37,888 nucleotides of DNA from Phycisphaerae bacterium (GTDB lineage: Bacteria > Planctomycetota > Phycisphaerae > SM23-33): NCBI GenBank assembly GCA_021108335.1, contig JAIORC010000230.1, positions 1 to 37,888 on the forward strand. The letters are read 5' to 3'. Positions 1 to 37,888 of this stretch are shown one piece after another. The position numbers and the translations under genes were made by a program. The notes under the pieces are model-generated. The model saw nothing but the letters and a program-made list of their open reading frames with translations, did not search any database and was not told the DNA's origin. Position 1 is the stretch's first letter; each line of letters opens with the position of its first letter.

Positions 1-306
1 AAACCCCGCGTTTTTTGCGGGGTAGCCATGAAAGATCGATTCACAATTTCTACGCCATATCTTCCTCAAAACCACTCAACATACCATCCGCCGTCGTGTA
101 TCTATTTTTCCCCCAGGGGGCCACCCGATATTCTTTTCTGGGCCATTTTTTTCATGGCTACCCGCCCCCTTCCCTGCGTGGTGGCCTTCCCAGGCCACCA
201 CGGCACGAGCTACAAACCTGCGCCACCAGCGTTAGCGTCGCAGCGGGAACGAAGCGACACCCACTCGGGACGAAAAACACATGGTCCCCTGGGGACCATG
301 CCACCC
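1..306. repeat. Mosaic intergenic palindromic repeat cluster A
   Basis: Contains CCCCGC-gTTTTTT-GCGGGG (4-22) followed by TAGCCATGAAAGATCGATTCACAATTTCT; CCCCCAGGGGG+CCACCC (110-126); CGTGGTGGCC-TTCCCA-GGCCACCACG (177-202); ATGGTCCCC-T-GGGGACCAT+gCCACCC (281-306). Bases 1-51 match 37429-37479 with one mismatch. Confidence 0.85.
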
Positions 307-569
307 AAACACATCCGCACACGCGGAAAAACCTTGCCGAATAGCGGTTCCCAGATGGATTAAAGTTCGAGGCGGTTTATTGCCGAAAAATAAGTCTGTT
401 GCGGGAATGTTTATGCGACTTTTGTATGTTCCGCGAGGTGTCGCATGGCAAACGTCGCCATGTCGGCCCACGGGGTATTTGTGCAAATTTACAGTGAGGC
501 TGCGCTAAAACGGTGGCTGCGGGTTTCTCCGCAACCCGTTGATAAAATTCAGCCTTGGGCGCTGTTGAA

Positions 570-608
570 AGGGCGGTGGCAGCCAGGCCGCCGCCCTATC
601 TTTTTTTT
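570..608 (+). terminator. Intrinsic terminator upstream of birA
   Basis: Stem AGGGCGGTGGC / GCCGCCGCCCT (one G-U) followed by ATC and T8 (601-608); lies 36 nt before the birA ATG. Confidence 0.8.
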
Positions 609-644
609 ACCGCGACACCAGCTATCGTACTTGGGACGAACTAC

Positions 645-1472
645 ATGAAACGGGACCAGGATGTGGCGGCGTCTTTTAAAAAAAACCAAAAATTGGATGC
701 GGGGCAGATAGAGCGGGGGCTTGGTACGGCACGGGTAGGCCGGTGCGTGCTGTGCTTCGATGAAGTCGATTCCACGAATGACGTCGCATGGGATTCGGCC
801 AGGCAGGACAATGCCGACGGGCTTGTTATTCTGGCGGAATCGCAGCGCATGGGCCGAGGCCGGCTTGGCAGAAAGTGGCTGAGCAGGCCCGGCGAAAATC
901 TGTTATTCAGCGTGCTGCTGCTGGAGGGGGATGCTCCAATTTCGCAGGAGGCAATAACCATCGCCGCCGGCCTGTCGGTAGCCGAGGGTGTCGAAGATGC
1001 TACATCTCTCAGGGCAGAGCTGAAATGGCCCAACGACGTTCAAATCGGCGGGGCAAAGCTGGCTGGCGTGCTGGTCGAGCGTCGCACGGTCGAAAGCGGC
1101 TCGGCGACGGTTATCGGCGTGGGGTTGAACGTGGCAACGGCTCCGCCAGTGGAAGCGGTGGATAACCCGGCGACGTGTCTGACTGCTCACCTGGAGGCTA
1201 CGCCGGATCGGGTGGAGGTGGTTCGGGCGGTGCTGCGACGGCTGGATGAGTGGCTCACCAGAGTTGCCGGCGGCCAACTGGCGGAATTGCACGATGCCTG
1301 GGTTGCCCGGTGCGGCATGCTGCACCAGCGAGTCAGGGTGTTATCGGGCGGGCAAAATTACGAAGGCAGCATCATCGACGTTGACCCGCTGGCGGGGTTG
1401 GTGCTTATCGACGATTACGGTGTGCGGGTACACCTGCCGGCGGCTGAGACGACGATATTGCCCCGGAAATGA
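645..1472 (+). CDS. birA: Biotin--[acetyl-CoA-carboxylase] ligase (no N-terminal HTH)
   Basis: Motifs GRGRLGRKW and KWPNDV, C-terminal BPL-like domain. Start at 645 (MKRDQD) preferred over 555 because 555 would run through the terminator. Confidence 0.9.
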   Translation: MKRDQDVAASFKKNQKLDAGQIERGLGTARVGRCVLCFDEVDSTNDVAWDSARQDNADGLVILAESQRMGRGRLGRKWLSRPGENLLFSVLLLEGDAPISQEAITIAAGLSVAEGVEDATSLRAELKWPNDVQIGGAKLAGVLVERRTVESGSATVIGVGLNVATAPPVEAVDNPATCLTAHLEATPDRVEVVRAVLRRLDEWLTRVAGGQLAELHDAWVARCGMLHQRVRVLSGGQNYEGSIIDVDPLAGLVLIDDYGVRVHLPAAETTILPRK

Positions 1473-1545
1473 CAAAACATTCGCAAGAACAATCGCTTTG
1501 CCGTATGTTATCTGCACGCCCGCGTGCGGCGGCGAAAGGGATTGA

Positions 1546-3801
1546 ATGAAGCCGGTTCTTACCGACAGGATGGCAGTGATTGTGATTGTAGCAGGGCTGG
1601 TGCTCTGGGTCTGCTGCCTGACGGTCTTGTGGGGCTGGGCGTATGATCCGTCGGGGTCGTTTTCGCTGTTGAGTCTGCTGGCGATGCTGGGCGGCTGTTG
1701 GGTGTTTCTCTCGTTACGCAGCCGGCTGCTTCGTTGGGCGGTAAAAACGCTGCATCTGCTCCGGCTGGAGCAACACATCCCGCTTGGAGATGCGATAGCC
1801 GAGAAGATCGGTTCGACCCGGGAAGACGCCCGCAAGCGGATGCAACTGCTGGCGGCGGGGTCGGTGCTGGCGGTGGTGTGTTTTATTTGCAGTACGTTGT
1901 GCATTCCCGCTGCGGCGGCGGCGGCGACGTTGCTGGGGCAGTTTTTTCTATTCAGCGACTTGATGTGGCGTCTGATTGAAATTGTTACGCTGGCGATGGG
2001 GTCGATTGGCGTCGCTGCCGGCCTGACTGCGGTGGCGTTTGCTTCCAAGGTTGCCCGTGCCAGCGGCGGCAGAGACACATACGCGGCGGTTTATCGCGAC
2101 TGGCTGTGGGGCGTGGGGTTGGCGGCGGCGGTTTTTGCGATCAGTTGGTGGTTCGGGGCGAATTTGATTCTCCTGGTATTTTCGACGGCTTTGGTGATTA
2201 TCGCCGTCGCACTGACAGCTGTCTCTCGCGGCGAACTGGCGACCCATCCACGCAAACCGATGCTGCCCTTCGGAGACCCGCCCCGCCGGGCGAGACTGAA
2301 AATCGCTATGGGCCACGCCTGCTTCGCCCTGGTGCTGCTCATCCAACTTCGCCTGCTGGGCGACGTGTTCTCGGTGAGCTTGCCGCGGCGGATGATGTGG
2401 ATATTCCTGTCGCTGGGGTTGCTGGCGTATTTTCTGAGCCGGGGCGACCGCAAAAGCCATCCGCCCGGCCGCCGACAGATTTTCGGGGCGATTACAGGCG
2501 TAGCAGCAGCGATGCTGGCACAGGCGGCGGAACTGATAGTCTGCCTGTCGCTCGATAAGGGCGTTATGCTGGTGGTTATCCTGGCGGTCGGTACGCAGAT
2601 TCCCCTGGCGGCGATGGCGGCGACGCTGCTGAGCCATCAACGCAAAACTTTCGCCATTGCCGGCGGAACGGTAGGTGGATATCTCACCGCAGCGATGGGC
2701 GGGCTGGCGGTTGCGGTGCTCGGCTGGTTGCTGGGGGGGACGGTCGGCTGGGGCGGCTGGCTGCTCGTAGCCGGCGGGGTCGGGATGATTTTTTTCGGCG
2801 GTTTGAGCGTGTCGCGCCTGACAGGCAAAAAAAGCGAGCGGATCGCGCCGATAGCCTGGGCGGTCGTGCTGGGCGGATCGCTTGTCGCCGGGCTTATAGC
2901 TTCGGTTTGGGCAATAGACGCAGATATCCAAACGGGCACGTGGCTGTCGTCGAAATGCAGTAAATCGCGAGCACAGAAACTATTTTCGCAGCATGGCGTA
3001 CAGCCGGCGGCTACCGGCCGACGGTCTGAATTAATTACAGAATGCGTGGGCGAAGTTTTCACCCGGCGGAAGGGCCGATGGTGGATTGTCGCCACCGCAG
3101 CCGAGGATCTGCCGCCGCGGCCTGTTCGCGGGACGCCCAGCAAAATATTCGCCCGCGTGTTTCCCCGCGGTGCCAATCCCCAGCCGCCGGGTATTTCCAA
3201 ACGCTACAAAAGACGCTGGCCGCCGCTGTCGCATTCCTCGCCGGACTTCTTCCGCTACGCGCGGGGGAATTTCGTCGCGAGCCTGGGGCATGAATTTTAC
3301 GACGGGATTTTCCTGGCTCCGCTGCCGGCGGATCATCCGCAGGCGTGGCGGTGCTACAACGACAAGATGATGCGGCGGTGCATGGCGATGGCCCAGACGA
3401 CCGACGGCCAATGGGGCGTGGTTGCTTTGCGGACGCAGGTCGGGCCAGATCGGGTGCGACACGCGCTTAATGTCGCCCGCACGTTCTACAAGACGGTTCG
3501 CTCCGGATGGGCGGTGGTGGCTATCAGGAAAAAGGGTGTGGACATCCTGCTGCTTGGCCCTGACGAAGCCCTCGCTGGGGCGGAGGAAGCGAATATCGTT
3601 ACCTTGCTTCGCGAGAAGACAAAAAACCAGTACGACGTCTTCCTGGTGCGGATAAACAAACTTTGGCCCGGCTGGGACGAGATGAGGACGATCTACATAT
3701 TCAGCCCGCCTGGCGAAAGATATGCCGGTACGCCCACGATTAAAGGACTTCGCGAATGGCTTACGGCTGCGGTAAAATTGCCCGAGTCAGAAGCCCCATA
3801 G
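1546..3801 (+). CDS. Multi-pass membrane protein of unknown function with C-terminal soluble domain
   Basis: 751-aa ORF; many hydrophobic helices in the first ~450 aa, then a soluble region. Confidence 0.8.
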   Translation: MKPVLTDRMAVIVIVAGLVLWVCCLTVLWGWAYDPSGSFSLLSLLAMLGGCWVFLSLRSRLLRWAVKTLHLLRLEQHIPLGDAIAEKIGSTREDARKRMQLLAAGSVLAVVCFICSTLCIPAAAAAATLLGQFFLFSDLMWRLIEIVTLAMGSIGVAAGLTAVAFASKVARASGGRDTYAAVYRDWLWGVGLAAAVFAISWWFGANLILLVFSTALVIIAVALTAVSRGELATHPRKPMLPFGDPPRRARLKIAMGHACFALVLLIQLRLLGDVFSVSLPRRMMWIFLSLGLLAYFLSRGDRKSHPPGRRQIFGAITGVAAAMLAQAAELIVCLSLDKGVMLVVILAVGTQIPLAAMAATLLSHQRKTFAIAGGTVGGYLTAAMGGLAVAVLGWLLGGTVGWGGWLLVAGGVGMIFFGGLSVSRLTGKKSERIAPIAWAVVLGGSLVAGLIASVWAIDADIQTGTWLSSKCSKSRAQKLFSQHGVQPAATGRRSELITECVGEVFTRRKGRWWIVATAAEDLPPRPVRGTPSKIFARVFPRGANPQPPGISKRYKRRWPPLSHSSPDFFRYARGNFVASLGHEFYDGIFLAPLPADHPQAWRCYNDKMMRRCMAMAQTTDGQWGVVALRTQVGPDRVRHALNVARTFYKTVRSGWAVVAIRKKGVDILLLGPDEALAGAEEANIVTLLREKTKNQYDVFLVRINKLWPGWDEMRTIYIFSPPGERYAGTPTIKGLREWLTAAVKLPESEAP

Positions 3802-3824
3802 TATTTTGTAATAGACGAAATGAT

Positions 3825-4051
3825 GGGTGCCATGCTTCTGCTTGCAGAAGCATGCGGTAAGAAAACGCATTGGGTGCCGTGGCGGGAGCGAAGCGACAGC
3901 CACGAAAGATAGATACTCGATGGCAGTTTTTTAGACATTAAGGCTTTTTAGAATCCGCGTGGGTGCAAGCACCCACCCTACAAGTGTTGGGTGGCCCCTT
4001 GGGGGATGAATCCGTAACAAACATGCTTCTGCAAGCAGAAGCATGGCACCC
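3825..4051. repeat. Mosaic intergenic repeat cluster B, bounded by perfect 30-bp inverted repeats
   Basis: 3825-3854 GGGTGCCATGCTTCTGCTTGCAGAAGCATG is the exact reverse complement of 4022-4051 CATGCTTCTGCAAGCAGAAGCATGGCACCC. Inside: GTGGC...GCCAC (3879-3903), TTTTTTAGACATT (3927-3939), GTGGGTGCAAGCACCCAC (3959-3976), CCCCTTGGGG (3995-4004). Confidence 0.9.
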
Positions 4052-4119
4052 GATACCTGTAATTTTTGCATGTTACAAAATACCAAGTTACGGAGAATGT
4101 TTTAAGGGAAGAAAGAAAT

Positions 4120-4917
4120 ATGACGGAGATGGATAGACAATCTGAGGCGCAACTCTCGCAGGACAGCTCCGAAACCGCCCCGGCTGCCCCGTTTGGGCCG
4201 AAGCTGCTTGGGCCTACCGTATTGCTGACGCTGCCCGGCGGTCCGGCGGTGGGTTTTCTGTTGGCATGGCGGTTTGGCGAGCTTCACCCGTCCCGGCTGG
4301 GCGTGGGCCTGGGCGCAGCGGTATTGGTGATTGCACTGGGCATGTGGCTGTATCGCAGGTTCAGCCGTCGTACGGTTATCGGCCCGCTGTGTCTTGCAGC
4401 CGGCATATCGCTTGGCGTGCTGGCTGGCGGGGTTGCCGGCGGCTGGGCGGACACGTTGAACCTCAACCTTTTTCTCGCCGCTGCTGCCGTCGGTGCGTAT
4501 GTCTTTGTCGTTTGGCTGATCGCCGCCCCGCCGGCGGATCCGCCCCGCCGGATGACGTGGCTGGCGTGGGGGCCTGCTCTGGTAACGGTGCCCGCTCTGC
4601 TGTGCATGGCAATAATGGCGATCCTTCGTAGCGGATTGACCGAGATTAACACGGTGATCTGCCTGTACCTGCTGCTGTGGGTCTCCACTCGGACGATTTA
4701 CTTCTGCCGGGCGCTACGGGGCTGGCCGAGCAGGGCGCGGGTCGCCCAGGCGGTTCGGCTGCTTGCCAGGGGGCTGATGCTCCTCCAGGCGAGCCTGATA
4801 GCAGGCCTGGATATCGGCGACGATAAGCTGGGCGGCGTAATCGCCATTGTGGTTACATTCGTTCTGTTCTGGCTGCCGACGATGCTCGAGAAATTGTTTC
4901 CCGAAACCACGTATTGA
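4120..4917 (+). CDS. Multi-pass membrane protein of unknown function
   Basis: ORF 4066-4917; start at 4120 (MTEMDRQSEAQ) preceded by purine-rich GGGAAGAAAGAA. Several hydrophobic helices. Confidence 0.75.
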   Translation: MTEMDRQSEAQLSQDSSETAPAAPFGPKLLGPTVLLTLPGGPAVGFLLAWRFGELHPSRLGVGLGAAVLVIALGMWLYRRFSRRTVIGPLCLAAGISLGVLAGGVAGGWADTLNLNLFLAAAAVGAYVFVVWLIAAPPADPPRRMTWLAWGPALVTVPALLCMAIMAILRSGLTEINTVICLYLLLWVSTRTIYFCRALRGWPSRARVAQAVRLLARGLMLLQASLIAGLDIGDDKLGGVIAIVVTFVLFWLPTMLEKLFPETTY

Positions 4918-5019
4918 CGCCGACGGGCGATCTGAGTATATTGCAGGTGTCGGCGCAGGTGTCGTCCTGAGAAACAGCAATATTTCAAAATTACATAAGT
5001 TCGTTTGTAGTAGAAGTTT

Positions 5020-5109
5020 GGAGAGGTGGCAGAGTGGCTGAATGCACCGGTTTGCTAAACCGACGTACGGTTTAAGGCCGTACCGCGGGTTCGAATCCCG
5101 CCCTCTCCG
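5020..5109 (+). tRNA. tRNA-Ser(GCU)
   Basis: Class II cloverleaf: acceptor GGAGAGG (5020-5026)/CCTCTCC (5102-5108), anticodon GCT 5054-5056 in TTGCTAA loop, long variable arm, T-arm GCGGGTTCGAATCCCGC, discriminator G; CCA not encoded. Confidence 0.97.
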
Positions 5110-5113
5110 TTAG

Positions 5114-5149
5114 CGGCCTGACGTCCATAAGATTATGGGCGTCGGGCCG
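5114..5149 (+). terminator. Probable terminator/structured RNA hairpin 3' of tRNA-Ser
   Basis: CGGCCTGACGTCCAT-aagatt-ATGGGCGTCGGGCCG, 15-bp stem with two G-U pairs; only a weak T tract follows. Confidence 0.6.
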
Positions 5150-5239
5150 TTGTCATTTCCGGCGGAGGCGACAAAAAGATGTTTTTTCCGCTATTGTCTG
5201 ATATCATGTGAGGCAACCATTTTTCAGGGAGATGACGAC

Positions 5240-6283
5240 ATGAACAAAAGGTATTACATTGTAACGGCATTATTTGTGTTTACCCTTCTTTTGCCGCCTG
5301 TCGCGGCGACCGCCGATGAGCAGGACGCCTGGGCCAAATCTCGTCTCGGCAAGACGAGACTTGGCAAAATGTGGATCGGCGAGCCGTTGGAACTGGAAGA
5401 CCTGCGTGGGCAGGTGGTGCTCCTGGAGTTCTGGGGCTATAAGGACACGCTTTGCGTTGCTTCCTTGTCGCACCTGTCGAAGCTGAACAAGAAATACGGC
5501 CGTAACGGGCTTGTCGTTATCGGTACGCACTCCTACGATTCAAGAAAATCCGAAGCAATTTCCGTGGCTATTTCAAAGGGTGTTAATTTCCGCATCATGT
5601 CGCACGCACGCGTCCCCAAAGTCAACGAACTCGAACTCCCGCGCGTATTTGTTTTTAATCATCAGGGCAAAGTGGTTTTCGAGGGTCGTCCTGACGACAA
5701 GATGAACAAGGCCATTGTTAAAGCCCTCAAGGCTCGGCCTGATCCGCTGTTGGGCGGCATGAAATACAAAAAACTCGCCGACGTAGCCAAGAAAATCAAA
5801 ACCGGTAAACTCGGCGAGGCCTACAAGAAATGCGAGGAAAGCAAGGACGCCGACGGCCGACTCGGCGAGGAAGCAGCCTACCTCTTTGCGAACCTGGAAC
5901 ATTACGCCAAAAGGCTGGAAGAGAAAGCCGAAAACGAAAAAGAATCTCCCATCGCCGCAATGATAGCCTTGGCAAAACTGAAGAAAAGCTTCGCCGGAAC
6001 GGAATATGGCGACAACGCCGCCGAAAAAATCAAGAAACTTAAAAAAGACAAAGAGTTTCAAACCGAACTGAAAGCCGACAAGATATATCTCGCCATCCGC
6101 CGCGCGTCATGGCGAGTAGCCCCGCGACCCACCGATAAAGCACAGCAGGCGAAATGGGCAAAAATGTTTGGCAAAGGGCTAAGGGCCATCAAGCTCAAGG
6201 TTGAAAAACTGAAGAAAAAATACCCCGACACCACGGCTGCCGAAAAAGCCGAAACCCTGCTAAACAACCTCATGGGAGAATAA
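5240..6283 (+). CDS. Secreted redoxin/thioredoxin-fold (TlpA/AhpC-like) protein with Lys-rich C-terminal region
   Basis: Signal peptide MNKRYYIVTALFVFTLLLPPVAATA; LRGQVVLLEFWGYKDTLCVASLSHLSKLNKKYGRNGLVVIGTHS resembles the redoxin core, but the active-site CxxC is not intact. Confidence 0.8.
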   Translation: MNKRYYIVTALFVFTLLLPPVAATADEQDAWAKSRLGKTRLGKMWIGEPLELEDLRGQVVLLEFWGYKDTLCVASLSHLSKLNKKYGRNGLVVIGTHSYDSRKSEAISVAISKGVNFRIMSHARVPKVNELELPRVFVFNHQGKVVFEGRPDDKMNKAIVKALKARPDPLLGGMKYKKLADVAKKIKTGKLGEAYKKCEESKDADGRLGEEAAYLFANLEHYAKRLEEKAENEKESPIAAMIALAKLKKSFAGTEYGDNAAEKIKKLKKDKEFQTELKADKIYLAIRRASWRVAPRPTDKAQQAKWAKMFGKGLRAIKLKVEKLKKKYPDTTAAEKAETLLNNLMGE

Positions 6284-6286
6284 TGG

Positions 6287-6424
6287 CGGGTGGCATGGAA
6301 ACGCCGCATTTTTTTGCGGGGTAGCTATGTCCGTCCATACATAATTTCTACGCGATCCCTCCCCCAGGGGGCCACCCAAAGCGTTTTCTTACCCCATGCT
6401 TCTGCGAGCAGAAGCATGGCACCC
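6287..6424. repeat. Mosaic intergenic repeat cluster C
   Basis: GGGTGGCATGGAAACGCCGCATTTTTTTGCGGGGTAGCTATG, then ...ATAATTTCTACGC, CCCCCAGGGGGCCACCC (6361-6377), GCGTTTTCTTACC, CATGCTTCTGCGAGCAGAAGCATG+GCACCC (6395-6424). Lies between convergent redoxin and feoB. Confidence 0.85.
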
Positions 6425-6452
6425 GGCTGGGAGTTCGCGGTAACAGCCACGG

Positions 6453-8681
6453 CTACAAAAACAGGCTGCCGACCTGGTAGACTACTGTTGTTACCAGCCA
6501 GGCCAGGACTGTCAGGTAGCCGGCCTGGAAGAAGCCCCACTTCCACGATTGCGTTTCGCGGACGGTTACCGCGAAGGTGGCGACACAGGGCAGCGAGATC
6601 AGGCAGAACAGCATGATGCAGAAGCCCACCAGCGGCGAATAGGTTTTCTGTAGCTTCGTCTGCAATTCCACGGATTTTTCATCCACATCTTCGCCCATTG
6701 AATAGACGATGCCCATTTGCGATACGAAAACTTCTTTGGCTGCGAACGCGCCTATCAGGGCAGTGCCGATTTTCCAGTCGAAGCCCATTGTTTTGACAAC
6801 CGGCTCCATGAACTTGCCCACTCGCCCGGCGATGGTGTATTGCAGTTTTTCCGATTCCCGTTGGCCTACGATTTCCGCCAGTCGATCCGCTTCGTTTTGA
6901 GCAATCTGGGCAATTCGCTGCTTTGATTTCTCGGTAACCGCTGCCGGCGCGTCTGCCGGTGTGGCAGCCTCGATCGCGGCAACGTCTGCCGCAATCTCCA
7001 CTTGGACGACCTTGGCCAGTGCGTCGTAATCCTGGTCGAATTCGGTCTTCCGCGGGAAGGTGGCCAACGCCCAGAGAATAATCGACGCTACCAGGATAAT
7101 CGTGCCGGCTTTGCGGACATACATCCAGATTCGTTCCCACATGTGGAGGAACATGCCCTTGACGGTCGGCATGCGATACGGCGGCAGTTCCATCACGAAC
7201 GGGGCAGCCTCGCCGCGGAGAATCGTCGCGCGGAACAACCGGGCGACGATGACGGCTATCACAATACCGATAAAGTAGATGCCGCACATCATCGGAGTAC
7301 GGTACTCTGTGGGGAAGAAGGCCGCCAGGATCAACGTGTAAATCGGTATACGCGCGCCGCAGCTCATCAGCGGCAGAATCATTATAGTGGTCAGCCGGTC
7401 GCGCTTGCTTTCGAGCGTACGGGTAGCCATGATGCCCGGTACGGTACAGCCGAAGCCGATCAGCATCGGCACGAAACTTTTGCCGTGCAAGCCGATCTTG
7501 TGCATCACGCGGTCCATGATGAACGCCGCCCGGGCCATGTATCCGCTGTCTTCCAGAATGGCGATGCCCAGGAACATCAGTACGATCAGCGGAACAAACA
7601 TGAACACCGAGCCGACCCCGGTGATAATACCCTTAAGCACCAGGCTGCGCAGAAGGCTATCGCCTTCCCAATGGCTGCTGATGAAACCCACCAGGTCTTC
7701 GTTAATCAACTCGCCGAGCATCTCCGACAAAGGACCGCCTATCAGGAACGTCAATTGAAACACCAGGTACATCATGACGCCGAAAATCGGCAGGCCGAGG
7801 ATGGGGTGCGTCAGAACCTTGTCGATCTGGTCGCTGAGGTCGTGGCGGGCCTCGACGGTATGCGTAACGGCCTCGGTGCACGCACCGGAGATATACCCGT
7901 ACCGGCGGTCGGCGAGGATAATCTCGGTTGAGTCGCCGCAGATGCTTTCGATATGGCTGCGCAGCTTCAGGCCTCTGGCGAGGATTTCCTCGGCGTCATC
8001 GGGGCAGAGTTCCTTGATATGCTTGATGGTAACGTCGTCGTCTTCGAGCAGTTTCACGGCATACCAGCGAGGCCGGCGTGCGAGGGCGGATTTCCCGGCG
8101 ATGTAGGCTGTGAGTTCCTTAACGTGCGGCTCGACTTCGGTTCCGTAATTGGGCAGCCGCAGCCTTTCCATAGCCTCGGGATCGTTGGCAGTGGCGATGA
8201 CCGTTTCCAGCAGATCGTCAATGCCCTCGGACTCGGTGGCGACGGTGGGAACGACCGGCACGCCAAGCAGCGCCGAGAGTTTTTCCGCGTCGATGCGATA
8301 GCCGCGAGCCTTGGCGACGTCGCTCATGTTCAGGGCTATAACCACCGGCACGCCAAGTTCGAGCAACTGCATGCAGAGGTAGAGATTCCGCTCCAAATTG
8401 CTGGCGTCGGTTATGCCCACAACCACGTCCGGTTGCTCGTCGATGATGAAATTGCGGGCGACAACCTCGTCGATGCTGTGGGCCGTCAGGCTGTACGTGC
8501 CCGGTAAGTCCACGATGTGCAGTTCCGTGTCGTTGTGGGTAACGGTGCCTTCTATTTTTTCCACCGTAACGCCGGGATAATTGCCCACCTTCAGCCGCGA
8601 GCCGGTAATGGCGTTGAAAAGCGTCGTCTTGCCGCAGTTCGGGTTGCCCGCCAGGGCAATCGTGAGTGTTTTGTCTGACAT
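6453..8681 (-). CDS. feoB: Ferrous iron transport protein B
   Basis: N-terminal G domain GNPNCGKTTLFNAITGSRLKVGNYPGVTVEK, DLPGTYSL, NMSD; Gate/nucleoside-recognition membrane core. Confidence 0.97.
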   Translation of the reverse strand: MSDKTLTIALAGNPNCGKTTLFNAITGSRLKVGNYPGVTVEKIEGTVTHNDTELHIVDLPGTYSLTAHSIDEVVARNFIIDEQPDVVVGITDASNLERNLYLCMQLLELGVPVVIALNMSDVAKARGYRIDAEKLSALLGVPVVPTVATESEGIDDLLETVIATANDPEAMERLRLPNYGTEVEPHVKELTAYIAGKSALARRPRWYAVKLLEDDDVTIKHIKELCPDDAEEILARGLKLRSHIESICGDSTEIILADRRYGYISGACTEAVTHTVEARHDLSDQIDKVLTHPILGLPIFGVMMYLVFQLTFLIGGPLSEMLGELINEDLVGFISSHWEGDSLLRSLVLKGIITGVGSVFMFVPLIVLMFLGIAILEDSGYMARAAFIMDRVMHKIGLHGKSFVPMLIGFGCTVPGIMATRTLESKRDRLTTIMILPLMSCGARIPIYTLILAAFFPTEYRTPMMCGIYFIGIVIAVIVARLFRATILRGEAAPFVMELPPYRMPTVKGMFLHMWERIWMYVRKAGTIILVASIILWALATFPRKTEFDQDYDALAKVVQVEIAADVAAIEAATPADAPAAVTEKSKQRIAQIAQNEADRLAEIVGQRESEKLQYTIAGRVGKFMEPVVKTMGFDWKIGTALIGAFAAKEVFVSQMGIVYSMGEDVDEKSVELQTKLQKTYSPLVGFCIMLFCLISLPCVATFAVTVRETQSWKWGFFQAGYLTVLAWLVTTVVYQVGSLFL

Positions 8682-8769
8682 GTGCTGGTTCCTTCGTCGC
8701 AGTGGTGGATAGTGGATATAAGGGTTTGCGTCAGTTCTTGGTTGTCCGTGTGGAGATTAGAAGTTCCCA

Positions 8770-9027
8770 TTAATTTTTCGGGGTAACGAATACCCGGTGT
8801 ACCATGCCGCGTCCCAGTATCAGCCGCGAACCTTTGAGGCTGATCGTGCACGGGCCGGGATTATGATTGTTGATTACCGTAAATGTCGCTCCGGGCAGCA
8901 GGCCCATTTCCGCGAGGCGATGTTGCAGCCCTCTGCCACCGCGGATTTCCACCAGCCGAACGGTCTGGGCTTCGGCTACCTGCATAAGCGGCATTGCAGG
9001 GGCTTTATTTGTTTCGGGGGCAGTCAT
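8770..9027 (-). CDS. feoA: FeoA family protein
   Basis: LVEIRGGRGLQHRLAEMGLLPGATFTVINNHNPGPCTISLKGSRLILGRGMVHRVFV; start MTAPETNK at 9027 with AAAGGAGATG upstream; ATGA overlap with the DtxR-like gene. Confidence 0.92.
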   Translation of the reverse strand: MTAPETNKAPAMPLMQVAEAQTVRLVEIRGGRGLQHRLAEMGLLPGATFTVINNHNPGPCTISLKGSRLILGRGMVHRVFVTPKN

Positions 9028-9509
9028 GACATCTCCTTTTTCGGCGAGGCGGGTTCCGAGGCGTTTTCGGTGCCCTGCCGCGCAAAATCTTCTATCCATT
9101 TCCTTTTCGCCGGCGGCGCTTGCCGGATGTAGCGGGCCAGGTCGGTCATCCGCTGCAACACCATCTTATCAATGGCGTGTTCCATGCGGCAGGCGTTGGC
9201 TTCGGCGGTATCTTCCGGCAGGCCCAGTACTTCGGTGAGGAAATCCTGCAGGACGGCATGGCGGTGTTGAACCTCGGTGGCGAATTTTTTGCCTTGGGCG
9301 GTCAGTGAAATCGCCTTGTACGGGGCATAATTCACCAGATTTTTCCTGGCCAGCGTTTTCAGGGCGGCGGTAACAGCCGGCTTGCCGACGCCGAGATGCT
9401 CGGCAATATCGCGCACACGCGCCCGCCCGGCCTGGCCGATAAGGTTCAGGATCGTCTCGAGGTAATCCTCAAGCGAAGCAGTCAATTTTTTCTTCAACAC
9501 GGCTGTCAT
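9024..9509 (-). CDS. DtxR/MntR-family metal-dependent transcriptional regulator
   Basis: TASLEDYLETILNL..ARVRDIAEHLGVGKPAVTAALKTLARKNLV winged helix plus metal-binding/dimerisation-like domain; upstream of feoA in the same operon. Confidence 0.9.
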   Translation of the reverse strand: MTAVLKKKLTASLEDYLETILNLIGQAGRARVRDIAEHLGVGKPAVTAALKTLARKNLVNYAPYKAISLTAQGKKFATEVQHRHAVLQDFLTEVLGLPEDTAEANACRMEHAIDKMVLQRMTDLARYIRQAPPAKRKWIEDFARQGTENASEPASPKKEMS

Positions 9510-9635
9510 AAACAATCTCGTAAAATCGCGGGTGAGAATACCCAATCTCCATATATAATACTACCAGAAAATGTTCATTTACGCAAACAAAATGTTTAGT
9601 CAGGTGAACAATGCCAGCCAGAACAAGTCATTTCA

Positions 9636-9860
9636 GCGCGGCGGCCTGGGAAGGCCGCCGCGCTAGGGTTAATAGTTTGGGTGACTAGAATTAATAGTTT
9701 GGGTGGCATGGCTTGCTTGCAAGCCATGTGTTTTTGCAGTCTCCCACGATATCGGGTGCCGTGGTGGGAGCGAAGCGACAGCCACGAAAGATAAACATAC
9801 AATGGTGGTTTTTTAGACATTAGACATTATAGTCATTAGTCATTTAGCCCCCCAGGGGGC
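9636..9860. repeat. Mosaic intergenic repeat cluster D
   Basis: GCGCGGCGGCC-TGGGAA-GGCCGCCGCGC (9636-9663); direct repeat TTAATAGTTTGGGTG (9669-9683, 9691-9705); CATGGCTTGCTTGCAAGCCATG (9707-9728); CTCCCACGATATCGGGTG (9741-9758); GTGG..CCAC then CACGAAAGATA..TTTTTTAGACATTAGACATT; GCCCCCCAGGGGGC (9847-9860). Confidence 0.88.
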
Positions 9861-9885
9861 AAGCCTTCAGGGTTGAGAGGCGATC

Positions 9886-12800
9886 GTGTTTCAAAGGGTA
9901 TTGGACAGCGAGTTGCTTGGCGAGGCGGCGAGGCAGGTTTTGCCTGGTCGGTCGGTGCGGTTGACGGGCGTGTGGGGCTCGGCTGCGGCGATGGTTGCCG
10001 CTGCGCTGGGGCGCCTGCGTGATGCGCCGGTGTTGTTCGTCGCCAATCACCTCGACGACGCCGACACGGCTGCGGACGATATCGAGCTTTTCTCCGGGCG
10101 GGCTGTGCACCAGTTCCCCGCGTGGGAGGCGCAACTGGCGACCGACCACGTAAGCGAGGAGGTTACCGGCGAGCGGCTGCGGCTGCTGAATCTGCTGGCG
10201 CACCGGCAGGACGGCGACGAACCGGTGGAATTTATCGTCGCCCCGGTAATGGCGCTGCTGCAACCCGTACCGACCCCGCAAGCCCTGGCCGAGGGGCGAC
10301 TTACGCTTTACCGCAACGCGGAAATGGACCTCGAAGACCTGGCCGAATGGTTGGTGGACGGCGGATACGAACACGTCGAGCAGGTGGACGCGACCGGCCA
10401 ATTCGCTCACCGCGGCGGAATTGTGGATATCTTTCCGCCGGGGCAGAATTTCGCGATTCGCGCGGAATTTTTCGGCGATACGCTTACGAGCCTGCGCCGG
10501 TTCGACCTCGACACGCAGCGCAGCACGGATAGCATCGACTCAGCCGACATCGTGGCGATGACGGTCAGCCGGTCGATGGACGTCGATAACGCCAAGGCCG
10601 AGAAGGTTACCGACCTGCTTGCCTATTTGCCGGCTGACACCATTATCTGCATGCTCGAGCCGCACGAGCTGCGCGACCTGGCTGATACGCTCTACGACCG
10701 AATCCGCGACGACCTCGCCGAGGACAGCTCGCCGGTAGCCCTGCGCGAAGTGGGCGGGCTATTCGCGGCGATGGAGCGATTCGCCCGCGTGGAGATGTTT
10801 TTATTCTCCGGCAAATCGAACAGTAAAGCCGTGCCCCTGGGCGTCCGGTCGCTGGAGCGGTTGGCGATAAATACCGCCGAGGCGCTGGACGAGCTGGACG
10901 ACCTCGCCGGCGAAGCCGACGTGTGGGTCTATTGCGAAAACACCGCCCAGCACGAGCGATTCGGCGAGTTGATTGCCGAGCGGTATCCGAAGCTCCACTC
11001 GCGGGCGACGCTGGCTGACGGGCGCGTGGGTTGCGGGTTCTACTGGCCGGCGCTGAAGCTGGTAATTGTCGGCCATCACGAGATTTATCATCGTTACGCC
11101 AAGGTGCGACGGCTGAGGCGGGTGCGGGCGGGCAGACCGATACAGTCGATGGTGGACCTGGCTGAGGGCGATTACGTTGTGCACGTGGGGCACGGCATTG
11201 CGAAATTTGACGGCCTGCGAAAGCTGGATCGCGATGGCCGCAACGAAGAATATCTCCGGCTGATGTTCGCCGAGGGAGCCGTGCTGCATGTGCCGGCCAG
11301 CCAGGTTAACCTTGTGCAGAAGTACATCGGCTCAAGGGGCAGAAGGCCCAGCCTCAGCAGGCTTGGCGGGGGGCACTGGGCGCGGGCCAAGCAGCGGGTT
11401 TCCGAAGCAGTCCAAGACCTCGCCGCCGAGATGCTCCGCATACAGGCGATCCGCCAGGCGACGCCGGGGGTGGAATATCCCCGACGGACAGATTTGCAGC
11501 GGCAGTTCGCCGTGGAGTTTGAATATACCGAGACGGAGGATCAGCTCGCAGCCATCGGGCAGATAGATTCGGACATGGCCCAGGCCCAGCCGATGGATCG
11601 GCTGATCTGCGGCGACGTGGGATTCGGCAAGACGGAGGTAGCGATGCGGGCGGCGATGAAGATCGTCGAAGCCGGCCAACAGGTCGCAGTACTCGTACCG
11701 ACGACGGTATTGGCCGACCAGCACTACCGCACGTTCAGCCAGCGGTTCGCGGATTTCCCCGTGTCGGTGGAGATGATAAGCAGGTTCCGCACGCCGAAAG
11801 AGGCTGCGGGAATTCTCAAGCGGTTAGCCTTGGGGCAGGTGGATATTCTCATCGGCACGCACCGGCTGTTGAGCAAAGACGTGAAATTTCCTGACCTCGG
11901 AATGGTGGTAATCGACGAGGAGCAGCGTTTCGGCGTCGCCGCCAAGGAGCATCTCAAGTCGCTGCGAGCGACGGTTGACGTGTTGACGCTGACGGCGACG
12001 CCGATTCCGCGTACGCTGCACATGTCGCTGCTCGGCCTGCGGGACATATCCAGCCTCGCCACCCCGCCGATGGATCGTCGGGCCATTCACACGGAGGTCT
12101 GCCCGAAAGACGACAGCCTTGTCCGCACGGCGATTCTGCGGGAATTGAATCGCGACGGGCAGGTGTTTTTCGTGCATAATCGCGTGCATGACATCGACTC
12201 CGTCGCCGGTCTGGTGCAGCAACTCGTGCCGGATGCGCGTATCGGCGTCGGCCACGGGCAGATGCCCGAACATGGCCTGGAGCGAGTGATGCTGAAGTTC
12301 ATCCGCGGCGAAATCGACGTGCTTATCTGCACCACGATTATCGAAAGCGGGCTGGACATCCCCACCGCCAACACGATGATTATTCACGATTGCGACCGAT
12401 TCGGCCTTTCGGAGCTGCACCAGCTTCGCGGGCGGGTCGGCCGATACAAGCACCGGGCGTATTGCTATCTGCTGCTGCCGGATCGTCGGGCGGTTTCGCC
12501 GGTGGCAGCCAGGCGGCTCAAGGCGATAGAAGATTTTTCCGACCTTGGGGCGGGTTTTCAGATCGCCATGCGAGACCTGGAAATTCGCGGGGCGGGCAAC
12601 ATTCTCGGCCCGGCCCAGAGCGGGCACATCGCGACTGTCGGCTACGAGTTGTATTGCCAGTTGCTGGAGCAGTCGGTCAAGGTCTTACAGGGCGAGGCTC
12701 CGCCGCCGCAGATCGAAACGCATATCGATCTGGGCATCGACGCGTACATTCCGCGGTCGTATATTCCGTCTTCCCGGCAGCGGCTTGAGGTGTATCGCCG

Positions 12801-13146
12801 GATGGTGCATTGTGGCTCGATAGCCGAGCTGGAACAGGTGCGGGCCGACCTTGGAGACGCGTTCGGAGCGCTGCCGCCGAAACTCGAGACGCTGCTGGAC
12901 GTCGCGGAGTTACGGGTTCTGGCGGCTGGGGTGGGTATTAAAAGTATCGTACTGATGGAACCGGACGTGATTTTCCGCGTCCAAGACTATCGGCTGGCAC
13001 AGAATATTTTTCGCGATGCCGCCGGAAGCGTCCGCCTGCCGGACAAAAAAACCGTCTATTGGCGGCCTGGCGGGGCGTACCTGGAAATGCCCACATTGCT
13101 GAGAGTTCTGCTTCGACGGTTGAGGCAGGGGCAAAAAAGTGTATAA
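9886..13146 (+). CDS. mfd: Transcription-repair coupling factor
   Basis: 1086 aa; CarD/RID region DYVVHVGHGIAKFDGL, helicase motifs DRLICGDVGFGKTEVAMRAA, VIDEEQRFGV, TATPIPRTLHMSLLGLRDIS, TRCF C-terminal domain. GTG start. Confidence 0.97.
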   Translation: MFQRVLDSELLGEAARQVLPGRSVRLTGVWGSAAAMVAAALGRLRDAPVLFVANHLDDADTAADDIELFSGRAVHQFPAWEAQLATDHVSEEVTGERLRLLNLLAHRQDGDEPVEFIVAPVMALLQPVPTPQALAEGRLTLYRNAEMDLEDLAEWLVDGGYEHVEQVDATGQFAHRGGIVDIFPPGQNFAIRAEFFGDTLTSLRRFDLDTQRSTDSIDSADIVAMTVSRSMDVDNAKAEKVTDLLAYLPADTIICMLEPHELRDLADTLYDRIRDDLAEDSSPVALREVGGLFAAMERFARVEMFLFSGKSNSKAVPLGVRSLERLAINTAEALDELDDLAGEADVWVYCENTAQHERFGELIAERYPKLHSRATLADGRVGCGFYWPALKLVIVGHHEIYHRYAKVRRLRRVRAGRPIQSMVDLAEGDYVVHVGHGIAKFDGLRKLDRDGRNEEYLRLMFAEGAVLHVPASQVNLVQKYIGSRGRRPSLSRLGGGHWARAKQRVSEAVQDLAAEMLRIQAIRQATPGVEYPRRTDLQRQFAVEFEYTETEDQLAAIGQIDSDMAQAQPMDRLICGDVGFGKTEVAMRAAMKIVEAGQQVAVLVPTTVLADQHYRTFSQRFADFPVSVEMISRFRTPKEAAGILKRLALGQVDILIGTHRLLSKDVKFPDLGMVVIDEEQRFGVAAKEHLKSLRATVDVLTLTATPIPRTLHMSLLGLRDISSLATPPMDRRAIHTEVCPKDDSLVRTAILRELNRDGQVFFVHNRVHDIDSVAGLVQQLVPDARIGVGHGQMPEHGLERVMLKFIRGEIDVLICTTIIESGLDIPTANTMIIHDCDRFGLSELHQLRGRVGRYKHRAYCYLLLPDRRAVSPVAARRLKAIEDFSDLGAGFQIAMRDLEIRGAGNILGPAQSGHIATVGYELYCQLLEQSVKVLQGEAPPPQIETHIDLGIDAYIPRSYIPSSRQRLEVYRRMVHCGSIAELEQVRADLGDAFGALPPKLETLLDVAELRVLAAGVGIKSIVLMEPDVIFRVQDYRLAQNIFRDAAGSVRLPDKKTVYWRPGGAYLEMPTLLRVLLRRLRQGQKSV

Positions 13147-13250
13147 TAATTCGGCCAGGTATAAGTGGTTCTTGTAAGGTTTGCCGCGAGAGGAAATTTC
13201 GCGGGGCATGTGGTTTGCCGAACCAACCGGGAATCGCACAGAGGTTGATT

Positions 13251-14972
13251 ATGCGCGCGAATCGAATTTTTTTAATATTTTTAATGTCTTTGATGCTGCC
13301 GGCAGCTATTTCGACAGTAGGCTGTGGCGACGCCAAACGCCCCAAGTGGTTCGGGCGGGAGCGAAACGTGCCGGTCGTCGCACCGGTGGAAACTGCCGAA
13401 CAGCCCCAGCCGGCTCCGGAGAAGAAGAACACCCCGAAGTCCCTCGAACCGAAAGAGAAACAATCCAATACCGCACCCCGCCGGATTTCCAAGACCGATC
13501 CGAAAATCCTGGCGATGGCCGAGGCCAAGCGGAACAGACAGGTTGTTTCTCTTACCTCGAGAAGGCCCGCCCACGGTAAGTCCGGTGCGAGGGCGGCGGG
13601 TTCCACGCCCAGACCTCTCAGCGAGCATGTTGGTATGCAGGACGATCTGCCCGGCGATGACGAACGGCCTCAGCCGAAACTCGAACCCCTGCCGGAACTT
13701 GACCCGCTGATCGATCTTGGCGAAGGCGGCCCCGGCCCCAGCGGCATCCAGCAGGATAATATGGATGACGCCATTGGCCGCACCGCCCCGGCTACCGATA
13801 CCGTTCTGGACCCCGAACCGAACGTCGCCCCCGACGCCGACCGGAAAACGCCCTGGGACAAGAAAGCCCTTAAGCTGGCCGATCAAAACCTCGCCAAAAT
13901 CGACGCGGGCGACCGCGAGGCGAAATTCAAACCCATGCCCAAGGCCAGGGCGATTGTGATGAATCGCGAGGTGATCGTCGCCGGCGCGACGCTGCAGGTC
14001 AACGACCAGTACATCACCGTCGACGATATCCTCGACGGGCTGCACCACGTATTGATCGAAATTCCGCCTCACGTCAAGGGCGATGCGTTCCAGATGCAGG
14101 TAGCCAAAATTCTCGACCAGGAAATCGCATATGAAATCCAGCAGACACTGGTCTATTCCGAGGCGAAGAAATACCTGGAAGAGGAACCCAAAAAACAGAT
14201 CGACGTGGAGATGGAGGAAACCCTTCGCGACATGATCGCCAAAGTCGGCGGCAGCAAGGAAAAGCTCCGCCAGAAGTGCATTCGGGAAGGCTCAACGCTG
14301 GAAGGCATGCTCCAGACGCAGCGGCGAAGCCTGACGGTACGGATGTACATGCGGATCAAGCTCATGCCGGCGATTATCATTAACCGCCGGATGCTCTGGG
14401 ATTATTACCGCAAGAACCCCAAGGAATTCCGCACCGACAAAAAGGTGCAGATGCAGATTATCGCAGCCCCGTTCAAGAAATTCCTGGCCGAGAAGAAAGA
14501 CGACCGCCGCCCCCCGACAGCCGAGGAACTGGCGGCTGCGAAATCCCAGGCTCATAAAATGATTGCCGATTCCCTGCGGCAACTCAAGAACGGGGCGAAG
14601 TTTACCGATGTCGCCAGGCGAGGCCGGGGCATTCGTCGCAGCAAGGGCGGAACCTGGCCGATGATGACCGTGGGCAACTTCCGCGAAGCAAAGGTCGAGC
14701 AGCAGGCGTTCAAACTCGCACAGGGCAAATACAGCGGGATTATCGAGGGCGAATTGGGATATTATATCGTCAAGGCAAAGGCGGTACTGCCGGGCAAAGT
14801 CGTCTCGTTCGAGCAGGCCCAGCCGGATATCGCCGACAAACTCAAGCGGAAGCAATTCGGGAAACTCCGGACGGAATACATGATAAAAGTCTACGATAAA
14901 GCAACCATCACCAGGTCGTTGGACTTCATCAAATTAGCCGTAGAACGAGCGGAACAGAAATACCGCCCGTAG
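13251..14972 (+). CDS. Exported peptidylprolyl isomerase, PpiC/SurA (parvulin) type
   Basis: N-terminal signal MRANRIFLIFLMSLMLPAAISTVGC (possible lipobox), Pro-rich linker, SurA-like N region, parvulin-like KVQMQIIAAPF...GGTWPMMTVGNF...LAQGKYSGIIEGELGYYIVKAK. Confidence 0.85.
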   Translation: MRANRIFLIFLMSLMLPAAISTVGCGDAKRPKWFGRERNVPVVAPVETAEQPQPAPEKKNTPKSLEPKEKQSNTAPRRISKTDPKILAMAEAKRNRQVVSLTSRRPAHGKSGARAAGSTPRPLSEHVGMQDDLPGDDERPQPKLEPLPELDPLIDLGEGGPGPSGIQQDNMDDAIGRTAPATDTVLDPEPNVAPDADRKTPWDKKALKLADQNLAKIDAGDREAKFKPMPKARAIVMNREVIVAGATLQVNDQYITVDDILDGLHHVLIEIPPHVKGDAFQMQVAKILDQEIAYEIQQTLVYSEAKKYLEEEPKKQIDVEMEETLRDMIAKVGGSKEKLRQKCIREGSTLEGMLQTQRRSLTVRMYMRIKLMPAIIINRRMLWDYYRKNPKEFRTDKKVQMQIIAAPFKKFLAEKKDDRRPPTAEELAAAKSQAHKMIADSLRQLKNGAKFTDVARRGRGIRRSKGGTWPMMTVGNFREAKVEQQAFKLAQGKYSGIIEGELGYYIVKAKAVLPGKVVSFEQAQPDIADKLKRKQFGKLRTEYMIKVYDKATITRSLDFIKLAVERAEQKYRP

Positions 14973-15072
14973 CGGCGAACCGCGAAGCAATACACCCCAA
15001 ACACCCCCAACGGGAAAGTATACGGAAAATTTTGCCGGGCGATGGGGGCTGGCATTGATCAGGAGTTGAAAT

Positions 15073-16272
15073 ATGTTGAGAACGATAATATTAATTTGTG
15101 TTTGCGCCTTGTTTTCAGGGTTCATTTATAGTGTCGGAAGTGCTGACGACGTCAAGAAAGCATCTGCGGAAGCCAAATCCCAAAAACCCAAATATCTTTA
15201 TGTGATAAAGGAAACAGACAAGAAAGGCCGTGATAACTATGGTTATATTGACAAAACCGGTAAAGTAGTAATTACGCCGCAATTCAAACAGGCAGGATAT
15301 TTCAGTGAAGGTCTTGCATGCGTCTGTCCGCGGAATATTTTTGGGTCGCCGTGGGGTTACATCGATACTAGCGGCAAGATGGTCATCAAACCGCAATTCT
15401 GGTACGCAGAGGAGTTCAGCGAAGGTTTTGCTGAGGTAACAACAAAAACAAACAAGAAACTGCTAAGTGGTTTTATAGACAAGAAGGGCAAATGGCTGGT
15501 AAAGCCTCAATTCGAGGGCGCGGGGCAATTTAAGGAGGGTTTGGCAAAAATAGCGGTAAAGAAAAACGGAAAGAAACTAATAGGCTTCATTAACACAAGA
15601 GGGAAAATTGTAATTCAGCCCAAGTTTACATACTCCAGCCTAGTATCCTATTTTTCGGATGGAGTTACTCCTGTAGTGATCGGGGAGGAATTCGGGAACC
15701 AATGGGGGGCTATCAACAAGAAAGGCCAGTGGGTAGTAAAACCGAAATTTGATTTTTTTCTGTCCAATTTCAAAAACGGTATGGCGATAGCAAATATTGA
15801 CGGGATGAAAGGCCTTATAGACACCAAGGGCCATTGGGTGATTAAGCCAAAATATTGGTTTATATTATGGTTTTGCGACGGCCTTGCCCCCGTCGGGTTG
15901 GACAAGGAAGACGAATGGGGTTTTATTGACAAGAAGGGCAAATTGGTAATCAAAATCCACGGTGACATAAACCCCCGCTGTTTTTCCGAGGGTCTGGCTT
16001 CGGTTAGCGGAACGGTTATCAACAAGAAGACCAATCTGGTTTACAAGGGTGTTGGCTATATTGATACAAAGGGCAAGTGGATAGTCAAGCCCAGGTATTG
16101 GCGGGCATATGACTTTAAAAATGGGCTGGCCAGAGTGTGGGGATATGGGGGTAAAACGGCATATATCAACAAGAAGGGGAAGTATGTATGGAAAGAAAAA
16201 GGCTGGAGAGAACCAAGGCCATATCGAATGCGAAAGAAGAAAAAGAAAACCCCGGGAATCCCCAAAAAATAA
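15073..16272 (+). CDS. WG-repeat protein, copy 1
   Basis: Repeated YGYIDKTGKVVITPQF..A..FSEGLA units (WG/KWG family); signal peptide MLRTIILICVCALFSGFIYSVGSA; Lys-rich C terminus. Confidence 0.92.
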   Translation: MLRTIILICVCALFSGFIYSVGSADDVKKASAEAKSQKPKYLYVIKETDKKGRDNYGYIDKTGKVVITPQFKQAGYFSEGLACVCPRNIFGSPWGYIDTSGKMVIKPQFWYAEEFSEGFAEVTTKTNKKLLSGFIDKKGKWLVKPQFEGAGQFKEGLAKIAVKKNGKKLIGFINTRGKIVIQPKFTYSSLVSYFSDGVTPVVIGEEFGNQWGAINKKGQWVVKPKFDFFLSNFKNGMAIANIDGMKGLIDTKGHWVIKPKYWFILWFCDGLAPVGLDKEDEWGFIDKKGKLVIKIHGDINPRCFSEGLASVSGTVINKKTNLVYKGVGYIDTKGKWIVKPRYWRAYDFKNGLARVWGYGGKTAYINKKGKYVWKEKGWREPRPYRMRKKKKKTPGIPKK

Positions 16273-16312
16273 GTGCGTAGGTTGGATGTCGGCATTGATC
16301 AGGAGTTGAAAT

Positions 16313-17503
16313 ATGTTGAGAACGATAATCTTAATTTGTGTTTGTGCCTTGTTTTCAGGGTTCATTTATAGCATCGGAAATGCTGATGACGTCAAAAAAG
16401 CATCTGCGGAAGCCAAATTCCAAAAGTCCAAGCATCGCTTTCTCATAAAGGAGGCAGACGAGAAAGGATTTGAAAGATATGGTTATATAGACGAAACCGG
16501 AAAGGTTGTAATCAAACCGCAATTCAAGTATGCGGCACATTTTAGTGAGGGGCTTGCAAGTGTTTCTTCGCGAAGCGCCCTTGGAAGTGGGGGGGGGTAC
16601 ATAGATACTAATGGCAAGATGGTCATCAAGCCAGAAGCCAGGCAGGCATGGGAATTCAGCGAAGGTTTCGCTCCCGTGCAAGTTACTGAGGGACGCCATG
16701 GCAAGACGAAGTGGGGTTTTATTGACAAGAAAGGTAAATGGCAGGTAAAACCTCAATTCAAGGACGCGGGGCCATTTAAGGAGGGCTTGGCAAGAATAGG
16801 TGTAAAGAAAAACGGAAAGATGCTAATAGGTTTCATTAACACAAAAGGGGAAATTGTGGTTCCACCCAAGTTTACAGATACCTGCTTGGTAACCTATTTT
16901 TCAGACGGAGTAACACCGGTTGCTGTCGGCGAAAAATGGGGTTTTATCAACAAAAAGGGTCAGTGGGTAGTAAAACCAAAATTTGATTTTCTATCCAATT
17001 TTAAAAACGGTATGGCGATAGCAGCCATTGGTGGAAAACAAGGCCTTATAGATACTAAAGGCCGCTGGGTGATTAAACCAAAATATTGGTTTATATTATG
17101 GTTTTGTGATGGCCTTGCCCCTGTCGGGTTGGACAAGGAAGACGAATGGGGTTTTATTGACAAGAAGGGCAAATTGGTAATCAAAATCCACGGTGACATA
17201 AACCCCCGCTGTTTTTCCGAGGGTCTGGCTTCGGTTAGCGGAACGGTTATCAACAAGAAGACCAATCTGGTTTATAAGGGTGTTGGCTATATTGATACAA
17301 AAGGCAAATGGATAGTCAAGCCCAAGTATTGGCGGGCATATGACTTTAAAAATGGACTGGCCAGAGTTTGGGGATATGGGGGTAAAACGGCATACATCAA
17401 CAAGAAGGGCGAGTATGTATGGAAAGAAAAAGGCTGGAGAGAACCGAGGCCATATCGGATGCGAAAGAAGAAAAAGAAAACCCCGGGAAAACTCCAAAAG
17501 TAA
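16313..17503 (+). CDS. WG-repeat protein, copy 2 (tandem paralogue)
   Basis: Same leader GGCATTGATCAGGAGTTGAAATATGTTGAGAACGATAAT and near-identical 3' portion as copy 1. Confidence 0.92.
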   Translation: MLRTIILICVCALFSGFIYSIGNADDVKKASAEAKFQKSKHRFLIKEADEKGFERYGYIDETGKVVIKPQFKYAAHFSEGLASVSSRSALGSGGGYIDTNGKMVIKPEARQAWEFSEGFAPVQVTEGRHGKTKWGFIDKKGKWQVKPQFKDAGPFKEGLARIGVKKNGKMLIGFINTKGEIVVPPKFTDTCLVTYFSDGVTPVAVGEKWGFINKKGQWVVKPKFDFLSNFKNGMAIAAIGGKQGLIDTKGRWVIKPKYWFILWFCDGLAPVGLDKEDEWGFIDKKGKLVIKIHGDINPRCFSEGLASVSGTVINKKTNLVYKGVGYIDTKGKWIVKPKYWRAYDFKNGLARVWGYGGKTAYINKKGEYVWKEKGWREPRPYRMRKKKKKTPGKLQK

Positions 17504-17601
17504 TCAGAAGCTATGAGCAATCTCCCCCCGGCCTTCTGCAATCATCTGCAACAGTAAAACAACACGGCCCCTAAGGCAAGGGGCGCCCGTGCCCCCTGTG
17601 A

Positions 17602-18501
17602 TTATTCCCAGGGGAAGGTCTGGCCGGTGAGTTTGGTGTATGCGTCGATGTATTTTTCCCGCGTGCTCGAGACAATTTCCGGCGGCAGCGGCGGAGCCGG
17701 CGGGGTCCTGTCGAACTTGATCTTGTCCAGATAGTCCCGCACAAACTGCTTGTCAAAGCTGGGCTGGTCTTTGCCTGGCTTGTAGGAATCGGCAGGCCAG
17801 AACCGCGAGGAATCCGGCGTGAGAACTTCGTCAATCAGCATGATATTGCCGTCTTCATCAAGGCCGAATTCAAACTTGGTGTCCGCCAGAATAATCCCCT
17901 TCTCCGCGGCAAATTCGCGTCCCTTGTTGTAAATCGCGATGGACAGTTCGCACAACCGCGTCATTGTCTCCGCGCCGACGATATCGCAAGCCCGCTCGAA
18001 GCTGATGTTCTCGTCGTGCTCGCCCTGCTCTGCCTTGGTGGCGGGGGTAAAAATCGGCTCGGGCAGTTCGCTGCACTGCTTGAGCTTATCCGGCAGCTTA
18101 ATACCGCAAACCGTCCGGGATTCCTTGTATTCCCGCCAGCCCGATCCGGCTAGATAGCCGCGGACGACGCACTCTATGGGCACGACCTTCGCCTTGCGAC
18201 AGAGCATGAATCGCCCGTCGAGTTCCTCCTGGCCGTGAAGGTCTTCGGGCAGGTCTTTCAAGGCTACCGAAATAACATGATTCGGCACGATATCCTTGAG
18301 CATATCGAACCAGAAGGCGCTGATCTGCGTCAACACACGCCCCTTGTCCGGGATGCCGTTTGGCATTACCACGTCGTAAGCGCTGATGCGGTCGGTAGCT
18401 ACAAGCATCAACTCCGAACCAAGGTCATAGATGTCGCGGACTTTTCCGGTGAGCTTGGGATAACTGCCGACGGAACTCGTTAAAAGTGCTGTTGATTTCA
18501 T
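17602..18501 (-). CDS. purC: Phosphoribosylaminoimidazole-succinocarboxamide synthase
   Basis: GKVRDIYDLGSELMLVATDRISAYDVVMPNGIPDKG, VVRGYLAGSGWREY, LADTKFEFGLDEDGNIMLIDEVLTPDSSRFW. Confidence 0.97.
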   Translation of the reverse strand: MKSTALLTSSVGSYPKLTGKVRDIYDLGSELMLVATDRISAYDVVMPNGIPDKGRVLTQISAFWFDMLKDIVPNHVISVALKDLPEDLHGQEELDGRFMLCRKAKVVPIECVVRGYLAGSGWREYKESRTVCGIKLPDKLKQCSELPEPIFTPATKAEQGEHDENISFERACDIVGAETMTRLCELSIAIYNKGREFAAEKGIILADTKFEFGLDEDGNIMLIDEVLTPDSSRFWPADSYKPGKDQPSFDKQFVRDYLDKIKFDRTPPAPPLPPEIVSSTREKYIDAYTKLTGQTFPWE

Positions 18502-18539
18502 ACTCTTTTTCTACCTGTATATGCCCTTCAGATCAAGAA

Positions 18540-19328
18540 CTACCAGAATCGCAATTCACGATTCGCCAAAAACGCCAGCAGCATCGCAAGCTGGGTCAGC
18601 AGATTCGTCGCCAGCAGAACCTCGCGATCCATTTTGCCTTTTCTGCCGGCAAGATACAATCCACCGCCGACGGCTGCGAGAATCGCCACGCCAAATATAC
18701 TCAATTGCGTCCAGGGAAGATAGGCAAAATACCAAATCGACCAGACCAGCAGCACCGCCATAAGCACCGTGGCGGTCAAAGGCCCGCATCCCCTGGCCAT
18801 CACCGCCGCAGCCGGGCTTGCCTCGGCATCCACGCGGCGGAAATGCGGCAGGATGAACATCGCCCACGCGCCCCACATCGGCAGCAACAGCAAAATTCGC
18901 CCAGCCTTGCATGCGGGACGAATCCATGCCAGCCAATCCCATAAGATCATTTCCTGGCGATGCCAGTCCGTCCGTAGAACAGACAGGCATACCGTCAACC
19001 CCACCGCCAGCATCGCCGCCAGCAACGCCTGATTCACCGGATCCGCTCCCGCCAGAAGCTTTACAACCCCGCGGGCAGAGCGGCGATAGACCAACAGCAG
19101 CATAATCGCGGCGATTATCATTCCCGAAAGAAAATGGGTTTCTTCGCGGGTGCCGAACAACTTGCGGGTCAGCTTCCACAACCCAAACGCCGCCAGTGCC
19201 CACAGAAACGAAACACACCAGATACCCACCCATGCATGGGTAAATCGCTCTGCCGGGCCTGCCGCCAGATGCTCGTCATCGGCCAGGAAAAACAACTGCG
19301 CTGAACGAAATGTCCGTATTATAAACAA
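18540..19328 (-). CDS. Membrane protein of unknown function
   Basis: 262-aa ORF with several hydrophobic helices; abuts the next minus-strand gene. Confidence 0.7.
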   Translation of the reverse strand: MFIIRTFRSAQLFFLADDEHLAAGPAERFTHAWVGIWCVSFLWALAAFGLWKLTRKLFGTREETHFLSGMIIAAIMLLLVYRRSARGVVKLLAGADPVNQALLAAMLAVGLTVCLSVLRTDWHRQEMILWDWLAWIRPACKAGRILLLLPMWGAWAMFILPHFRRVDAEASPAAAVMARGCGPLTATVLMAVLLVWSIWYFAYLPWTQLSIFGVAILAAVGGGLYLAGRKGKMDREVLLATNLLTQLAMLLAFLANRELRFW

Positions 19329-19335
19329 GGGAAAA

Positions 19336-21786
19336 TTACCGCCCCTTCCCCGCAGCGGATTTTTTGCGTTTGGGTCTCGCCGCTTTTTTCCTCTTCGCCT
19401 GTATCCGCCAGTATCGCAAGTAGGCGGTAGCCATCCCGGCTACCAGCTTGTTGGTGTCCTTGGCGTACAATTCAACCAACTGCCTGCTGCCGGCTGTGCC
19501 GGAAGCGCCGATCACCTCGGCGATACGGAAACGCACCAGTGGACTGGGGTCTTCTATCACCGCGCCGAGTCGATTCAGAATCTCGCCGTCCAGGCTGGCG
19601 TCCGCCAGCGAAGCAACCATCTCCGCCCGGACAATCGGCCGGGGATTTTGCAATGCCTTGGTCATCAAGCCCAGGAGAATCTTCATCTTCACAGTGGAGG
19701 CTATCCCCGCCGGAAATGTTGCCCGCTTCTGCTGGACATCCCGCATCCAACATATCAAGCTGCCGATCCGCCGCACCGCCAGTACCTGTTTTTTCAATTT
19801 TCCGTCGGTAAGGGTTTTCTCTATCGCGCGAAGATGGTTGTTGTACTGCCTGGGGCTGACGCTATCCAGATCGTCAACCACCGCCAGCATCGCCATCCGC
19901 GTGATGGTGGCCGCCGCCGGCTTGATCATGGGCAAATCGCTGACCGTACAGTTTGCCTTCTCGCGAGGCGAAACAACCCCGCGAATTTCCAGCTTGACAG
20001 CCTCCAGTGGATGATGAGGCAGATATAACGCCATCGAGCCGACATCAAGCCGGACCTGCCCGGTAACGCTTTTACCAGGCGGCAGATATCGTGGCGCCGG
20101 TAAGATAATTACGGGCACCGACGCGAAAACCAAAGGCCGGTCGCTTTGCCCCTTGAGATTCACAACCAGTCCCAGCCGATTATCCAACAATCCGTTCGAG
20201 CCTATAGTGATGGGCACTTCGGATTTGTTCGTCAATATTGCCTTGACATACATGGGCTGACCGACAGAAACCATCGATTTGACCGGCTGGATTTTCACGT
20301 TGATGAACAACTGCGGCGTCAATCCCAACTGCAGAAAACGCCGGTCCACGGCGTCCATAAGGGCCTGTATCGTTTTGGCGTCTTTTGCGGGAGGAACAGC
20401 CACTTTGTGCTTTTTCGCCAGCGCCCGTAAAATGCGATACGCCAGGCCCGACCGGGAAGCATTCATACCGGCCAGGACGGCCCTTCGGCCCAACTGCCCG
20501 TCGCCTTTTTCGAAGTCGTGCTCGGCTACAAACGCCGCCGCCAGGGCATGAGTATCTATCAGCGGCTTGAGCTTTTTCAGCCCCTCCACGTTGCCCGACG
20601 AAAGCTCCGCCGCACCGATCAGCAATTTGATGGCCTCGCCCGTAGCCCCGTTGGCCTTGGCCTTGCGGGCATAGCGCAACGCCTCCAGGGATTTTCGCTC
20701 GGCAAGCAGGTAATACCAACCCAGGTTCATCGCTATCGACGCCCTGGCCAATTTGTTTTTCTCGCTCGTCCCTTCCACCTCCCCTATTGCCTCGTTGGCG
20801 GTCAACTGGGAACGATACTGCTGCCCCAGACCACGAAGAATCAATTTTGCGCGATCCTCCTGATTGGTCATCCGGTAGGCCTCAACCATCAACGATTGAA
20901 ACTGGGCAACCTGGCTTAGCCGCTCCATGGCCGGGGCAAAATCTTTGATCGCCTGAACATATTCCCCGGCATCCAGCAATGCCGAAAGATACTCACAGGC
21001 AAAGCCCGCCGGTGCCTGGCCCAGAGGCGTATCGCCCTGCCAAAGCTCCCAGGCCTGCTTGTAATACCGCACCCCCATTTTCGTAAGCCCCATCCGGCAA
21101 AGCTGCCCGGCCAATTGCCTGGCAACCCACCATGCCCGCGGATTGCACCGCAACAACCTGAGCATGGTTTCCACACGCAGTTTGGCGGAGGCTTCGGCAG
21201 CCAGTGCCAGCCGGCTGAGCAGGGCATCGTGATTGTACGGATCCAGCTTCAACGCCTCGTTGACCATCGCCAGGGCATCGCTTTTGGCGCCCTGGCCCTG
21301 GAAAATATTCGCCAAACCCAACGCCGCGTTCGCCCGCAGAGGTAGCGGAAGTTTCGGGCTGTCCAGCAGACGCCTGAGCAACGTTGTCCGCTCACTGGCA
21401 TTATCGCGGGCCTGTAATTCAAACCGCAACCAGCGAAACCCCGCGGAATAATCGTTCGGGTGAGCGTCCAGCACCTTTTTCGCAGCCTCGGCAGCCTTGG
21501 CAAAATGCCCCTGGCTTTGATACAAGTCGCACAGCAATCGCTGAACCTGTAAATTGTCCGGCGCCAATTCCAGAAGGTACTTACCGGTAACGACAAGCCG
21601 CCCCGCCCGGGCAGGAGCTTCCGGCCAATGATACAACCGCTCCGCCGAAAACAGCAAAGATTCCGCCGCAATCGACTCGGCCTGTGAAGACGGCTTGGCA
21701 GGAGCGGCAGAGGCCACGGGCGAAACTGCCGCCGCCAAAATCGCCGCACCTCCCGCGATCATGATCCATAATCGGTATCGTAACAA
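19336..21786 (-). CDS. Exported TPR-like protein with C-terminal HEAT-like repeat
   Basis: Signal peptide; helical TPR-like repeats (LLELAPDNLQVQRLLCDLYQSQGHFAKAAEAAKKVL); C-terminal VRAEMVASLADASLDGEILNRLGAVIEDPSPLVRFRIAEVIG HEAT-like. Confidence 0.75.
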   Translation of the reverse strand: MLRYRLWIMIAGGAAILAAAVSPVASAAPAKPSSQAESIAAESLLFSAERLYHWPEAPARAGRLVVTGKYLLELAPDNLQVQRLLCDLYQSQGHFAKAAEAAKKVLDAHPNDYSAGFRWLRFELQARDNASERTTLLRRLLDSPKLPLPLRANAALGLANIFQGQGAKSDALAMVNEALKLDPYNHDALLSRLALAAEASAKLRVETMLRLLRCNPRAWWVARQLAGQLCRMGLTKMGVRYYKQAWELWQGDTPLGQAPAGFACEYLSALLDAGEYVQAIKDFAPAMERLSQVAQFQSLMVEAYRMTNQEDRAKLILRGLGQQYRSQLTANEAIGEVEGTSEKNKLARASIAMNLGWYYLLAERKSLEALRYARKAKANGATGEAIKLLIGAAELSSGNVEGLKKLKPLIDTHALAAAFVAEHDFEKGDGQLGRRAVLAGMNASRSGLAYRILRALAKKHKVAVPPAKDAKTIQALMDAVDRRFLQLGLTPQLFINVKIQPVKSMVSVGQPMYVKAILTNKSEVPITIGSNGLLDNRLGLVVNLKGQSDRPLVFASVPVIILPAPRYLPPGKSVTGQVRLDVGSMALYLPHHPLEAVKLEIRGVVSPREKANCTVSDLPMIKPAAATITRMAMLAVVDDLDSVSPRQYNNHLRAIEKTLTDGKLKKQVLAVRRIGSLICWMRDVQQKRATFPAGIASTVKMKILLGLMTKALQNPRPIVRAEMVASLADASLDGEILNRLGAVIEDPSPLVRFRIAEVIGASGTAGSRQLVELYAKDTNKLVAGMATAYLRYWRIQAKRKKAARPKRKKSAAGKGR

Positions 21787-21864
21787 AACTATTTCCTTTC
21801 CGCCGACGGGCCGTTGATCGCACAGGCTTTCAGCCCATGGTCATCTGTTCAATCGTTCGCGGTT

Positions 21865-23247
21865 CTATTTACGAGACCGAATCACTACTTTTTCAGTTCC
21901 CGTACCTCGTCTTACAATCAGAACAATATCCAGCGGAGGCTTGTTCGACAGCGCTTTATCCAGCAGGTCTTTAACCTGAGCGGCGGTCGTAACCTTCCTG
22001 CCGTTGAGCATGACAATCACGTCGCCCTGCATCAATCCCGCCAAGGCCGATGGGGTTCCGCGACGCACCGCCAGCACCAGCAAGCCGGGAACCCCGGCTG
22101 CAGAACCTTTGTCGAGAAATTTGTCGAGCATTACCTTCTCACGAGCCATAAACCCAAGGGCCGGATGAAAAATCCGCTTGGCCTCGGCAGGCAATTCGGG
22201 CATCGGCTCAAGCTTGACTTTTACCGTCCGGGACGCCCCTCCGCCGGCGGGCAATATCGTCAGGGTAATTTCCCCACTTGCCCGCATAATCGTGCGAACC
22301 AGGTTTTGATTGACCAACCCGGACGAAGCCAGTCTTTCCAACGGCTTGCCATTGAAGCCAATAATCATGTCTCCGTCTTTAAGTCCGGCTTTGTCTGCCG
22401 ACCGCCCCTGAACGACCTGCTCGATCTTTACCGCGGGCACTGTCAAACCCTTGGCCTCGGCAAGCTCCGCTGGAACGGGAGAAAAATTCCCAACCCCAAT
22501 CCATGGAAAACGACGAACCTTGCCGCCTTTGGGACGATTAGCGAGAATGTATACGAATTCCTCGACGGGGGTAAAGCTTATCGGCCTTTCCTCGTTCTTC
22601 AGAGGCATGTTAAGAGACCGCCCGCCGCGACCCAGGGTCTCGAATCGCTGCCACGGCTGGGCCATGACCATACCCACCGCCTTGCCCGACGAATCGAACA
22701 CAACAGAACCAGCCGGGCTTAACGAGCCGCCCGTAACACGAATCAGCCGGGAAGGCACACGCCGGAAACTCGCCACGTAACCCAACCCAAGCGTCGGCGA
22801 TCTCGCCGGATCACTAAGGTTCAACCCAACCGAGACAACCTGGCTGCCAAGGGAAAGGTTCGCCTTCCGTTGAAATCCGATCGCCGACCATGAATGATTC
22901 GCCGAAACCTGCAAAAAAGTCAAGCCGGTCAACGGGTCAATACCTTCCAGCTTCGCGTCGAAAGTTGTCTTCTCCGCACCGGGCAGAATCACTTGCAGCT
23001 TCGTGATGGTTTTGGGGCGAAGCCGCGTATCGATGCCCGTAGCCATGAACAGCCCCGATTTGTGAATACAAACGCCAACCCCCCTGAAAACCTGCGAACC
23101 GGTCTCTTCCTTGATGTGGCACTCGACTACCACAAAGGCACCGACCGCCTTTTTGGCAACCCCCTGCAACAAAACCTGGGAATCCGCACCCACCGCAACG
23201 TGGCACATGCAAAGCAACAATAGCAAACCGGCATATGTCTTCTTCAT
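21865..23247 (-). CDS. HtrA/DegP-like protein with two PDZ domains, apparently catalytically dead
   Basis: Trypsin-fold landmarks GVGVCIHKSGLFMAT, LEGIDPLTGLTFLQV, GSVVFDSSGKAVGMVM; PDZ1 IEQVVQGRSADKAGLKDGDMIIGFNGKPL, PDZ2 LVLAVRRGTPSALAGLMQGDVIVMLNGRKV. Confidence 0.85.
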   Translation of the reverse strand: MKKTYAGLLLLLCMCHVAVGADSQVLLQGVAKKAVGAFVVVECHIKEETGSQVFRGVGVCIHKSGLFMATGIDTRLRPKTITKLQVILPGAEKTTFDAKLEGIDPLTGLTFLQVSANHSWSAIGFQRKANLSLGSQVVSVGLNLSDPARSPTLGLGYVASFRRVPSRLIRVTGGSLSPAGSVVFDSSGKAVGMVMAQPWQRFETLGRGGRSLNMPLKNEERPISFTPVEEFVYILANRPKGGKVRRFPWIGVGNFSPVPAELAEAKGLTVPAVKIEQVVQGRSADKAGLKDGDMIIGFNGKPLERLASSGLVNQNLVRTIMRASGEITLTILPAGGGASRTVKVKLEPMPELPAEAKRIFHPALGFMAREKVMLDKFLDKGSAAGVPGLLVLAVRRGTPSALAGLMQGDVIVMLNGRKVTTAAQVKDLLDKALSNKPPLDIVLIVRRGTGTEKVVIRSRK

Positions 23248-23277
23248 GTCTTTCTCCTTAGAGTAAAATTTCAGTGA

Positions 23278-24747
23278 TCATTTTTTAGCATTACCCACCA
23301 CACCGGCAAACTTCTGCCGCTGGGCCAAGGTCGCCCCTGCCGATGCCGGCAAACGATTGAACCACCACCACAGCGCAAGCCCGCCCAACACCATAAACGG
23401 CGCAGTAAGCTGATTATGTGTCGGATCGCCAGCCAGCAAATTCAACGGATTTTCGTGCCGGATCGACTCCAGCATGAATCGCGTTATAGGATACATTATC
23501 AGCATCAGGGCGAAAACCTGCCCCTCACGCCGCCGGTACCGATAAAACAGCATCAGCAACACCGCCAGAAGAAATCCATTGAAAATTCCCAACGGCTGGG
23601 CCGGCCGAAGCGCGTTGCTCCACTGATTGCCAAGCAGCGCGTAAAGATCTTCCTGCAAGTACGCATTGGCCGCCTTCCGCTCCTGCCCAAGCAACCGGCC
23701 ATCCTTGTTCCGGTCGAACTGCCCGAGCAGCTCGTCGGCCCGCCTCTGGAAGTACTCCCGGAATTCCGCGAAACTCAACAACCCGTCCGCCGCTGCGGAG
23801 CTGTAATAATCCTGCATAACGACGGGCCGATCAAACCAGATCGCCTCGTCCCACATCTCGCTACCGCGGAGAAGCCCGTCCCCCGCCGCCAAGGCCTCCT
23901 GCCATTCCGCCTTGCTCAACACCCTGTCACGCCCAGCGGCGACGTTGAATAATTTTTCCAACTCAGCCTTGTCGGCAAACATCGCCGCCAACTGATCGTT
24001 GTGGAGTTGCCCGTGCAACTGCGAAACGGGAAGCACCGCCTGGCGGTTAACCACACGGCGGCCGCCTTCATTCTTGCGATATGTCGAATTTTCTCCCAAT
24101 TCCCGCGTTTGCGTAATATACGCATTCAACAGCCGGGCGTCGGGCGTTACCCGGCCGGCCCAATATTGCTCGGAATACGTCGGGCAAAGCGTCTGCCCGT
24201 CGGAATATGGATTCTCGCCCCCGCCGACCTTCAGCAACGGACGGGATATCATGGGAAATTTTATGCTCATCGCCCACGATTCCTCGCAAGGCCCGCCCCA
24301 GCAACAACCGTTGAGCGTACAGCCCATACGCCCGAACGCCAGGCCGATCATCAGGCTCGGGGCTACGATGTCGATATACCGCCGTATCGGCATGCGCTTG
24401 ATTCTCATGTAGGCCAACACCGTAATCGTCCCGCCCAGCAGGCCTCCGAAATAAATCAGCCCGCCGGAAGTAACGTTGAAAATCTCCCCTAAACCGCCCG
24501 CGCTGAAGCTGTCCCAGTTCTTGAACACATAGGCCATCCTCGCCCCGACCACCCCGCCGACAAGCGCCCATATGCCCATCTGGGAAACAAGCTCCGGGCT
24601 TTCGCCGGCCCGCTTCGCCCGCCACTGGGCCAGCAGAATGCCCGCCAGGAACCCGCAGACCAGCATCAACCCATAACCGAAAATGCGCAGCGGAATCTCT
24701 CCGCCGAAGATATGCACCGTACCTAAATCTATAATTATCTGTCGCAT
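23278..24747 (-). CDS. lgt: Prolipoprotein diacylglyceryl transferase with internal EF-hand-like insertion
   Basis: Lgt core: LRIFGYGLMLVCGFLAG, GLIYFGGLLGG, GLAFGRMGCTLNGCCWG, then PITRFMLESIRHEN; 489 aa with an extra block containing DRNKDGRLLGQE. Confidence 0.93.
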   Translation of the reverse strand: MRQIIIDLGTVHIFGGEIPLRIFGYGLMLVCGFLAGILLAQWRAKRAGESPELVSQMGIWALVGGVVGARMAYVFKNWDSFSAGGLGEIFNVTSGGLIYFGGLLGGTITVLAYMRIKRMPIRRYIDIVAPSLMIGLAFGRMGCTLNGCCWGGPCEESWAMSIKFPMISRPLLKVGGGENPYSDGQTLCPTYSEQYWAGRVTPDARLLNAYITQTRELGENSTYRKNEGGRRVVNRQAVLPVSQLHGQLHNDQLAAMFADKAELEKLFNVAAGRDRVLSKAEWQEALAAGDGLLRGSEMWDEAIWFDRPVVMQDYYSSAAADGLLSFAEFREYFQRRADELLGQFDRNKDGRLLGQERKAANAYLQEDLYALLGNQWSNALRPAQPLGIFNGFLLAVLLMLFYRYRRREGQVFALMLIMYPITRFMLESIRHENPLNLLAGDPTHNQLTAPFMVLGGLALWWWFNRLPASAGATLAQRQKFAGVVGNAKK

Positions 24748-24766
24748 AAGCGCTTATGGCTTCCGG

Positions 24767-25123
24767 CTATCGAATTTCGTCGATCTTGTTGTCTTCCCCG
24801 ACCAGCACGACCTTTGGCGTTATCGCCTTTGCTTCGTCCGGCGGGGCGTAACCGTAGGCCATGATGATTATCTTGTCGCCTACGTCAACCAGCCGGGCCG
24901 CCGCGCCGTTGATGCAAATCACGCCGCTGCCGCGCTCGCCCTCGAAGACATACGTCTCAAACCGTTGACCGTCCGTGAGATCGGCAACCAACACGCACTC
25001 GCCGGGCAAAATCCCCGATGCCTCCAGCATCTCGACATCGATAGTGATCGAACCCACGTAATCAACGCAGGCCTCGGTTATCGTGGCCCGGTGAATCTTG
25101 GCTCGCAACATTTTCAATAACAT
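24767..25123 (-). CDS. panD: Aspartate 1-decarboxylase
   Basis: MLRAKIHRATITEACVDYVGSITID (GS self-cleavage site), GILPGECVLVADLTDGQRFETYVFEGERGSGVICINGAAARL. Confidence 0.95.
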   Translation of the reverse strand: MLLKMLRAKIHRATITEACVDYVGSITIDVEMLEASGILPGECVLVADLTDGQRFETYVFEGERGSGVICINGAAARLVDVGDKIIIMAYGYAPPDEAKAITPKVVLVGEDNKIDEIR

Positions 25124-25308
25124 ATCCGTTTACCTCTGAATAAAGTTCGCTAGTTTTCTGAATTTCACTCGTTCTCTGAATAAGGTTCGCTAGTTCAATG
25201 GTGTAACATTGTAAAGCCCCGCCGCTCAAGCGTCTAGGAAGATTGCGGTTTTTTACGAGCATTGGTGGCACATCGGGTGGCCTGGCCCCTTGTGGGAAGT
25301 GCGTGTTA

Positions 25309-26367
25309 TCACACTGTCAGCGAGTGTAGCCTTTTGATTCGCTCGGTAACTGGCGGGTGCGTGTCGAAGATGCTTTTGGAGCGTTCTTCGAATTTCTTGA
25401 CGGGATGGACGATGAACAGCGGCGCGGTGGCGCGATTGGCGACTTCGAGCACTTCCTCATCGGAGGACAGTTTCGCCAGTGCGTTGGCCAGGCCGTCGGG
25501 GTTTCGCGTGAGTTCGACAGCTCCGGCGTCGGCGAGATATTCCCGTTGCCGGCTTAGGGCCATCTGTATAATCCTGGCCAGTATCGGCGCGAGAATCGCC
25601 AGGACAATAGCAACGACTGTCAGGATGATGTGCAATATGCCGTTGTCACTGTCGCTCTTTCGCCGCCGGCCTCCCGCACCGCCCCACAATACGCTCCGCA
25701 GGAACACGTCGCAGAGCATCACGACGCAGCCGACCATGACGGCCATCAGCGTCGCGTAGAGTATGTCGTAGTGGCGGACGTGGCTAAGCTCGTGGGCCAT
25801 CACGCCTTGGAGTTCGTCGCGGTTGAGCCTGGTTCGCAGGCCGGTGGTAATGGCTACGGCGGCGTGCTTCGGATTTCGCCCGGTGGCAAAGGCGTTCATC
25901 GCCGAATCGTTGATGATATAGATTTTGGGCATTGGCTGCCCGCCGGCCAACGTCAATTCCTCGACCACGTTGAACAGTTGCGGATCATTGGCCTTTTGTA
26001 TCTGCCTCGCCTTGCTCATGCCCAGCAGCACGTTGCCGCCGCCGTAAAAACTCGCCAGCGTCATTACAAACGCAACCCCGCCGGCAATAAGGGCGACCAT
26101 AATCCCGAAATGCCAATTGATTTCCGTCGCCTGCTCCACCGGAGCGTCATGGGGAATTTCAGAAGGCATTTCGCTGCCTTGTGTCTGATGCTCGTAAACT
26201 GCGTTACCATACGCATCATAATCCGGTTCCGAACCGCCGATGCTCATCCCCCAGACAATACCGATCAGCAAACCAAGCCCCATGAAAAAAATCATGAACC
26301 CGGTAATCAGCAAAACGCTGTTCCGCTTGTTGCGGGCAATAAGGGTGTGGAACGTTTCAACCGGCAT
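25309..26367 (-). CDS. htpX: HtpX-like M48 family membrane metallopeptidase
   Basis: GVMAHELSHVRHYDILYATLMAV (HExxH), N-terminal TM pair, C-terminal FDTHPPVTERIKRL. Confidence 0.92.
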   Translation of the reverse strand: MPVETFHTLIARNKRNSVLLITGFMIFFMGLGLLIGIVWGMSIGGSEPDYDAYGNAVYEHQTQGSEMPSEIPHDAPVEQATEINWHFGIMVALIAGGVAFVMTLASFYGGGNVLLGMSKARQIQKANDPQLFNVVEELTLAGGQPMPKIYIINDSAMNAFATGRNPKHAAVAITTGLRTRLNRDELQGVMAHELSHVRHYDILYATLMAVMVGCVVMLCDVFLRSVLWGGAGGRRRKSDSDNGILHIILTVVAIVLAILAPILARIIQMALSRQREYLADAGAVELTRNPDGLANALAKLSSDEEVLEVANRATAPLFIVHPVKKFEERSKSIFDTHPPVTERIKRLHSLTV

Positions 26368-26414
26368 AGATATTCCTCGCGACCAAAATTCTCAACAGAT
26401 GACTACGCCGTCAA

Positions 26415-26975
26415 TCAGAACGAAACCTTCGGCGCTTCGCGTTGGGCGGTGTCTTCCAATTCGAACATATCGCGTTTCGTGAACTTGAACATGCCGGCGA
26501 CCATATTGTTGGGGAACTTGAGAATGTCGATATTGTACACCGCCACCGAGTCGTTGTAGTGCTGGCGGGAGAAGGCTATCTTGTTTTCCGTGCTGGTCAG
26601 CTCTTCCTGGAGCTGGGCGAAGTTTTCGTTGGCCTTGAGGTTGGGATAACTCTCCGACAGCGCGAAAAGCTTGCTCAGCGCGCCGGTTAGCATGTTCTCG
26701 GCCCCGGCCTGCTCGGCGACGCCGTTGGCGCTGATAGCCGTATTGCGGGCCTTGATGACGTTTTCCAGCGTTTCCTTCTCGTGCGAGGCATAACCCTTGA
26801 CCGTCTCCACGAGGTTCGGGATAAGGTCGTACCGCCGCTTGAGTTGCACGTCGATCTGGCTCCAGGCTTCCTCGCAGCGAACCTTCTTGTGAACCAGTCC
26901 GTTGTAAATCGCGACAACCACGACAATAACCAACAACGCTACGCCCAATGCTATGTATAATCCAGTCATGTCCAA
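26415..26975 (-). CDS. lemA: LemA family protein
   Basis: VRCEEAWSQIDVQLKRRYDLIPNLVETVKGYASHEKETLENVIKAR...YNDSVAVYNIDILKFPNNMVA. Confidence 0.94.
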   Translation of the reverse strand: MDMTGLYIALGVALLVIVVVVAIYNGLVHKKVRCEEAWSQIDVQLKRRYDLIPNLVETVKGYASHEKETLENVIKARNTAISANGVAEQAGAENMLTGALSKLFALSESYPNLKANENFAQLQEELTSTENKIAFSRQHYNDSVAVYNIDILKFPNNMVAGMFKFTKRDMFELEDTAQREAPKVSF

Positions 26976-27173
26976 TCCCTTTCCGCCCAGCGGGGCAGAT
27001 TATCGATTTTATTTCAGTATCTCATTCAATCCCGACCGTCCAGGATACCCGCATTTATACCCCTTCTCCAGATGCTTTTTCAAGGAAGTATTTGCCTTAT
27101 TCGAATCACCGGTTGAAAGACACGCCCCTGCCGTGTAACCTTATCGTTACTTCACTGAATTAAGGAATCTGCC

Positions 27174-28154
27174 ATGAATACTCTCAAACGAATTCTGGTA
27201 ACTGGTGGTGCGGGGCTGATCGGTTCGCATCTTTGCGGGCAGTTGCTCGACAAAGGCCATGACGTTATCTGCATGGATAATTTCTTCACCAGCCAGAAGC
27301 GCGATATCGCCAAGCTGCTGGATTATCACAACTTCGAGCTGATCCGCCACGACATCACCCAGCCAGCCAGGCTGGAAGTGGACGAAATCTACAACCTCGC
27401 CTGCCCGGCCAGCCCGGTGCATTACCAGTTCAACCCCGTCCAGACCCTCCAAACTTCCATCGCCGGGGCAATGAACATGCTCGGCATCGCAAAGCGAACC
27501 CGCGCGAAAATTCTCCAAGCCTCCACCAGCGAAGTCTACGGCGACCCGGATATATCCCCCCAGCCGGAAAGCTACCGCGGCCGCGTGAACCCCATAGGCC
27601 CGCGAGCCTGCTACGACGAAGGCAAACGCTGCGCCGAGACGCTGTTCTTCGACTATCACCGCATGCACGGCGTGGACATTCGCGTGGTGCGGATTTTCAA
27701 CACCTACGGGCCTGGCCAGCATCCGTACGACGGCAGGGTTGTGAGTAATTTTATCCTCCAGGCGCTCAACAACGAAGACATCACCATTTACGGCGACGGC
27801 AGCCAGACCCGCTCGTTCTGCTACGTGGACGATCTCGTCGAGGCGATGATCCGCATGATGAACAATACCGAAAACTTCACAGGTCCGGTCAATCTTGGCA
27901 ACCCGGACGAATTCACCATAAAGCAACTTGCCGAGATCATTATCGAGTTGACGGGTTCAAGCTCGAAACTGGTCTATGGCCCGCTGCCCGCCGACGACCC
28001 CACGCAGCGACGACCTGACATTTCGCTGGCAAAGGAAAAACTCCAATGGCAGCCGGCTACGAACCTCCGCGAAGGATTAACCAAAACCATTGAATATTTC
28101 AAAGGCCTGAACCTCGATCACTACTCCAGGCCTACACTGAACCAGGTACAGTAG
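27174..28154 (+). CDS. NAD-dependent epimerase/dehydratase, UDP-glucuronate decarboxylase-like
   Basis: [44 protein letters not shown] catalytic motif; [24 protein letters not shown] typical of UXS. Confidence 0.93.
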
Positions 28155-28168
28155 GCGGCAAAGCCGCC
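28154..28168. terminator. Short hairpin after the SDR stop
   Basis: GGCGGC-AAA-GCCGCC immediately at the stop codon of the UXS-like gene; no clear T tract. Confidence 0.4.
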
Positions 28169-28169
28169 A

Positions 28170-28266
28170 AATGACTAATGTCCAATGTCTAATGACTAAA
28201 AACAACGAACAACGACAGCGGCGGTTTGTTTTGATTGGTTTTTTAGACATTGGACATTAGACATTA
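28170..28266. repeat. TAGACATT-type inverted repeat element (cluster E)
   Basis: AATGACTAATGTCCAATGTCTAATGACTAAA (28170-28200) opposite TTTTTTAGACATTGGACATTAGACATTA (28239-28266); right edge is 6 nt from the mutS2 ATG. Confidence 0.8.
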
Positions 28267-28272
28267 AATATT

Positions 28273-30909
28273 ATGGATGCTTACACGTTAGACAAAATCG
28301 AGTTCGACGCTGTGCGGCGGATACTCAGCGGTTTTTGCAGTTGCTCGCTGGGCAGGAAGGCTGCGCTTACCATTGCCCCGAGCGCCAAAATCCACGTCGT
28401 CCAGCAATGGGTCGAGCAAACCACCGAAATGGTCGAGGTCGTTCGCGAGACCGGCCTGCCGCCGCTTGGCGGAGCTGGGGATATTTCCGATGCGTTGACG
28501 CGGGCCGTTCCAGGCCATGGCGGCAGCGTGGAGGATTTTTCCGAAATCGCCGATACGCTGACCGCCATCGGTAACTGCCGGGTTTTTTTGCGGAGCCTGC
28601 CCGAACGCCTGAAACTCATACACGCCCTTGCCGGCGGATTGGGCAATTTTTCCGCGGAAGTCGAAGCCATTCGCGCCATCATCGCCCCGGACGGAGAAAT
28701 CCGCGACGACGCGTCGGCTCGCATGGGCGAACTCCGCCGCGAAATCGCCGCCACCACGCAGAAAATTCACGACGTTATCCACAGCTATCTGCGGAACCCG
28801 GAGGTTAAAAAGCTGCTGACCGGCGCTCATGTTACGCTGCACGGCGACCGGTATGTGTTGCCGGTGCGCGTTGACAATCGAGGCCGGCTGCCGGGCGTGG
28901 TGCACCGGGCCAGCAACACCGGCCAAACCGTCTTCGTCGAGCCGAACGCCTCCGTCGAGCTGAACAATCACCTTGTCGATCTGCACGACCATAAGCGGCA
29001 GGAAATCGAAAGACTGCTCAGCGACCTTGGCGTGAAGATCACCGCCCGGCTCAAAAGTATCCGCAATTCGCTGCGGACGCTTGGACAGTTGGACCTGCTC
29101 AGCGCCAAGGCCCAGTACGCCTACCAGTTCGACATGACCGCCCCAACGATTACGCATCGTAAGGGGCTGGAGTTTTTCCGGGCACGCCACCCGCTGCTGG
29201 AAGCCGCCAGCAAGGCCCGCGACAGCCTCGCCGCAAACCCCAACGACCCGCAGACCAAAACCGCCCCCGCCTTCCCGCACGGCAGCAAGACCCACCAGGC
29301 CATTCATTCCGTCGTGCCGATTGACGTTCGGCTGGGCAGCGACTTTGATATCCTGGTAATCACCGGCAGCAACACCGGCGGCAAAACGGTCGCCATGAAA
29401 ACCGTCGCGCTGCTGGTGGCGATGGCCCAGTCGGGAATGCACTTGCCGGTACAGCGCGGCGCGAGGCTGTCCGTATTCGACGACGTGCTGATAGACATCG
29501 GCGACGAGCAGTCGCTCGAGCAATCGCTCAGCACGTTCGGCGGGCACATAGAGCGGCTGAAGTACATTCTGGGGCGGCTGAAGAAAAACGGGCAGAATTG
29601 TCTGGTGCTGCTGGACGAACTCGGCAGCGGCACGGATCCGGACGAGGGCGGCGCGATCGGCCAGGCCTTGCTGGACGAGCTGCAACGCCTGGGCTGCCTG
29701 GCGATGGTGTCTACGCATTTCTCGATACTCAAGGCCTACGCGCTGAACCACGACCGCGTCGATAACGCCTCGGTGGAATTCGACACCCGGACACTTGGGC
29801 CGACGTACCACCTGCGAATCGGCACGCCCGGCGAAAGCCACGCCATCACCGTCGCCGAAAAACTCGGTCTGCCAAAGCGGGTTACCGACGCCGCACGGGG
29901 CCACATGTCCAAACGCGGCAGCCAGTTCCGTAAGGCACTGCGGCTGACCGGGGCTGCACGTCAACAAGCCGAAGCCGCCCGTGCCGACGCCGCGGCTGCC
30001 CAGGTTCAGGCCCAGGGACAGGCCGAGGCCTTCGAAGAAAAAATCGCCGACGTCGCCCGCCTCAAGGAAGACTTCACCACCTGGTTGGCCAGAATAAACG
30101 AACTGAAACCCGGCGACGAGCTGCTCATACCCGCAACCGGCAAGGCGGCCACGCTGGTGCGTCTGGAGTTGCACAAGCAGATCGCCCTTGTCGAACAGCG
30201 CGGCATGCAGCGAGAAATTCCGCTGGCTGAGCTTATGCCGGACGTCGGGCAAACCGCCGTGCGTCAACAGATGACAGCCATCCGGCAAGACGCCTCAGCC
30301 AGGGCTGCCTCCGCAGAAGAGCAACTCGCCGAGGCGCAAAGACTCCGGGACGAAGCAAAGAAAGCGGAAAAACAGCACAAAGACCGCGCAAAACAGTTTG
30401 ACGCATGGCTGGGAAGAATCGCTAGGGTCAAAATCGGCGACGAAATAACCATCAGCCAAAAACCGGGCCGGGGCAAATTGGTCAAGATCGACTTCGCCGG
30501 CCTGCGGGCTACCGTCGAACTAGCCGGCGGCAAAATTATCCAGTTGTCCCTCCAGGATATCTTCCCGCAGATCGGCCCGTTCGCCGCCAGGTCTGATCGC
30601 CACCATGCCGCCGGGAAACCCCGCCGCAAACCCGCCGGTTCCGCGAAATCTCGCGAGGACAAAAACCGCCCCATCCCCCACGGCAAAACCGACGGCAAAG
30701 CCGCTGCAAAAAATCGTCAAGCCGTCCTGGCCACCCCGCCCGGCCAAAAGGTCTACGTCGTGCCGTTCAAAACCGCCGCCACCCTCGTCCGCATAGACAA
30801 AGCCGGCCAAAAAGCCACCGTCCTACGCGGCGCATTCGAAATCCAGATACCACTAAGCGACCTCGAACCGGTGGGATACCCAAAAGCAACAACGGAAAAG
30901 AAAGGCTGA
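28273..30909 (+). CDS. mutS2: MutS2-family protein without a recognisable Smr domain
   Basis: Walker A GSNTGGKTVAMKT, Walker B CLVLLDELGSGTDPDEG, STHFSILKAYA; C terminus has KOW-like repeats and ends without an LDLRG-type Smr domain. Confidence 0.94.
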   Translation: MDAYTLDKIEFDAVRRILSGFCSCSLGRKAALTIAPSAKIHVVQQWVEQTTEMVEVVRETGLPPLGGAGDISDALTRAVPGHGGSVEDFSEIADTLTAIGNCRVFLRSLPERLKLIHALAGGLGNFSAEVEAIRAIIAPDGEIRDDASARMGELRREIAATTQKIHDVIHSYLRNPEVKKLLTGAHVTLHGDRYVLPVRVDNRGRLPGVVHRASNTGQTVFVEPNASVELNNHLVDLHDHKRQEIERLLSDLGVKITARLKSIRNSLRTLGQLDLLSAKAQYAYQFDMTAPTITHRKGLEFFRARHPLLEAASKARDSLAANPNDPQTKTAPAFPHGSKTHQAIHSVVPIDVRLGSDFDILVITGSNTGGKTVAMKTVALLVAMAQSGMHLPVQRGARLSVFDDVLIDIGDEQSLEQSLSTFGGHIERLKYILGRLKKNGQNCLVLLDELGSGTDPDEGGAIGQALLDELQRLGCLAMVSTHFSILKAYALNHDRVDNASVEFDTRTLGPTYHLRIGTPGESHAITVAEKLGLPKRVTDAARGHMSKRGSQFRKALRLTGAARQQAEAARADAAAAQVQAQGQAEAFEEKIADVARLKEDFTTWLARINELKPGDELLIPATGKAATLVRLELHKQIALVEQRGMQREIPLAELMPDVGQTAVRQQMTAIRQDASARAASAEEQLAEAQRLRDEAKKAEKQHKDRAKQFDAWLGRIARVKIGDEITISQKPGRGKLVKIDFAGLRATVELAGGKIIQLSLQDIFPQIGPFAARSDRHHAAGKPRRKPAGSAKSREDKNRPIPHGKTDGKAAAKNRQAVLATPPGQKVYVVPFKTAATLVRIDKAGQKATVLRGAFEIQIPLSDLEPVGYPKATTEKKG

Positions 30910-30961
30910 AGGCGGGAGGCTGTAGGTTATGCATCTGCCATGCCGCCGGTTGTCTGACAAT

Positions 30962-31147
30962 TCACTTTGCAAAGATCGCTAAGAATCCACATTTTTTGCA
31001 ACGCTTTGCACGCGTTGTTTTGCCACCGAAGTAGGTTGCCCTGGCCAGCAGGCTGGACCCGTTGCTCTTGAACTTGAGGTTAGAGATTCCATACCCATGG
31101 ACATTGCCTGACTCAAAGGTATCATTTCCACACATAGGACATTTCAT
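30962..31147 (-). CDS. Small zinc-ribbon protein
   Basis: MKCPMCGNDTFESG...RAKRCKKCGFLAIFAK: two CxxC knuckles; GAAAGGAAGG upstream of the 31147 start. Confidence 0.65.
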   Translation of the reverse strand: MKCPMCGNDTFESGNVHGYGISNLKFKSNGSSLLARATYFGGKTTRAKRCKKCGFLAIFAK

Positions 31148-31163
31148 GTCCGCCTTCCTTTCT

Positions 31164-31610
31164 CTATATAAAGAATGTGATCTCGTAAGAAAGCAGATCC
31201 TCGGATTCATCTTCCGGAAACGAGACAGTGATCTCCTGGCCGGGAAAATCTCGTTTGAGTTTCGTTTCCCACATATCCTTCAGCTTCCGACCAAGGTGGA
31301 CGACCTGCTCTCGTGTCGGCTCTTCCTTCACATTGGGAAACAGGTCGACAATATGGGTATGGTTCATGACTGCCTGCACGGATGTTTTGTCTCCGTTGGT
31401 CGACTTCATCCAGTCCTGATAATTCCTCTTGTCGATACCAGCAAAGAAAGCGCAACCGTCGTACAGCTCAAACTCCGGCCAGAAAAGCTCAGCATAGGCG
31501 ATTGCGTGCTCGAAATTGCCAACGCACTGCGCCCACGCATCGATATCAATGCCGTCGCCGTTGTTCCACTCGGCGAGTTCAGGAATCAGTTTGTTAATTT
31601 CTTCTGACAT
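31164..31610 (-). CDS. Hypothetical acidic protein
   Basis: 148-aa coding-looking ORF MSEEINKLIPELAEWNNGDGIDIDAWAQCVGNFEHAIAYAELFWPEF; adjacent to and co-oriented with the zinc-ribbon ORF. Confidence 0.7.
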   Translation of the reverse strand: MSEEINKLIPELAEWNNGDGIDIDAWAQCVGNFEHAIAYAELFWPEFELYDGCAFFAGIDKRNYQDWMKSTNGDKTSVQAVMNHTHIVDLFPNVKEEPTREQVVHLGRKLKDMWETKLKRDFPGQEITVSFPEDESEDLLSYEITFFI

Positions 31611-31633
31611 AACATAATAATATACAACACAGC

Positions 31634-31691
31634 CGGTGGCCCCTTGGAAGATAGAATCCGTAACAAGCCCCCTGGGGGGCACTCGGCCGGG
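31634..31691. repeat. Mosaic intergenic repeat cluster F
   Basis: GGTGGCCCCTTGGAAGATAGAATCCGTAACAA followed by GCCCCCTGGGGGGC (31667-31680); shares its left part with cluster B but has a different core. Confidence 0.8.
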
Positions 31692-31711
31692 CATCTTACT
31701 CGCCGGCGATG

Positions 31712-33175
31712 TTACGTTTTGATTGAATCGAGCATAATAACCGCGACGGGGCCGAACAGCAGTACCGGCAGGAATGCGCCCCAGAACTCCGGCAGGCCCA
31801 TATAGCGGCAGATTTGGATGAACCCGAAAAATGCTCCCACCATCAGCAACGCCAGCAACGCCGAGGCTTTGATGTTCCGCTGGCGGGACAGAATAAACGG
31901 CAGCCCCAGCAGCAGCATGATAATGTTGTTGAACGGGTCGGCAAAACGGGTGTATTTGGCCATTCGAACCGCGTGGGAATCCCTGGCCCGTTTAAGCTCC
32001 AGAATTCTCCCCAGTTCCGCACTGCTGGAATAATCCAGCAATTTGCCGGACTGCTCCAATTCCAGTTCACCCTCGGTCAAATCGGTGGCGTGGAACAACG
32101 CCCCTTCCCGGAGTTGCCAATACGCCTTATTCTGCGGCCCCGGCACCCAGAAAGTCTCCCTGGCAACGATAGTCGCCAAAACCCGCTCCTCCTTGCCGCG
32201 GAAGTCGAATTTCGGATTTTTCAGTGTATGGGGAATTACTTTTCCGTCTGCGCCCCTGGTGGCTGCGGTGAATATTTCCGCCTGGATATTCATGTTGAAG
32301 TGCTCATCATATCCGGTAATGTTGTTGGCTTTTTGGACAATGGTATTTGGCTTTATTGTAAAAGCGGGGTCTTTTTCCCGCTCTTTTTTCACGTATTTTT
32401 CGAGCGCAATTTCGTTTATCTGCTGCGGGCCTATAACGGTATAAATTTCCCCGGTTGTCTGGATACTCCTCCAGGCTTCCTGCCCATAGCTCTTGGTGCG
32501 TGAAATTTCCGCCTGCTCCGCCAGCCAGCCGTTTCGTCGTTCGAACTTCGCCGGGCGTGCGCTAACGGCTGTTATATGAGCCAGGTAGCGAAAATCCGGC
32601 GTCCGAAGAATCACCATAGGGTGAATCATCTTGTGAGTAGCGGGATCGAACCACGGCGAATACCACACGGAATTATTGCCGTCATTGATAAACCGTACTT
32701 GGAACCGCTCGGTTTTCTGCGGGTCGTCCGGGTCGATAATCAACTCCGAACGGACGTTGGGGATTATGAATTCCCGGTCGATTACGACCAAACCGCTCAG
32801 TAGTATCGATATGAGAATAATCGGCCAAACCACACGATGCAGACTCATGCCCGACGCGAGCATCGCCGTCAATTCGTTGGTGTGATTCATGCGGGCGACA
32901 CTGAACGCCGCCGCCAGAACGATAATAATGCCCCCCAATTCACTGAAATAAACAAACGTCTGATGGGTATAGTAACTGAGCATACACATCACCATCGCGC
33001 CGAAAGTATAGTCCTTGCCCGTGGCGGGATCGGTCAGTTCCAGCATCTCGGAAAATTCGTCGATGTTGACACCGAGGTCCCCCACCACGCGAATCGCCAT
33101 CAGCGCAATGAAACACATCAGCAACGCCTGTAAAAACGTGCGTAGAATATATCGATCAAGGGTCTTGACTAACAT
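31712..33175 (-). CDS. LptF/LptG (YjgP/YjgQ) family permease
   Basis: MLVKTLDRYILRTFLQALLMCFIALMAIRVVGD, central periplasmic domain, C-terminal TM block FADPFNNIIMLLLGLPFILSRQRN. Confidence 0.85.
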   Translation of the reverse strand: MLVKTLDRYILRTFLQALLMCFIALMAIRVVGDLGVNIDEFSEMLELTDPATGKDYTFGAMVMCMLSYYTHQTFVYFSELGGIIIVLAAAFSVARMNHTNELTAMLASGMSLHRVVWPIILISILLSGLVVIDREFIIPNVRSELIIDPDDPQKTERFQVRFINDGNNSVWYSPWFDPATHKMIHPMVILRTPDFRYLAHITAVSARPAKFERRNGWLAEQAEISRTKSYGQEAWRSIQTTGEIYTVIGPQQINEIALEKYVKKEREKDPAFTIKPNTIVQKANNITGYDEHFNMNIQAEIFTAATRGADGKVIPHTLKNPKFDFRGKEERVLATIVARETFWVPGPQNKAYWQLREGALFHATDLTEGELELEQSGKLLDYSSSAELGRILELKRARDSHAVRMAKYTRFADPFNNIIMLLLGLPFILSRQRNIKASALLALLMVGAFFGFIQICRYMGLPEFWGAFLPVLLFGPVAVIMLDSIKT

Positions 33176-33187
33176 TTCGCCATCTCC

Positions 33188-34855
33188 CTACTTCCTGCTC
33201 AACCGGTAATAAATTACCACATCCGCCACGGCCATCGCGACAATGCCGCCCCAGATCATAAATACCCCTACCATTTCCGACGACTTGGGGTTGGAAATCA
33301 TTTTCTTGCCCATCATAATCAGGATGAGCATTATTACCGCCGGTACCAGCGCCACAACAAAGGCTACCAGCACCTGCCCGCCCCGGAAAACAATCCCCAA
33401 CGCCGCTCCCATCGCCACCAGGAACACGCAACTAATCCCAAAAGCGATTCGCGCGTGCATTTCGGCGATGATTTCCCCCTTAATCTTGCCAGCCCGCGAC
33501 TGGCGCAACTCCGTCACCGAAGCCTGAATGTTGAGGTCTTTGGTAAACCGCTCGGGATTCCTGTAAATTTCCCCCAGCGGGACATCGTCCAGTTCGGCAT
33601 CGTCAGGCAAAACGATCTGTCCCCAGGTCAGACTGCTTTTACGGACGGCTTCCTCGGTATCGCCTTTATGTACCGGAACGCTGACGCGTCCCCGCAATTC
33701 GATGGTAATTCGAGACGGCCTGACAACCTGTGGTTTTGAGATGATCACCGTTGCGGTATCGGCGGAATAAACTTTCACCGTCGAACCTTTGACAACCTGC
33801 AACTGGACGCGACGGAGTCGGCCATCGGGCATTTTTTCGCTGAACAAGGTCGCCTTGGAACCATCTACCGACGCCTTCGGCGCGATTAACACCAACTGCT
33901 CATCGGCCTGGCCTTTACCAACGGCGCTACGATGCAAATCCTTAAATGGTTTATGGGCGTTAATCGTGGCGACAAGCTTTGACAACATCCGGTTACGGCG
34001 TATCTTGCCGGCAATTTTGCCCATACGACGCTGAATTTCTCCATGCTTGGTGATGTCGTCCAAAGTCGCCAGGAGTTTCCCCCAACTGTAGAAGGCGGGC
34101 TTGTCCTCACTGCGACTGGGAATCTCGATATTTTCAAACGGTACTTCCTCGCCCATCTGGACACCGCCTGGAATATTGGAAAAAGGCCCGGCTACATTCT
34201 CCAGAAATACCGAGGCGTAAAAAATGTCTGTCTTGGGATCCCGCACGGTATCCAGGTAGGCCTTTTGGGCGACGACGACTTTAAGTACCGGAATTCTTTG
34301 GCCGGTTTGATTCAGCTTGGTTTCCATCCTGGCGGCAACGACCCCCCATAGCACATTATTTTTTTCGTCCACATACGTGGCATGGATCATGGTTTTGTCG
34401 TCCAGCTTGACGTACGCGTCCTTTTTGATTTTGTGATAGGCGATTCGCTTGATATTTTTCACGACGGCCTGTTCGCCGGCTTTGAGCATGATGGGGGAAA
34501 CGAAATTTGTCAGGACCAGAGAGATAACCATCACAACGGCCCCCAGAGCTACAGCCGGCTGAAGAACCGTAATTATCGATATCCCGCTCGCCCGACAGGC
34601 CAGCATTTCCCGGTCCTGTGCAAAACGCCCGTAAACCATCGACGCGGCGAACAATGCGGCAAAAGGCATGGTGAACGACAGCATCACCGGCAAGGTATAG
34701 ACGAACAGCGCCGCAACCTGACCGGTCGCCAGACCCTCTTTACGCAGTGGCTCGACGATGGCAAACACCGTCATCAGCAACGTAAAGGCTACCAGCGCCA
34801 AGCCGGCTACCCGGAGCAAATCCTTAATAATGTACCAATGTAACGTCCGAAGCAC
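33188..34855 (-). CDS. LptF/LptG (YjgP/YjgQ) family permease, long form
   Basis: MLRTLHWYIIKDLLRVAGLALVAFTLLMTVFAIVEPL...VMLSFTMPFAALFAASMVYGRFAQDREMLACRASGIS; C-terminal TM block; 555 aa. Confidence 0.87.
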   Translation of the reverse strand: MLRTLHWYIIKDLLRVAGLALVAFTLLMTVFAIVEPLRKEGLATGQVAALFVYTLPVMLSFTMPFAALFAASMVYGRFAQDREMLACRASGISIITVLQPAVALGAVVMVISLVLTNFVSPIMLKAGEQAVVKNIKRIAYHKIKKDAYVKLDDKTMIHATYVDEKNNVLWGVVAARMETKLNQTGQRIPVLKVVVAQKAYLDTVRDPKTDIFYASVFLENVAGPFSNIPGGVQMGEEVPFENIEIPSRSEDKPAFYSWGKLLATLDDITKHGEIQRRMGKIAGKIRRNRMLSKLVATINAHKPFKDLHRSAVGKGQADEQLVLIAPKASVDGSKATLFSEKMPDGRLRRVQLQVVKGSTVKVYSADTATVIISKPQVVRPSRITIELRGRVSVPVHKGDTEEAVRKSSLTWGQIVLPDDAELDDVPLGEIYRNPERFTKDLNIQASVTELRQSRAGKIKGEIIAEMHARIAFGISCVFLVAMGAALGIVFRGGQVLVAFVVALVPAVIMLILIMMGKKMISNPKSSEMVGVFMIWGGIVAMAVADVVIYYRLSRK

Positions 34856-35077
34856 GTCTTACCTCAATGCCGCCTCAATATTATCTCAATACGGTTTCAC
34901 ATTCTCCCGACGGCGGAAAACGTCATCCGCCCGCAAACACCCAATCGCCGGGCACTACACTGTAGCGAATCCACGCCCCATAGTCCACGCTCTTTACCTC
35001 TCAAGAGCAAGGAAATCACCATTGAAAAAATGCCTCGCCACCGAAGATCAGTGGTTTCGAGCGGCTGGAAGGAAGTT

Positions 35078-35290
35078 TCAGGCCAGGTTGGCGTGTTCGT
35101 TGTACAGGCGGATTGCGGTGTTCATCATGCTGTTTTTGAGGCTGAGAGATACCGGGCGGACGCGAACCCGGCAGCGGGCGTGGGGGGTGGTCGGTTCGTA
35201 TTTTCCCATGAAATCGGCGTTGCCATTCCGCTCGGCAAGAGTTGCCTCGGAAATGCGTCGGCAAAGCGATGTGGAAAACAACTTCTGCAT
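35078..35290 (-). CDS. Possible small protein
   Basis: 70-aa ORF MQKLFSTS...MGKYEPTTPHARCRVRVRPVSLSLKNSMMNTAIRLYNEHANLA with coding-like codon usage; no recognised family. Confidence 0.3.
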   Translation of the reverse strand: MQKLFSTSLCRRISEATLAERNGNADFMGKYEPTTPHARCRVRVRPVSLSLKNSMMNTAIRLYNEHANLA

Positions 35291-35424
35291 AACGACTACC
35301 CGTTTCTGATACGAGGGGTTTACTTTCCGCTACCCCCAAGGGGATCCCGATCCCCACTTGTCACACTTTAATTGTATAGCCATTTCGCAAAATCGTCAAG
35401 GTACCCTTTTCAGAAAGTTCCCAT

Positions 35425-35472
35425 AAAAAACGCGGCTGTAACGCCAGTAATAACAGGGTGTTACGAGCCGCG
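35425..35472 (-). terminator. Intrinsic terminator, minus strand
   Basis: Read on the minus strand: CGCGGCT-C-GTAAC...GTTAC-AGCCGCG followed by TTTTTT (35425-35430 are A on plus). Confidence 0.7.
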
Positions 35473-35498
35473 GTGCTGCAATGGGAAATAGACTTGAG

Positions 35499-35599
35499 GT
35501 GTAGGGTGGGTGCTTGCACCCACGCGGTTTTTGCGGCGGCCAGGGAAGGCCGCCACGCAGGAATGAAAAATTCATTTCTGCGTCGCTCTTCATGGCGAC
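35499..35599. repeat. Mosaic intergenic repeat cluster G
   Basis: GTGGGTGCTTGCACCCAC (35506-35523), GGCGGCC-AGGGAA-GGCCGCC (35535-35554), GCAGGAATGAA-AAA-TTCATTTCTGC (35557-35581), GTCGC..GCGAC (35583-35599). Confidence 0.82.
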
Positions 35600-35649
35600 C
35601 CAAGCATTTGGGATGGGTGGCATGATGGCCGGGGCTGTTGGCGTTTACT

Positions 35650-37119
35650 TTACCCCAGCCAGTTGGGCAGGCGTGGGACCAACTGGTTCTCAGTCCGGCA
35701 AACTGTGGTGATGGTTTGCTCCCGCATTTCGTGGAAGGCGATGATGCGATCCTTGCCGAGGTCCTTGGCGCAATACAACGCCCTGTCCGCCATCGACACC
35801 AACCCATCAGCCGATTGCGGAGTGTCCCGCCGCAGGGACGCCACCCCGATGGAAAGAGTTATCGGAACACGCAGCCGTTTGTCTTTTTGCAGGGCACTCG
35901 CCATCCTGACGCGGATACGTCCCGCCACTTCCAGGGCATCTTCGATTGAGGTCTCGGGCAGCAGCAATACGAACTCGTCACCGCCGTACCGCGCAGCGAT
36001 GTCGGACTCGCGAAGGGCTGCCTGTATTTCCTCGGCGGTAATCTTCAAAACTTCGTCGCCCAACTGATGGCCGAGCGTGTCGTTGATCTCCTTGTAATGA
36101 TCCAGATCGATCATGCAGCAGCTTAAATCTTCGTCGTATCGAGACGCCTGGCTGAACTGCCTGGCCAGTTGCTCGTTGAAATAGCGACGATTGGCCAGAT
36201 GCGTCAGGGCGTCGGTTATCGCCATTTCCCTGAGCGTCAGCATCGATTCTTCCAACAGCTCGTTCTTGCCCTGCAACTCCTCGGTACGCTCAATAACTTT
36301 TCGTTCCAGCCGTTCGTTGCTGGCGAGCAGTTCGTCGCGCTTGCGGGTTATCTCGGCAGCCATGTCGTCCATCGCGACGGCAAGTACGCCTACTTCGTCG
36401 CGCCGGTTCAAACCGCTGCGAGCCTGGAAATCGCCACCGGCCAGGCGGCGGGTTACATGCACCAGTCGGCGTATCGGATGCACCAGCACCCGATTGATAA
36501 GCACATATCCGAGCGGAATGGCAAAAAACGCAATCCACACCGCTGCGTATAAAATTTTCTGCTTAGCCTGAACCAATGCCTGCTTCGTCTCGCTGATATC
36601 CAGAACCATGCGAACCCCGCCGGCTAGTCGCTCCTTCAGCCAGACTTTGTCCCGCGAGATAATCGGACGGGTGATTAAAACGTATCGGCCGTTATGGCGA
36701 GACAGATTCAATTTCGACGGCCCAGCCCGGAACAACCGCTGCCATGGCTCCGTCTGGCCGCTACGGACAGCCGAAGAAACCACGTTCCCCTCGGCATCGA
36801 CAATGGCAACGTAGGGCACGGAATTTTTCTCGAATCTCACCAGATCCCTGGTCAGATCGTCCAGACAGTCCCAGCGTTTGTCGCGGAGGTCGGTCTCGGC
36901 GGCGAAGCTCAACGCCTTGCCCAACTGTTCGGCGTGGATGTAGTTGTTCCGCCACACCATTTCCCTGACCGCTCGGTAATAGTACCACCCGCCGGCAGCG
37001 ACGACCGCGACGATAACGCAAGTCAATACCAGCACAGACTTTATCTGTAGGCCAAGGCCTGTTCGGCCCACTTGTTTTTTTCCGCCATTACCTCTTTTAT
37101 CCGTAACCATATACACCAT
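35650..37119 (-). CDS. Membrane HAMP-GGDEF diguanylate cyclase
   Basis: Two TM segments with extracytoplasmic sensor, HAMP LVHPIRRLVHVTRRLAGGDFQAR, coiled coil, GGDEF domain RYGGDEFVLLLPE with RESD I-site five residues upstream. Confidence 0.95.
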   Translation of the reverse strand: MVYMVTDKRGNGGKKQVGRTGLGLQIKSVLVLTCVIVAVVAAGGWYYYRAVREMVWRNNYIHAEQLGKALSFAAETDLRDKRWDCLDDLTRDLVRFEKNSVPYVAIVDAEGNVVSSAVRSGQTEPWQRLFRAGPSKLNLSRHNGRYVLITRPIISRDKVWLKERLAGGVRMVLDISETKQALVQAKQKILYAAVWIAFFAIPLGYVLINRVLVHPIRRLVHVTRRLAGGDFQARSGLNRRDEVGVLAVAMDDMAAEITRKRDELLASNERLERKVIERTEELQGKNELLEESMLTLREMAITDALTHLANRRYFNEQLARQFSQASRYDEDLSCCMIDLDHYKEINDTLGHQLGDEVLKITAEEIQAALRESDIAARYGGDEFVLLLPETSIEDALEVAGRIRVRMASALQKDKRLRVPITLSIGVASLRRDTPQSADGLVSMADRALYCAKDLGKDRIIAFHEMREQTITTVCRTENQLVPRLPNWLG

Positions 37120-37294
37120 GCCTTGTAGGGATTACCCGCGCAGGGAAACCCCGAGTCCGCCCATTCGGTAAACGGGCATTGCAGAAACACATGGAGACCT
37201 CAAAAACCCCTACTCCAATAGAAACTTTATGATACCAATTCGCCCGAAGCGAATCTCACGGGAATTTTTTTTGAGGGAACTTTGGGGAATTGGC

Positions 37295-37573
37295 GGGTGC
37301 CATGCTTCTGCTTGCAGAAGCATGTTTGTTACGGATTCCCTCATAACCATCGTCGTTGGGTGGCATGGTCCCCAGGGGACCATGGTTGTTCGATACTGGG
37401 CAATTTCCCACGATGTCGGGTGGCATGGAAACCCCGCGGTTTTTGCGGGGTAGCCATGAAAGATCGATTCACAATTTCTGTGTCTATCTTTCATGGCCAT
37501 CGGCTTCGCCGCTGACCATGCCACCCGATATCGTGGGAGGCAGAACACGGCTTGCAAGCAAGCCGTGCCACCC
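37295..37573. repeat. Mosaic intergenic repeat cluster H
   Basis: GGGTGCCATGCTTCTGCTTGCAGAAGCATG (37295-37324); CATGGTCCCC-A-GGGGACCATG (37364-37384); CCCACGATGTCGGGTGGCATGGAAACCCCGCGGTTTTTGCGGGGTAGCCATGAAAGATCG (37407-37466); CATGG..CCATG+CCACCCGATATCGTGGG (37492-37537); CACGGCTTGC-AA-GCAAGCCGTG+CCACCC (37546-37573). Confidence 0.9.
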
Positions 37574-37675
37574 AAACCAGATGTTAGACATCAGGCATTA
37601 TGGTTGCTTGTACCCGACGTCTCTAAAAATCGGGGCTTTCGGATTTCCTTTCAGTTGCTTACTATTACCGCAGAC

Positions 37676-37888
37676 ATGAAGAAATTCCATCGCATTATGA
37701 TGGCCTTGGCGGGCGTGATGATCCTGCTGTTGATTGGCCTGTCGCTTACCTCTGCCTTCCTTGGGGCGGATACTTCTGCGGAGCTTTTCAACAGCCCGCC
37801 GCTGGTTGTGTTCTGGTCGCTGCTGGCGGCAGGCCTTGCCGTCGGGCTGACTGCGTGGCGGAGCATGATTCGTCAGCCGGGCCTGGCG
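37676..37888 (+). CDS. N-terminal part of a membrane protein running off the window (possibly ResB-like)
   Basis: Open from ATG 37676 to the window end: MKKFHRIMMALAGVMILLLIGLSLTSAFLGADTSAELFNSPPLVVFWSLLAAGLAVGLTAWRS. The ResB suggestion is weak. Confidence 0.5.
   Translation, partial: MKKFHRIMMALAGVMILLLIGLSLTSAFLGADTSAELFNSPPLVVFWSLLAAGLAVGLTAWRSMIRQPGLA

Follow-up and report, generated by a model that had tools for sequence, protein, structure and literature searches.

Identity of the palindrome clusters

The window analysed here, one whole contig of 37,888 nucleotides (C10) from a 3.78-Mb planctomycete draft genome (409 contigs, 91% complete), carries clusters of short palindromes, and it raises the question of what these palindromes are and how different hairpin cores come to alternate between conserved sequences. 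All of the clusters described in an earlier sequence-only reading of this DNA, and almost every core type listed there, could be located in the window. Palindromes with arms of at least 8 nucleotides number 17, against 5.7 (maximum 11) in 30 first-order resamples, and feet of the form GGGTGSCR number 20, against 8.4 (maximum 16) in 100 shuffles. An Rfam scan of the window returned a tRNA as its sole match.

The palindromes extend well beyond this contig. Across the whole 3.78 Mb, core A (CATGCTTCTGC..GCAGAAGCATG) has 174 copies, while its reversed control pattern has none, and core B has 103 exact headed (foot-bearing) copies in the genome. Most further counts come from a main sample of 1.46 Mb of genome stretches, in which cores A, B, C, I1, I2, K and L together reach 295 copies; another 0.32 Mb was later kept as a held-out set (total about 1.78 Mb). 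The sequence-only reading had left it to a genome scan to decide whether the palindromes are confined to the window, and they are genome-wide. The other reading that it had set out, namely that every copy is a fragment of one longer known insertion sequence, is not borne out by the copies themselves: cores and spacers combine in many ways, the cores belong to different RAYTs, and no single longer element with a transposase accounts for them. We conclude that the clusters are REP elements of genome-wide families, comprising hundreds of small hairpins.

The elements of the window were assigned from their sequence unless stated otherwise. The first cluster consists of an I1 hairpin that has lost its foot at the contig start (1..30, + strand; it matches footed I1 copies elsewhere), a J hairpin with foot (110..126, - strand), which according to context comparison sits in a slot held by I2 in other copies, an E hairpin, CGTGGTGGCC..GGCCACCACG (177..202), and a C hairpin with foot (280..306, - strand). 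Next come an A hairpin (3825..3854, + strand) and a K hairpin (3872..3904, + strand), each with the foot GGGTGC, a D hairpin, GTGGGTGC..GCACCCAC, with a classical GTAG foot (3959..3982, - strand), a J hairpin with the foot GGGTGG (3989..4005, + strand), which from sequence and spacer contexts is in a slot held by L in other copies, and a second A hairpin with foot (4022..4051, - strand). Footed I1 (6288..6329, + strand, diverged), J (6361..6377, - strand) and A (6395..6424, - strand) hairpins form the third cluster, and the fourth holds an E hairpin, GCGGCGGCC..GGCCGCCGC (9637..9663), a B hairpin with the foot GGGTGG (9701..9728, + strand) and a K hairpin with foot (9754..9786, + strand). At 31634..31691, comparison with spacer family S1 indicates an apparent decayed pair, J - AATCCGTAACAAGC spacer - J, which overlaps a predicted ORF end. 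A D hairpin with a GTAG foot (35501..35523, + strand) and an E hairpin (35533..35558) follow, and the last cluster contains footed A (37295..37324, + strand) and C (37358..37384, + strand) hairpins, an intact inverted pair of 109 bp composed of I1, spacer and I2 with the feet outward (37418..37526), and a B hairpin with foot (37546..37573, - strand). A core swap is thus visible within the window, where the I1 element at 1-126 ends in J and that at 37418-37526 is an intact I1-I2.

Apart from the palindromes, two adjoining genes of the window (15073-17503) are tandem duplicates with stretches 82-93% identical; they contain internal GxIDKKGKWVVKPQF-like repeats that by eye resemble WG repeats.

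One foot and many cores

Genome-wide, about ten discrete cores can be distinguished, and most of them sit behind one common unpaired foot, GGGTG[C/G]. When the sequences behind GGGTG[CG]C[AG] in the 1.46 Mb were counted without bias, the tally was about 60 L, 58 A, 49 K, about 40 B, 28 I2, about 27 each of I1 and C, and 20 G. Families without the GGGTG foot also occur: D and F, which have the classical GTAG foot, E, which has no recognised foot, and H, which accompanies F. If the strict GT[AG]G rule is applied, the foot is GTGG in B, C, I1, I2, L and G and GTAG in D and F, whereas the GTGC feet of A and K fall outside the classical form. Single-strand DNA folding left GGGTG[C/G] unpaired in 8 of the 8 cores tested; by the same method, K and J did not fold better than shuffled sequences did. 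Both the TGGTCCCC core and the GGCTTGC core extend to CATGG..CCATG. The sequence-only reading had described GGGTG(G)C and G(C)CACCC as left and right caps. The motif is real, but it is a fixed unpaired 5' foot rather than a two-sided cap, G(C)CACCC being the same foot read on the other strand. Neither is it a linker, as the linkers proper are conserved spacers behind the hairpins.

These units are, like REPs in general, short hairpins of high copy number and mainly extragenic. The earlier statement that all copies are intergenic is nearly accurate: 92.5% lie outside predicted genes, and 22 of the 295 GGGTG units lie within them, though 80% of the 1.46 Mb is predicted coding by the simple hexamer gene caller made for this analysis. 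About ten G-type hairpins, CACAGGTT..AACCTGTG, were seen inside predicted genes of the 1.46 Mb (for example C4:38894-40462, C8:21970-23328 and C9:12017-13372), where they read as peptides such as GTGLQPVP, AQVTNLC and HRLQTCAT; they are reminiscent of the Rickettsia palindromic elements in coding frames. Some copies of I1 or I2, on contigs C6, C22 and others, are directly followed by an extra mini-hairpin, CCTGCCCCCAGGGGG, and related CCCC..GGGG inserts occur in other hairpin loops of the sample contigs. The CCTGCCCCCAGGGGG insert may be another small mobile hairpin.

RAYT genes flanked by matching hairpins

The window had been described as having no transposase to account for the palindromes, and indeed no RAYT is encoded in it; RAYT genes are found on other contigs. 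Several Y1 proteins were found in the genome, and in at least five cases REPs lie on the flanks of a RAYT (TnpA_REP) gene. The RAYT on contig C207 is flanked by A hairpins on both sides, that on C13 by K hairpins, that on C362 by I1 and I2, one at each end, that on C170 by F (GTAG foot) and that on C213 by G. The C13 gene was found by profile search after the other four, all of which (C207, C362, C170 and C213) pass the NCBIfam REP_Tyr_transpos cut-off. The HxH motif and the Tyr are invariant. For the C207 protein, a structure prediction (mean pLDDT 83) gave as the best fold match 4er8, the E. coli TnpA_REP bound to a REP hairpin, followed by IS200/IS605 transposases. The HUH and single-Tyr motifs, the family profile and the TnpA_REP fold that characterise RAYTs are thus all present. 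Three related RAYTs (C207, C13 and C362) bear GGGTG-footed REPs with a different core in each (A, K and I1/I2, respectively). Each of the RAYTs of this GGGTG clade is single-copy in the genome, that is, of low copy number and not IS-like. For B, C, L, J, D and E, no flanked RAYT was found in the 91%-complete draft.

Two further loci were observed among these genes. The G-REP-bounded RAYT (L067; G000:C213, 2998-5898, - strand) is in frame with a leucyl-tRNA synthetase editing domain in one open frame of 966 aa, as if the RAYT had inserted inside leuS; the contig ends there, with upstream leuS outside it. A Y1 transposase-like protein (L065; G000:C89, 11290-12453, - strand) has a C-terminal DnaA-type helix-turn-helix, and a second ORF on that contig (12680-13093) repeats the C-terminal part of the protein. 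No REP was found adjoining L065.

The foot is conserved across a clade of RAYTs

Homologues of the RAYT of this genome come almost entirely from Planctomycetota records, which makes a planctomycete host very probable. In a first set, composed of homologues from 80 named contigs and the genome's own RAYTs (84 loci) and analysed with no motif assumed, a matching inverted hairpin is present on both flanks of 48 loci, against a mean of 3.9 with shuffled flanks. A set of 100 loci, mostly from Planctomycetota, was obtained by adding 20 same-family loci and removing doubtful rows. The same GTGS-footed sequence occurs on both flanks of 80 of these 100 loci, against a shuffled mean of 5.7 (maximum 12), with the qualification that a few loci are the same gene entered twice (L104 and L232 look identical), so that n=100 slightly overstates independence. 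Inverted copies therefore flank the cognate RAYT for A, K, I1/I2, F and G in this genome and at 80% of loci across the clade. Among these RAYT loci, 40 distinct cores can be recognised. The last base of the foot, C or G, tracks the RAYT tree, which was built without OWN_G (wrong frame) and other long or doubtful rows, with 10 changes compared with 24.5 in shuffles. A relative, G015, encodes five RAYTs with five different cores, all behind GGGTGCC.

Since the foot is constant and the core variable across RAYT loci, the supposed cap corresponds to the REP foot that one clade of RAYTs has in common, and the core types correspond to the REP types of paralogous RAYTs that are still present or have been lost. 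A RAYT-like TnpA had been put forward as a hypothesis for the spread of the palindromes, and it is borne out to the extent that RAYTs are present in the genome, are flanked by matching cores, and keep this association across the phylum. The combination of a near-constant foot with a highly variable core in one RAYT clade offers a clean test of whether a RAYT reads the foot, the base stem or the apex.

Hairpins are replaced within constant contexts

The description of the clusters as swappable cores joined by conserved linkers proved literally correct, as cores are replaced in place within contexts that are constant on both sides. In the context TTCCCACGATRTC|GGGTG-core-AAAGATCGATTCACAATTTC the core is I1 in 24 cases and J in 8, in GGCCCAGAAAAAAATRTC|GGGTG-core-AAAGATAGATACACGAYGG it is I2 in 9, J in 4 and K in 1, and in the GGTAARAAAACGCRTY context it is I2 in 5, K in 3 and J in 1. 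In the held-out contigs, J again occupies the slot of I1 and K that of I2. The spacer ATGGAGTCCGTAACAARC lies between the members of L-A, J-A and J-J pairs, and J at this spacer retains the foot base of whichever position it occupies, whereas K as a replacement brings its own foot base along. Replacement can also be seen within the hairpin: the base GGGTGGCATGG...CCATG, that is, the CATGG/CCATG stem, bears five main alternative apices, and rare chimeras occur on it (two combine an L base with an I1 apex, and in one the left arm is of B and the right arm of C), as does one inverted I2 apex.

Neighbouring hairpins form outward inverted pairs in 43 of 111 cases, with compact pairs of 75-89 bp and 106-170 bp. 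The outward pairs are mostly heterotypic (for example I1-L 9, I1-I2 8, A-L 7, C-K 5 and B-K 4). Two close inverted REPs with their feet outward are the arrangement of a REPIN, and mosaics of REPs with conserved linkers that of a BIME; both are found here. In G015, pairs mostly join like or partner cores, and a hybrid of two RAYTs' cores is also present. A two-class pairing of {A,B,C,I1} with {K,L,I2}, noticed post hoc (39 of 51, P 5e-5), was 9 of 13 (P 0.24) in the held-out contigs; as it was unconfirmed there, we claim no pairing rule.

A scan of viral contigs for the I1 context gave no match. An exact A-type REP with foot was observed on one 10-kb IMG/VR contig (L285, position 1803-1832), which may derive from a phage that infects a related host, or else be bacterial and misclassified.

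Probable origin of the mosaics and of core exchange

We interpret the clusters, with a probability of roughly 0.85, as BIME- or REPIN-like mosaics of co-resident REP families, with a RAYT of its own for each active family and the hairpin as a replaceable module. Each unit consists of a hairpin preceded by an unpaired foot, which is GGGTG[C/G] or, in D and F, GTAG. Each active family would be multiplied, now or formerly, by a RAYT of its own, an HUH/Y1 single-strand nuclease; inverted copies of the REP that the nuclease presumably cleaves and multiplies lie on both sides of its gene. Descent from one clade would account for the common foot of the related RAYTs, which differ in the hairpin core. 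Whole cores, or the apex alone above the CATGG/CCATG base, have been exchanged between families inside constant flanks, most likely during single-strand processing. Two routes through single-stranded intermediates can be envisaged: the RAYT might cut and rejoin the strand at the foot of the hairpin, or the polymerase might switch template between REPs with a common foot and base. The J cases, in which the foot base stays, and the chimeric and inverted apices lean towards template switching; in the K cases the core takes its foot base along, in line with cut-and-rejoin.

The strongest alternative is that the host's own processes, be it replication slippage, template switching or gene conversion, account for all core exchange, with RAYTs acting only in amplification. 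We put this at slightly under even odds. Foot and base supply 7-11 nt of common sequence at which such processes could act, and the chimeric hairpins, the inverted apex and the retention of the position's foot base when J replaces a core are all in keeping with it. However, several replacements, such as J beside AAAGAT, share little sequence on the exit side, and K carries its own foot base. A more far-reaching proposal, which we regard as less likely than not, is that the hairpins are exchangeable cassettes: the RAYT would read mainly the foot, cut at the base and rejoin another hairpin. REP populations would in this way gain new cores, and the specificity of the RAYT would then follow. If this were true, cassette exchange would be a mechanism for REP-type switching.

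It is improbable that the hairpins are instead kept as transcription terminators or mRNA stabilisers, with their diversity due to drift and the RAYT linkage secondary. Such a role would agree with the placement of the REPs, whose density is maximal between convergent genes and minimal between divergent ones, and with TGTTTTT after B and C. It would also agree with the orientation of L-type REPs, which between tandem genes of the 1.46 Mb are co-oriented in 26 cases and opposed in 6 (P 0.0005, uncorrected for twelve families). Most families, however, show no orientation bias relative to genes and several have no T run, and identical cores at hundreds of sites, as well as cores common to RAYT flanks, would be left unexplained. 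Least probable by our estimate, and very unlikely, is that the mosaics are a short-read assembly artefact, since, although breaks and false joins at repeats are possible in a genome of 409 contigs, the exchanged slots are short enough to fit in one read, one and the same replacement is found on many contigs (J occurs 8 times in the I1 context), the outer flanks are mostly different (46 of 1711 slot pairs share more), and the related genome also has a hybrid element.

The reading as mosaics with replaceable hairpins bears on how a RAYT lineage changes the hairpin that it multiplies, a question for which this genome offers many REPs that agree in context but differ in core or apex. Such in-place replacements of the body show how new repeat types can arise.

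Comparison with known REP systems

Multiple REP families per genome, REPtrons, orphan REPs left behind by RAYT loss and mosaic BIMEs have all been described (PMC3686654, PMC6006769, PMC3733652, PMC2817692), the first of these in PMC3686654 and PMC6006769. The judgement that the palindromes are more complex than BIMEs therefore needs qualification, as BIMEs are mosaic by definition and multi-family genomes are known, but the number of cores on one foot and base stem is unusual. Neither the GGGTG-footed planctomycete RAYT clade nor core replacement in constant context was described, and no biochemistry on this clade was reported, in the main texts of the openly accessible papers searched.

With REPs or REPtrons and their cognate RAYTs (Nunvar 2010, PMC2817692; Quentin 2018, PMC6006769; Corneloup 2021, PMC8266576), the elements described here share the foot and hairpin, the high copy number, the intergenic location, the inverted copies around an HUH/Y1 gene, one REP type per RAYT and several types per genome. 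They differ in that the foot is extended to GGGTG[C/G] and near-constant across a planctomycete RAYT clade, in having GTGC feet outside GT[AG]G, and in the very many cores per foot. Because Quentin et al. based their survey on GT[AG]G feet (PMC6006769), it would overlook the GTGC type seen in A and K. TnpA_REP is known to cut and rejoin single-stranded REPs, and the foot helps choose the cleavage site (PMC8266576); for a Marinomonas REP, altering the last foot base was shown to alter the cleavage dinucleotide (PMC8266576).

The BIMEs and REPINs of E. coli and Pseudomonas (Bertels and Rainey 2011, PMC3116915) likewise have inverted pairs, mosaics, conserved linkers and heterodimers, but here the ends come from unrelated hairpin types and hairpins are replaced inside a constant context. 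Tagged palindromes (GTAG- and CGTC-tagged repeats, TIRtrons) have been reported from Planctomycetes, and many tyrosine transposase genes with flanking repeats from Rhodopirellula baltica (Di Nocera 2013, PMC3733652); unlike here, neither the GGGTG tag nor core exchange was found in the text searched.

In the orthoswitch at orthologous RAYTs (Nunvar 2013, PMC3686654), as in the present genome, related RAYTs have different REPs, and orphan classes arise after RAYT loss or switch. There the switch was deduced from the comparison of strains and its authors could only speculate about the mechanism, whereas the present genome shows the replacement within individual elements. The in-place core exchange resembles BIME mosaicism and, as far as sequence comparison can indicate, provides evidence bearing on the orthoswitch of REP types.

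Follow-up and report, generated by a model that had tools for sequence, protein, structure and literature searches.

A REP/BIME-like mosaic with a GGGTG[G/C] tag and exchanged hairpins in a Phycisphaerae genome

The composite at positions 31634-31692 of the window (the whole 37,888-nucleotide stretch of DNA analyzed, from an uncultured Phycisphaerae bacterium) is very probably one copy of a REP/BIME-like mosaic that carries a GGGTG[G/C] 5' guide tag and descends from the ends of RAYT genes. The hairpins of this mosaic occur singly, as inverted pairs, and in arrays, and small transposases appear to spread them (Table 1). That this REP/BIME-like system is real, and that it belongs to a RAYT clade distinguished by its tag, is well supported. 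The tag, the cores, and the linkage to RAYT genes are directly demonstrated, as is, from copies compared within one genome, the replacement of one tagged hairpin by another between otherwise matching flanks.

The preliminary description held that 31635-31666 and 3990-4020 share their left flank and linker and then lead into different palindromes. Re-reading of the sequence bore out both left parts, together with the inverted recurrence of the joint at 37301-37338. The first stretch is directly abutted by GCCCCCTGGGGGGC (31667-31680), and the second is followed by a single A and then by CATGCTTCTGCAAGCAGAAGCATG (4022-4045). The left arm of the 31634-31692 copy is worn (CCCCTTGGAAG versus CCCCTTGGGGG in its sister), and its right tag reads GCACTC, not GCACCC. 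Single-strand folding of 31634-31692 was no better than that of shuffled sequences (z +0.97), and z reached -3.2 at 3988-4052 and -3.5 at 37294-37340. The same composite is better kept at C55:9947 and C22:5090, and L074 and L075 are intact sisters of the worn left arm. Positions 31635-31680 are bounded by a likely gene start at 31610 and by the stop of an LptF/LptG-like gene at 31712, although in its longest possible ORF the first gene would include them. BLAST searches of the locus against relatives returned matches in 35 of 60 genomes, all outside the genus. A search for loop-free palindromes of at least 14 bases gave 2, which is not above chance; it missed the hairpins because these have loops of 1-4 bases. 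Elsewhere in the window, short TTTTTTAGACATTAGACATTA-like repeats are found near some arrays (3924, 9806, and 28236), two adjacent ORFs at 15051-17503 (399 and 396 aa) are tandem duplicates with internal repeats, and a MutS2-like gene is present whose best named matches come from MAGs of Phycisphaerae or Planctomycetota.

Table 1. Tagged hairpins and linker copies in the window, including the parts of the composite
Feature	Position	Strand	Evidence or remark
GGGTGG-tagged CATGGTCCCC hairpin	280..306	-	
GGGTGC-tagged CATGCTTCTGC hairpin	3825..3854	+	
GGGTGC-tagged CGTGGCGGG hairpin	3872..3904	+	flanks match L016:19690 and L084:223, both with TCAGCGGC
GGGTGG-tagged CCCC/GGGG hairpin	3989..4006	+	
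Linker copy	4008..4020	+	exact match
GGGTGC-tagged CATGCTTCTGC hairpin facing linker	4022..4051	-	
GGGTGG-tagged CCCC/GGGG hairpin	6354..6377	-	
GGGTGC-tagged CATGCTTCTGC hairpin	6394..6424	-	
GGGTGG-tagged CATGGCTTGC hairpin	9701..9728	+	
GGGTGC-tagged GTGGCGGG-class hairpin	9754..9786	+	
Left REP-like arm, tag GGTGG and worn CCCC/GGGG hairpin	31635..31652	+	sequence, intact sisters, folding
Shared linker GAATCCGTAACAA	31654..31666	+	exact matches, genome contexts
Right hairpin GCCCCCTGGGGGGC, swapped core	31667..31680	+	sequence, genome contexts
GGGTGC-tagged CATGCTTCTGC hairpin	37295..37324	+	
Linker copy	37326..37338	-	exact match
GGGTGG-tagged CATGGTCCCC hairpin	37358..37384	+	
GGGTGG-tagged CCCGCG hairpin	37418..37458	+	
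GGGTGG-tagged TCAGCGGC hairpin	37492..37526	-	
GGCTTGC-class hairpin, CACGGCTTGC form	37546..37573	-	

The 13-base linker GAATCCGTAACAA is found three times in the window, each time without a mismatch; when as many as 2 mismatches are tolerated, shuffles average 0.66 matches and 4 of 100 reach 3. Across the 3.78-Mb genome, 10 exact copies were found, against 0 for the reversed control. When the core downstream of these copies was tabulated genome-wide, as the preliminary description had proposed, 6 of the 10 right-side contexts, sorted by eye, were CTTCTGC-type (CATGCTTCTGC; two of these hairpins are decayed) and 4 were CCCC/GGGG-type. The core thus differs among the copies instead of being invariant elsewhere, and a reading of the window's composite as a single aberrant locus fails because both hairpin types stand to the right of the linker. 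At up to 3 mismatches the sampled loci contain 212 matches, many of which must be due to chance, and 27 of them have a recognised hairpin next to them on one side or both. Nine linker copies could be classed by script on both sides, and all four left-right combinations are present (GCGACACC-CTTCTGC, 3; GCGACACC-CCCC, 2; CCCC-CTTCTGC, 2; CCCC-CCCC, 2). The sequence TTCGTTACCG, which lies beside the RAYT-side hairpin, is similar to the reversed linker TTTGTTACGG, and this similarity suggests the RAYT leader as a possible source of the linker.

The genome was sampled in 32 stretches of 20 kb besides the window itself (677,888 bases in all). This sample holds 146 hairpins with stems of at least 9, the majority from a few families, and 158 GGGTG[G/C]-headed modules in eight core classes, modules and classes alike being defined by custom regular expressions. 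The tag is GGGTGC throughout the CTTCTGC class (23 of 23) and the GTGGCGGG class (28 of 28) and GGGTGG in five other classes; the CCCC/GGGG class is mixed (6 GGGTGC and 15 GGGTGG among 21). Instead of the GT[AG]G guide of REPs, GTGC abuts the hairpin foot in the CTTCTGC and GTGGCGGG classes, and because of this departure the hairpins are filed as a REP variant. They are short and high in copy number, as REPs are: GGGTGSCATG-to-CATG searches returned 493 matches (control, 0), and the CTTCTGC core, counted as exact matches, is present 162 times in this genome, twice in one of the 34 other genomes of the family, and not at all in the remaining 33. A neighbor lies within 250 bp of 112 of the 158 modules, in the orientations -- (23), +- (22), ++ (16), and -+ (12). 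REPs and linker motifs are thus combined in arrays of alternating orientation, the arrangement of BIMEs.

Exchange of cores beside a constant linker is widespread. Script-sorted linkers yielded five frameworks that are identical in both upstream and downstream linker and carry two cores each, with break points at the tag and just past the hairpin foot. Of 12,270 module pairs, counted without modules 400 bp or less apart, 64 are matched in both flanks, 33 with the same core and 31 with different cores, although these pairs are non-independent because array copies are related. An earlier tally (99 different, 48 same) counted neighbors of one array and is superseded. The clearest cases are the unlinked arrays at L022:14513 or L021:15840 versus L087:11956, with flank scores of at least 60/80 on each side around differing hairpins (GGGTGGTCCCCTGGGG or GGGTGGTCCCCTAGGG versus GGGTGGCATGGTCAGCGG...). 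The CCCC/GGGG class, which could partly be a shortened form of other hairpins, takes part in 27 of the 31 different-core pairs. A stricter, class-free hairpin caller, which misses this class, gave 4 different-core and 12 same-core pairs in the same genome. What is exchanged is the tag end and the hairpin together, not the palindrome alone, because the last base of the tag is fixed in seven of the eight core classes.

The preliminary description had gone further and proposed that linkers and cores assort independently. Exchange beside a constant linker stands, given the four combinations above, but independence does not: core class is tightly coupled to the downstream linker (2.10 bits; null mean 0.51, maximum of 2000 shuffles 0.77; 88 of 158 modules), for which the word is too strong. 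Only the upstream side is near free assortment, at 0.74 bits against a null of 0.46 (maximum 0.76; 51 of 158 modules). Another genome of the family, G015, also holds many tagged hairpins with several cores, and 0 flank-matched pairs were found among its 162 modules (374,351 bases chosen around tagged-hairpin matches). Exchange is therefore no general consequence of possessing such RAYTs. Tagged multi-core REPs are therefore a common property of the clade, whereas shared linker frameworks with exchanged cores belong, of the two genomes compared, only to that of the window.

Y1_Tnp was found at seven places in this genome. Two of the proteins, L052 (104.9 bits) and L053 (180.9 bits), exceed the cut-off of 80 for NF047646 (NCBIfam REP-associated tyrosine transposase), and L052 matches the TnpArep structure 4er8. 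H70, H72, and Y149, which we take to be the HuH motif and the catalytic tyrosine, are invariant in 16 aligned rows. The C207 RAYT lies between two inward CTTCTGC hairpins on one side and a single one on the opposite side, and its 56% identical paralogue at C13 has inward GTGGCGGG hairpins on both sides. At C267, a CTTCTGC REP is followed by the beginning of the RAYT frame and then by a second, inverted CTTCTGC REP; this short derivative is an internally shortened element. The RAYTs at C170 and C213 are flanked by GTAGGCCGGGTC and CACAGGTT hairpins, respectively. A linked RAYT was found for only two of the eight core classes in this assembly, which is 91% complete.

Several other arrangements were seen at the RAYT loci of this genome. 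At L053 (G000:C170), a GTAG-tagged GCCGGGTC hairpin is joined to an AGAAGGC/GCCTTCT hairpin that is itself present in 11 copies in the 678-kb sample. The RAYT with CACAGGTT hairpins at L124 (G000:C213, minus strand; also L051; 89.5 bits to the family model) lies within a single 968-residue open frame shared with a second protein that looks like a leucyl-tRNA synthetase, and because both occupy one frame a REP-RAYT element seems to have inserted in frame in leuS. L049 (G000:C89) encodes a RAYT-like protein of 387 aa with a C-terminal DnaA C-terminal helix-turn-helix domain, and a partial second copy of its C-terminal part is found nearby.

RAYT homologues were identified in 27 of 35 genomes of the family (E <= 0.001). 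Inward GGGTGSC occurs within 250 bp on both sides of 14 of the 17 best family loci and on at least one side of all 17, compared with 4.7% of background windows. Of 13 weaker loci, one (L113) is tagged in this way, and it resembles a fragment of a member of this clade. Of 392 genomes searched across the phylum, 46 gave a match at 1e-30; tags stand on both sides of 17 of the 29 loci read, on one side or more of 26, and on neither side of 3. These are RAYT genes delimited by inverted REPs, in which the tag is constant and the cores vary between loci. Clade rows were picked by sequence similarity, not by tag. In a tree of 52 rows, the 46 clade rows stand apart from six GTAG-type rows with 100/100 support; the long rows L050 and L051 were left out after spoiling a 54-row version, as were eight fragmentary or remote rows (L113-L120), of which only L113 is flanked by inward GGGTGSC on both sides. 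A G-x-G-Y-D-R-like motif is found in 45 of 46 clade rows and none of the six GTAG-type rows, and the reverse holds for WQxxFxEH (0 of 46 and 6 of 6). GTAG lies immediately 5' of a flanking hairpin at five of the six GTAG-type loci, all except L111. The motif aligns to W99-E100-H101 of 4er8, a region described as reading the GTAG guide in the available text of PMC6006769. As judged from this alignment, the predicted guide-reading motif is altered in the clade. In other genera, RAYT genes at L095, L104, and L107 lie inside tandem arrays of a single hairpin family.

In the mosaic reading, the CTTCTGC hairpin is the end of one RAYT gene and the GTGGCGGG hairpin that of its paralogue, and where two inverted hairpins are joined by a short linker, as in hairpin-GAATCCGTAACAA-hairpin, the pair behaves as a non-autonomous element. 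We infer that such pairs move, and that RAYT proteins read the tag and stem foot on single-stranded DNA, cut beside both, and rejoin the ends, so that REPs of different RAYT lineages with one tag in common can replace each other. The same product could arise by template switching or recombination between shared tags and feet. It is quite possible, if short of probable, that slippage, template switching, or gene conversion between tags (GGGTGS) and feet (CATGG/CCATG) made the exchanges with no transposase, the RAYTs having merely supplied the original copies. The many closely neighboring modules provide abundant short direct and inverted repeats for such events, and exchange was seen in this array-rich genome and not in G015; the break points at the tag and past the foot, however, are also the expected cut sites of a transposase and fit either route. 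More tentatively, and on balance doubtfully, RAYTs of the GGGTG[G/C] clade may themselves perform a cassette exchange, in which they would recognise the common tag and stem foot and swap one REP in place for that of another RAYT lineage. If true, a constant linker framework would be repeatedly re-equipped with new hairpins.

That no exchange took place, and that separate REP insertions built each composite beside a constant linker serving as target, is improbable. The near lack of association between core and upstream linker would suit such insertions, but a hairpin, in some cases decayed, stands to the right of all 10 exact linker copies, so that no free target is seen, the two-sided flank matches are too long for repeated independent assembly, and the downstream association is strong. 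Least probable of all is a role of the hairpins as ordinary transcription terminators, or as RNA structures kept for gene expression, with neutral turnover of the cores, because, although TGTTTTTC lies 3' of the hairpin in GGCTTGC (19 of 23) and GGTCCCC (13 of 16) modules and could end transcription there, no terminator-like site was found at 31400-31900, the Rfam families in the window are tRNA only, and RAYT linkage and dispersal would be left unexplained. Terminators, Rfam families, and the linker as an insertion target were all considered and found unsupported.

How RAYTs spread REPs has so far been hard to test. In a clade whose tag stays invariant as the hairpins change freely, the part that is read (tag and foot) can be told apart from the part that is free to vary (the core), and array copies that differ solely in their hairpin are natural before-and-after pairs. 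REP/RAYT biology is thereby extended through the Planctomycetota, and to a tag that does not fit the published GT[AG]G consensus.

Like the BIMEs and REPINs of Escherichia coli, Pseudomonas, and Stenotrophomonas, the mosaic has short hairpins, linkered inverted pairs, arrays, and RAYTs between inverted copies. In the parts of the literature available, hybrid BIMEs that combine the REPs of two RAYTs and BIMEs that have captured the 3' end of a RAYT have been reported (PMC2817692), and REP doublets are given as the mobile unit (PMC3116915). Unlike BIMEs and REPINs as described there, eight unlike cores share one extended tag here, and one tagged hairpin is found in the place of another where both flanks match. 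The GTAG- and CGTC-tagged REP super-families, members of which are reported from Planctomycetes, likewise bear a tag at one hairpin end, but the tag here is GGGTG[G/C]; GTGG is a known GTAG variant, and GTGC is not among the variants given in the text available (PMC3733652). The TnpAREP subclasses of the 2018 TnpAY1 survey share the RAYT protein and REP flanks and, in subclasses 2.5 and 2.7, changes of E100 to D and H101 to R that the present clade also shows in the alignment to 4er8. Their canonical tag is GT[AG]G, or CnGA in class 3, found in Planctomycetes, as far as the available portion of that survey goes (PMC6006769), in contrast to GGGTG[G/C] here. The letters GGGTG occur 0 times in the accessible text of PMC6006769 and of PMC3733652, and neither the GGGTG tag nor in-place hairpin replacement was found in the REP/BIME literature covered, which includes PMC3686654 but not most subscription papers. 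Hybrid BIMEs are thus already known; the clade with the GGGTG[G/C] tag and the in-place exchange of hairpins look new.
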